This document shows, piece after piece, positions 1-37,902 of a stretch of 37,902 nt of DNA. The first letter of the stretch is position 1. Each line of letters begins with the position of its first letter. The translations under genes were made by a program, and so were the position numbers. Under the pieces are notes generated by a model, which was given only the letters and a program-made list of their open reading frames with translations, did no database searches and was not told the origin of the DNA. This stretch comes from a virus: positions 1 through 37,902 of IMG/VR virus record IMGVR_UViG_3300020109_000053; one strand, written 5' to 3'.

Positions 1-1407
1 GATGTCCTTAGTTCTCCCTTGAGGGAAATCTATGAACTCTTGAGTAAACTCAATATCAGACCTCTTTATAAACATCCTCCCCTCGCTTGCTATAGGCTGG
101 AGAATGTCTCTGATTCTAGCATCTTTACTCCTGTTTGTGCTAACCTTAACGGGAGTACAACTAATATATTTCTTTCTTATTCTGCATTCTTTCTCAATTA
201 CAATTATGAATATTTTCTGGAGAGCAGCAGCTTCGACTCCGAAGACTCGAGGTTGCCATTTAGAGTGCATTGAGAAGATGCTATCCATAACTTTATCGAG
301 GGTATCTCTCGAGGCATATGTGTCTAAAAGGAAACATCTCTCTTTAGAGTCCATTCCCCAGAAAACTATAGCTCTTCTTGAGGCTGTAGGTTTTTCATCA
401 ATCGAGGGATCAAAAGCGGCGACTATGTCTATTTCGCTAAAAGGAACTAATTTGTCGTCTCCTTGGAAATGTATATAAAGCTTATCTCTTACTCGCTCAA
501 ACTCATAATATCTGAGCCAACTCTCTTTGAAATCACAGGAAGCAGGATCAGTAGGATTATTACAATATTGGCTAAAATAGTGTGCAGGATTTTTTAGAAG
601 GAGATCCTCAAAATATTCGTTGGTGTACCACTCAGGAAAAATAGGTTTACCTTCTTCTCTACATTCTCGAGAGTAGATTGAGAACTTTTTAGCATCTTTT
701 TCCATTATATGCTGGTATATGTCTCTTTTGCTCCACCTAGTTCCTAATACTCTGGAGACATATCTCATGGGGCTAACGCTAAGAGATTCCGAGTAATCAA
801 ACCAAGTTATTGCTTTAGACATGATTACTTCTGACTCCATAGCTTCCTTCCCTATAAGGTCATCTAAAATGTGTATCTCGTAGTGTCTACTCTGAGCAGC
901 TCCTCCTACTCCTATTGTTTCTACAGAGGCCTCAGGCCAGACTGCTTTTCTATTTAGCAACATTTCTTTAGCGTTCCATCTTTTTCTGTTAGCCTTATCT
1001 GGAATTAATTGAGGAAACAGGATTCCTAGTAACTCATTAGTATCCCATAAATTCTCAATAATATTAAGAAAATGCTCAGCGTTAGTTGAGCTCTCATTAG
1101 CAATCAATATTCTGACATCACTCCCTCGCATTTCGAGCTCAGGAATAAAGTCTTGGATGTGGATCCAAATGGGGAAACTAATCGTGGAGATGGTACTCTT
1201 GAAATGTTTTCTTGGGAGGAGTACAAGCTGATGCTTAAGACTCATATCTTGAATTCGGTTACAGACTTCTTGGTGTAAGTGAGGGGTTAGGTCGCTAAAT
1301 CCGAGGATGGCTCTGGATAAAAAATAGAGGGACTTCTTGGAGAGTTCCCTTAACTCGTCTAGGAACTTAGGAGAAGCTTTGGCTCTTTCTAAAAGGTCAT
1401 TGCTCAT
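1..1407 (-). CDS. terL: Terminase large subunit, N-terminal 469 residues (cut by window edge)
   Basis: This is the motor ATPase and nuclease that packages DNA into the prohead. The visible part carries an ATPase Walker A-like motif (LLPRKHFKST, about residues 55-64), a Walker B motif (IHILDDLIG) and the start of the RNase H-like nuclease domain (VAAFDPSID, about residue 320). The acidic ATPase and nuclease residues look intact. The reading frame is open to the left edge, so the C-terminal end is missing. Its ATG overlaps the stop of the upstream 207-residue gene (ATGA), and the small terminase subunit lies just before that, so the three genes form one packaging operon read leftward. Confidence is high from motif order and neighbours. 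Confidence 0.93.
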   Translation of the reverse strand, partial: MSNDLLERAKASPKFLDELRELSKKSLYFLSRAILGFSDLTPHLHQEVCNRIQDMSLKHQLVLLPRKHFKSTISTISFPIWIHIQDFIPELEMRGSDVRILIANESSTNAEHFLNIIENLWDTNELLGILFPQLIPDKANRKRWNAKEMLLNRKAVWPEASVETIGVGGAAQSRHYEIHILDDLIGKEAMESEVIMSKAITWFDYSESLSVSPMRYVSRVLGTRWSKRDIYQHIMEKDAKKFSIYSRECREEGKPIFPEWYTNEYFEDLLLKNPAHYFSQYCNNPTDPASCDFKESWLRYYEFERVRDKLYIHFQGDDKLVPFSEIDIVAAFDPSIDEKPTASRRAIVFWGMDSKERCFLLDTYASRDTLDKVMDSIFSMHSKWQPRVFGVEAAALQKIFIIVIEKECRIRKKYISCTPVKVSTNRSKDARIRDILQPIASEGRMFIKRSDIEFTQEFIDFPQGRTKDI

Positions 1408-2027
1408 TTTATCGCCTTGCCACCAATTTTCTCATATCTATTTACAACATTCTCTAAAGTCATAGCCCACTTATCATGGAAATTTAAATTAGGCATTTGT
1501 TTTTTTAATTTTCTAAATTCTTGTATAAATAAATCATAGCCTTCATTCCCATAATTATCTCTTACATATTTTAGTATATCTGACTCTAACGCAGGCTTCC
1601 CTCTCAATATTGCAATTTCATCATAAATTTTGTTCGCAACAGGATATGTTTCCCTAAATTTATTCTGGACTTCTTTTATAAAGAAGTTTTTTCCTTCAGG
1701 AGTTAGTACATCCTTTGCATCACTCGCAGTAGCGAACCTCGTAGCCTTCAGGCCTGCGAACATAAGAGGATTCATCATACCCATAGTAGGATCCTGCCCT
1801 AATAATCCCATCAATATTTTACCTGCTTCTTCATATCTCAGCTTAGGCAAAACTGGAAAAACACTTTCTCCTAGCTCTGGGTCTCTATACGTCTTAGAGA
1901 GCGAGGAGAAGAAATTCTTCCACATATCTAATCCTTGGGGTTTGTAAGCAGAAAATTGTGAGACTACTCTTTGTTGAGATTCAGGAGGGAGAGCTTGAAA
2001 TATATCTCTAAGTATACTCTGAGGCAT
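1404..2027 (-). CDS. Hypothetical protein between terminase subunits (207 aa)
   Basis: I do not recognise this family. The protein is soluble-looking, with an N-terminal helical part (starting MPQSILRDIF), a Gly/Met-rich middle (GLLGQDPTMGMMNP) and a helical, Lys-rich C-terminal half. It starts one base into the stop of the small terminase gene (TAATG) and overlaps the large terminase start by four bases, so it is translationally coupled on both sides. That position suggests a role in packaging or head assembly, but nothing in the sequence shows a catalytic motif. Confidence 0.82.
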   Translation of the reverse strand: MPQSILRDIFQALPPESQQRVVSQFSAYKPQGLDMWKNFFSSLSKTYRDPELGESVFPVLPKLRYEEAGKILMGLLGQDPTMGMMNPLMFAGLKATRFATASDAKDVLTPEGKNFFIKEVQNKFRETYPVANKIYDEIAILRGKPALESDILKYVRDNYGNEGYDLFIQEFRKLKKQMPNLNFHDKWAMTLENVVNRYEKIGGKAIK

Positions 2028-2473
2028 TAATCTAGTTCCTTAGTACTTCCATTTCCTCCACTAACTTTAATTTGGTTGATAGTTTCTAAAATAACGTTCA
2101 TCTTGTTTTCACTCAAAGTTATATTAATCTGAGGACTAGAACTCTCACTTTTGATAGCCCCGCTACCTCTGAGTATATCCAAAGCTAGCAACCTCCTGAG
2201 CCCATTATGCTCGGTTGTCTCTAACATAGTTACCAACTTCTCAGCCGCTCTGGGAGCACTCTCTATTAATACTTTCTGAGCCACCTTTGTAGCCTCATCT
2301 AGCTCTTCTCTTAGCTCTTTAACCACACTCATAAAGAGGGGCGACTTGCTTTGAATACTTAAATGCGAATCAGAGATGCCTAACTTCTCACATATATCTT
2401 TATTTGAGAAGCCTAAGCTCTTCATTCTTGCGGCTTGGTTTAACTTTGGGGGTAGTTCTAACTTTTCATCCAT
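2027..2473 (-). CDS. terS: Terminase small subunit-like DNA-binding protein (148 aa)
   Basis: This is the probable packaging-site recognition subunit. It has an N-terminal helix-turn-helix (MKSLGFSNKDICEKLGIS, about residues 17-34), a helical central part (VVKELREELDEATK) and a polar C-terminal tail, as in small terminases acting with the large subunit encoded two genes later. The frame is open back to a TTG at 2522-2524, but that TTG is part of the -35 box of a strong promoter. The first sensible start is therefore the ATG at 2471-2473, preceded by AAGGA 11 bases upstream. The family call rests on the helix-turn-helix, the size and the location next to terL. Confidence 0.75.
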   Translation of the reverse strand: MDEKLELPPKLNQAARMKSLGFSNKDICEKLGISDSHLSIQSKSPLFMSVVKELREELDEATKVAQKVLIESAPRAAEKLVTMLETTEHNGLRRLLALDILRGSGAIKSESSSPQINITLSENKMNVILETINQIKVSGGNGSTKELD

Positions 2474-2495
2474 AGTTGAATTAGTCCTTGGATAA

Positions 2496-2524
2496 ATTGT
2501 AACATATTTGTTGTCAGTTGTCAA
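2496..2524 (-). promoter_or_regulatory. Sigma70-type promoter for the packaging operon
   Basis: On the minus strand there is a perfect -35 box TTGACA (2519-2524), a 17-base spacer and a -10 box TACAAT (2496-2501). Transcription would begin near 2489, about 15 bases before the ATG of the small terminase. This is the clearest promoter on the minus strand of the window. Confidence 0.8.
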
Positions 2525-2560
2525 GAATTATATTTTATGCCAGTACATAAATCCACAAAC

Positions 2561-2593
2561 GGATTCAACATATCAAAAAGATACCCTGAGTCC
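2561..2593 (-). repeat. 33-bp interrupted palindrome, copy 1 of 4
   Basis: Plus-strand pattern: GGATTCA, 3 bases, TATCA, 3 bases, AGATA, 3 bases, TGAGTCC. The outer arms pair except for one base. Flanks read on the minus strand (TGGATAATTTTGG before, GTTTGTGGAT after) resemble those of copies 2-4 read on the plus strand, so this copy is inverted relative to them. It lies 37 bases upstream of the -35 box of the packaging promoter, a position suited to a regulator site. Confidence 0.85.
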
Positions 2594-2656
2594 AAAATTA
2601 TCCATAATAATACCCTCACATTTACAAACATATAGTGACTTATTCCGAGTCATGTT

Positions 2657-2706
2657 ATGAACTTGTGTGGAGTTATATGGAGTTATATGAACTTATATGG
2701 AGTTAC
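2657..2706. repeat. Short direct repeats (ATATGGAGTTA units)
   Basis: GGAGTTA occurs three times and TGAACTT twice within 50 bases, forming imperfect 11-22 base direct repeats. There is no reading frame here. The role is unknown; iteron-like or slippage-derived are both possible. Confidence 0.55.
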
Positions 2707-2779
2707 TTAAAAGTACTAAAGATATAGAAGGGGGGCTTTGTGATTTTTTTGAATCTAAATTCCCCCTCCTCCCCCTATT

Positions 2780-2845
2780 GATATTTTGTCCCATGCTGTT
2801 GACAATTTGTCCTCGGATGACATTTTGTTCTTAGGATATTTTGTA
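2780..2845. promoter_or_regulatory. Cluster of four GACATTTTGTC-like sites
   Basis: Four related 11-mers lie at 2780 (GATATTTTGTC), 2801 (GACAATTTGTC), 2819 (GACATTTTGTT) and 2835 (GATATTTTGTA), spaced 16-21 bases apart on the same strand. The full form, GACA-N3-TGTC, is a dyad suited to a dimeric protein. Perfect copies are at 3556, 3587 and 5058. The spacing suggests operators or iterons for one protein. Confidence 0.55.
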
Positions 2846-2897
2846 AACGTCTTCACAATCATGATCGTAATTGTGAAAAGATTTCACAAAGTAATCT

Positions 2898-2945
2898 AAA
2901 AAAATGGAGCTATGAAAATTTTTTCGGAAAATGTTTCATAGCTCC
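2898..2945 (-). terminator. Rho-independent terminator after the 66-aa minus-strand gene
   Basis: A perfect 12-bp stem (GGAGCTATGAAA / TTTCATAGCTCC, 2906-2917 and 2934-2945) with a 16-base loop is followed on the minus strand by ATTTTTTT (2898-2905). It would end transcription of the two small minus-strand genes at 2961-3499 and keep it out of the packaging operon. Confidence 0.85.
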
Positions 2946-2960
2946 GATTGTGTGAATTTG

Positions 2961-3161
2961 TTATTCAATCATTAATGCTATAATTTGATACATATGCAAT
3001 CGCTCTTCCATATCATAAGCATACATACGGGGCAATTTAAATTCATCATGAAACATTTGGAAATAATTTTTTCCATCTTTCGGAAAAATATCAATGAACG
3101 TTTTTCCATCGGTTTCAATTATATATCCAACTGATTTAAATTTTTGAATGTCAATTCTCAT
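2961..3161 (-). CDS. Hypothetical protein (66 aa)
   Basis: Small unknown protein beginning MRIDIQKF. A longer frame starts at 3176, but GGAGGTG sits directly before the ATG at 3159-3161, which decides the start. The composition is mixed alpha/beta with aromatic residues (NYFQMFHDEF) and an amphipathic C-terminal helix. It is followed by a strong terminator and preceded by the 92-aa gene, so the two make a short minus-strand transcription unit inside the control region. Confidence 0.75.
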   Translation of the reverse strand: MRIDIQKFKSVGYIIETDGKTFIDIFPKDGKNYFQMFHDEFKLPRMYAYDMEERLHMYQIIALMIE

Positions 3162-3220
3162 TTGACACCTCCACATTTTTTTGAATTTTCCAATTTTACG
3201 GTTTATTCCATTTATTCCGT

Positions 3221-3499
3221 TTATTCACCTTTTGCAGCTTTTATCATTTCATCGAATGAATCGAATCCCTCGTTACGGGCAATCTTATTCAATCTTTCCG
3301 ATTGAGATGTTGAACCTGCGATTTCACGTTGAATCCTGACACGGCGACCGCTTTTCCAATCAGCCATGGCGTTGAGTTTTTCAACGTTGATTAATTCAAC
3401 AAATTCGTTCCATGTTTCGGGCTCGTCAATTTCACGAGATCCAACAAATTGTTTTACACCTTTAATCATTTCGTTTTTTTCCAATGTGATCTTTTTCAT
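3221..3499 (-). CDS. Hypothetical basic/acidic protein (92 aa), possible regulator
   Basis: The start is supported by CGGAGGG seven bases before the ATG. The protein begins MKKITLEKNE, has a basic stretch (KSGRRVRIQRE, about residues 49-59) and a helical C-terminus (EGFDSFDEMIKAAKGE). I do not recognise the family. Its upstream region carries a perfect 11-bp hairpin and two GACA-N3-TGTC sites, so it is the gene most directly placed to be controlled by them, or to encode their binding protein. No definite helix-turn-helix is visible. Confidence 0.75.
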   Translation of the reverse strand: MKKITLEKNEMIKGVKQFVGSREIDEPETWNEFVELINVEKLNAMADWKSGRRVRIQREIAGSTSQSERLNKIARNEGFDSFDEMIKAAKGE

Positions 3500-3528
3500 T
3501 TTTTACCCTCCGATTTTTTAGATTTTTC

Positions 3529-3556
3529 CGAATTTATCGGTTTTGCGATAAATTCG
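3529..3556. repeat. Perfect 11-bp inverted repeat upstream of the 92-aa gene
   Basis: CGAATTTATCG (3529-3539) pairs with CGATAAATTCG (3546-3556) around a 6-base loop. It sits 30 bases before the start codon on the minus strand, in the 5' untranslated leader or operator region. Confidence 0.75.
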
Positions 3557-3597
3557 ACATTTTGTCATTTTATCGAGCACTCGATTGACAAAATGTC
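3556..3597. promoter_or_regulatory. Nested dyad with two GACA-N3-TGTC sites
   Basis: GACATTTTGTCA (3556-3567) and TGACAAAATGTC (3586-3597) are perfect inverted copies, with an inner TCGAG-CA-CTCGA dyad (about 3573-3584). The 11-mer GAGCACTCGAT seen here (3575-3585) recurs at 3818-3828. This looks like a two-site operator in front of the minus-strand 92-aa gene. Confidence 0.6.
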
Positions 3598-3614
3598 CTT
3601 ATTCAATTTTTAAA

Positions 3615-3781
3615 GAACATGATTATTTTATATGCAATCCAAATGCCAAAGATAAAAAAATTTTTTATTAATCATTTCAATATGTTATGCTCCTATGTAA
3701 TTATTTCATAGCTATAAATTGTATGATTTTAGACCTCACATGGACATTTATTGATTTTATTTAATAATATCAATATGTTAT
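3615..3781. repeat. Left inverted-repeat block of the control region
   Basis: It contains two copies of the half-site in minus orientation (3667-3689 and 3763-3781) and a palindrome-like TTGATTTTATT/AATAATATCAA (3751-3773). Read on the minus strand, 3615-3735 resembles 5040-5148 on the plus strand, including CATAAC near the start, TGGCATT and GATTGCATA in the same order, so the two blocks face each other about 1.4 kb apart. Confidence 0.6.
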
Positions 3782-3927
3782 CATGAGATGAAAAAACAAC
3801 ATCAATTATTTTGTTTTGAGCACTCGATAAAATTTGCATACCTAATTACAATTTTGAACATCTCGCAGGATGAATTTGAACTGAGTAATAACTTAGGGTT
3901 GAGGTAAGAAAGAGAGGAGGAGGTTAG

Positions 3928-3981
3928 ATGTTGTTGTGGAGGTTCAGATTATGTTTGAAAATGATATGGATAACGTATTGA
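3928..3981 (+). CDS. Possible 17-aa peptide with strong ribosome binding site
   Basis: GAGGAGGAGG lies five bases before an ATG opening an 18-codon frame (MLLWRFRLCLKMIWITY) that is hydrophobic and basic. The stop falls inside the inverted repeat at 3970. It could be a leader peptide, but at this length it may be chance. Confidence 0.2.
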   Translation: MLLWRFRLCLKMIWITY

Positions 3982-4054
3982 TTTTATTATGATTTTTATA
4001 ATTTTTAAATGTAAATATTTTAACATAAATTCATGAATAAAATCAATATATTAC
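3970..4054. repeat. Inverted repeat of the TTGATTTTATT family
   Basis: The left arm (3970-3998) and right arm (4028-4054) share TATTGATTTTATT in opposite orientation, then a less regular TATGAATTT part, around a loop of about 30 bases. Confidence 0.7.
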
Positions 4055-4294
4055 AATTCCTTAATCCATCATTCTGAATCCCGTTATATATTTGTCTGTC
4101 GCTATGGAGATGGATGTATATGGAGGTACAAGAGTAGCCATATATATAGAAATATATTTTTTTTATTATAATACATATACTACTATCTATTACACTTATA
4201 GCTACGTATGGCTACTTATATGTGATTATATGACTGGTTATGGATGTAGAGAAAGACAGAGAGACAGGGTTCAGAATTAAGATTTAAGGATAAC

Positions 4295-4389
4295 ATAACA
4301 TGTTGATTTTATTAATGAATTTATGTTAAAAATTTTGTTTCAAAATTTAATTTTTTACATTAAATTCATTAATAAAATCAACATGTTAT
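4295..4389. repeat. Long near-perfect inverted repeat upstream of the VRR-NUC gene
   Basis: The arms at 4295-4326 and 4357-4389 match perfectly over 29 bases and then continue with one unpaired base. The half-site ATAACATGTTGATTTTATT starts at 4295, and its exact reverse complement ends at 4389. The loop is about 30 bases of A/T. It ends nine bases before the -35 box of the next promoter. It is not followed by a T-run suited to a terminator. Confidence 0.85.
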
Positions 4390-4397
4390 ATAGGCTC

Positions 4398-4426
4398 TTG
4401 ACAAATTTAATCAAATGTGTTAAAAT
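4398..4426 (+). promoter_or_regulatory. Sigma70-type early promoter
   Basis: A perfect -35 TTGACA (4398-4403), a 17-base spacer and a -10 TAAAAT (4421-4426) give a start near 4433, about 33 bases before the VRR-NUC start codon. It is the best plus-strand promoter in the window and could feed the whole early region. Confidence 0.8.
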
Positions 4427-4465
4427 TTAATCGTCCAAATAAATCCACAGAAAGGAGCTAAAACT

Positions 4466-4930
4466 ATGAACTCAAAGAATGTTAGAGAGAAGGAGAATGA
4501 AGTGATGGAGACTGAAAGTTATGGAGAGTTTAAGGAGAAGATGGAGAGGTTAAGAGGGAGTTACGAAGAGAGAGGGGAAACTAAGGTGGCTGGTAAGTGG
4601 AAAGATTTATATGTTAGTAAGAGCGATATTAAGGGGAAGAGAATAAGGAGTTATAAAATGACTCCTCATAGAGAGGCTGTGTTTAGAGTTAAAAAAGAGT
4701 GTAAGAAGAATAAGATTGAAGTTTTTAGTAGTGGTTGGCCTGATTTGTTGTTGGTTAAGAATAATAAAGTTTGGTTTCTTGAGATTAAGACTGGAAAGTT
4801 GGGGAGATTAAGTTATGTTCAGAATAGAGTTAGAGAGGTGCTGGTTGGTGCTGGAATAAATTATGTGGTTTTTAGATCACATAAGGAGAGGGTAGAAGAT
4901 ATTATTGAAGAGATTGGTAGGAGGGAGTAG
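4466..4930 (+). CDS. VRR-NUC domain nuclease (154 aa)
   Basis: This is a small PD-(D/E)XK-fold nuclease of the VRR-NUC type, a family known for cutting branched or structured DNA. The N-terminal 65 residues are highly charged and helical. The nuclease core follows: VFSSGWPDLLLV (the conserved G-x-P-D, about residues 88-99), LEIKTGKLGRLS (the E-x-K motif, about 107-118), and a downstream Gln in SYVQNRV. All the key residues are present. It is the first early gene behind the promoter, set between the inverted-repeat blocks, so a role in processing hairpins or replication intermediates is plausible, but this is inference from position. Confidence 0.88.
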   Translation: MNSKNVREKENEVMETESYGEFKEKMERLRGSYEERGETKVAGKWKDLYVSKSDIKGKRIRSYKMTPHREAVFRVKKECKKNKIEVFSSGWPDLLLVKNNKVWFLEIKTGKLGRLSYVQNRVREVLVGAGINYVVFRSHKERVEDIIEEIGRRE

Positions 4931-4985
4931 AAAGAGTTTTGTTAGGTGTTGAAATGGGCATATGTATAAAAATGGGCATTGGGAT

Positions 4986-5148
4986 TTGTTAATGATTTCA
5001 ATATGTTATGGGGTTTTGTTGGGTTAGGGGGTCGAAAATTATACAATTTGTACGTTTGACATTTTGTCAGTCATCATAACCCATTGATTTTATTGATGAA
5101 TTATTTTTTATTTTATGGCATTCCGATTGCATACATATATGTCATTGT
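4986..5148. repeat. Right inverted-repeat block of the control region
   Basis: Plus-strand 5040-5148 resembles the reverse complement of 3615-3735: ATACAATTTRTA, then CATAAC..ATTGA, then TGGCATT and GATTGCATA in the same order. Together with 3615-3781 it brackets the hairpins and the VRR-NUC gene. Confidence 0.6.
5058..5068. promoter_or_regulatory. GACA-N3-TGTC operator-like site
   Basis: A perfect GACATTTTGTC 11-mer, identical to the site at 3556. It overlaps a TTGACA-like -35 sequence (5057-5062) that lacks a good -10 partner. Confidence 0.5.
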
Positions 5149-5212
5149 AAATCCAATTTAATCCAAATATTGACACTCCAACAGAACATCGGAGAAAGAA
5201 GGGAGGGCTAAG

Positions 5213-5380
5213 ATGAAAGTTAAAGAATTAATAGATGAATTATCGTTGTTTAGTGGAGCAGGTGATGATGAGGTTATAGTTTATGATAGTGATGGAAACT
5301 ATTACAATATATATGGTGCTTGTATAGATGACGCACCTGCGTTAATTTTTGCTATAAAAATCGATAAAGCAGTTGAATAA
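5213..5380 (+). CDS. Small acidic protein (55 aa), related to the insert in the polymerase gene
   Basis: GGGAGGG lies just before the ATG. The pattern is an N-terminal helix MKVKELIDELS, then DDEVIVYD and a Gly turn with following strands. The same pattern (MIRVGKLRKLLRKIPDKAEVHIH) is seen in the 64-aa protein at 17079, so the two probably belong to one small family. The function is unknown. It is the first gene after the control region. Confidence 0.75.
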   Translation: MKVKELIDELSLFSGAGDDEVIVYDSDGNYYNIYGACIDDAPALIFAIKIDKAVE

Positions 5381-5456
5381 ACAATTAATTCTTCTAATAA
5401 TGTCATGAATTGAATGTTCCATAATAGACCAAAATCTAACTACAAGGAGGGCAGAC

Positions 5457-5678
5457 ATGTATACGAGATTTAATTTTAAAACTAAAAAACAGTTAAAGGA
5501 AGCGGTAAAAAGAGGGGAGATTGTAACTATATTTCAACCAGGGGGTATATTTCATCCAACAGAGGACCAATCAAGTTATACGGGGAAGGCTTATGTAGAA
5601 GGTCCTCATTATCCAGAGGCTCATAAGTGGTATGCTTCGGTTGATGTGGTTGAGGGGAAAGTGGTGAGGGTGAGATAG
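5457..5678 (+). CDS. Hypothetical protein (73 aa)
   Basis: AAGGAGGGCAG precedes the ATG. The protein begins MYTRFNFKTKKQLKEAVKRGE: a short strand and a helix, then a Gly/Pro-rich loop (FQPGGIFHPTE) and a C-terminal strand pair (ASVDVVEGKVVRVR). I do not recognise it. It is followed within 50 bases by a terminator, so it closes the first early transcription unit. Confidence 0.78.
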   Translation: MYTRFNFKTKKQLKEAVKRGEIVTIFQPGGIFHPTEDQSSYTGKAYVEGPHYPEAHKWYASVDVVEGKVVRVR

Positions 5679-5726
5679 TTGAATAAACAACTAGTTCTCC
5701 TAAGCTATAAATATCCAAGTTTAATA

Positions 5727-5778
5727 AAACTCCGAGTGAACTCAAGAGTTTATCTTTATGAGTCCTCGGAGTTTTTTT
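5727..5778 (+). terminator. Rho-independent terminator
   Basis: A perfect 10-bp stem AAACTCCGAG / CTCGGAGTTT with a second small hairpin (AACTC-AA-GAGTT) inside its loop, running into seven Ts (5772-5778). It would end or attenuate transcription coming from the early promoter at 4398. Confidence 0.85.
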
Positions 5779-5877
5779 GTAGAAAGTTCCTATGTTGTTA
5801 TGAGAGAGGAGCTAGGTTTAATGCATTGAATTGGTTTAAGAGGGTAAGTAAGGTGGTTGAGAAGGAGGTGAGTTAGA

Positions 5878-6066
5878 ATGAGTAAGGTAAAGTTTACAAT
5901 AGTTATAGACTTAGAGGTTAGTCTATTTAATTTTATGAGAGCATCTACTTATTTTGATGAGGAGAGCTGTAAGAGGTATGCTAAGAAGTACTTAGGAATT
6001 ATAAGGAGCCATGATGTTATAGATTGTGGAGAGGGAGTTATGTTTAGAAAGGAGGAGGAAGAGTGA
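5878..6066 (+). CDS. Hypothetical protein (62 aa)
   Basis: AAGGAGGTGAG precedes the ATG by seven bases. The protein begins MSKVKFTIVIDLEV and ends in a run of acidic residues (FRKEEEE). I do not recognise it. It starts a run of closely packed small genes after the terminator; no good promoter was found between the two. Confidence 0.75.
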   Translation: MSKVKFTIVIDLEVSLFNFMRASTYFDEESCKRYAKKYLGIIRSHDVIDCGEGVMFRKEEEE

Positions 6067-6067
6067 G

Positions 6068-6208
6068 GTGGAGATAATAGAAGGATGGGTAGTGAAGGGG
6101 TTACCTTTTGTGTTTGATGAGAAGTTAAAAGCTGAGGAGGCTAGGTTTCCTAGGAAGTTAGAGATAAAGAAGTATTATGAGAAAAGTGAGGAAGAGAAAG
6201 ATGAATAA
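6068..6208 (+). CDS. Hypothetical small charged protein (46 aa)
   Basis: The frame opens upstream, but the best start is GTG at 6068, one base after the previous stop and about 12 bases after AGGAGG. The product reads VEIIEGWVVKG and then becomes highly charged (EIKKYYEKSEEEKDE). The start is uncertain; the frame is supported mainly by packing between two other small genes. Confidence 0.5.
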   Translation: MEIIEGWVVKGLPFVFDEKLKAEEARFPRKLEIKKYYEKSEEEKDE

Positions 6209-6287
6209 GGAGTTTATCTGGATAATGTTGGTTGTGGTAGTTTGGGTAGTTATTATTTACATGATTGTTAAGACTATTGGAGGCTAA
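6201..6287 (+). CDS. Single-membrane-segment peptide (28 aa)
   Basis: An ATG at 6201, preceded by GAGGAAGAG, opens a 28-codon frame, MNKEFIWIMLVVVVWVVIIY then MIVKTIGG. Nearly the whole peptide is one hydrophobic helix with a short charged N-terminus. It overlaps the previous stop by eight bases and is followed after one base by the next ATG. It is probably an inner-membrane micropeptide of unknown role. Confidence 0.6.
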   Translation: MNKEFIWIMLVVVVWVVIIYMIVKTIGG

Positions 6288-6288
6288 A

Positions 6289-6456
6289 ATGGCTATAGTA
6301 AAAAGGATACTTATTTATGATGGAGATGATGATTGGGTAGAAGAAACACTTAAGTTAAGTTTTGTAAGTAAACAACCTTTTATTACAAGCAAAGGTAAAA
6401 TTTATGAAGTTGTTAGAGATTATTTGTTTCTTGAAAAGGAGGACAAAACAGATTAG
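6289..6456 (+). CDS. Hypothetical protein (55 aa)
   Basis: TTGGAGG six bases before the ATG at 6289 decides the start; an earlier in-frame start at 6265 would lie inside the membrane peptide and has no ribosome binding site. The protein begins MAIVKRILIYDGDDDW: a strand followed by an acidic turn. The family is unknown. Confidence 0.72.
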   Translation: MAIVKRILIYDGDDDWVEETLKLSFVSKQPFITSKGKIYEVVRDYLFLEKEDKTD

Positions 6457-6458
6457 GT

Positions 6459-6827
6459 ATGTTAAAAGAGGATGATATAGTTAGGACTCCAAGAGGGTAT
6501 TTGGCTAGTGTTATTTCAGTTGGGAAGGAGTTTGTTAATTGTGCTTATATTAAGTCTAGGGAAAGTATTCCTATGAGTTTTAGGGAGTTAGAGGTATTTT
6601 TGGTTAAGAGTGCAGATAAGGAATTTTGGGGAGAGATGTTTAAGAGGATGTCTAAGGAGGAGTTGAAAGAGGAAGTTAAAAGAGAAAGAGCTATGAGGGC
6701 TACGTTGCCGTCAGAGAAAGAGAAAGTGGTGAGGAGGAGAGATAATGTGAGTTCGTTGCTCAAAGATTTAACACAGGAGGATCAAGAGGCGTTGGTTAGG
6801 ATGTTGAGGGAGAGGAGGAAGGTATGA
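6459..6827 (+). CDS. Hypothetical protein with beta N-terminus and coiled C-terminus (122 aa)
   Basis: AAAAGGAGGAC precedes the start. The N-terminal half looks like a small beta barrel (DDIVRTPRGYLASVISVGKE). The C-terminal half is a charged helix or coiled coil (KEELKEEVKRERAMRAT). I do not recognise the family. It ends in an ATGA overlap with a possible 21-aa frame. Confidence 0.78.
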   Translation: MLKEDDIVRTPRGYLASVISVGKEFVNCAYIKSRESIPMSFRELEVFLVKSADKEFWGEMFKRMSKEELKEEVKRERAMRATLPSEKEKVVRRRDNVSSLLKDLTQEDQEALVRMLRERRKV

Positions 6828-6889
6828 AAGAAGAGATCAAGGAGTTGTTTACTTATTTGGCTGTGGCACAAAAGGAAGATAGCTATTGA
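6824..6889 (+). CDS. Possible 21-aa peptide
   Basis: A short frame, MKEEIKELFTYLAVAQKEDS plus Tyr, starts in an ATGA overlap with the previous gene and would be coupled to it. It is helix-forming, too short to judge, and may be chance. Confidence 0.25.
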   Translation: MKEEIKELFTYLAVAQKEDSY

Positions 6890-7179
6890 CTGGGGGGATT
6901 GCCAATGAATTGGGTTTAGAGATTTAGGAAACGGTGGGTGGCTGTAGTATGTGGCACGAAAAGGAACGGAAAGACAGGGGAATGACCCAGTACCCAGCAA
7001 TCATCACTTTTAATGGCAAGCCAATGCCTTGGTGATGCCGAGTCTTTAAGCACGTCATGATGTATCCGTTACGTCATCATGCCCCACCTAAAGAGCCGTG
7101 AGTTTAGCCGTTCTCACGTTTAAACTAATAATGGCAGGGTTTTGCCGTTCCAGATAAAAACGGCACTAAAGGAGGTCTT
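6890..7179. other. 290-base leader with several hairpins, no clear gene; possible structured RNA
   Basis: Base use differs from the purine-rich coding strand around it and is more evenly mixed. Visible inverted repeats are CATGATG/CATCATG (7056-7081), CGTGAG/CTCACG (7097-7118) and GCCGTT/AACGGC (7144-7164); the last ends seven bases before AGGAGG of the next gene. A 28-codon frame at 6949-7035 has no ribosome binding site. The segment could be a long structured 5' leader or small RNA. Confidence 0.4.
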
Positions 7180-7371
7180 ATGGCAAGTGGAGAAACAGGT
7201 GTCGTTGAAACTCCGTTTAACTTGGAATGTATATTGCGAGGATGCCCTAATTTATATAGGGAGTGGAAAAAGCATCCGTTTTATTTCGATTTAAACAAAA
7301 AAGGGAAGATAGTTGTTAAGTATGTCAAAGTGACACCAGGTAAGCCAATTTGTTTTAAATGTCTTCGTTAA
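7180..7371 (+). CDS. Hypothetical cysteine-containing protein (63 aa)
   Basis: AAAGGAGGT precedes the ATG. The protein has two cysteine pairs, CILRGC (about residues 17-22) and CFKC near the end, enough for one zinc site. The middle is aromatic and basic (REWKKHPFYFDLNKKGK). The function is unknown. It follows the structured leader, as do several cargo-zone genes further right. Confidence 0.72.
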   Translation: MASGETGVVETPFNLECILRGCPNLYREWKKHPFYFDLNKKGKIVVKYVKVTPGKPICFKCLR

Positions 7372-7381
7372 AGGAGGTTCT

Positions 7382-7516
7382 ATGAGCGAGTTTGAATTAG
7401 GACTTATTGTTGGAGGAGTATTAGGATTCTTAGTTGGAGGCATAATAGGAATCATACTTATGGCTGTGATTAAAGTGAATTATGTGGATAATTGTGGAGT
7501 CAGGAGATCAAATTGA
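7382..7516 (+). CDS. Glycine-zipper membrane peptide (44 aa)
   Basis: AAGGAGGTT precedes the ATG at 7382. The protein has one long hydrophobic segment rich in regularly spaced glycines (GLIVGGVLGFLVGGIIGIIL, residues 7-26), a pattern that packs membrane helices together, then a short polar tail. Its stop codon lies inside copy 2 of the 33-bp palindrome. It could be a membrane micropeptide or a small holin-like protein; the early location argues against a lysis gene. Confidence 0.65.
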   Translation: MSEFELGLIVGGVLGFLVGGIIGIILMAVIKVNYVDNCGVRRSN

Positions 7517-7528
7517 TATTCTGAGTCC
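7496..7528 (+). repeat. 33-bp interrupted palindrome, copy 2 of 4
   Basis: GGAGTCA, 3 bases, GATCA, AAT, TGATA, 3 bases, TGAGTCC. Left flank TGGATAATTGT and right flank ATTTGTGGA match the other copies. The right flank supplies the GGAGGT of the next gene. Confidence 0.85.
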
Positions 7529-7549
7529 ATTTGTGGAGGTAATATAAAG

Positions 7550-7708
7550 TTGCAATTTGCTTGTTCTAAATGTAATAAGGTTTGGAAACTTTGGGAAGAT
7601 TGGAAGAAGGGGAAGATAGTTTGTTCTAGGTGTGGATATAGGCCGAAGGTGTCTAGGTGTGGGGTGCCTTTAAAGGAGGAAGAAGAAAGAAAGGAGGTGA
7701 TAAGTTAA
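7550..7708 (+). CDS. Zinc-ribbon protein (52 aa), TTG start
   Basis: GGAGGT ten bases before TTG at 7550 supports this start. The protein has CSKC (residues 5-8) and CSRC (25-28), a classic four-cysteine zinc ribbon, a tryptophan-rich linker (VWKLWEDWKKG) and a further Cys in a charged C-terminal tail. It is joined end to end with the next gene (TAAATG). Role unknown, possibly nucleic-acid binding. Confidence 0.68.
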   Translation: MQFACSKCNKVWKLWEDWKKGKIVCSRCGYRPKVSRCGVPLKEEEERKEVIS

Positions 7709-7891
7709 ATGGCTAGTCGTGATATACATATTAAGGTGGAGGAAGAGGATCTGCAAAGGTTGAAGAAGTTTTGTCTTCATAGAGGAGATATGACTTTTTT
7801 GATCTCGCAGGCGATTAAGTATTATGGGAAGAAGTTGGAAACTCAGGGGGAAAAGGAAGATGCTAGAGTGTTGAGAGAGGAGGGAATATAA
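7709..7891 (+). CDS. Ribbon-helix-helix-like protein (60 aa)
   Basis: The pattern is a strand with alternating residues (RDIHIKVEEED), a helix (LQRLKKFCLH), a turn with Gly-Asp and a second helix (MTFLISQAIKYYGKKL), which fits the ribbon-helix-helix DNA-binding fold of CopG/Arc-type regulators. It is preceded by AAGGAGGTG. It could control the early operon or bind one of the dyad sites in the control region; this is inference. Confidence 0.6.
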   Translation: MASRDIHIKVEEEDLQRLKKFCLHRGDMTFLISQAIKYYGKKLETQGEKEDARVLREEGI

Positions 7892-7893
7892 GT

Positions 7894-8727
7894 ATGTTGG
7901 AGTTAGATAACACGAGTAGAGTATGCTTCGATTCGTGTGAGAGGAAGTACTACTTAAGGCACGTTTTGGATTTGGTTCCTCTTGAGCCCCAGAGTATGGC
8001 TCCTTATTTTGGGATAGCGATACATAAAGGGGTGGAGGCGTTTTATTTAGGGAAATCAAGAGATGAATGTTTGAGGGCTTTTGCTGAGGAGTATGCCAAA
8101 TGGTTTGATGAGAAGGATGACGAGAGGAGTCCTGGGAATGGGATAATTATTTTAGATGAGTACTTCAAGCGTTGGAGGGAGGATTATATTAAGACGTTGA
8201 AGTTAGAGATAGGACACTCTGTGGTTATTTCAGAGGGGGAGTTAGAGGTAGTTTATAAGATGAGAATTGATAGGATTGGGGAGTGGGACTCGGAGATATG
8301 CTTGGTAGATTGGAAGACGAGTAAGTATGTGGGAAGTCAGTTTACGATAGTTAAGCCCAATAATCAATTTGTAGGATATGCTCTAGGGGTTAAAGAACTC
8401 ATGGGAGTTAATCCTACATTTTTTTTAGACCTTATAGGGACTAAGGTGAGGAAGAAAGTTGAGGTAGGAGGGGAGAGAGTGGAGTTGGTGAGGGATAATG
8501 TTAAGTTTAATGAAGAGGACTTTGAGGAGTTTAAAAAAGGAGTTTTAAAAACGGCTAGGAGGATATTGGAGAGTGAGAGAGAGGGATATTGGGCTAAGAG
8601 GACTCACAGTTGTCCAAGTTTTCATGGGTGTGAGTATTTGCCACTTTGTAAGTCGAATGAGGAGACTTTCGAGAGTATGGCAGCTACGTTTTATAAGAAG
8701 GATAAGTGGAAGAGTTGGGAGGAATAA
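7894..8727 (+). CDS. Cas4/RecB-like PD-(D/E)XK nuclease with Fe-S cysteines (277 aa)
   Basis: This is a probable DNA exonuclease for recombination or replication. The N-terminus has the RecB-family entry motif with cysteines (CFDSCERKYY, C11 and C15). The nuclease core has the motif-II Asp in YKMRIDRIG and the D-x-K motif in CLVDWKTSK. The C-terminus has C-x5-C-x5-C (CPSFHGCEYLPLC, about 240-252). One N-terminal and three C-terminal cysteines are the hallmark of Cas4/AddB-type 4Fe-4S nucleases. There is no CRISPR array here, so it is better read as a phage recombination exonuclease that acts with the Sak4-like ATPase encoded two genes later. Confidence 0.87.
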   Translation: MLELDNTSRVCFDSCERKYYLRHVLDLVPLEPQSMAPYFGIAIHKGVEAFYLGKSRDECLRAFAEEYAKWFDEKDDERSPGNGIIILDEYFKRWREDYIKTLKLEIGHSVVISEGELEVVYKMRIDRIGEWDSEICLVDWKTSKYVGSQFTIVKPNNQFVGYALGVKELMGVNPTFFLDLIGTKVRKKVEVGGERVELVRDNVKFNEEDFEEFKKGVLKTARRILESEREGYWAKRTHSCPSFHGCEYLPLCKSNEETFESMAATFYKKDKWKSWEE

Positions 8728-8749
8728 AATAAAAAAGGAGGGAAATGGT

Positions 8750-9166
8750 ATGGAAACATTAGTGGAGACTGTTGAAAAAGATTTTGAAGATACTATAAAG
8801 TGGAGAGAAGAACAGATTATGAATTTGAGGAGAGATCTTCATACGAGGGTAGAGATTGCAAAGGTTATTGATGAGACCTTTGGAGATGACAGACCAGCGA
8901 TATATACTAACAGCAGCTCGTTTGAGATCAGTTTCAACTCGGTTGATGAGGCAAGGGCATTTATAGGTATTTTGCTTACTAAGCTTGGTACAGAACTGGA
9001 AAACTTTACCAAAGAGATGGAAGGATTTTCGAGTAAGTTAGAGTTTTATTTTAAGAGTTATTATAGAAATATAATGATTAAGGTGTCTCCCTCAGAGCCA
9101 ATAGAAGGATGTATTCCAGTTCTCAAGGAGTCTACATCTAGTTATTGGGTATGTATGAAGAAATAA
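8750..9166 (+). CDS. Hypothetical protein (138 aa)
   Basis: AAAGGAGGGAAATGGT precedes the ATG at 8750, which decides the start over longer frames. The N-terminal part is a long charged helix (DFEDTIKWREEQIMNLRRDL); the middle is mixed with Ser/Asn-rich strands. I do not recognise it. It lies between the exonuclease and the Sak4-like ATPase, so it may work with them. Confidence 0.75.
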   Translation: METLVETVEKDFEDTIKWREEQIMNLRRDLHTRVEIAKVIDETFGDDRPAIYTNSSSFEISFNSVDEARAFIGILLTKLGTELENFTKEMEGFSSKLEFYFKSYYRNIMIKVSPSEPIEGCIPVLKESTSSYWVCMKK

Positions 9167-9178
9167 GGAGGGTAGCTT

Positions 9179-9364
9179 ATGCACTATCATGAGATGAGAA
9201 ATTGTTTGGTTAAGTACATAATGCAATATGGGGAGAGTGTGGGGATTAAGGATATTATTAATGCGCTGAATGGAGTGCTGTTTGATCTTTATGCGAGTAA
9301 GTTAAATAAAAGAGAGGAGAACTTGGATGGGAGAGATAGAGATAAAAAAGACGAGCGAGATTAA
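9179..9364 (+). CDS. Hypothetical protein (61 aa)
   Basis: AAGGAGGGTAGC precedes the ATG. The protein is helical (MHYHEMRNCLVKYIMQYG), with a highly charged C-terminus that overlaps the start of the next gene by 38 bases. Unknown family. Confidence 0.68.
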   Translation: MHYHEMRNCLVKYIMQYGESVGIKDIINALNGVLFDLYASKLNKREENLDGRDRDKKDERD

Positions 9365-10088
9365 TTTGGAGAAAGGGTATCAGTTTAAGGCGTGTATTTA
9401 TGGGCCTACGGGGACTCGAAAGACGTGGGCTCTAAGGACGTTGCCTAAGCCGATATTAGTGGTAGATACGGATCAAGGGGAATTAGTTAATAGGGGAGTA
9501 GAGGGAATAGATTATATTGAGATTCCTCCTGATAGGCTGGAGAAAGGAACTATACCAGAGGGATGGGAAAAGGTGAAGAAGGCGAATGAGTATTTTATAG
9601 CTCATCCTGAATATAGGGTACTAGTGTGGGATACTTTAACTACGATAGCTGATTTATGCTTAGCTCATATAGCGTTTCTTAATGCTCACCAAATACGAGG
9701 AGGGAAGGATGAGGGGATAACTCTGCCGGATTATAATAAGGAGAAAATGCTGGTGCAGAATGAGTTGATGAAGGTGCTTGGAACAGGGAGGCATCTTGTG
9801 GTTATATGTCATGAGGATGTTACTAAGAGTGAGTTAACTGGTCAGCTTTGGAGAGTACCTTATGCGAGAGGGCAGTTACAAGATAAGTTTCCTCTTTGGT
9901 TTGATGAGGTGTATAACTCAAGGGAGAAACAGGACTCAAAGGATGGAAAGTGGAAAGCTATGTGGCTTGTGAAGAATGATGGGATGTATTATGCGAAGTC
10001 GAGGCTTTATAATGATGAGAAGATAGCTATAGAGGTAGAGGCGAATTTTGTGGGGTATGCTAAGACTTGTGGGGTGGAGTTGAAGTGA
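9327..10088 (+). CDS. Sak4-like / AAA_24 single-strand annealing ATPase (253 aa)
   Basis: This is a RecA-fold NTP-binding protein of the phage type linked to single-strand annealing recombination. Walker A is YGPTGTRKTW (about residues 25-34), followed by ILVVDTDQG and a Walker B-like LVWDTLTT (about 99-106). Conserved later features are LVVICHED and a closing domain with GQLQDKFPLWFDEV. The usual Gly before the Walker A lysine is replaced by Arg, while the lysine and threonine remain. It lies just after the Cas4-like exonuclease, which fits a recombination pair. Confidence 0.8.
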   Translation: MGEIEIKKTSEINLEKGYQFKACIYGPTGTRKTWALRTLPKPILVVDTDQGELVNRGVEGIDYIEIPPDRLEKGTIPEGWEKVKKANEYFIAHPEYRVLVWDTLTTIADLCLAHIAFLNAHQIRGGKDEGITLPDYNKEKMLVQNELMKVLGTGRHLVVICHEDVTKSELTGQLWRVPYARGQLQDKFPLWFDEVYNSREKQDSKDGKWKAMWLVKNDGMYYAKSRLYNDEKIAIEVEANFVGYAKTCGVELK

Positions 10089-10195
10089 TAGCTGAGACAG
10101 GATTACAAGAAGTAGCAACGGTTAAGGATGTAGTCTTGGGACTGATAGTAGTTCTGATATTGTGGACGATATACTATGTGATTTGGGGGAAGTAA
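10085..10195 (+). CDS. Single-membrane-segment peptide (36 aa), GTG start
   Basis: GTG at 10085 overlaps the Sak4-like stop (GTGA). The peptide has a polar N-terminus and one membrane segment (VVLGLIVVLILWTIYYVIWG). The last 13 codons are copied at 10498-10538 with four silent changes, one Lys-to-Arg change and a different stop, which is good evidence that the frame is translated and under selection. Confidence 0.72.
   Translation: MIAETGLQEVATVKDVVLGLIVVLILWTIYYVIWGK
10153..10193 (+). repeat. 41-bp direct repeat, left copy
   Basis: It matches 10498-10538 at 36 of 41 positions. It covers the 3' end of the 36-aa membrane peptide gene. Immediately downstream, 10185-10208 also matches 10731-10754 at 21 of 24 positions. 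Confidence 0.9.
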
Positions 10196-10282
10196 GTGGG
10201 CGGTCAATGTCTCACGTGTTACCGCATGTCATAGAATATGGCTGCTTGTTATCACAATTCTAATTCTAAGGAGGTTAAATAT

Positions 10283-10489
10283 ATGCCAAATAATAAAAGG
10301 ACTGCGATTCATATTGGAGCAGATGTAGACCAAGTAAAAAAGGTTCTTCCAGATTTAACAAAGGCAATATTGCAAATCATAAATTCTCCAGGGGGAGACG
10401 ATATAAAAAAGAAAGCTTTGGAAATGCTTGCGGGATCATATGAAGTTAAAAATTGTACTGTTTCAAATTGCAACTTTTCAACTAAGTGA
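10283..10489 (+). CDS. Hypothetical cargo protein (68 aa)
   Basis: AAGGAGGTTAAAT precedes the ATG at 10283. The protein begins MPNNKRTAIHIGADVDQVKK, has an amphipathic helix (LPDLTKAILQIINS) and ends with two cysteines (NCTVSNC). I do not recognise it. Codon use is less purine-rich than in the replication genes, and the gene is bracketed by the 41-bp repeat, so it looks like an inserted cassette. Confidence 0.7.
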   Translation: MPNNKRTAIHIGADVDQVKKVLPDLTKAILQIINSPGGDDIKKKALEMLAGSYEVKNCTVSNCNFSTK

Positions 10490-10497
10490 TAACATCA

Positions 10498-10538
10498 TCT
10501 GATATTGTGGACTATCTATTACGTGATTTGGGGGAGGT
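10498..10538 (+). pseudogene. Truncated second copy of the membrane-peptide gene end (41-bp repeat, right copy)
   Basis: It encodes LILWTIYYVIWGR and a stop in the same frame as the end of the 36-aa peptide, but a stop codon lies two codons upstream and there is no start. The differences from the intact copy are silent except Lys/Arg and the stop type. The segment is the scar of a gene duplication or of recombination with a related phage; its GGGGGAGG now serves the next gene. Confidence 0.8.
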
Positions 10539-10546
10539 GAAATGAG

Positions 10547-10726
10547 ATGAATGCTATGAAGTTTACAGTATCCATTGAAGCAGAGGTCTTAAGTCTCGAT
10601 AGCGTTGCGACCTTATTAATCAAGGTAGCTGACCAAATAGCCAATGAATGCCCACAAGGGCGATTATCGTTTGAGGATGGCGACTGTATTGAGTGGAATA
10701 CAAAATTAACTGCAGTGGGATTTTAG
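10547..10726 (+). CDS. Hypothetical protein (59 aa)
   Basis: GGGGGAGG lies upstream of the ATG at 10547. The protein begins MNAMKFTVSIEAEVLSLDSV, a strand and helix, and ends with an acidic loop and a final strand (DCIEWNTKLTAVGF). Unknown family. It belongs to the same small-gene cassette array. Confidence 0.62.
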   Translation: MNAMKFTVSIEAEVLSLDSVATLLIKVADQIANECPQGRLSFEDGDCIEWNTKLTAVGF

Positions 10727-10730
10727 TTAC

Positions 10731-10754
10731 GGGGGAAGTGAGTGGATGGTCAAT
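10731..10754 (+). repeat. 24-bp repeat related to 10185-10208
   Basis: GGGGGAAGT, then one variable base, AGTGG, two variable bases and GGTCAAT: 21 of 24 positions match the sequence just after the intact membrane-peptide gene. Its right part forms the left arm of the hairpin at 10740-10810. Confidence 0.75.
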
Positions 10755-10810
10755 AAAGCGATAATGCCAGTATGAACAACTGCAACGTTGCTACTATTGA
10801 CCATCCACTC
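10740..10810 (+). promoter_or_regulatory. Perfect 16-bp hairpin abutting a ribosome binding site
   Basis: GAGTGGATGGTCAATA (10740-10755) pairs perfectly with TATTGACCATCCACTC (10795-10810) around a 39-base loop that contains the self-complementary GCAACGTTGC. No T-run follows; AAGGAGG begins eight bases later. It is therefore a 5' leader structure of the next gene rather than a terminator. Confidence 0.85.
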
Positions 10811-10829
10811 TTAAATAAAGGAGGATGAG

Positions 10830-10973
10830 ATGGGAGAATATGCAGATGAGGCAATAGACAGAGATTTTGAGGCGTATTTGGATGAAGAAGTTGTTAGAGA
10901 TATTCTGCCATGCAAGGAATGTAGAATGGTTCCTTGTATGTGCAGACAGAAAAACATGGAAGAACCTATATAA
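10830..10973 (+). CDS. Small acidic cysteine-motif protein (47 aa)
   Basis: AAAGGAGGATGAG precedes the ATG at 10830. The N-terminal half is an acidic helix (EYADEAIDRDFEAYLDEE). The C-terminal half has CKEC and CMC (residues 28-38), a likely zinc site. Unknown family; it follows the 16-bp hairpin. Confidence 0.65.
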   Translation: MGEYADEAIDRDFEAYLDEEVVRDILPCKECRMVPCMCRQKNMEEPI

Positions 10974-11152
10974 CTCCTGAAGATGTATCCAAAGCCTTGA
11001 AACAAATAAGGTTTCCATCCGCAAAGGTTCGTCTGGAAGTTCTTGAGGTGTTAGCCAGACAAACTGAATACGGAGTCGAAGATTGGAGTCTTTGCGCCTT
11101 CATTGCATGGAGAGGTAAAACCAGACAATCGAAAGAAGAGGAAAAATTATGA
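10934..11152 (+). CDS. Hypothetical helical protein (up to 72 aa; start uncertain)
   Basis: The frame opens at TTG 10934 (or GTG 10940) inside the previous gene, with no clear ribosome binding site. The product has a pattern of helices: TYITPEDVSKALKQIRF, then AKVRLEVLEVLARQTEYG, then a Trp-containing end. Its stop overlaps the next ATG. The frame looks coding from its composition and coupling. Confidence 0.5.
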   Translation: MYVQTEKHGRTYITPEDVSKALKQIRFPSAKVRLEVLEVLARQTEYGVEDWSLCAFIAWRGKTRQSKEEEKL

Positions 11153-11313
11153 AAAAGAATCTATTCAAATTTATTTTCATCGTATCAAGGCATCCGTCTG
11201 AAATATTTGACGTAATAATTTATGGTGAAAGTGAGGAAAGAGCTACATTCAAATTACATACCATTATACAGGGTGATTTTAAATCCAAAATCCGTAGCGT
11301 AGAACAATTATAA
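11149..11313 (+). CDS. Hypothetical protein (54 aa)
   Basis: AGAGGAAAAATT precedes the ATG, which overlaps the previous stop (ATGA). The protein begins MKKNLFKFIFIVSRHPSEIF, a hydrophobic strand, and ends with a basic helix (FKSKIRSVEQL). Unknown family. Confidence 0.58.
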   Translation: MKKNLFKFIFIVSRHPSEIFDVIIYGESEERATFKLHTIIQGDFKSKIRSVEQL

Positions 11314-11318
11314 CAACA

Positions 11319-11391
11319 AGGTGGGTACCTAACCGTGAGGCGATAAAGGCGTGTCACAAGCAGGGATTTACTCACGGTACATCCTGCACCT
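11319..11391 (+). promoter_or_regulatory. Two-part hairpin in the leader of the Lar-like gene
   Basis: An inner perfect 8-bp stem ACCGTGAG/CTCACGGT (11332-11339, 11371-11378) and an outer AGGTG/CACCT (11319-11323, 11387-11391) enclose a 31-base loop. TATAAT occurs just after (11397-11402), without a good -35. The gene's GAGGTG follows at about 11404. Confidence 0.7.
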
Positions 11392-11413
11392 GCCGTTATA
11401 ATAGAGGTGAATT

Positions 11414-11602
11414 ATGAAAAAGACGAATGAATTATTATGTTGCCCATTCTGTGGCGGCAAACCAATACTCAGAAAAATTCACAGCATTAAAATAGACAAT
11501 GATATTTGGTTCATTAATTGCACAAAATCTGATTGCACATCTTGTTTAACCTATTATACGAAGGATGAAGCAATTAAGGCTTGGAATAGAAGGGCAACAT
11601 AA
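11414..11602 (+). CDS. Lar-like zinc-ribbon protein (62 aa), possible restriction alleviation
   Basis: The sequence has the Lar-family layout: CCPFCGGKP at residues 9-17, a second cysteine pair (CTKSDC), and the closing helix and tail DEAIKAWNRRAT. Lar in the Rac prophage relieves type I restriction; many small phage proteins share only the zinc-ribbon pattern, so the activity is not certain. GAGGTG precedes the ATG, and a two-part hairpin forms the leader. It belongs to the cargo cassette array. Confidence 0.75.
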   Translation: MKKTNELLCCPFCGGKPILRKIHSIKIDNDIWFINCTKSDCTSCLTYYTKDEAIKAWNRRAT

Positions 11603-11614
11603 CACAGCATAAAA

Positions 11615-11680
11615 TGTGGCTCAGGCCGTAGTCTTAGGTGTTTGAACTCCTCTTCATCCATAATGAAAGCCTGAGCCACA
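11615..11680 (+). promoter_or_regulatory. Perfect 12-bp hairpin abutting the HNH gene ribosome binding site
   Basis: TGTGGCTCAGGC (11615-11626) pairs with GCCTGAGCCACA (11669-11680) around a 42-base loop. The next bases are AAGGAGG (11681-11687). The build is the same as at 10740-10810, but the stem sequence is unrelated. Confidence 0.85.
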
Positions 11681-11692
11681 AAGGAGGATGGA

Positions 11693-12262
11693 ATGTTAAA
11701 ACTAAAACCAGAAATTTTAACCCATCCTAATATACCAAAACCTTTACATGGTATATCACCGAGAACAATTATGGGGGATGTTTGGTGGGATGAAAAAAGA
11801 AAAGAAGTTTATGCTTCGACTGATTATCATTGTATAGCTTGTAGCATACACAAAACTGAAGCAAAGAAGTATCAATGGTTAGAGGCTCACGAATACTGGA
11901 AAATAGATTATAAAACTGGAGTTTGCAAAATAGAATCTATCGAACCACTTTGCCACTACTGCCACAGTTTTATACATTCAGGAAGATTAAAGATGATTAT
12001 GGGCAAAGAAAAAAGCAAGAATGAGGTAGTAGAGATATTGGAACATGGGTTTAAGATATTAGATGATAATAAACTAAAATGTTTCCCGTTTACCTTGCAA
12101 TTAGCAAGGGAGTTGGGGGCTAAAACGTTTAAAGTAAAAGCGTACAGGATTAACATAAATGGTACTATAAAGTGGAAAGATTGGAAATTAATTTTTGATA
12201 GTAAGGAATATTATTCTAACTTTTTTAACATGTCTCAATGGAAAACCTTTTATTTAAAATAA
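11693..12262 (+). CDS. HNH-type endonuclease (189 aa)
   Basis: AAGGAGGATGGA precedes the ATG. The zinc-braced HNH layout is visible: a first C-x2-C (CIAC, about residues 48-51), the His-containing EAHEYW (about 65-70), and the closing CHYCHSFIH (about 88-96). The C-terminal half looks like a helical and DNA-contacting extension. Such stand-alone HNH genes are often mobile (homing) or act in packaging; the cargo-zone location favours the mobile reading. Nothing adjacent looks like an interrupted gene or an intron. Confidence 0.78.
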   Translation: MLKLKPEILTHPNIPKPLHGISPRTIMGDVWWDEKRKEVYASTDYHCIACSIHKTEAKKYQWLEAHEYWKIDYKTGVCKIESIEPLCHYCHSFIHSGRLKMIMGKEKSKNEVVEILEHGFKILDDNKLKCFPFTLQLARELGAKTFKVKAYRININGTIKWKDWKLIFDSKEYYSNFFNMSQWKTFYLK

Positions 12263-12285
12263 AGATGGTGTGAAAGGAGAATGAG

Positions 12286-12438
12286 ATGAGAAGAACGAAG
12301 ATTCTGCTTTGTTGGTGGTGTGGCAGAAAACTTTGGGGAAATAAGGTTACGTTAAAGAATGTTGAAGGCCACATCTGCCGAATGCACAAAATTTGTGCTG
12401 AACATATGGATATAGTTAAAGCACAAGGATGTGAATGA
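12286..12438 (+). CDS. Small zinc-finger-like protein (50 aa)
   Basis: AAAGGAGAATGAG precedes the ATG. The protein has CWWCGRK (residues 9-15) and HICRMHKIC (about 29-37), enough Cys and His ligands for a zinc site. The same leader, AAAGGAGAATGAGATGA, precedes the next gene too, so the two cassettes share a ribosome-binding module. Confidence 0.65.
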   Translation: MRRTKILLCWWCGRKLWGNKVTLKNVEGHICRMHKICAEHMDIVKAQGCE

Positions 12439-12456
12439 CAGGTAAAGGAGAATGAG

Positions 12457-12795
12457 ATGAAGAAAACAGATATTGCCATAATGAAGGAAATGCGTGAAGC
12501 CTGTGCAGCCTTTATTAGGGTTATTGCGAGCCATGGCCTAATAGATGAGTTTGAAAAAGAATTTGGACATATGGGTGCTACCTACGGATTAGGGGTCAAA
12601 TTTCACCAGTTGATTGATAGGTTAGAAAAAGAGGATGAGATGGAGACAAACCTAAAAATCGAGTGGACAGGGCCGGATGGTATGCACCATGCGGAAGAAT
12701 GGGAAAGAGGAAATGATGGGGTGCTGCATAGCATATTTTTCTATTTAATACACCTAATTCATTCATTATCTAAAATGAACGAACCCACTAGGTAA
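12457..12795 (+). CDS. Hypothetical helical protein (112 aa)
   Basis: AAAGGAGAATGAG precedes the ATG. Long helices dominate (IAIMKEMREACAAFIRVIAS, then LIDEFEKEFG), with a Gly/His-rich turn and a hydrophobic C-terminal helix (HSIFFYLIHLIHSL). Unknown family; last gene of the cargo zone. Confidence 0.68.
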   Translation: MKKTDIAIMKEMREACAAFIRVIASHGLIDEFEKEFGHMGATYGLGVKFHQLIDRLEKEDEMETNLKIEWTGPDGMHHAEEWERGNDGVLHSIFFYLIHLIHSLSKMNEPTR

Positions 12796-12798
12796 GGA

Positions 12799-13092
12799 AT
12801 GAGTGAAATAATTTTAGTAAGAGATAAAAATAAAGTAATATTACTCGAAGGTAAGTTAGCTTTAATTAATTGGGTGAGTCAGTTAGTTGATGAGTTTTAT
12901 AAAGTTGGAGTTACTTATGTAGGAGAATATCCTTATGGAGGGGGAAGCTCTGAGTGGATAGTTGAGGTAACTGAAGAGGGTCTAATTCCTTTAGCTTGCT
13001 CCCTTTATGAGGGATGGGAGGAGGTGGTGAAATTAAGAGTTAGTGAGAAAATTCTCGTGGAGAAAGGAGGTGAGAAAGGTGCCAATTTATGA
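12799..13092 (+). CDS. Hypothetical protein (97 aa)
   Basis: GGTAAGGA precedes the ATG. The protein begins with strands (MSEIILVRDKNKVILLEGK) and a helix (LINWVSQLVDEFYKVG), then a Gly-rich turn (YPYGGGSSEW). Codon use is again of the purine-rich early type, marking the end of the cargo zone. It overlaps the next gene by 14 bases. Confidence 0.72.
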   Translation: MSEIILVRDKNKVILLEGKLALINWVSQLVDEFYKVGVTYVGEYPYGGGSSEWIVEVTEEGLIPLACSLYEGWEEVVKLRVSEKILVEKGGEKGANL

Positions 13093-13279
13093 TGCTGGAA
13101 GAGAAACGGCTATTGGAGAAGTTCTTGGAAAAGGAAGGCCTTCCCTTGAGGAGAAGCTATTAAGGGCAAAGGCGGAGTTTGAGCATGAATTAGCCAAGGT
13201 CAATCAGGCTCTTGATATGCTCAAGAAATATCCTGAAATGGCTGAGTTTACCAACTTAATTTCAAGGATGAATATTTGA
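13079..13279 (+). CDS. Hypothetical coiled-coil protein (66 aa), GTG start
   Basis: AAAGGAGGTGAG seven bases before GTG at 13079 decides the start. The protein begins with a turn (PIYDAGRETAIGEVLGKG) followed by a long helix (EEKLLRAKAEFEHELAKVNQ). Unknown family. Confidence 0.68.
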   Translation: MPIYDAGRETAIGEVLGKGRPSLEEKLLRAKAEFEHELAKVNQALDMLKKYPEMAEFTNLISRMNI

Positions 13280-13297
13280 AAGGAGGTGAGAAAGATA

Positions 13298-13702
13298 ATG
13301 GCACTAATTGAGATGGATGAATCATGGGAAGAGTATGATCAAGAAGAAGAGAGAAGAAGGGAGGAGATGTTTCCTGTGATTGAGGCTGAGAGTGTTAAGG
13401 CTCAAATTACGAGTTGGGACACATCAGTTTCTAAGAACAAGGGGACTCCTCAGATTGAGTGGCAGCTTACCATAATTGAGAACGTTAAGTATAGTGGGAA
13501 GACCTTGATTTATAGGACTCCTACTATAGGAAGAGGAAAATATGTGCTCAAGGGATTTTTGGAAGCTGCTAGAGTTAGCAGGGCAGGAAAAAGTGTTAAT
13601 CCTGACGAGGCTATTGGAAAGTTGGTTAAACTTTCACTCAGTGTAGGAGTTACGGATGCTGGGAGGAAGTACACCAACATTGATGCGGTGAGTGCAGTAT
13701 GA
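13298..13702 (+). CDS. OB-fold-like single-strand DNA-binding protein (134 aa), DUF669-like
   Basis: The protein has an acidic N-terminus and then alternating strands typical of phage ssDNA-binding proteins: VIEAESVKAQITSWDTS, PQIEWQLTIIENV, GKTLIYRTPTIGRG, and a late KLVKLSLSVGVTD. The overall layout resembles the DUF669 group often found near Sak-type recombination genes. The ATG at 13298 is preceded by AAAGGAGGTGAG 11 bases upstream; the GTG at 13286 is too close to that site to be used. The fold assignment is from pattern only. Confidence 0.55.
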   Translation: MALIEMDESWEEYDQEEERRREEMFPVIEAESVKAQITSWDTSVSKNKGTPQIEWQLTIIENVKYSGKTLIYRTPTIGRGKYVLKGFLEAARVSRAGKSVNPDEAIGKLVKLSLSVGVTDAGRKYTNIDAVSAV

Positions 13703-13890
13703 TTAGTGAGTTAAAAAGAGGAATAGGAGGAGCTAAGTTTCCTCACTTTATGGAATGGAGGTGTTGTGGTATGGTCTGGCAGCTCCGTATGTGGAAGGGT
13801 CAGATGTTTAGAAGAGACTGGAGTCCAGAGTGTGAGAAGTGTAATAGCTCTGGGGAAAGTTTTAGTCAAATATTAAATAAAAGGAGGTAA
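13699..13890 (+). CDS. Small cysteine/tryptophan protein (63 aa), zinc-binding
   Basis: It starts in an ATGA overlap with the ssDNA-binding-like gene. CCG (residues 22-24) and CEKC (about 45-48), with aromatic residues between them (MVWQLRMWKG), fit a zinc ribbon. Coupling suggests it is made together with the upstream protein. Confidence 0.68.
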   Translation: MISELKRGIGGAKFPHFMEWRCCGMVWQLRMWKGQMFRRDWSPECEKCNSSGESFSQILNKRR

Positions 13891-13895
13891 TTCTA

Positions 13896-14198
13896 ATGAG
13901 CGAAGTTGTAAAAGTAACAGCAAAGGATGCTAAGGGGGAACTGGTGGCGGAGTTTGAGTTGGAGCTACCTACAGAGTTTGGAGAGTTAGATGTGATTCCT
14001 GGAGCGGAGAAGGCCCTTACTTATGTGAGGAATCAGATGAAGATAGCTGCAAGAGCTGGGTATAAGGAGCACAAAGGAAAGCCGAGTATCTTTCCTAAGG
14101 GGACTCAAAAGGCGGTTAAGGAGGCTCTTCAGGCTGGGGATTTAACAGAAGATGATTTGATTGCTTTTATCAAAGCTAGAAGGGCTTCTAACGCATAA
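13896..14198 (+). CDS. Hypothetical protein (100 aa)
   Basis: AAAAGGAGGTAATTC precedes the ATG. The protein begins with strands (VVKVTAKDAKGELVAEFELE), then two helical parts and a basic C-terminus (LIAFIKARRASNA). Unknown family. It is directly followed by a terminator. Confidence 0.72.
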   Translation: MSEVVKVTAKDAKGELVAEFELELPTEFGELDVIPGAEKALTYVRNQMKIAARAGYKEHKGKPSIFPKGTQKAVKEALQAGDLTEDDLIAFIKARRASNA

Positions 14199-14203
14199 GT
14201 TGG

Positions 14204-14240
14204 GAGAGAGAGGGACTGAGTTAGTTCCTCTCTCTTTTTT
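14204..14240 (+). terminator. Rho-independent terminator before the methyltransferase gene
   Basis: GAGAGAGGGA pairs with TTCCTCTCTC (one G-T pair) around a 9-base loop, followed by TTTTTT (14235-14240). It separates the recombination and ssDNA-binding block from the methyltransferase-polymerase block. Confidence 0.8.
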
Positions 14241-14283
14241 ATATTTAGTCCTGATTATAAAATGAGAGTTGAGGAAAAATATT

Positions 14284-15558
14284 ATGCCTATGATCGAGAT
14301 AGCTAAAATAATAATTCCCGAAGATAGAGGTAAAAGAAGACATATCGGAAGTATAGATGATCTAGCCTATTCCATAAAAAAATATGGCTTACTTCATCCT
14401 ATAATATTAGATGAAAAAAATATTCTTGTATCTGGTGGGAGGAGGATAGAATGCCACAAGTTGTTGAAGCTTGAAGAAATAGAGTTTAAGCTAAAAGATA
14501 ACTTAAATGAATATGAAAAGAGAGAGATAGAATTAGAAGAAAACATTTGCAGGAAACAGCTTGAATGGCAAGAAGAAGTTAAATATAAGCTTGAGTTAGA
14601 TATTTTAAAAAGGCGAATTTATGGTTATGCGGATAGGTTTAATCCTGAGGGGTGGAGCTTGGAGGATACGGCTCAGGCTATAGGAGAGCCAGCTGTAGTA
14701 ACTAAGAGAGATATACTGCTTGCTAAGGCCCTTGAGGTTATGCCAGAGTTAGAGAAGTGTAAAAATAAATCAGATGCGTTGAAGATGCTAAGGAATGAGA
14801 AAGGAAGGATGATAAGAGAGGAGTTCGTGAGGAAGGCTGAGAAGGAGTTTAAGTTAGAGAGGAGAGAAGAGCTTATAAAGGTGATAGAAGGAGATTGCTT
14901 GGAGGTTATGAAGAATATGAGCTCAGAGAGTTTTGATCTTTGTATTAGTGATCCTCCTTTTGGTGTAGGATTAGATAATATGACCTTTGATTCGAGCTAT
15001 GATAAGTATGATGATAAAGAGGATGAGATGTTTAAGTTGTATCAGGCCTCTATTGTGGAGGTGGCTAGGTTGCTCAGGGTTAATACTCATTTCTATATGT
15101 TCTTTCCTGTTAAGGCTCATACAATAGGGTGGTATTATGAGGAGTTGAGAAAGAGCTTCGACTATGTGGATCCTATACCACTGGTTTGGGTTAAGAATAA
15201 AGGAGGATTTACTGTGGATGCTAGGTTTAGATATCAACCTAGGTATCAGCCTATTTTCTTTTGTTCTAAAGGGAGAAGAGCACTTAAAATGGGGACAGAG
15301 AATGGGAATGTCTTTAGTTATCCAGTCCCTGAGGGGAAGAAGCACCCAGCGGAGGCGTCAGTGGAGTTGTTAGAAGAGTTTATAGAGCAATCGAGTTTGC
15401 CTGGGGAGTTGGTGTTAGATCCTTTTGCCGGGAGTGGGACTACGGGAGTAGCTGCACTTAAGAGACAACGGAGGGCGGTGTTGATAGAGAAGATAAAGGA
15501 TTATGTGACTTTGATTAAGTCGAGGATTTATAAGGAGGGAGGTGAGAGAGATGAGTAA
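14284..15558 (+). CDS. ParB-domain / DNA methyltransferase fusion (424 aa)
   Basis: The N-terminal domain is ParB-like: RHIGSIDDLAYSIKKYG, then LLHPIIL and VSGGRRIECHKLL (about residues 20-65). A helical linker follows. The C-terminal domain is an SAM-dependent DNA methyltransferase with the catalytic motif ISDPPFGV (about 221-228) before the SAM motif DPFAGSGTTG (about 381-390), the beta-type order. DPPF suggests N6-adenine or N4-cytosine methylation. Such fusions are common orphan methyltransferases of phages; no restriction enzyme is beside it. GAGG before the ATG at 14284 favours that start over the TTG at 14269. Confidence 0.88.
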   Translation: MPMIEIAKIIIPEDRGKRRHIGSIDDLAYSIKKYGLLHPIILDEKNILVSGGRRIECHKLLKLEEIEFKLKDNLNEYEKREIELEENICRKQLEWQEEVKYKLELDILKRRIYGYADRFNPEGWSLEDTAQAIGEPAVVTKRDILLAKALEVMPELEKCKNKSDALKMLRNEKGRMIREEFVRKAEKEFKLERREELIKVIEGDCLEVMKNMSSESFDLCISDPPFGVGLDNMTFDSSYDKYDDKEDEMFKLYQASIVEVARLLRVNTHFYMFFPVKAHTIGWYYEELRKSFDYVDPIPLVWVKNKGGFTVDARFRYQPRYQPIFFCSKGRRALKMGTENGNVFSYPVPEGKKHPAEASVELLEEFIEQSSLPGELVLDPFAGSGTTGVAALKRQRRAVLIEKIKDYVTLIKSRIYKEGGERDE

Positions 15559-15700
15559 GAAGTGTACTAACTGTGAGGGGGAGGGGTATTATACTGAGGA
15601 GTGTGATAAGTGTGGGAGTGAGATAGAGGTAGAATGTGAGGAGTGTGGAGGGAGAGGGGAAGTAGAAGAGGAAGAGGAAGAAGAAGAAGGAGAGGAATAA
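15551..15700 (+). CDS. DnaJ-type zinc-finger miniprotein with acidic tail (49 aa)
   Basis: AAGGAGGGAGGTGAGAG precedes the ATG, inside the end of the methyltransferase gene. The protein has CTNCEGEG (residues 5-12), CDKC (18-21) and CEECGGRG (29-36), the repeats of the DnaJ central zinc finger, then a tail in which 11 of 13 residues are Glu. The finger may bind protein or nucleic acid; the tail could mimic DNA or interact with a basic partner. That reading is inference. Confidence 0.75.
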   Translation: MSKKCTNCEGEGYYTEECDKCGSEIEVECEECGGRGEVEEEEEEEEGEE

Positions 15701-15702
15701 CT

Positions 15703-17082
15703 ATGAGTATTAAAGATGTCTGTTTAAGTAAGAGACTAACTTATGTGGAAGGAGAAGGTCCTAAAGGGGCTAAGCTGATGATAGTAGGAGAAGCTCTTGG
15801 GGCTGAGGAAGAGAGACAAAAGAGGCCCTTCGTAGGAGGGGCTGGGATGCTTTTGGATTCGGTGCTTAAACAGGCTGGGGTGGTAAGGGAGGAGGCTTAT
15901 GTTACTAATGTTGTTAAAGTTAAACCTCCTCAGGATAAAATATTGAGACTTAAAGAATTGGGCCTAATGATCTCTGACTTTCTCCCTGCCCTCCGAAATG
16001 AGTTGGAGAAAGTTAGGCCCAATTTAGTTTTGGCCCTCGGAAGTTTGCCGTTAGAGACGCTGTGTAAGGAAAAGGGAATAATGAAATGGAGGGGCTCTAT
16101 TCTAGAGAGCTCAATGATTGAGGGGCTTAAGGTGATTCCTTCGATTCATCCAGCGGCGATACTTAGACAATATAAATGGAGACCCTTATTATCGTTGGAT
16201 GTTAAGAAGGTAAGATCTGAGATGGAGAGTCCTTTGATTAAGGTTCCTGTTAGAAACTTGATGATAGAGCCGAGTTTAATTGAGACTCAGGATATAATTA
16301 GGCATCTTATTAAGGATAAGAGGGAGAAAATAGCCTTCGATATCGAGGTGGATAAAGATGGGAATATGAGTTGTGTGAGCTTTAGTTCCAGTCCTGATTG
16401 GGCTATTTCAATTCCTTTTAGAAATGGATATAAGAGTTATTGGTCTGAAGGGGAGGAGATGCTGGTTTGGGGATGGTTGGAGGAGTTGTTTCAGAGTAAG
16501 AAGCTGTTTGTGGCTCAGAATGCCTTGTTTGATATGATGTGGTTGGTGCCTAGAGTGGGGTATTTTGAGGTGTATATGGATACTATGTGGGCTCATCAGA
16601 CCTGCTATGCGGAGATTCCTAAGGGCTTGGATATGTTGGCTTCGATATATACAAAGGAGCCTTATTACAAGGATGAGAGAAAGTATTGGAAGGATGTGAG
16701 TATTACGAGGCAGCTTTGGAGCTATAATGCGAAGGACTCTGCAGTTACGTTTGAGGTTATGTTAAGGTTGGAGGAGGAGTTGAAGCAACTTAAAATGGAG
16801 GATTTCTTTTTTGGTTATGTTATGAAGTTGCTCCCTGTTTTGCTTAAGTTACAAATGAGGGGGATTAGAGTGGATTTGGAGAGGAGAGAAGAGATTAAGA
16901 AGGAGTTAACTCAAAGGAAAGAGGAATTAGAAAGGAGCTTTAAAGGAGTAAATGTGAGGTCTCCTAAGCAGCTGGCTAAGTTACTTTATGAGGATTTGAA
17001 GTTGCCTAAGCAATATAATAGGAAGACAGGCACTTTGACGACAGGTAAGGAAGCATTGATTAAGTTGAAGAACAAGATATGA
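15703..17082 (+). CDS. polA (N-terminal part): Uracil-DNA glycosylase-like domain fused to DNA polymerase I exonuclease and thumb (459 aa)
   Basis: Domain 1 (about residues 20-175) is a family 4/5 uracil-DNA glycosylase: VGEALGAEEER, RPFVGGAG, VTNVVKVKPP, ALGS and SIHPAAILR. Domain 2 (about 205-355) is the polymerase 3'-5' exonuclease: FDIEV (D213, E215), QNALFDMMW (D277) and YNAKDSAVT (Y341, D345), all metal ligands kept. Domain 3 (356-459) is the beginning of the family A polymerase region, ending at TGKEALIKLKNKI. The polymerase motifs continue in a separate gene at 17263 after an inserted 64-aa gene. The start at 15703 is chosen because the upstream in-frame codons lie inside the zinc-finger gene. 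Confidence 0.88.
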   Translation: MSIKDVCLSKRLTYVEGEGPKGAKLMIVGEALGAEEERQKRPFVGGAGMLLDSVLKQAGVVREEAYVTNVVKVKPPQDKILRLKELGLMISDFLPALRNELEKVRPNLVLALGSLPLETLCKEKGIMKWRGSILESSMIEGLKVIPSIHPAAILRQYKWRPLLSLDVKKVRSEMESPLIKVPVRNLMIEPSLIETQDIIRHLIKDKREKIAFDIEVDKDGNMSCVSFSSSPDWAISIPFRNGYKSYWSEGEEMLVWGWLEELFQSKKLFVAQNALFDMMWLVPRVGYFEVYMDTMWAHQTCYAEIPKGLDMLASIYTKEPYYKDERKYWKDVSITRQLWSYNAKDSAVTFEVMLRLEEELKQLKMEDFFFGYVMKLLPVLLKLQMRGIRVDLERREEIKKELTQRKEELERSFKGVNVRSPKQLAKLLYEDLKLPKQYNRKTGTLTTGKEALIKLKNKI

Positions 17083-17273
17083 TTAGAGTTGGTAAGCTGA
17101 GAAAGTTACTTAGAAAGATCCCAGATAAGGCTGAGGTGCATATACATAAGTTTGGTGAAGAAGGTGGATTAAGTATAGTTACAGAAGATAAATGTTGGTA
17201 TATAAGGGCAGATAGCTTGGAATATGAGGATACTTACATTGAGGGGTTTGAGGAGGGAGCTAATGGGAGTTGA
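17079..17273 (+). CDS. Small protein gene inserted between polymerase halves (64 aa)
   Basis: It starts in an ATGA overlap with the upstream polymerase part and ends inside the start of the downstream part. It reads MIRVGKLRKLLRKIPDKAEV, then VHIHKFGEEGG and CWYIRADSLEY. The pattern resembles the 55-aa protein at 5213, so it is probably a mobile member of a small phage family. There is no sign that it codes for an endonuclease or intein. The insertion cleanly interrupts a polymerase that would otherwise run on from KLKNKI to VEILDNII. Confidence 0.75.
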   Translation: MIRVGKLRKLLRKIPDKAEVHIHKFGEEGGLSIVTEDKCWYIRADSLEYEDTYIEGFEEGANGS

Positions 17274-18153
17274 GATATTAGATAATATAATAGAGCTAAG
17301 ACATATAGAGACTTTGCTATCAAGCTTCGTGGAGGGAGAAGTAGAGGATGGGAGGGTTTATACTTCGTTTAGTTTAGTTGAAACTGGGAGGCTAAGCTCT
17401 CACGAGGACGAGACAGGAAAAGGGACTCATCTTCAGAATATTCCAGAGAGTGTTAGAAAAATGTTTGTGGCGGATGAGGGGATGGTATTAGTAGAAGCAG
17501 ATAAGAAACAAGGGGAGGCGATGATAGTAGCTTGGTTAGCTGGAGAAGAAAAGTTAAAAGAAGCTTTTAAAAGAGGAGAAGACGTTCATGAGTTTAATGC
17601 TAAGAATTTAGGTAAAGATAGAAAGTACGCTAAGTCGAGAACTCATGGGTGGAATTATTTATTAGGGGCGGTTAAAGCTAAAAAAGTAATAACAGAAGAT
17701 GATGAAGCTAGAGAAAAATATTTTAGAACGTATCCTAAGATTAAGTTATGGCAAGATAGGGTTATAAGAGAAGTTTACAAGACCAGAAGACTGATTAATT
17801 CTTTTGGGAGAAGAAGAATGTTCTTTGAGAGAGCTGAGTATGAGAAAGATGGGAGTGTGAAGATAGGAGCTTTAGGTAGAGAAGCTGTTGCATTTTTGGG
17901 GCAGAGTGATTTAGTAGATGACGTTAATAGGAGTATGATCCAGATATTTTATATGGGAGAACCAAGGATTCAGTTATTACATCAAGGGCATGATAGTTTG
18001 TTGTGGCAATTAAGAGAGAATGATTTAGAGTGGGGAGTTAAGTTGATTAAAGAGAATTTCGAACTTCCTTTTATCTGTGGAGGGGACTTAATTAGAATAC
18101 CAGTTGAGGTTAAGAGGGGAAAGTCTTGGGGGGAGATGGAGGAAGTTAAGTGA
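17263..18153 (+). CDS. polA (C-terminal part): DNA polymerase I (family A) palm-fingers half (296 aa)
   Basis: This is the polymerase active-site part: TGRLSS (41-46), LQNIP (57-61), motif A as VEADKKQGEAM (D80, Q83, E85), the O-helix as RKYAKSRTHGWNY (R120, K124, Y132) and motif C as QGHDSLLW (D244). The two catalytic Asp and the fingers Arg and Lys are kept. Several normally conserved residues differ: Lys after the motif A Asp, His at the Phe/Tyr position of the O-helix, and Ser after the motif C Asp. GGAGGGAGC precedes the ATG at 17263. It would pair with the upstream half to form a whole enzyme. Confidence 0.87.
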   Translation: MGVEILDNIIELRHIETLLSSFVEGEVEDGRVYTSFSLVETGRLSSHEDETGKGTHLQNIPESVRKMFVADEGMVLVEADKKQGEAMIVAWLAGEEKLKEAFKRGEDVHEFNAKNLGKDRKYAKSRTHGWNYLLGAVKAKKVITEDDEAREKYFRTYPKIKLWQDRVIREVYKTRRLINSFGRRRMFFERAEYEKDGSVKIGALGREAVAFLGQSDLVDDVNRSMIQIFYMGEPRIQLLHQGHDSLLWQLRENDLEWGVKLIKENFELPFICGGDLIRIPVEVKRGKSWGEMEEVK

Positions 18154-18422
18154 TAGATTGTGGAGAGAAGAGATTATTGGATGCTATAATACTTAATGCG
18201 GTTGAGGACTTGAATATTAAGTTGGAGAATACTAAGGATAGATGTGTAAGGAATAGGTTAAATATCAAGAAGGATAGGGCTAGAACTTGGTTGGAGTCTA
18301 AGAAGAACTCATTTGGTTCGTTTGAGTGGTATTGTGATTTAGTTGACTACGATGCAGAAGCTATAAGAAAGAGGGTGCTATATAGGAGGGCAGATGAAGA
18401 GGGGATTCAGTTGGATAAATAA
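18150..18422 (+). CDS. Hypothetical phage helical protein (90 aa), GTG start
   Basis: GTG at 18150 overlaps the polymerase stop (GTGA). The protein has helices (EKRLLDAIILNAVEDLNIK), then RARTWLESKKNSFGSFEWYC and DYDAEAIRKRVL. The last two parts look like a small phage family in which a Trp/Phe motif precedes a C-terminal helix; the function is unknown. It overlaps the primase-helicase gene by 29 bases. Confidence 0.72.
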   Translation: MIDCGEKRLLDAIILNAVEDLNIKLENTKDRCVRNRLNIKKDRARTWLESKKNSFGSFEWYCDLVDYDAEAIRKRVLYRRADEEGIQLDK

Positions 18423-19596
18423 CTATCTTGAGTATACTAAAGACCAAGAGTCGCCAGAGCTGTTTCATTATTGGAGTGGCTTAGGAGTTATTGCTTCGGT
18501 GCTTGGGAGGAATGTTTTTGTTAGAAAGTCCTACGATCCTAATGCGAAGTTATTTCCTAATATTTATATGATACTTGTGGCTCCTTCGGGTAAGTGTAGA
18601 AAGGGAGGGGCTCTGGGGATGGCTTATAGGATACTAAGGGAAACAGGAGTTAAGGTATATGTAGAGGCGATAACTAAGAGGGCTTTAACTCAGGCTTTGG
18701 CTGATCAGATAATTGTAGTTGAGGGAAGAGCTGAGGGGGAGAGTAAGCTAACTATATGGAGCGAGGAGTTAGAAGTATTTTTAGGGAAAGAGGCTATTTT
18801 AACAGGATTGTTTGCTTTGCTTACTAGACTATATGATGCGCCAGATAAGTGGGAATATTCGACGGCCTCACAAGGGACAGATAATTTGTATAATGTTTGC
18901 TTGAATATCATAGGGGGGACTATACCAGCTTGGTTTTCTGAGTTGCCAACATCAGTTATGAATTCGGGGTTCTTAGCGAGGATAATTATAGTTTGTCAAG
19001 ATAAGACTCCTAGGAGGGAGCCTGGACTAAGAATAGATAAGAAGAAGCTAGATCAGAAGAAGAAGTTAGAAAATGATTTGATTGAGTTCTTAGTTAAATT
19101 AAGAGAAGTTAAGAGGGAATTATATTTTACTCCTGAGGCTATAAACTTTTATGATAGTTGGTACTTAGATAGGGACGAGGTTAAGGATGAGAGGTTTGCT
19201 AGTTTTTATGAACGAGAGCATGATCATTTGATTAAGATAGCCATGCTACTATCGGCTTCATATGGAGATCTGTTTAACTCGGATGTTATAAGTGTGGAGA
19301 GATTAAAAGAGGCGATAATAGTGCTGGATAAAGTTAAAGGTTATATGAGTTTAGCCTATTGTGGGATTGGAGATAGTGTGGGAGCTAAGGGATATGAGAG
19401 GATTTATAGATATATAGTTGAGGAAGGGGGAGAGATAGAACATTCGAGGTTGATGAATAAGAGTTGGTACTGGGTAGGGGATAAGGAAGGGTTTAATAAG
19501 GTTATTGAGTTGCTGGTTGAGACGGGGAAGGTGAGGATTAAGGTTACTAAGAGTGGGAAGAAAATCTATGTGTTGGCTAAGGAGGTTGGAAGGTGA
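18394..19596 (+). CDS. DUF3987-like primase/helicase ATPase (400 aa)
   Basis: This is a probable replicative ATPase in the RecA/AAA-like DUF3987 group. The N-terminal region (SPELFHYWSGLGVIASVLGR) leads to the P-loop VAPSGKCRKGG (about residues 61-71). A Walker B-like TIWSEELEVF follows at about 119-128, then the conserved NIIGGTIPAWF (about 170-180) and FLARIIIVC with Arg (about 192-200). The C-terminal part is a winged-helix-like domain (YRYIVEEGGEIEHSRLMNKS). AGGAGGGCAG precedes the ATG. It sits right after the polymerase, consistent with a replication cassette. Confidence 0.78.
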   Translation: MKRGFSWINNYLEYTKDQESPELFHYWSGLGVIASVLGRNVFVRKSYDPNAKLFPNIYMILVAPSGKCRKGGALGMAYRILRETGVKVYVEAITKRALTQALADQIIVVEGRAEGESKLTIWSEELEVFLGKEAILTGLFALLTRLYDAPDKWEYSTASQGTDNLYNVCLNIIGGTIPAWFSELPTSVMNSGFLARIIIVCQDKTPRREPGLRIDKKKLDQKKKLENDLIEFLVKLREVKRELYFTPEAINFYDSWYLDRDEVKDERFASFYEREHDHLIKIAMLLSASYGDLFNSDVISVERLKEAIIVLDKVKGYMSLAYCGIGDSVGAKGYERIYRYIVEEGGEIEHSRLMNKSWYWVGDKEGFNKVIELLVETGKVRIKVTKSGKKIYVLAKEVGR

Positions 19597-19601
19597 TATT
19601 G

Positions 19602-19656
19602 TGGATGATTATGGAGTCAAAGTATCAAATTGATATGTTGAATCCATAATGATCCA
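19602..19656 (+). repeat. 33-bp interrupted palindrome, copy 3 of 4, extended to 55 bp
   Basis: The core at 19613-19645 reads GGAGTCA, AAG, TATCA, AAT, TGATA, TGT, TGAATCC. In this copy the symmetry continues outward: TGGATGATTATGGA on the left pairs with TCCATAATGATCCA on the right at 13 of 14 positions. It lies between the primase-helicase and the helix-turn-helix gene. Confidence 0.88.
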
Positions 19657-19747
19657 TTCACTTGATGCGTCAGGAACGATTATTTTAATGATGTCCATAT
19701 TGGGATATGTATTTTCAGAAAAAACCGTTTATATGTGATCCTCGTGA

Positions 19748-19781
19748 TGTTGGGACATATGAAAAAATGTTATAATAACAT
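19748..19781 (+). promoter_or_regulatory. Possible promoter with a palindrome over the -10 box
   Basis: TATAAT (19771-19776) lies inside the perfect 15-bp palindrome ATGTTATAATAACAT (19767-19781). The -35 is poor: TTGGGA with a 15-base spacer or TGTTGG with 17. The palindrome over the -10 suggests repression by a bound dimer, perhaps the product of the next gene. Confidence 0.45.
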
Positions 19782-19798
19782 CCACAAACGGAGGACAA

Positions 19799-20161
19799 AT
19801 GGGAACTCCTGGCAGACCTAGGTGTTCTAAGTTATGTTGTAAAGATGGGGCTGAGAGTATTTTGAGGTTATATTATATCTCGGGTTTGACTTCGAATCAA
19901 ATAAGTGAGAAGCTCAAAGTTAGTTCGACTCATATAGTTCAGAGACTACATAAGTTGGGAGTTAGCTTGAGAGGAAGAGGAACTTATGGGAGGAGGATAG
20001 ATGGGAGTTTGAGGAAGGGGAAGCTTTGGGAGATAAGTGAGAAAGAGCTTTATACCACGCCGCTTAAGGAGCTGGCGTTAAAGTATCATTTTAATATAAG
20101 TAGTGTAAAAAGGGTGAGATATGAGAGAAAAGTTAATAAGCCAACAGATGAAGAGGGCTAG
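19799..20161 (+). CDS. Helix-turn-helix DNA-binding protein (120 aa), probable regulator
   Basis: CGGAGGACAA precedes the ATG. One helix-turn-helix is clear (YYISGLTSNQISEKLKVSST, then HIVQRLHKLG, residues 25-54). A second likely one lies near the end (TPLKELALKYHFNISSVKRV). A basic Gly/Arg linker (SLRGRGTYGRR) joins them. It is encoded directly downstream of the 55-bp palindrome and a palindromic -10 box, so it is a good candidate for the regulator that binds one of them; this is not proven. Confidence 0.72.
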   Translation: MGTPGRPRCSKLCCKDGAESILRLYYISGLTSNQISEKLKVSSTHIVQRLHKLGVSLRGRGTYGRRIDGSLRKGKLWEISEKELYTTPLKELALKYHFNISSVKRVRYERKVNKPTDEEG

Positions 20162-20300
20162 AACTTGGTGTGAGTTGAAGAAGACATTTTGTAAATTTTC
20201 AACTCCGAGTTTTTGTTTGTCTCCGAGAGACTGTCCTTATTGGAGAGCGAAGGAGATGAGTTTTAAGAGGAGAGGAGAAAGATATGGAGTACTTTATTAA
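20121..20300 (+). CDS. Small basic four-cysteine protein (59 aa)
   Basis: AAAAGGGTGAG precedes the ATG at 20121, inside the end of the helix-turn-helix gene. The protein has C17, C24, C32 and C38, a possible zinc site (WCELKKTFC and CLSPRDC), flanked by Arg/Lys-rich helices (SFKRRGERYG). Unknown family. Confidence 0.58.
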   Translation: MREKLISQQMKRARTWCELKKTFCKFSTPSFCLSPRDCPYWRAKEMSFKRRGERYGVLY

Positions 20301-20421
20301 ATGGCTTATAACATCTATGGCTTGGATAGTTTTTATTTTTAGCCTCATTGTATTTATGCTTTGGGTAATAGATAAGCTAAGTGGAAAGGATCCTATGAGG
20401 AGTTATTATAAGAGGACTTAA
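20284..20421 (+). CDS. Single-membrane-segment protein (45 aa)
   Basis: GAGGAGAAAG precedes the ATG at 20284. The protein is a long hydrophobic segment (ITSMAWIVFIFSLIVFMLWV, residues 9-28) with a basic cytoplasmic-looking tail (MRSYYKRT). It is the last plus-strand gene; its stop overlaps the stop of the convergent minus-strand gene by four bases. It could be a small holin or another membrane micropeptide. Confidence 0.62.
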   Translation: MEYFIKWLITSMAWIVFIFSLIVFMLWVIDKLSGKDPMRSYYKRT

Positions 20422-21134
20422 TTGGATAACTTATGATACTTTTTTATTAGATATTGTAAAAAAATAGGTAAATCTTTAAAAATAGGATCATTATGTAAGT
20501 AAGCAGAATATCCATGAGAAAATAGTTCTCTTGTAGTATATATAGGGCTATCAAAGTAATTTTCTAACATTTTAATGCTTTCAGGGTTTGATTTATCAAA
20601 CTTATGAAAAACCTTCTCTGCTAATTCTTTATCTCTTTTATTCACAAGAAAAAACATCTCCTCTCCTAATTCATGCCCAGCTGAATAAGGATCACCCTTT
20701 TTGGTTAGATACATTGTAGATTTTTTACTGTATGTTCTTGGCTCATACTTTGATTGAAGGGCTGCTTTAATACCTTTTTCATCCTCCCATCCTCTTTCAG
20801 CTCTAGGTATAGATTTAGTATCTTTAACTCCTCCTATACCACTAATTAACTTTCTTCCTCCTCTTTTAGATATTTCACCTTCTTGTTTTCCAAGAAACTT
20901 TGTTACTTGTTTACCAAATTCGTGTTTAGTTAAAGCTAAGGGTATAGCTGTAACTGCTTTGAGAACACCAACTAAGAGTTGGGGATCTAAGAATGGATCT
21001 GATTGAACAAAGTAATCTGGTGCTCCTGAGTAGCCACCATATCGAGGAACTTCCTCAGGTTTAGTCTCAATTATAGATTTAAGTATATTACCTAATAAAT
21101 TAGCGCTCTCTGGTTGTTCAAATAAAGTAGCCAT
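20418..21134 (-). CDS. Virion-associated metallopeptidase-like protein (238 aa)
   Basis: The N-terminal half is polar, with one hydrophobic stretch (QLLVGVLKAVTAIPLAL). The C-terminal half has YSAGHELGEEMFFL (about residues 150-163), then KVFHKFDKS and a downstream Glu in YTTRELFSHGYSAY. This is the layout of phage zincin-like domains (HExxH with a later Glu), but the second His is Glu here, so a normal zinc site is doubtful. Last gene of the late operon, following the 1166-aa protein; its own ribosome binding site is weak. Confidence 0.6.
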   Translation of the reverse strand: MATLFEQPESANLLGNILKSIIETKPEEVPRYGGYSGAPDYFVQSDPFLDPQLLVGVLKAVTAIPLALTKHEFGKQVTKFLGKQEGEISKRGGRKLISGIGGVKDTKSIPRAERGWEDEKGIKAALQSKYEPRTYSKKSTMYLTKKGDPYSAGHELGEEMFFLVNKRDKELAEKVFHKFDKSNPESIKMLENYFDSPIYTTRELFSHGYSAYLHNDPIFKDLPIFLQYLIKKYHKLSN

Positions 21135-21143
21135 ATTAATCTC

Positions 21144-24100
21144 TTAAGGCATATTAGGAAATTTCCCCGAGTCGTAGAGAGTTCTTTGAATATAATCTTG
21201 AATAACAGGACTAACTTTAGGACCTATAAAGTTAGGAAGAGCATTTCTAGCCCACATAAAAGCGTAGGGGTCAGTAGTTCCAAGTTCAGTTAGGATCTTT
21301 ACTCCTTTTCCTATATCCCCAGTATTTATCATATAAGCAGCTTTCTCAGCTTTAGAGAGTCCTATTTCTTTGGCACGCTCTCTTCTAACATTAGTAAGTT
21401 GTAATCTTCTTTGAGCTTCAGTATACTCTGTAGGTTGGATGCCTACGCCTCGAAGGATAGCTCCTGGGAGGCTGAGTTTAACCTGAGAAAGTGTCTTAGG
21501 ATCTATGACTTCTTGACCTGTTGTGGTAGTTAACCCTTTATGGGCTCGTAGGGCTGTTAGAGGAGAGCTTATAGCTTGAGGAAGAATATTTTCAGAGGCT
21601 CTAGGAAGATCTCCAAGGGTGGCTAGTTTGTAAGCTTTAGCTAACCCCTCTGAGCGACCTGCTAGGACTCCTAGAGCACCAGTTAAATCCATAGGAATAA
21701 TATCTCCCATTCCAATACTGCCACTAAAATTTAAGCCTCCTACAGCCGGCCATCCGTCAGTAGCTGCCAACGCAAACCTGTCGCTCCATTCTGAGGGGAA
21801 TATAGAGGTGGTAATTCCTTTTAAATAATTTCGAGTTTGTTCCTTAATTGAGTCTCCAGTAAAGTGCATATAGACATCTTCGAGGACTTCTGCTCCTGGC
21901 CACCCAGCGGCTCCTGCTATAGCGGTTATAGCTCCCAAAGAACGAGCAAGAGCTCCGTATTCGCCTTCTTTAGCAAAATTCTTTAGCATGGTGGCGTAGT
22001 TAAGCCCGAATAGTCTAAAAGTCATAATAGGAGATATCCACCCACGGGCAGCTACTGGACGATCAGCGGGGCCATAGACATAGTGAGCTTCTAGCATCAT
22101 ATCAGCTGCTTGTTTAGCTAATTCAGGAGTACTTCCAGGAGCTCCTCCTCTACCTTTATCTCTGAGGGCTCTATAGCTTGCTAAATAATGAGAAGTCCTA
22201 TTTATGTTGGACTCAACATAATCAAACATGTAGCTCGAGATATCTGAAGCATCCATTAGTTTCTTACCAACAGGAGTTTGCATAGATCTAAGGAAGGGAT
22301 CTTTGACGCCGGTAACTTCAGGTAATAATCTAGACTCGAGTAACCTATTTTGATAAGCATACCTTAGCATTTCAACTTCGTCAGGAGATAAGTTCTTAGT
22401 AGCTGTGTCGAACATAGCTTTGATCATTTTAGGGAGAGCATTATTGGTATATTTACTAAGAGTGGGGTAGCCAGAGATAAAATTTTGAGAGCTATTAACT
22501 AAAGCACTTTTGAGATTAAGACCTAAGTGATAGTGGAATAAGAGAGTTTTAATAGCAGTAACCGTGGAGCTCATTTTAGGATCGAAGATAGAATCTATAT
22601 ATTCAGAGGCATATTTTCTTAAGCTCGGTTGTGCTGTTTTGTCGATAGCTTTATACCCCGCAGAGAAATTATGAAGGGCGTCTATTTTGGATAAGTAACT
22701 AGACATACCGGTGAAGTACTCAGCCAAAGGGCGTTCGAAGTTCTCAATATATCCAGGTGTCCACTTACGGCGGATGAAGTGAGCTCCCATACCTTTAGAT
22801 AAGTTCATATTATGGAGAGTCTGAGCTAAACCGTGGGCTAGGTCTGGGTCTATTTTGGCTCTATTTACTGCTCTATCTATAAGGGACTCTATAGCATAAG
22901 GAGCAATGTCTTCTTTAGCATACTCTGGAATTACGTCTCGTTTAATTTGTTTAACTATCTTATCAGGATAGAGTTCTTGCAATCTAATTACTTCAGCTTT
23001 AGCTCTCTTCTCATTTTCAAAGGCTGAAAGATAAATAGTTTTAGATCTCTCCTTAGGAAGCCCCGTTACACGCTCACCTTGAACGGTGGGCCAAGTCAAA
23101 TGTTTTTCTTGAACTATAACCCCATACTTGCCATACCACTTATGAGGAACATACCCTTCGATTCCTCTAACGAACTCATCAATTTTATCTTGAGGAACAC
23201 CTATTTTTTGCATAGATTGGGCTAAATCGTCTTTAACCATAGATAAGCCCCTTCTTATGTCTTTATAGGCTCCTATTTGCTTAGGGGTCATATTAAGCTT
23301 GGTTAATATAGAATCATCAAGAGTTGCTTTTAGTTTATCTCCGAGGGAAAGAGCTTTATCAACAGCTGCTCTATCAGCAGGAGATATGAGGTCGAAGTAG
23401 GATTTGGTAGTTTCATAATATTTTTGGATAAGAGCTCCTTTGTTAGCTTCGAACTCTCTAGCGGTTTCGTATATGGGCTTGAATTTAGGGAAGGATTTAC
23501 TTATATCGCTTGGGAGTTGGAGGAATCTGTAAGCTCGTCTAAAGTCCTTAGTATCAGGGAAGTTAGGGTCTAAGAAGCCCTTATTCTTTAGTTTTTGAGA
23601 TAACTTAACAATATCGAATTCTTGGGATTCAAGAGTTTTGTTTATAGAAGCTGTGTTGAGGTCAGATTCTCCGAGTTTTGTGAGCTTGGTAGATCTTAGT
23701 TTATCATCTGGAGTTATTAAGTCAGAGTTAGCTTTAGATAATAACTGGGAGTTATCTTTTTGAAGTTTGGAATATTCTAGCTCATACCAAGATTTAGTCC
23801 CAGTTATAGTTTCCTGAGGACGCTGGAGTTGTTTTTGTAGTTTCTCGGTATATCCTAAGACTTCTTTCTCAGTCTTGGGTGTTAGTTCTTTGGCTCTATC
23901 GAGTATGATTTGTCTTCTCTCAGCATCGCTTAAGCGATCAAACTCACGTGGCTCAAAGCGTCCTCCCCAAGGGGCTTTGTATTTAGGATCGAGTTTATTA
24001 AGCTTCTCAACAGTTTCTTGGGCAGTTTCGGCTGCAACTTTAGTTCCAGGAGCTATTGACATTAGTTTACTTGTTTCTTCAGCAGTTATTGGCATAGCTC

Positions 24101-24644
24101 TTTCTGCAGGAATTAGAGTTTCTTTAGCCTTAGCTCCGAGAGCTTCTTTAAATGCTATTGATCCTTCTTTAAGACCTTTATATAAGTCTCTACCTCCATA
24201 ACTTCCCCATCTTAAAGCTTCTTTTGTTATTTCTTTACCTCCACCTTTAATAGCTCCTATAACACCTCCAGTTAACACATTCATTGCTACTTCAGTAGGA
24301 TCAAGCATTAGTTCAAGGATATTTCTTGGTAAGCTTTTTCTTGGGTCACTTCCTACTAAATAAATTTCTCCAATAGAAGGAAGAGCTCCTTCTTGTCTAC
24401 GAGTAGGTGTAGGAGTTTTTTCTTTAACTCCAAATTTACCGAGAAGCCCAAATAAGCCTCCTGAGGGTTCTTCTCTTAAATATTGGGGCTGAGGAACCGA
24501 CTGGGATGGGGATAGCAAGGAGGGAAATTGGGCTTGCTCAGAAGGCTCCTCAGCTAATTTTTCTGTTCTAGTTATATTTTCTAGCTCTTTTTTTAATTTC
24601 TGTTCAGCAAGTCTTTTTTTAAATTCAGCTTCTATATCTCTCAT
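21144..24644 (-). CDS. Large internal virion / DNA-ejection-type protein (1166 aa)
   Basis: This is the largest gene in the window. The N-terminus is charged and helical (EAEFKKRLAEQKLKKELEN), followed by a Pro/Ser-rich stretch and a Gly-rich hydrophobic patch (VLTGGVIGAIKGGG). The long middle is helical (about residues 270-560). Around 680-720 is a segment with FHYHLGLNLKSALVNSSQN, and around 860-900 hydrophobic stretches (ALARSLGAITAIAGAAGW) that could enter membranes. Size, composition and location after two other internal-type proteins fit a podovirus ejection protein. No lysozyme or transglycosylase motif was recognised. GAGGAG precedes the start, which overlaps the previous stop (ATGA). 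Confidence 0.7.
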   Translation of the reverse strand: MRDIEAEFKKRLAEQKLKKELENITRTEKLAEEPSEQAQFPSLLSPSQSVPQPQYLREEPSGGLFGLLGKFGVKEKTPTPTRRQEGALPSIGEIYLVGSDPRKSLPRNILELMLDPTEVAMNVLTGGVIGAIKGGGKEITKEALRWGSYGGRDLYKGLKEGSIAFKEALGAKAKETLIPAERAMPITAEETSKLMSIAPGTKVAAETAQETVEKLNKLDPKYKAPWGGRFEPREFDRLSDAERRQIILDRAKELTPKTEKEVLGYTEKLQKQLQRPQETITGTKSWYELEYSKLQKDNSQLLSKANSDLITPDDKLRSTKLTKLGESDLNTASINKTLESQEFDIVKLSQKLKNKGFLDPNFPDTKDFRRAYRFLQLPSDISKSFPKFKPIYETAREFEANKGALIQKYYETTKSYFDLISPADRAAVDKALSLGDKLKATLDDSILTKLNMTPKQIGAYKDIRRGLSMVKDDLAQSMQKIGVPQDKIDEFVRGIEGYVPHKWYGKYGVIVQEKHLTWPTVQGERVTGLPKERSKTIYLSAFENEKRAKAEVIRLQELYPDKIVKQIKRDVIPEYAKEDIAPYAIESLIDRAVNRAKIDPDLAHGLAQTLHNMNLSKGMGAHFIRRKWTPGYIENFERPLAEYFTGMSSYLSKIDALHNFSAGYKAIDKTAQPSLRKYASEYIDSIFDPKMSSTVTAIKTLLFHYHLGLNLKSALVNSSQNFISGYPTLSKYTNNALPKMIKAMFDTATKNLSPDEVEMLRYAYQNRLLESRLLPEVTGVKDPFLRSMQTPVGKKLMDASDISSYMFDYVESNINRTSHYLASYRALRDKGRGGAPGSTPELAKQAADMMLEAHYVYGPADRPVAARGWISPIMTFRLFGLNYATMLKNFAKEGEYGALARSLGAITAIAGAAGWPGAEVLEDVYMHFTGDSIKEQTRNYLKGITTSIFPSEWSDRFALAATDGWPAVGGLNFSGSIGMGDIIPMDLTGALGVLAGRSEGLAKAYKLATLGDLPRASENILPQAISSPLTALRAHKGLTTTTGQEVIDPKTLSQVKLSLPGAILRGVGIQPTEYTEAQRRLQLTNVRRERAKEIGLSKAEKAAYMINTGDIGKGVKILTELGTTDPYAFMWARNALPNFIGPKVSPVIQDYIQRTLYDSGKFPNMP

Positions 24645-26125
24645 TTGAGATACTCCTCAAATTCAGCAGTTTCAAACCCCATGTCGGTTAGAATTTTTCT
24701 AACATCAGCAGCAGAACTACCTGAGAGTCTGGTTTGTTTTATGAGTTTAATAATTTTATCTTTATCTCCCTTGGGTATAAAGTAAGTTTTAGGAAGAGGT
24801 TTACCAGTCTCACTTGGTTTTTGTCTAGCTCCTTCAATAAAATCTTTCATCGTAGGAGGCTTAGCTGAAGGGGCTTTTAAAGTTTCCTCAGTCTCGAGGA
24901 TTTCTCTCATTATACTAGGAACATACTGGACTTGACCTGAAGTCCATTTTTTAGAAGCTTGCTCTCTAATTCTGTCGAAGCGCTTCTTTTGTTCGGGGGG
25001 TAGATACTTGTAAATAGTATCTGCATAAATCCTCTGAGCATTCATTGGGTCTTTTCCGCCCATAACTAACATTAAGTCTCTAAGTGTGTCCATTTTATCT
25101 ACAGGTATATTTTTAGATTGAAGCATTTTTTTATAGTTAGCTTCAGCTTCGTCAAGAAAAATTTTACTCAACTCTCCATCAATTTGATCTTCGTATTGCT
25201 TTTGGGTAAAAGATCTGGCAGTAGAGCTTTCATCTTTAAATCTAGTTCTAGATACAGAGCTGAGTAACTTTCCTGTTTTATCGTAAGTTTGAACTAGTTC
25301 TTTATTATTAGGATCTAAAGGGTCAGGGGTTGTTCTAGTTTCTGGAGGCCCTTGAGGCTCGGCTTTAAATTGAGCTGGTTGAAATTTACCTTCATATATT
25401 TGAGCAAGTCCAAGAGCAAAAGCTTTATTTGCTATTAGTTTATCTCCTTGTGATAATGTGGCATAATCTTGTCCATATAAAGGATCTAAAAAAGGTGATA
25501 AAGCTAATTGAAGTTGTAACTTATTGACCTCGGTAGCTGGAGGACTAATATCAAAGGGAGGTTCTCTTCTTTCAAGTAGTTCATCAACCCAAAGCTTAGC
25601 TTCAGGACTAGTTATAGGACGATTTCCTTCGGGAGTAACAACACTAATTCCGCTAGTTATTAAACTTTTAATAGCCATCATTTTATCTTTACTTTGTTGT
25701 AGTTTAGCTTGTATTCTTTCCCAAGGAGTTCCTCCTTCGAGTTTACTCCTAATAAAACCTTGTAGAACTCCTGGTTGACCTAGTTGTTCCTTAGTTCCTC
25801 TCTCCACCATTTGTTCTGAACTTGGTTGAGGCCAAATTCTTTCTGTTCTTTGGGATGTAGTGTAGCTAGGAGGTTTTATTCCTTGAGCTTCCATACCTTC
25901 AAACTCATATGAAGGTCCTGGATCTCCAGATACTTCATGAATAGTTCTCTGAGGAGGCATCATACCTTTACCAAATAGGCCTTGATAAAGGTCTAGCATC
26001 TTCTTAGTCCCAAATTGTTTTTCAGCTTCTCCCCATCCTTCTTGGCCAGCATAGGAAGCTAAATTTTGCTCTTGCTCTTTACGTTTTTGAATCTGATAAC
26101 GTATAATGTCTTGGAGAATTCCCAT
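24641..26125 (-). CDS. Probable internal virion protein (494 aa)
   Basis: AAGGAGGCTATCA before the ATG at 26125 decides the start; a frame from 26149 has no such site. The protein is Gln/Lys/Pro-rich and helical (YQIQKRKEQEQNLASYAG), with a disordered Pro-rich centre (EPQGPPETRTTPDPLDP) and a C-terminal helical part. No enzymatic motif was seen. It lies between two other presumed ejection proteins and overlaps the previous gene by 47 bases. Confidence 0.65.
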   Translation of the reverse strand: MGILQDIIRYQIQKRKEQEQNLASYAGQEGWGEAEKQFGTKKMLDLYQGLFGKGMMPPQRTIHEVSGDPGPSYEFEGMEAQGIKPPSYTTSQRTERIWPQPSSEQMVERGTKEQLGQPGVLQGFIRSKLEGGTPWERIQAKLQQSKDKMMAIKSLITSGISVVTPEGNRPITSPEAKLWVDELLERREPPFDISPPATEVNKLQLQLALSPFLDPLYGQDYATLSQGDKLIANKAFALGLAQIYEGKFQPAQFKAEPQGPPETRTTPDPLDPNNKELVQTYDKTGKLLSSVSRTRFKDESSTARSFTQKQYEDQIDGELSKIFLDEAEANYKKMLQSKNIPVDKMDTLRDLMLVMGGKDPMNAQRIYADTIYKYLPPEQKKRFDRIREQASKKWTSGQVQYVPSIMREILETEETLKAPSAKPPTMKDFIEGARQKPSETGKPLPKTYFIPKGDKDKIIKLIKQTRLSGSSAADVRKILTDMGFETAEFEEYLK

Positions 26126-27131
26126 TGATAGCCTCCTTAGTTCTTCCAATTAAACTCCAAACTCCTGTCCAGAAGTGAGCTAATGGTTTAAATATATAAC
26201 CATAAGAATTTAACTCGTAGTAGTTTTCAGCTACTTTAGTCAAAGGTTTAGTCATAATATACTTGATTATGTTTTTAACTAAGTTACTTCTTCTCATAAT
26301 TGGGACTAAGACTTTAGCCATAGCCCTATAACCATCAGCTACATAACTATCATGTCCAAAGTGCTCATCTCTATATTCTCTAACAACTTGAGTAAGTTCT
26401 CCTTCGCCTTCGATGAATATAAAGCAACAAGCCTGACCTGCAGCTCCCATTCCAGCATTAGCTGATTGTCCAGCCTGTTGTCCTCCTGAAACATATCCAG
26501 AACTCTTCCCCATTTGACCAGCAGAGAGACCCAGGAACTGGAGAACCTCGTTTAAGTAAGGTAACTGCTCTTGAGACAATCCTGCTGCTCCTGCGATAGA
26601 TTTAAGCATTATATCATAAGGAATTCCAGTAGCTTGTAACCCTCCCATAGCTCCTTGAAGCTGTCGAGCTTTGGCAGCTTCTTCAGCCTGATAAGCTTGC
26701 ATCGCAGCTTGCATAATCATATCGCCCATAGCTTGAGAAGCTCCTCTTGAAGCTGACTCAGCATAATCGCTTGATCTTAGTCCTCCAGTTACTCCAAAGT
26801 TCTCCCTAAACTGAGGGATAATATCTTCAGATATTCTTCTTTGATACTCAGGCATAACTGCTTGATAATAAGGAGTTTGTTCTAAAGGAGTCATAGTTTT
26901 AAGCCCCGTAGTGGCAGCTTCTTCAAGAGTCTGACTTATCCAAGGAGGAAGCTCAAACCTATCTCCCATGCTTCCAAGGGTATTAGAATACATTCTAGAG
27001 AGATCAGAATAGAAAGGAGATTCTTCAAAACCCTCTTGCATAAACCAGTCTCTGGCTTTTTCAGCTACTGGTGCTGCTTGGCTTGCAAATCCTGGGGCAT
27101 TATAACTTTTACTAGTTTTTTGTTTTCCCAT
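26079..27131 (-). CDS. Probable virion protein with C-terminal CFI-like domain (350 aa)
   Basis: GGAGGATAAAA before the ATG at 27131 decides the start. The N-terminal 230 residues are helical and Ala/Gln-rich (AMQAYQAEEAAKARQLQGAM), with a Gly-rich end (GGQQAGQSANAGMGAAG). The C-terminal part has CCFIFIEGEGEL, VREYRDEHF and GYRAMAKVLVPIM, a layout like the CFI-type C-terminal domains seen in various bacterial and phage proteins. An internal or ejection role is inferred from position. Confidence 0.66.
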   Translation of the reverse strand: MGKQKTSKSYNAPGFASQAAPVAEKARDWFMQEGFEESPFYSDLSRMYSNTLGSMGDRFELPPWISQTLEEAATTGLKTMTPLEQTPYYQAVMPEYQRRISEDIIPQFRENFGVTGGLRSSDYAESASRGASQAMGDMIMQAAMQAYQAEEAAKARQLQGAMGGLQATGIPYDIMLKSIAGAAGLSQEQLPYLNEVLQFLGLSAGQMGKSSGYVSGGQQAGQSANAGMGAAGQACCFIFIEGEGELTQVVREYRDEHFGHDSYVADGYRAMAKVLVPIMRRSNLVKNIIKYIMTKPLTKVAENYYELNSYGYIFKPLAHFWTGVWSLIGRTKEAINGNSPRHYTLSDSKT

Positions 27132-27690
27132 TTTTATCCTCCATAGCTTCAGACTCCAAAATCCCAAATATGTGAACGTCTAAGAGTTTTCCTCTATAAG
27201 GAAAACTTTCTCTAATTACACCTTCTCGTTTAAAGCCGAGGGACTTAACAAAGTTGATTGTATAGTAAGCTATTCCAACTATGGATATAGTAATTCTATG
27301 AACTTTGAGAGTATTAAAAATCCATTTGAGGACTTGCTTACACTCGGGGTCTCTTCCTTTAAATCTTCTATCCCAAAAAGCAAGATGAACATCACAGTCT
27401 CGGAAGGGAACTATGTTACGAATCTCGCAAATTCCATAATCTCCTGTTAAAAATATAACTGAACTCTTATCTGTCATTTCTTTAATAAAAGCTTGAAGAT
27501 CTCCTCTAACATCGTCAGAAAATAGTATCGGGAATTGAGAGAGCTTCTCCCAGACCATTATTAAGTTATCCCAAGAGCAAATTAAAGGAGTCCAGTTGCT
27601 GGGTAAAGGGTAATTTTCTAAAATGGGATGAGTATCTTCAATGCTGCGTTCGCTACTGAGCACTTCAGATATATCTCCTCCGTTGTCCAT
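27112..27690 (-). CDS. GNAT-type acetyltransferase-like protein (192 aa)
   Basis: The C-terminal two thirds match the GNAT layout: DVHLAFWDRRFKG, KQVLKWIFNTLKVHRITISI, VGIAYYTINFVKSLGFKREG and VIRESFPYRGKLLDVHIFGI, the strand-helix order around the acetyl-CoA site. The start is firmly supported by AAGGAGGTCCTC before the ATG at 27690, although this lies 73 bases inside the upstream gene in another frame. Small GNAT genes occur in the virion clusters of some phages; the substrate is unknown. Confidence 0.75.
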   Translation of the reverse strand: MDNGGDISEVLSSERSIEDTHPILENYPLPSNWTPLICSWDNLIMVWEKLSQFPILFSDDVRGDLQAFIKEMTDKSSVIFLTGDYGICEIRNIVPFRDCDVHLAFWDRRFKGRDPECKQVLKWIFNTLKVHRITISIVGIAYYTINFVKSLGFKREGVIRESFPYRGKLLDVHIFGILESEAMEDKNGKTKN

Positions 27691-27992
27691 GAGGACCTCC
27701 TTGAGTCGTAGACTATTCCTGCTTTGTCTATATTCCAGATATAGTAACTAGGAACTATACCTATTTTGTGAGAAACAGTAAATTCGGTATTAGCACTTCC
27801 TGTATCAGATATAGAGAGTTCTTTGGCTAGTAAATTAACTATCTCTATCTTTCCATTAAATTCTTCTTGTAACTCAGAAACTGAGTTGCTAATAGCTTGG
27901 TTTAAGTCATTTAGATAATCAACTAAATCCTCAAATTTCTCAAACTTATCTGGAACTACTGGTAAAGTTATTTCGTGAGATAATAATCCCAT
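27618..27992 (-). CDS. Hypothetical virion protein (124 aa)
   Basis: The N-terminal half is a long helix (DLVDYLNDLNQAISNSVSEL). The C-terminal half is beta-rich (SYYIWNIDKAGIVYD), ending in hydrophobic strands (CSVANAALKILIPF). It starts one base into the stop of the 597-aa gene (TAATG), with GGAGAG 11 bases upstream. It may be a minor tail component; the family is unknown. Confidence 0.72.
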   Translation of the reverse strand: MGLLSHEITLPVVPDKFEKFEDLVDYLNDLNQAISNSVSELQEEFNGKIEIVNLLAKELSISDTGSANTEFTVSHKIGIVPSYYIWNIDKAGIVYDSRRSSWTTEEIYLKCSVANAALKILIPF

Positions 27993-29785
27993 TAAGGTAT
28001 GATCTCTCCTGAGGGTATAGGTTCTATTCTAACTCGAGTTATTTGAAATCTACCTCCATCTATACATCGGAATCTGACTATAAGAGTTTCGAAAGTATTT
28101 ATAAAATCAAAAAAGGCGTAGTTCAATTTATATGGCTCGGAGTGCTCTAAGGTTATTAAGACTTCATCTTCAAAACTCTTTCCTCCATTTCCTGAAAGAG
28201 AGCACCTAAGGGTTGAGGCTACGTTACAATAGTAACTTACAATTACTCTATAAACACTCACACCCTCGATTCGGTTACTCTGAGAAATAAATTCCTTACT
28301 CCACCATTCGAAGATAAAATCCTCTCCGTTGTCGTTAAGAACTGTCGGATCTTGTTTGTAAAGATTAACTCCGTTAGCTATCATATTAAGAGGAGTATTA
28401 GCTAATACTACAGCTGAGTCCCAAATTTCAGTATCACTATCCCAGTCTCCCTGAGCATCATTCCAAGATTCAGTTGTTTGCTGAGTGGCATAACCAGAAG
28501 CAGTAGCAGCCATATCCCATTCGCCGCTATATATATCCATTTCGTAGTTATAAACCCAGCAGAGGTTAGGAGAAGAGTTGTCAGCTGATGGGAAGAAGAG
28601 TTGAGATTCTCCGAACTCTTCGGCAACGAGAGAGTGGGCTACATGAGAGTAATTAGGATCAATTAATTTGAGAAACTTATCTTTAATATTATCGCCTATT
28701 GACTTAACATTATTGGTATCGTAAGTATAAAAATTATCAGAACCTCCTATAACGTCTAGGTCTCCAATACTGAAGAATACTCCAGGATAGTATAACCCTA
28801 TACCAGGAACTCGTGTTTTGAAACTAAAAGGATTATCAGCCCTGCCTGTCTCGTTAACGTGAGAGATGGAGTAGGATTTATAAACAACAAGGATTCCTGA
28901 GAATACACTCAATCCAGTTATTCCTTGAGAATCTTCAGTCCAATCTTTGAATCCGCTTCCAGTCCCAGTCCAATTAGTATAATCACCCCTAACACACCAT
29001 TTTAGTCTATACGACTTATCAGGTATTCCTGCTATAATTAGTCTATCAGCAAAGAGAGCTCCAAAAGTAGCTGCCTCACAATCAGGACTTAGTCTACTAA
29101 TTTGAGACATAGCTGAGTTTATGTATAAAACTGGGTCTATACCTTGGGAGAAAACAAAGTAATCTAAGTCAGCTATAGTTAATCCCCAGAATTGGTTATT
29201 TATATCTCCTCCAAAGTATCTATCTATTTTATAATTAGCATCAGACCTATCAACTCCGTAATCTTCACTCAATGTTATTTGAGTATTAGAATCCACGCTT
29301 AAGATAGTCTTCCATCCGGCGTCTAAATCACATTTGAATTTATCTCCGATTCTAGTATTAGCTAACCAACTAGTTCCACTACCAGTAACTGTGGGAGAAG
29401 ATACTTCAGTAGTTACAGTTCCTGTTGAGTAATACCAAGGAAGTCTATAAAAATTTGTGAGATTTAGAGAATAATATAGAGACTTAGCTGTTATGATGAT
29501 TAGGTATAACTCTCCTGTTGATACAATGAATTCTCTAATATACATAATATTTGAGTCGAAACCATTATAGATAAGAGTTAACCCGGGTCTTGGTTCGATA
29601 TAGTTTCTAGTTATCCTAGCATTACGGCAAAAAGGAGATTCATTATTTTCTATATCACTTGGTTTTAGTCGATAATTAACGCCTAATATAGGAGGACCTA
29701 TAGTTATTGAATCGTTTTTGGGAGTTTTAATTTTTGAGATTAACTCTTTTATATCATAACCTGATTGGTAATCTTTAGCTCTCAT
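27992..29785 (-). CDS. Tail nozzle / DNA-stabilisation-like protein (597 aa)
   Basis: This is a beta-rich protein of the size and layout of podovirus tail hub proteins (P22 gp10-like or T7 tubular-B-like). Near the N-terminus, ESPFCRNARITRNYIEPRPG is typical of the group. Repeated strand blades follow, with Trp and Gly-Asn turns (TIADLDYFVF, AATFGALFADRLIIAG, GLSVFSGILVVYKS). The C-terminus is beta-sandwich-like. It starts in an ATGA overlap with the upstream fibre-type gene. Together with the adaptor at 34310 it argues for a short-tailed particle. The family is inferred from pattern. Confidence 0.68.
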   Translation of the reverse strand: MRAKDYQSGYDIKELISKIKTPKNDSITIGPPILGVNYRLKPSDIENNESPFCRNARITRNYIEPRPGLTLIYNGFDSNIMYIREFIVSTGELYLIIITAKSLYYSLNLTNFYRLPWYYSTGTVTTEVSSPTVTGSGTSWLANTRIGDKFKCDLDAGWKTILSVDSNTQITLSEDYGVDRSDANYKIDRYFGGDINNQFWGLTIADLDYFVFSQGIDPVLYINSAMSQISRLSPDCEAATFGALFADRLIIAGIPDKSYRLKWCVRGDYTNWTGTGSGFKDWTEDSQGITGLSVFSGILVVYKSYSISHVNETGRADNPFSFKTRVPGIGLYYPGVFFSIGDLDVIGGSDNFYTYDTNNVKSIGDNIKDKFLKLIDPNYSHVAHSLVAEEFGESQLFFPSADNSSPNLCWVYNYEMDIYSGEWDMAATASGYATQQTTESWNDAQGDWDSDTEIWDSAVVLANTPLNMIANGVNLYKQDPTVLNDNGEDFIFEWWSKEFISQSNRIEGVSVYRVIVSYYCNVASTLRCSLSGNGGKSFEDEVLITLEHSEPYKLNYAFFDFINTFETLIVRFRCIDGGRFQITRVRIEPIPSGEIIP

Positions 29786-30702
29786 ATAAGGTATCCTATT
29801 AAATCAACTTTAAATGTGGTAGACGAAGGAGTTCCAGCATCTGCTTGAAGTTTAACTTCAAATATCTCCGACCCGTCACATTCAACTATGAACATACCAG
29901 AGCAATAGTTTTCATGTGAATAGACTCCAGATGTCCAGAGGGCTCTACCACTAATTCGAGGAAGGCTAGAAGTATGAGAAGATCCATTTTTTCTAAAAAG
30001 TCCAGTTAATACACAAGATCCACCACCATTAGTTGCAACAAAATCGAGCTCAACAGCTAACAAAGCAGCTTTAGCTGTATCACCTCCGGTGTCTGAGCTA
30101 ATATCTACATCTGTCCAGTCAGCAACATCTGTCCAGCTAACTTTATTAGTAGGGGTGGCTAAGAACTTCAAGTTTACAGAAATTCCACCTTCAGCATCAG
30201 AGCTATGATCATGAACTGCATCGCTCCAAACTTTATCCCAATCAAAGTTGCAGTTTGTTGAGATTATGACCCAATTAGTTCCATTAGATATTATATCTAC
30301 AAATCCATATTGAGGAGTTATATCTAAAGTTTGATCTCCATCTATGGTTTGAGTACTATACCCATCAAGGATTATTTTACCATTTCCAGAGTCTACTTTC
30401 TTAATTTTATATGGCTTACCCTCACAAGTTGTTGCATTTGGAAGGGTTATAGTTATTTCAGACGTTGAGGTAGTAACTAAAATAACATGATCGTTTAAAG
30501 TGGCTTCGTAGTTAGCTGATTTAGAAACTACCACCCACTCGTGCATTAGATAAGTAGCTCCTCCACTTCCATTAATTGAAGAGTGTTCAGTAGCTAATCT
30601 CTCTCGAAGTTGAGTTTTTAATTCTTTGATTCTATCATCTCCGAGAGATCTAGCTTCAGTTCCAGGAGGAGCTGTTTCATTCCAGTTTGATGAGTAAGCC
30701 AT
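29782..30702 (-). CDS. Tail fibre-type structural protein (306 aa)
   Basis: AAAAGGAGGCTTAA precedes the ATG. The N-terminus (MAYSSNWNETAPPGTEARSL, then DDRIKELKTQLRERLATEHS) is a common virion-attachment layout. A beta-rich domain follows (VILVTTSTSEITITLPNATT and a Gly/Asn-rich strand region). The C-terminus has jelly-roll-like strands (FIVECDGSEIFEVKLQAD). It likely serves as an appendage or receptor-binding part next to the tailspike. Confidence 0.68.
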   Translation of the reverse strand: MAYSSNWNETAPPGTEARSLGDDRIKELKTQLRERLATEHSSINGSGGATYLMHEWVVVSKSANYEATLNDHVILVTTSTSEITITLPNATTCEGKPYKIKKVDSGNGKIILDGYSTQTIDGDQTLDITPQYGFVDIISNGTNWVIISTNCNFDWDKVWSDAVHDHSSDAEGGISVNLKFLATPTNKVSWTDVADWTDVDISSDTGGDTAKAALLAVELDFVATNGGGSCVLTGLFRKNGSSHTSSLPRISGRALWTSGVYSHENYCSGMFIVECDGSEIFEVKLQADAGTPSSTTFKVDLIGYLI

Positions 30703-30990
30703 TTAAGCCTCCTTTTTTATAAATTCCCAAGTATTTTGATCAAGTCTCCATTCTAAGGTGTTGCAATCGAGTCTTTGGAGTTCTTCGTTAAGAACCTTAT
30801 CTCTTTCGGACATAACCTGACCCGCCTGCATCTGAAGGAGCTGAATTGAAAGTCCTGCGTTTTGAAGTTTCAGGACAACTATTTCGCTCAGTTTCTTTCG
30901 TGTGATCGGCTTGACTCCGATAGGGTTTGGAGTATCATCTTCATTTCCTATTCCGCCTAAAACATCATAGTTTTGGGAATCTTCATCCAT
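30703..30990 (-). CDS. Hypothetical virion-cluster protein (95 aa)
   Basis: GGAGGAAATT precedes the ATG. The protein has an acidic, disordered N-terminus (MDEDSQNYDVLGGIGNEDD), then helices (KLSEIVVLKLQNAGLSIQLL and SERDKVLNEELQRLD). It may be a small chaperone or linker between the tailspike and fibre-type genes; the family is unknown. Confidence 0.68.
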   Translation of the reverse strand: MDEDSQNYDVLGGIGNEDDTPNPIGVKPITRKKLSEIVVLKLQNAGLSIQLLQMQAGQVMSERDKVLNEELQRLDCNTLEWRLDQNTWEFIKKEA

Positions 30991-31005
30991 AAATTTCCTC
31001 CTAAG

Positions 31006-34000
31006 TTAATTTGGTACCCTTAACATTCTATATCCCGATCCGCCACTATCTGCCGCACCAATTTCAATCCAGTTTCCTTTAGCTGCTTGACCAGCCGGTT
31101 TATACTTCATGCTAAATCCAGTAAAGTTATCACTGGTAGGATCTTTATATGAACCTACAGAACCACCATCAATAAGAAATTGGATTCTATTATCATCAGA
31201 ATTATATTTAACAATATTAGAAGAATCGGTAAGATATAAAGCGTTAGTTAGAGTAAGTATATTATGAGTTACATCTGATGTTGTTTTAACTGCTTGATTT
31301 AAATAACTATCAATTACAGTATGGGTGAGACTACCAACATTTGATAAAGTTGTGTGAGAACAAAATGTGCCGGATTCTGTAGTAGTACCAAGATTATTAG
31401 CTCTTACACAATTTGTTCCCCAAGTTGCTCCCCCAGAAGTACCCCAAATAGCAGATAATCCAGCATTTGTTAAATCGTTTCCTGTAACATTTATTGAGTT
31501 GATGGTATAGGAACCACTTCGTTGAATATATATGCCATAAGTGGTATTATTATAGATTCTATTTCCTGTAACTATCCCGTTTGCAATGTTTTTGGTAATT
31601 GCAAGTATCCCAAGCCCATCATAGCAGGAGTAGACATTATTGTTTGAAATAATAAAATGGTTTGCATCAGTTATTACAATACCATTAGACGCACAATTTT
31701 TTACAACATTGCTTGAGATAGTAAGATAATCTCCAGCTAATTCCATACCAGAAGCCGAGCCTGCCACAGCCGTTGTAGTATCAATAACATTACCAATTAT
31801 GGAGACATCTCTGGGGGCACCAGCAGTACCAGCACTCATAAAAATAGCGCTTTCTCTCATAGAACTAAAATGGTTACCAATTACTCTACCCCTTATAGGA
31901 GAGAAATTAATTGAATCCATAGAATGGAAAATATTATTTATTAAACTTATATCTTCACAATTAGTTGTTGAGTATGAGTGGAATCTTGGACCAGTAGGAG
32001 TTCCAGAAGGTTTTACAATGTTTGTAAAGTATGAGTTCATTACACTTGACTTCCTACAACCACCAAAATTTAATCCAATGTAGGAGTCATTTTGAAATGT
32101 GCAAAGATTAATTCTAAGATTAGTAACTTTATTGAAATCTAATAAGGAAGCTGATCTGTCTGTTAGAACGCTGCTATTCCCATCAAAAGTAATTCCCTCT
32201 ATAGTAATATCTACATCGGTGAAAGTGTCAGGGGTCTCATTTACCAACATCGATGCACTATTGGATAGGGTAGAAGCAGCTTTCAGGATAGATTGTCCTG
32301 GTACACCAAAAAGATGAGTACCTGTTCTTATTGTTTTAGTAGCATTTATTAACCAGGTTCCAGGAGGGACATAAACATTTTTACTTGCGGCTAATGCTGA
32401 AGTTAAAGCTGCTGAATCATTTACTGCAGTACCATCTGCACCATAGGATCGAATATCGGCCCAAGGGTCTTTAATTTGTAAGACTTTAGCATAGAAAGTA
32501 TCGGTTGCTTTATTCCAAGTTAAATCTGCATCTCCCCCAAAAATTCCGCTATCGTTAAACTGGACATGGGTATTTGAACCTCCAGGAACACCTATGGAAG
32601 CAAATTCAAGGGCTGTTTCCCCTGAATTAACCCTCGGTGTTTTTAATGCTTGACCAGCATAAGAAGCTGGAGTATCAGAAAGCTGCAAAAATGTTTTTGT
32701 GGCTAAGTCCGCAAGACTGGAACTTGTTTTACTAACTTTAGCCCAAGTGATTGGAGTAGCATCCCATGTCCCTGTTCCTATTGTCCCAAGGGTTGTTATG
32801 CTTGTTGATCCGATCCAACCAGATAATGCTGAATCAACGGTAGAAAATTCAAGCGCAGATTCGCCAGAGTTAACTCTGACGAGCCTTAAACTACTTCCAC
32901 CATAACCAGAAGGTGTATCGCTTAAATCTAAGAACGTACTTGCTGCTCCACCTGGAGCTCCGAATTGAGAAAAACTAATGGGAGTGCTACCCAAAGTCCC
33001 ACCCTGATTAGACGTACAAAGCCAAGCTGTATCTCCTTGGGTTGAGCCTTCTTCAACAATAACCAGAGTACCGACAATTTCATCCCATTGGTTGAAATCC
33101 CAGGCTCTTATCCATGGATCATTATAAACTATCCATATTCCATTTAAAGAAGCCGTTGTCTGATTTTTAACAAGAACTCTTTCTCCCTCAACAAGAGAAA
33201 TCCCATCTATAGTTAGTAAACCATAAAGGCTGCCTAAATTTTCTGTTGTAGCTGCCCTTACGCTTCCATGAGAACTTGGGAGCGGATGCCATGACATTAC
33301 TCCATAATTGCTTTCATTCTTTTTTATGGCAAGCATATAGGCTTTTGAGCCAAGAGAAGATGGAAGAACATAGTTTATATCTCCCATCTGTTCAGTAGGC
33401 CCAGTGAAATTGCTATAATAGGTTGCTATATCCGCCACCTCACGAATACCAACCAGGCCAGTAGCTCTCACTTTATCAACCGTAAGGGTATCGGTGGCCT
33501 TGGTAAATGTAAAGTGCATATCCCCGTTAAATACTCCACTATCGTTAAATTGAACTTGAGTATCAGAACCACCAGGAGAAACCGAAACGGTGGCAAACTC
33601 CATACTGTCAGCATCAGCATTTACTCTTACAACCTTAAGAGCGTGCCCCGAATAGGATGAAGGAGTATCGGTAAGTTTTAGGAAGGTCGTTGAATGAGGG
33701 TTAGCAACTGAGGAAATATGGCCGTCTATTATAGTGTGGCTACTTTCACCGATTCCAGTTAAAGAGCTATGCGGCCTTGTGGTTATATCCGCAATGTTAG
33801 AAGTAGTTTTATTAATCTGAGCCCATGTATAGTCATTAGTAGCAGCTACCACAGTACCTGTTCTTCCAAAAACAGAAGAGACATTAACAGATACGTCATG
33901 AAATTCTAATGCGTCAGCAGCAAAGTTGACTCTTAATACTTTAAGAGATTGTCCAGAGTAAGACGAAGGAGTATCAGCAAGATCTAAAAACGTTGAAGCT

Positions 34001-34167
34001 TCTCCTCCACCGCCTCCTCCACCTCCTCCAGATAAAGCCATAATCAAGTCATAGGATTCTTTAATTTTATTATCAGCTGCTAACAACCCAGCATCGAATT
34101 TATTATATTCAGTTAACCCTAAGGCTCCGTAGCTGGGTCTATATAAATAGTATCCTTGAGTTCCCAT
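31006..34167 (-). CDS. Tailspike with pectate-lyase-type beta-helix (1053 aa)
   Basis: This is the probable receptor-binding and polysaccharide-degrading spike. The N-terminus (GYYLYRPSYGALGLTEYNKFD) looks like a particle-binding part. A nine-glycine hinge follows, then four copies of a repeat of the form FLxLxDTPxxYxGxxL..RVN....LEF (at about residues 59, 160, 410 and 492) and two copies of QFNDSGxFxGD (about 205 and 536). The region from about 570 (DPWADIRSYGADGTAVNDSA) to about 930 is a right-handed beta-helix of the pectate lyase 3 type with regular IxxNxI rungs. The C-terminus is a trimer-tip-like domain. GGAG before the ATG at 34167 decides the start. Confidence 0.85.
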   Translation of the reverse strand: MGTQGYYLYRPSYGALGLTEYNKFDAGLLAADNKIKESYDLIMALSGGGGGGGGGEASTFLDLADTPSSYSGQSLKVLRVNFAADALEFHDVSVNVSSVFGRTGTVVAATNDYTWAQINKTTSNIADITTRPHSSLTGIGESSHTIIDGHISSVANPHSTTFLKLTDTPSSYSGHALKVVRVNADADSMEFATVSVSPGGSDTQVQFNDSGVFNGDMHFTFTKATDTLTVDKVRATGLVGIREVADIATYYSNFTGPTEQMGDINYVLPSSLGSKAYMLAIKKNESNYGVMSWHPLPSSHGSVRAATTENLGSLYGLLTIDGISLVEGERVLVKNQTTASLNGIWIVYNDPWIRAWDFNQWDEIVGTLVIVEEGSTQGDTAWLCTSNQGGTLGSTPISFSQFGAPGGAASTFLDLSDTPSGYGGSSLRLVRVNSGESALEFSTVDSALSGWIGSTSITTLGTIGTGTWDATPITWAKVSKTSSSLADLATKTFLQLSDTPASYAGQALKTPRVNSGETALEFASIGVPGGSNTHVQFNDSGIFGGDADLTWNKATDTFYAKVLQIKDPWADIRSYGADGTAVNDSAALTSALAASKNVYVPPGTWLINATKTIRTGTHLFGVPGQSILKAASTLSNSASMLVNETPDTFTDVDITIEGITFDGNSSVLTDRSASLLDFNKVTNLRINLCTFQNDSYIGLNFGGCRKSSVMNSYFTNIVKPSGTPTGPRFHSYSTTNCEDISLINNIFHSMDSINFSPIRGRVIGNHFSSMRESAIFMSAGTAGAPRDVSIIGNVIDTTTAVAGSASGMELAGDYLTISSNVVKNCASNGIVITDANHFIISNNNVYSCYDGLGILAITKNIANGIVTGNRIYNNTTYGIYIQRSGSYTINSINVTGNDLTNAGLSAIWGTSGGATWGTNCVRANNLGTTTESGTFCSHTTLSNVGSLTHTVIDSYLNQAVKTTSDVTHNILTLTNALYLTDSSNIVKYNSDDNRIQFLIDGGSVGSYKDPTSDNFTGFSMKYKPAGQAAKGNWIEIGAADSGGSGYRMLRVPN

Positions 34168-34169
34168 AA

Positions 34170-34313
34170 TTAACTCCACGTAGTTGAAGGCTTACTCTGA
34201 ATTGACCAAGTTATAATCGACTTAAACCACCCAGTAGACATAAAAGCATCTTTGAACCAGCCTTTAGTTAAGTACCAGTTAGTATCTAATTTACTCCAAC
34301 TAGTCCAACTCAT
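34170..34313 (-). CDS. Tryptophan-rich small protein (47 aa)
   Basis: It starts in an ATGA overlap with the adaptor gene and ends just before the tailspike start. Seven of 47 residues are Trp, in a loose WS/WT rhythm (MSWTSWSKLDTNWYLTKGWF). A related WS pattern is seen in the 59-aa protein at 37215. Possibly a short connector or structural peptide; the family is unknown. Confidence 0.62.
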   Translation of the reverse strand: MSWTSWSKLDTNWYLTKGWFKDAFMSTGWFKSIITWSIQSKPSTTWS

Positions 34314-34915
34314 TTAATTACCTCTATTCCCCATTCTTCATCAGACTCTTCCTGTTCCCATTCAGGCTCTCTTGAACGTAGTAGTTGAAGATACTCATTT
34401 TTTATTACAGCCATCTGATCAAATTGTTTGAGAGCTTTCAATCCTCGAAATTCAGCTCCGAGTAATATTACTTCATGCCAAGGATCAGGGAGAGTAGGAG
34501 TATCTGAGGTATTAGTCATGTCTAAGATAGTTTTACCATATCTAAGCAACATACCATTGGTTCTAGAAGGAACAGGAGTTAATTCAAAGTGGTCTTGAAA
34601 TCTAATATAATGAGTAGGATCTCCTGATTGAAGAGCATCTATATTATCAAATTTTCTGAAGCTTGACCTTGAAATTTTACGTTTGAGAGTTGTGTCTCTT
34701 AAGCTGTAAATAGCCACACAATTATCAGGTAAAGCATATTCGGATTGAGCTACTACCATAGTTGCGGTAGCTTTATCTGCATTTTGGAAGTAAGGAAAAG
34801 CATAAGCTAGTTCCTTTTGAGCATTATTTATCCAGAGGTATCTTCTGCTTGAGGTTAAATCAGTTCGATTTCCTAGAAGAGCCACAAGTTCGTCGTCTAT
34901 TTGTCCCAAGTTCAT
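34310..34915 (-). CDS. Head-tail adaptor-like protein (201 aa)
   Basis: The N-terminal helices LGQIDDELVALLGN and SRRYLWINNAQKELAYAFP, then a beta region (ATMVVAQSEYALPDNCVAIY) and a helical C-terminus (LLGAEFRGLKALKQFDQM) fit the portal-adaptor ring proteins of podoviruses. GGAGCTTCTT before the ATG at 34915 decides the start; the ATG at 34927 has no ribosome binding site. It is preceded by a gap that holds the fourth 33-bp palindrome. Confidence 0.66.
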   Translation of the reverse strand: MNLGQIDDELVALLGNRTDLTSSRRYLWINNAQKELAYAFPYFQNADKATATMVVAQSEYALPDNCVAIYSLRDTTLKRKISRSSFRKFDNIDALQSGDPTHYIRFQDHFELTPVPSRTNGMLLRYGKTILDMTNTSDTPTLPDPWHEVILLGAEFRGLKALKQFDQMAVIKNEYLQLLRSREPEWEQEESDEEWGIEVIK

Positions 34916-34941
34916 AAGAAGCTCCATTCGTGGATGGTTTT

Positions 34942-34974
34942 GTATTCAGAATATCAAATTGATCCTTTGAATAC
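34942..34974 (+). repeat. 33-bp interrupted palindrome, copy 4 of 4
   Basis: GTATTCA, GAA, TATCA, AAT, TGATC, CTT, TGAATAC. The outer arms GTATTCA/TGAATAC are a perfect dyad. Left flank TGGATGGTTTT and right flank ATATATGGAT match the other copies. It fills a 68-base gap (34916-34983), the only sizeable gap among the virion genes in this window. Confidence 0.85.
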
Positions 34975-34983
34975 ATATATGGA

Positions 34984-35196
34984 TTAAATTATAGGTTCTA
35001 TCCTTTCTTCGGTGCTTAGTTCTTCAGTTCTAAGAGTAACTCTCTTTTTATGTTCAGAATAACCTTCTTCATCTAAACACTCGGGGCAGACTCTAGATCC
35101 AGTATATTCTCGGTAGAGCTGATTAGATGGCCAATGAAAGCCACACCGAGGGCATTCTTTCCATTTTTGAAAGCTTTTACGTCTAGGGTAAGGCAT
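34984..35196 (-). CDS. Zinc-ribbon protein (70 aa)
   Basis: GAGGTAACTT precedes the ATG. The basic N-terminus (MPYPRRKSFQKWKE) leads into CPRCGFHW (residues 15-22) and VCPECLDEEG (about 36-45), a four-cysteine zinc ribbon, and then a charged tail. Similar small zinc ribbons occur in phage head clusters; the function is unknown. Confidence 0.75.
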   Translation of the reverse strand: MPYPRRKSFQKWKECPRCGFHWPSNQLYREYTGSRVCPECLDEEGYSEHKKRVTLRTEELSTEERIEPII

Positions 35197-35204
35197 AAGT
35201 TACC

Positions 35205-35510
35205 TCAACACAAGGTTATAATTATTTTACCTGATCCAACAGCGGTAGCTCCTATTTTAATTCCACTAACCCAATGACCGTGGAAGTATTTAATAATTGA
35301 CTGATACTGAGTTGTGCATCTTTCGGAAAATATGCTCTTACTTCCTCCATCAGTTATAACAGCTGTGTGAGATGTGTTTTCAGGAGTCTGCCACTCGATT
35401 GAGTTTAGCTTAAACCTTGCGTTGGAGTCGCTAAACATAGAGTTTCCTACGTCGATAGCTGAGGAAAATGTGTCGAGAACTATTGGATTGCTCGCAAAAT
35501 CATTAGCCAT
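35205..35510 (-). CDS. Hypothetical small beta-rich virion protein (101 aa)
   Basis: AAAGGAGGTAACT precedes the ATG. The protein is beta-rich: ARFKLNSIEWQTPENTSHTA, then AVITDGGSKSIFSER and a closing GIKIGATAVGSGKIIITL. This looks like a small sandwich domain that could decorate the capsid or cap the tail. Family not recognised. Confidence 0.7.
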   Translation of the reverse strand: MANDFASNPIVLDTFSSAIDVGNSMFSDSNARFKLNSIEWQTPENTSHTAVITDGGSKSIFSERCTTQYQSIIKYFHGHWVSGIKIGATAVGSGKIIITLC

Positions 35511-35521
35511 AGTTACCTCCT

Positions 35522-35686
35522 TTACATTTGCATATTGGTATGTGGAGACATAAACATAGAGCCTCCTATAGCAAGAATAAGAGATGGAGCGGAGCTTAGT
35601 AAGCCATAAGAGCTATAATAAGCCGCCATTTCAGCTGCACTGAGAGCTCCATAAAACCAACTTCCTGCAAAAGGTAGATAATTCAA
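35522..35686 (-). CDS. Small membrane protein, paralogue B (54 aa), TTG start
   Basis: AGGAGG eight bases before TTG at 35686 marks the start, inside the end of paralogue A (ATTGA overlap). The protein shares with A the layout NYLPFAGSWFYGA, AAEMAA, GLL and AP, followed by a hydrophobic segment (LILAIGGSMFM). One membrane helix is likely. The pair could be holin-like or structural membrane-interacting proteins; there is no endolysin beside them. Confidence 0.68.
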   Translation of the reverse strand: MNYLPFAGSWFYGALSAAEMAAYYSSYGLLSSAPSLILAIGGSMFMSPHTNMQM

Positions 35687-35841
35687 TCTCGGAGCCTCCT
35701 GTAATATTGAACTATGTTAGTTATTAACAGACCAACTAAAGGAGCAACTGCTAGTAGCCCCCAGGAACAGAAGAAAGAAGCTCTCTCAGCTCCAGTAATT
35801 GCTCCATAGAACCAATAGCCACAGAAGGGGAGATAGTTCAT
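35683..35841 (-). CDS. Small membrane protein, paralogue A (52 aa)
   Basis: It starts in an ATGA overlap with the upstream coiled-coil gene. The layout is NYLPFCGYWFYGA, then ITGAERASFF, GLLAVAP and a hydrophobic helix (LAVAPLVGLLITNIV) with a basic end (QYYRRLRD). It clearly resembles the next gene (paralogue B), so the two arose by tandem duplication. Confidence 0.7.
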   Translation of the reverse strand: MNYLPFCGYWFYGAITGAERASFFCSWGLLAVAPLVGLLITNIVQYYRRLRD

Positions 35842-36176
35842 TTGAAGATCCTCTTATACCAAGGAAGTTTAACCTCGGTTTTCAGTCTATCTTCGTCCCA
35901 TTTCTTTTTGAGGTTAGCTACGAACTCTTCCATTTTGGCAATTTGGGTTGTGAGTTCTTCAGTTCTTACGAGTTTGGCTTTCTCAAGCAAGTATTGATCG
36001 AGCTCGAATCCATTTTTGAAGTTAGCTTCATTTCTCTCAATCTCCATATAAACAGAGATCATAGCTTGCTCTATTTGATGCTGAGCAAACCCTTGTTTTT
36101 GAAGCCACCTTACTTGACCTTCTACACTTGGAGAGTCGTCGTCTTTAAACTTTGAGTGAAGTTCTACAAAATTCAT
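35838..36176 (-). CDS. Coiled-coil protein (112 aa)
   Basis: AAGGAGGAGAT precedes the ATG. The protein is almost all helix, with charged heptad-like patterns (EELTTQIAKMEEFVANLKKK) and a basic end (LPWYKRIFK) that could touch a membrane. It lies just before the two small membrane proteins and is coupled to them, so the three may act together, for example in lysis or in virion-membrane contact; this is inference. Confidence 0.7.
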   Translation of the reverse strand: MNFVELHSKFKDDDSPSVEGQVRWLQKQGFAQHQIEQAMISVYMEIERNEANFKNGFELDQYLLEKAKLVRTEELTTQIAKMEEFVANLKKKWDEDRLKTEVKLPWYKRIFK

Positions 36177-36185
36177 ATCTCCTCC

Positions 36186-37211
36186 TTATGCCCAAGTGAG
36201 TTCTGCTCTTGTTGTTGTGCCGCTTGAGCTTGCCACGTTACCTGTTGCGATATTTCCAGTATCTCCAATGTTTCTGAGAGCAACATTTCCGTTGGCTTCA
36301 GTCACGTTCATCTTGTTGTTTATCATTTGATAAGCTCTTGTAAGCAGAGCCTCAAAACTTAGTGTGAGAGCACTTGCTTGATCCCAGATGGCGTCTCTTG
36401 AGGCGCTCGAGAGGGCAAAGTCTGCTTTGTCTGTAAGTGATCTTGCGGCAGTTGCCCAAACTTTATCAGCAGCACCTTGAGCAAATGCTGTGGCGTCAAT
36501 GGCACCGGAGGCAAATGAAGCTGCTGCTATTCCTCCAGTACCTATACTTCCAACACTTCCAGACATATTACCGGTGATATTTGCTGTTTGGTTACCAAGA
36601 CCTGTAGTTGCTGTGAGTGAGTAGTCAGTCTTACCCACATTCCAATCGCCTTTGCCGTTGAGGGATGCAGCTGCAAATTTAGCAGCTGTAAGAGCACCAT
36701 CGGCAATTTTGGCTGTAGCTATGGCATCACTTGCTATTTTGGCTGCTGTTATAGCTCCGTCAGCTATTTTAACATTAGCAATAGCGTCGGCGGCAATCTT
36801 AGCAGCAGTCAAGGCATTGTCCGCTATTGCTGTTGCCGTAATTAAGCCCGCCGTAATCTCGTCAGCATGAACCTGGAGTTTGTCTGCGCCAAAGAGCGAA
36901 TCCCAGACATTGGTAGGGACTACCATAAATGTATGCCAGACAGGAAGCGCCCCCGCTTCATGAACAGCAAGTTTGAGCATTCCGAGAGTTCCTGTATCTG
37001 TGGTGTTGAGAGGGCAGATGTAATAACCTATCTCATCATGAGTGCAAGCATCAGAGTCGTTCTTTTGAGCGAAATCTCCCCCGGCTTTGCTTAGTCTAAC
37101 ATCTGCTTGGGAGATTGTAAGTCCTGTCTCAGCTGTCTTACCATCAGTTTCATCAAGAAAAGGCCCAATTCTCATACTTAATGCCGTTGATTGTTTCAGC
37201 CATCCGTCCAT
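36186..37211 (-). CDS. Repeat-containing fibre or baseplate-type protein (341 aa)
   Basis: AAGGAGTTAAACT precedes the ATG. The N-terminal 110 residues are a compact beta domain (MRIGPFLDETDGKTAETGLT). A run of about seven short repeats follows (LTAAKIAADAIANVKIADGA and similar), a shape common in phage fibres that stack into a trimer. The C-terminus has Gly/Asn-rich turns (GLGNQTANITGNMSGSVG). Base use is visibly richer in G+C than in its neighbours, suggesting recent acquisition. Confidence 0.7.
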   Translation of the reverse strand: MDGWLKQSTALSMRIGPFLDETDGKTAETGLTISQADVRLSKAGGDFAQKNDSDACTHDEIGYYICPLNTTDTGTLGMLKLAVHEAGALPVWHTFMVVPTNVWDSLFGADKLQVHADEITAGLITATAIADNALTAAKIAADAIANVKIADGAITAAKIASDAIATAKIADGALTAAKFAAASLNGKGDWNVGKTDYSLTATTGLGNQTANITGNMSGSVGSIGTGGIAAASFASGAIDATAFAQGAADKVWATAARSLTDKADFALSSASRDAIWDQASALTLSFEALLTRAYQMINNKMNVTEANGNVALRNIGDTGNIATGNVASSSGTTTRAELTWA

Positions 37212-37214
37212 AGT

Positions 37215-37394
37215 TTAACTCCTTAATTGTCTATAATTTGCCATCGCAACTGGAATTGAAAGACCGCCCACCGCCACATACTCATCCAGAATGATACTCT
37301 CCCCCAGACTCCATGTCGGGTCGAGGTTTGATGTCGGCGTGTACCATAGAACGCTTTCGCCTATACTCCATGTTCCTGTCTTGTCAGTCGCCAT
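37215..37394 (-). CDS. Small WS-repeat structural protein (59 aa)
   Basis: The ATG overlaps the upstream stop (TAATG). The protein has a twofold repeat (TGTWSIGESVLWYTP and PTWSLGESIILDEY) built around W-S-x-G-E-S, then a short Val/Ala tail. The rhythm resembles the Trp-rich protein at 34170. A small virion connector is likely. Confidence 0.62.
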   Translation of the reverse strand: MATDKTGTWSIGESVLWYTPTSNLDPTWSLGESIILDEYVAVGGLSIPVAMANYRQLRS

Positions 37395-37902
37395 TAGCTA
37401 ATCACCGGAGTAGGCCAGACATAGACTTCATTATTGGCTTCATACTCCATCAACTCCATTTTAAAATCTACCCATGAATCTACATTAGGATTAAGCGTAA
37501 CAGCAAGGGTCTGGGTCCAATCTGCTGCATTTCCACGCTGGTTTATCGCAGGAGCATTTGTTTCCTCACTCATCGCAAGGGGGGAATCCTCGGAGATATA
37601 TCTGGCAGTCAGCTTTAGATTCCCCGCACTGATTCCCGCATAGGTGGTCTGGACTTTATAGGTTATGGTCTTACTTCCTGTTGTAAGCCAGATTCTATGA
37701 CCATCGAAGATAAGTAAGGGGTTGTTAGGCGAGCAATTTGACTGAATGGAACTCGCCTCGATACAGTTTCCACTTCCGCCATCAGGGTCTTGAGAAGGGG
37801 CATCTCCGGTTCCATTGCAGGCGGTTTTTAGTACATCCCCGAAGGCATCTGTTACACGGTGGGAATTTATAGTACCGTTGTAATTCTCCCAACTGATTCG
37901 GC
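37394..37902 (-). CDS. Virion protein, C-terminal 168 residues (cut by window edge)
   Basis: The frame is open to the right edge and ends in a TAATG overlap with the 59-aa gene. The visible part is a beta-rich domain (HRIWLTTGSKTITYKVQTTY, then LKLTARYISEDSPL and WVDFKMELMEY), with scattered Cys and Gly/Asn turns, of the kind found in phage fibre or surface proteins. The start and N-terminal domains lie outside the window. Confidence 0.6.
   Translation of the reverse strand, partial: RISWENYNGTINSHRVTDAFGDVLKTACNGTGDAPSQDPDGGSGNCIEASSIQSNCSPNNPLLIFDGHRIWLTTGSKTITYKVQTTYAGISAGNLKLTARYISEDSPLAMSEETNAPAINQRGNAADWTQTLAVTLNPNVDSWVDFKMELMEYEANNEVYVWPTPVIS

Follow-up and report, generated by a model that had tools for sequence, protein, structure and literature searches.

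A DNA polymerase gene that stops within its thumb and resumes in the same frame beyond a small open reading frame raises the question of whether it still encodes a working enzyme, now made as two polypeptides, or whether the break reflects decay, splicing or faulty assembly. Such a gene is found in IMG/VR virus record IMGVR_UViG_3300020109_000053, which stems from an uncultured virus and was analysed over its whole length of 37,902 bases (the window). The locus most likely encodes a functional phage UDG-exonuclease-family A polymerase in pieces, whose chains would be made by coupled translation and assemble with each other, and the 64-aa protein encoded between them would be a passenger.

Architecture of the split locus

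That the polymerase is divided between two genes, as a sequence-only reading of this DNA had proposed, was confirmed: the N chain stops at position 17082 and the same frame resumes at ATG 17263. The locus comprises the following features:

14269..15558, + strand: upstream neighbour, a ParB-like/DNA methyltransferase fusion, also found 5' of the unsplit gene in relatives
15703..17082, + strand: N chain, 459 aa (ATG 15703, stop TGA 17080-17082), ending KLKNKI; PHROG 17
N chain residues 17-157, + strand: UDG domain (Pfam PF03167)
N chain residues 194-360, + strand: 3'-5' exonuclease (Pfam PF01612)
N chain residues 395-457, + strand: start of the polymerase domain, as far as the thumb (Pfam PF00476)
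17079..17082, + strand: ATGA, where the start of the 64-aa gene overlaps the N-chain stop (from the sequence)
17079..17273, + strand: 64-aa passenger ORF, in a frame differing from that of the polymerase (from the ORF list)
17083..17262, + strand: insert breaking the polymerase frame, 183 nt or 61 codons including the stop codon
17250..17256, + strand: Shine-Dalgarno-like GAGGAGG, six bases 5' of the C-chain ATG (from the sequence)
17263..18153, + strand: C chain, 296 aa, beginning MGVEILDNII, with the remaining thumb, palm and fingers (ORF and Pfam)
17500..17502, + strand: codon of the motif A catalytic Asp (D600 in read-through numbering; alignment)
17632..17658, + strand: motif B with Lys (17632), His (17644) and Tyr (17656) (alignment)
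17989..17994, + strand: motif C His-Asp codons (alignment)
18394..19596, + strand: downstream neighbour, a DUF3987 primase/helicase-like gene, also 3' in relatives

The domain order UDG, exonuclease, polymerase is that of the phage UDG-exonuclease-PolA family (UDG-PolA family). Between the two chains the polymerase frame contains stops at 17080, 17098, 17170, 17176 and 17203. Because of these five in-frame stops and the 183-nt insert, a single sequencing error cannot account for the break, and a frameshift as its sole cause was rejected. The C chain is less likely to start at the in-frame ATG that lies further 5' (17224), because this codon lacks a Shine-Dalgarno sequence and would add residues absent from the relatives. 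ATGA-type coupling had been suggested for both sides of the small gene; it is present upstream, whereas the downstream junction is an 11-nt overlap between the 64-aa ORF (stop 17271-17273) and the C chain, provided with a Shine-Dalgarno sequence. Termination at the end of the N chain would be coupled to re-initiation on the 64-aa gene through the ATGA, and the Shine-Dalgarno sequence together with the 11-nt overlap would then allow translation of the C chain. Two further ORFs of this region deserve mention. Directly 5' of the polymerase, a 52-aa ORF (15542-15700) has CxxC pairs and a Glu-rich tail (CTNCEGEGYYTEECDKCGS...) and looks zinc-ribbon-like by eye, and the same early region contains an HNH endonuclease-like gene (11693-12262; PHROG 5200, E 4e-20), which may be a mobile nuclease.

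Completeness of the polymerase

The sequence-only reading had also held that the seam is exact, with nothing obviously missing, and this stood up to comparison with profiles and relatives. On the Pfam DNA_pol_A profile (381 positions) the N chain covers positions 8-72 and the C chain 72-381, so that the whole profile is covered jointly, and the joined sequence, when aligned to 17 unsplit relatives, crosses the seam without loss. From the join at ATG 17263 to the next conserved Arg there are 13 residues, compared with 11-16 in the aligned unsplit relatives. All 25 columns that are at least 95% conserved among 123 unsplit genes are kept in the window. The retained residues (profile numbering) include D210, E212, D276, Y342 and D346 of the exonuclease and R512, D550, K604, Y612, H721 and D722 of the polymerase; the C chain retains the motif A Asp, the motif B Lys and Tyr, and the motif C His-Asp. 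The site equivalent to F762 of E. coli Pol I (window 17644-17646; A7 position 648), where Phe, Tyr or Leu is usual, is occupied by His, as in all 47 aligned members of the UDG-PolA family.

The chain ends at the seam leave no room for a whole or split intein, since the N chain extends only three residues past its last aligned residue and the C chain begins with MG directly followed by aligned sequence. Alternatively, the insert could be a small intron removed by splicing, or a stretch bypassed by skipping ribosomes, and a single full-length polymerase would result. This would fit with the shared frame of the N and C parts and the exact length of 61 codons, and cases of group I introns in phage polymerase genes are cited in PMC10580990. 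It is nevertheless very unlikely: no Rfam match reached the gathering cut-offs in the window or the split relatives, the insert region gave just a sub-threshold chance match, its predicted RNA fold was no better than those of shuffled sequences (z +0.51), and the C part has a Shine-Dalgarno sequence and ATG of its own at the seam. Moreover, 183 nt would be short for a group I intron.

A broken gene in a possibly incomplete record might also be a decaying pseudogene, with replication left to another polymerase or that of the host. There is little to recommend this explanation, as the highly conserved residues are all retained in both halves, and the start codon, Shine-Dalgarno sequence and overlaps lie exactly at the seam. 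The record, which may be incomplete, yielded no polymerase of family B or C and no other DNA polymerase. Purifying selection acts on both halves in a pair of split relatives (L214 and L227), with dN/dS of 0.085 and 0.089 for the two halves. The window itself has no close relative (its sister in a reduced tree is the unsplit L255), so that the dN/dS values are confined to this split pair. GC3 drops from 0.475 (N chain) to 0.328 (64-aa gene) and 0.338 (C chain), and this difference between the halves counts against the favoured explanation of a functional enzyme in pieces. Trees calculated from the N or the C part only, which might reveal different donors of the halves, showed no clear conflict. 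A functional split enzyme would have arisen when 183 nt, with an unrelated gene for a 64-aa protein in them, broke into the thumb region of an ancestral single gene without visible loss of polymerase codons, and its N and C chains would fold jointly as one enzyme.

Structure prediction was applied to a proxy, for which the entire region was translated straight through, stops being treated as residues, and modelled as a single chain under the guidance of unsplit homologs; it thus says nothing on the association of two separate chains. AlphaFold2 predicted a complete family A polymerase fold (pLDDT 91, pTM 0.87), in which the artificial linker extends, with low confidence, from between two helices of the thumb. 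Comparison of the model with Pol I structures gave Z scores of 33-37 across the exonuclease and polymerase parts. The model places the break in the thumb, distant in sequence from the catalytic motifs.

The 64-aa open reading frame

The 64-aa ORF is likely coding, although this is not proven. Its codon-usage score is 0.17, while 64-codon windows of real genes in this DNA score between 0.08 and 0.39 and shifted frames have their 95% point at 0.13; the assignment stays at likely because the ORF is outscored by one of the reverse frames at this place (0.23). No convincing homolog was found by tblastn in phages, in Pfam, PHROGs and NCBIfam, by an IMG/VR scan, or by phmmer over all loci. There is a faint resemblance to DUF6225 (E 0.14), and the IMG/VR scan returned two matches spanning 22 residues, at which no matching ORF of at least 30 aa is listed. 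The structure model is poor (pLDDT 60). In agreement with the earlier impression that no intein, intron or homing nuclease is visible, searches of Pfam, PHROGs and NCBIfam gave no match of the ORF to a nuclease, and in this the locus differs from a mobE/seg-type split.

Splits among related polymerases

Relatives were collected by scanning IMG/VR with just the C part and with UDG, polymerase and thumb motifs, supplemented by a few phage records. The resulting set of 172 non-redundant near-complete genes contains 127 unsplit, 42 split and three frameshifted genes, the last of which (L322, L308 and L260) first looked split and were excluded. Hence 42 of 169 relatives are split. The breaks fall just before motif A (site 2) in 32 cases, inside the exonuclease domain (site 1) in seven, at the boundary after the exonuclease domain in two, and in the thumb in one, which is the window. 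Among the loci surveyed, both the thumb break and the 64-aa passenger occur in the window alone. One of the 32 site-2 genes, L195 (1838-5213), is a UDG-PolA polymerase in three pieces, with breaks between the UDG and exonuclease parts and before motif A. The polymerase-motif scan (A5) was built partly from split genes, and its 30 split among 66 genes overstates the frequency; the UDG-motif scan, with 9 of 58, gives a fairer estimate. The thumb-motif scan added no splits apart from frameshifts, and a scan of genome contigs retrieved mainly UDG genes of cellular origin, with L094 as the single phage-like contig. Two alignments, A2 and A4, were too divergent to serve for scanning. At least 19 changes between the split and unsplit states were counted on a FastTree phylogeny, and 15 on a reduced IQ-TREE set, where 12 were forced by well-supported branches; these changes were counted without direction and may include re-fusions.

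A check of related phages for an unsplit gene without the 64-aa insert, as had been advised, did recover uninterrupted genes. They occur in Microcystis phage Mel-JY34, phage ctMlz233, Desulfofustis phage LS06-2018-MD01 and contig vir526, whose recorded host is Methanomicrobiales. In Mel-JY34 and the Desulfofustis phage the gene is flanked by a methyltransferase/ParB-like gene on the 5' side and a DUF3987/primase gene on the 3' side.

The idea that the locus is an isolated oddity did not survive this survey, as split genes recur at several sites of the UDG-PolA family and one such arrangement, in phages MEP401 and MEP402, has been published (PMC10580990). No paper describing recurrent splits in the UDG-PolA family was found in literature whose coverage was mostly without subscription journals. 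The survey also bears on the possibility that the break arose artificially, through faulty assembly or sequencing. The window is a single contig, no second contig with its junction was found in a search that may omit near-identical records, and three relatives that at first seemed split are frameshifted. Against an artefact stand the in-frame stops and the length of the insert, the identical frame on both sides, the coding-like overlaps at both edges, and comparable splits in contigs from separate samples (L227/L230, L228/L229 and L181/L182), and this explanation is therefore highly improbable. With about forty related genes split, mostly in other places and often with unrelated passengers, the break appears to be genuine and one instance of a recurrent pattern.

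Junctions and cargo

Site-2 splits are uniform in build: the N chains mostly terminate with NLQNIPKG and a few acidic residues, and the C chains begin a few residues ahead of LPNIRKLF. An ORF-sized insert is absent from 12 site-2 splits, five of which show 4-nt overlaps; the others carry one to several ORFs, whose products are HNH_3, dUTPase, ThyX, a Lon C-terminal domain, DUF4406, a methyltransferase, an RNase T-like exonuclease or a di-haem peroxidase-like protein, or have no assignment. Among the products encoded at site 1 are DUF7768 and proteins resembling Acb1 and MazG. Among individual loci, L004 has an Acb1-like gene (5129-5512; anti-CBASS, PF23474, E 3e-11) between the exonuclease and polymerase parts, the sister phages L190 (4702-5241) and L235 (5478-6020) have a lone Lon protease C-terminal domain within the split polymerase, and L177 has at this place a 499-aa di-haem peroxidase-like ORF (4480-5979; PF06537, E 3e-36), an odd cargo for a phage. 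The pair L227 and L214 shares about 87% and 90% DNA identity on the two sides of the junction, which in L227 consists of an overlap only and in L214 holds, exactly there, a 146-aa ORF that is HNH-like by eye and has no Pfam match. Shine-Dalgarno-like 5-mers occur at the conserved IPKG codons in 43 of 132 unsplit genes, compared with 12% of control windows. This is suggestive only; the IPKG codons may supply a ready Shine-Dalgarno sequence ahead of motif A, a notion inapplicable to the site of the break in the window.

Tiny lone passengers are found in L179 (62 aa), L221 (72 aa), L237 (58 aa) and L254 (63 aa), and by eye all are unrelated to the 64-aa protein. The latter might be a third subunit that bridges the chains at the thumb, making the polymerase a three-part enzyme. 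Its gene lies between the two chains and overlaps both, the model puts the break in the thumb, and the thumb of T7 polymerase holds the site for thioredoxin, its processivity factor. However, the inserts at the other split sites are mutually unrelated, the twelve site-2 splits mentioned above have none, and no relative of the 64-aa protein was found near any other fetched polymerase. A subunit role is thus unlikely, and the 64-aa protein would rather be a passenger that a two-chain polymerase does not need.

Comparison with known systems

UDG-PolA genes may well be natural sites of fission and cargo docking, broken again and again at a few positions, with halves that keep functioning as separate chains and junctions in which unrelated accessory genes accumulate, and it is reasonably probable, if less so than the reading of the locus as such, that the window represents a working split-thumb polymerase in this sense. 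Assembly of the chains would mean that family A polymerases of phages can function as two polypeptides cut in the thumb. The UDG-PolA family would then provide many natural replicates, with different break sites, with and without inserts, and including a named phage with a host, which bear on the tolerance of polymerases to fission, the origin of genes in pieces, and the way in which junctions become docks. For annotation, searches for full-length polymerases will overlook or misassign part of this family (9/58 in the UDG-motif scan).

The published MEP401 and MEP402, which are Methylophilales phages, likewise encode a family A polymerase as two ORFs with a small ORF between them, and their authors suggested an intron as possible (PMC10580990). 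MEP401, however, is split just before motif A (profile 540/547) and not in the thumb, its 77-aa ORF is unrelated in sequence to the 64-aa ORF, and a UDG domain, present in the window, is undescribed for these phages. Vibrio phage vB_VspS_VS-ABTNL-3 resembles the window in having a UDG-PolA polymerase in two parts (PVS_29 and PVS_27, a split known from the separate annotated genes in its record) with an ORF between them, but its break lies just before motif A and the ORF has 184 aa. This phage has a recorded host and, judging from its record, was isolated and grown, and the split gene is its sole annotated DNA polymerase. Mel-JY34 and LS06-2018-MD01 share domains, domain order and neighbours with the window, but their gene is uninterrupted. 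The PolB of MIJ3 (PMC6892783, on fractured genes with split inteins) is also encoded in two parts with an ORF between them; it has a split intein, whereas the chains in the window lack intein halves.

Precedents for working enzymes in pieces exist in T4-like phages. According to a review (PMC2988022), the split NrdA of Aeromonas phage Aeh1 (nrdA/mobE) is fully functional, and the 43A and 43B proteins of phage 25 co-purify and show polymerase activity. As in the window, an essential enzyme is encoded in two parts with a gene between them, but the enzymes are others, namely a ribonucleotide reductase in Aeh1 and a family B polymerase in phage 25, and their parts are separated by a homing endonuclease gene, whereas the window has a 64-aa protein of unrecognised kind at this place. 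What is new compared with the known phage enzymes encoded by genes in pieces is the site of the break, the recurrence of splits across the family, and a passenger unlike any recognised nuclease.
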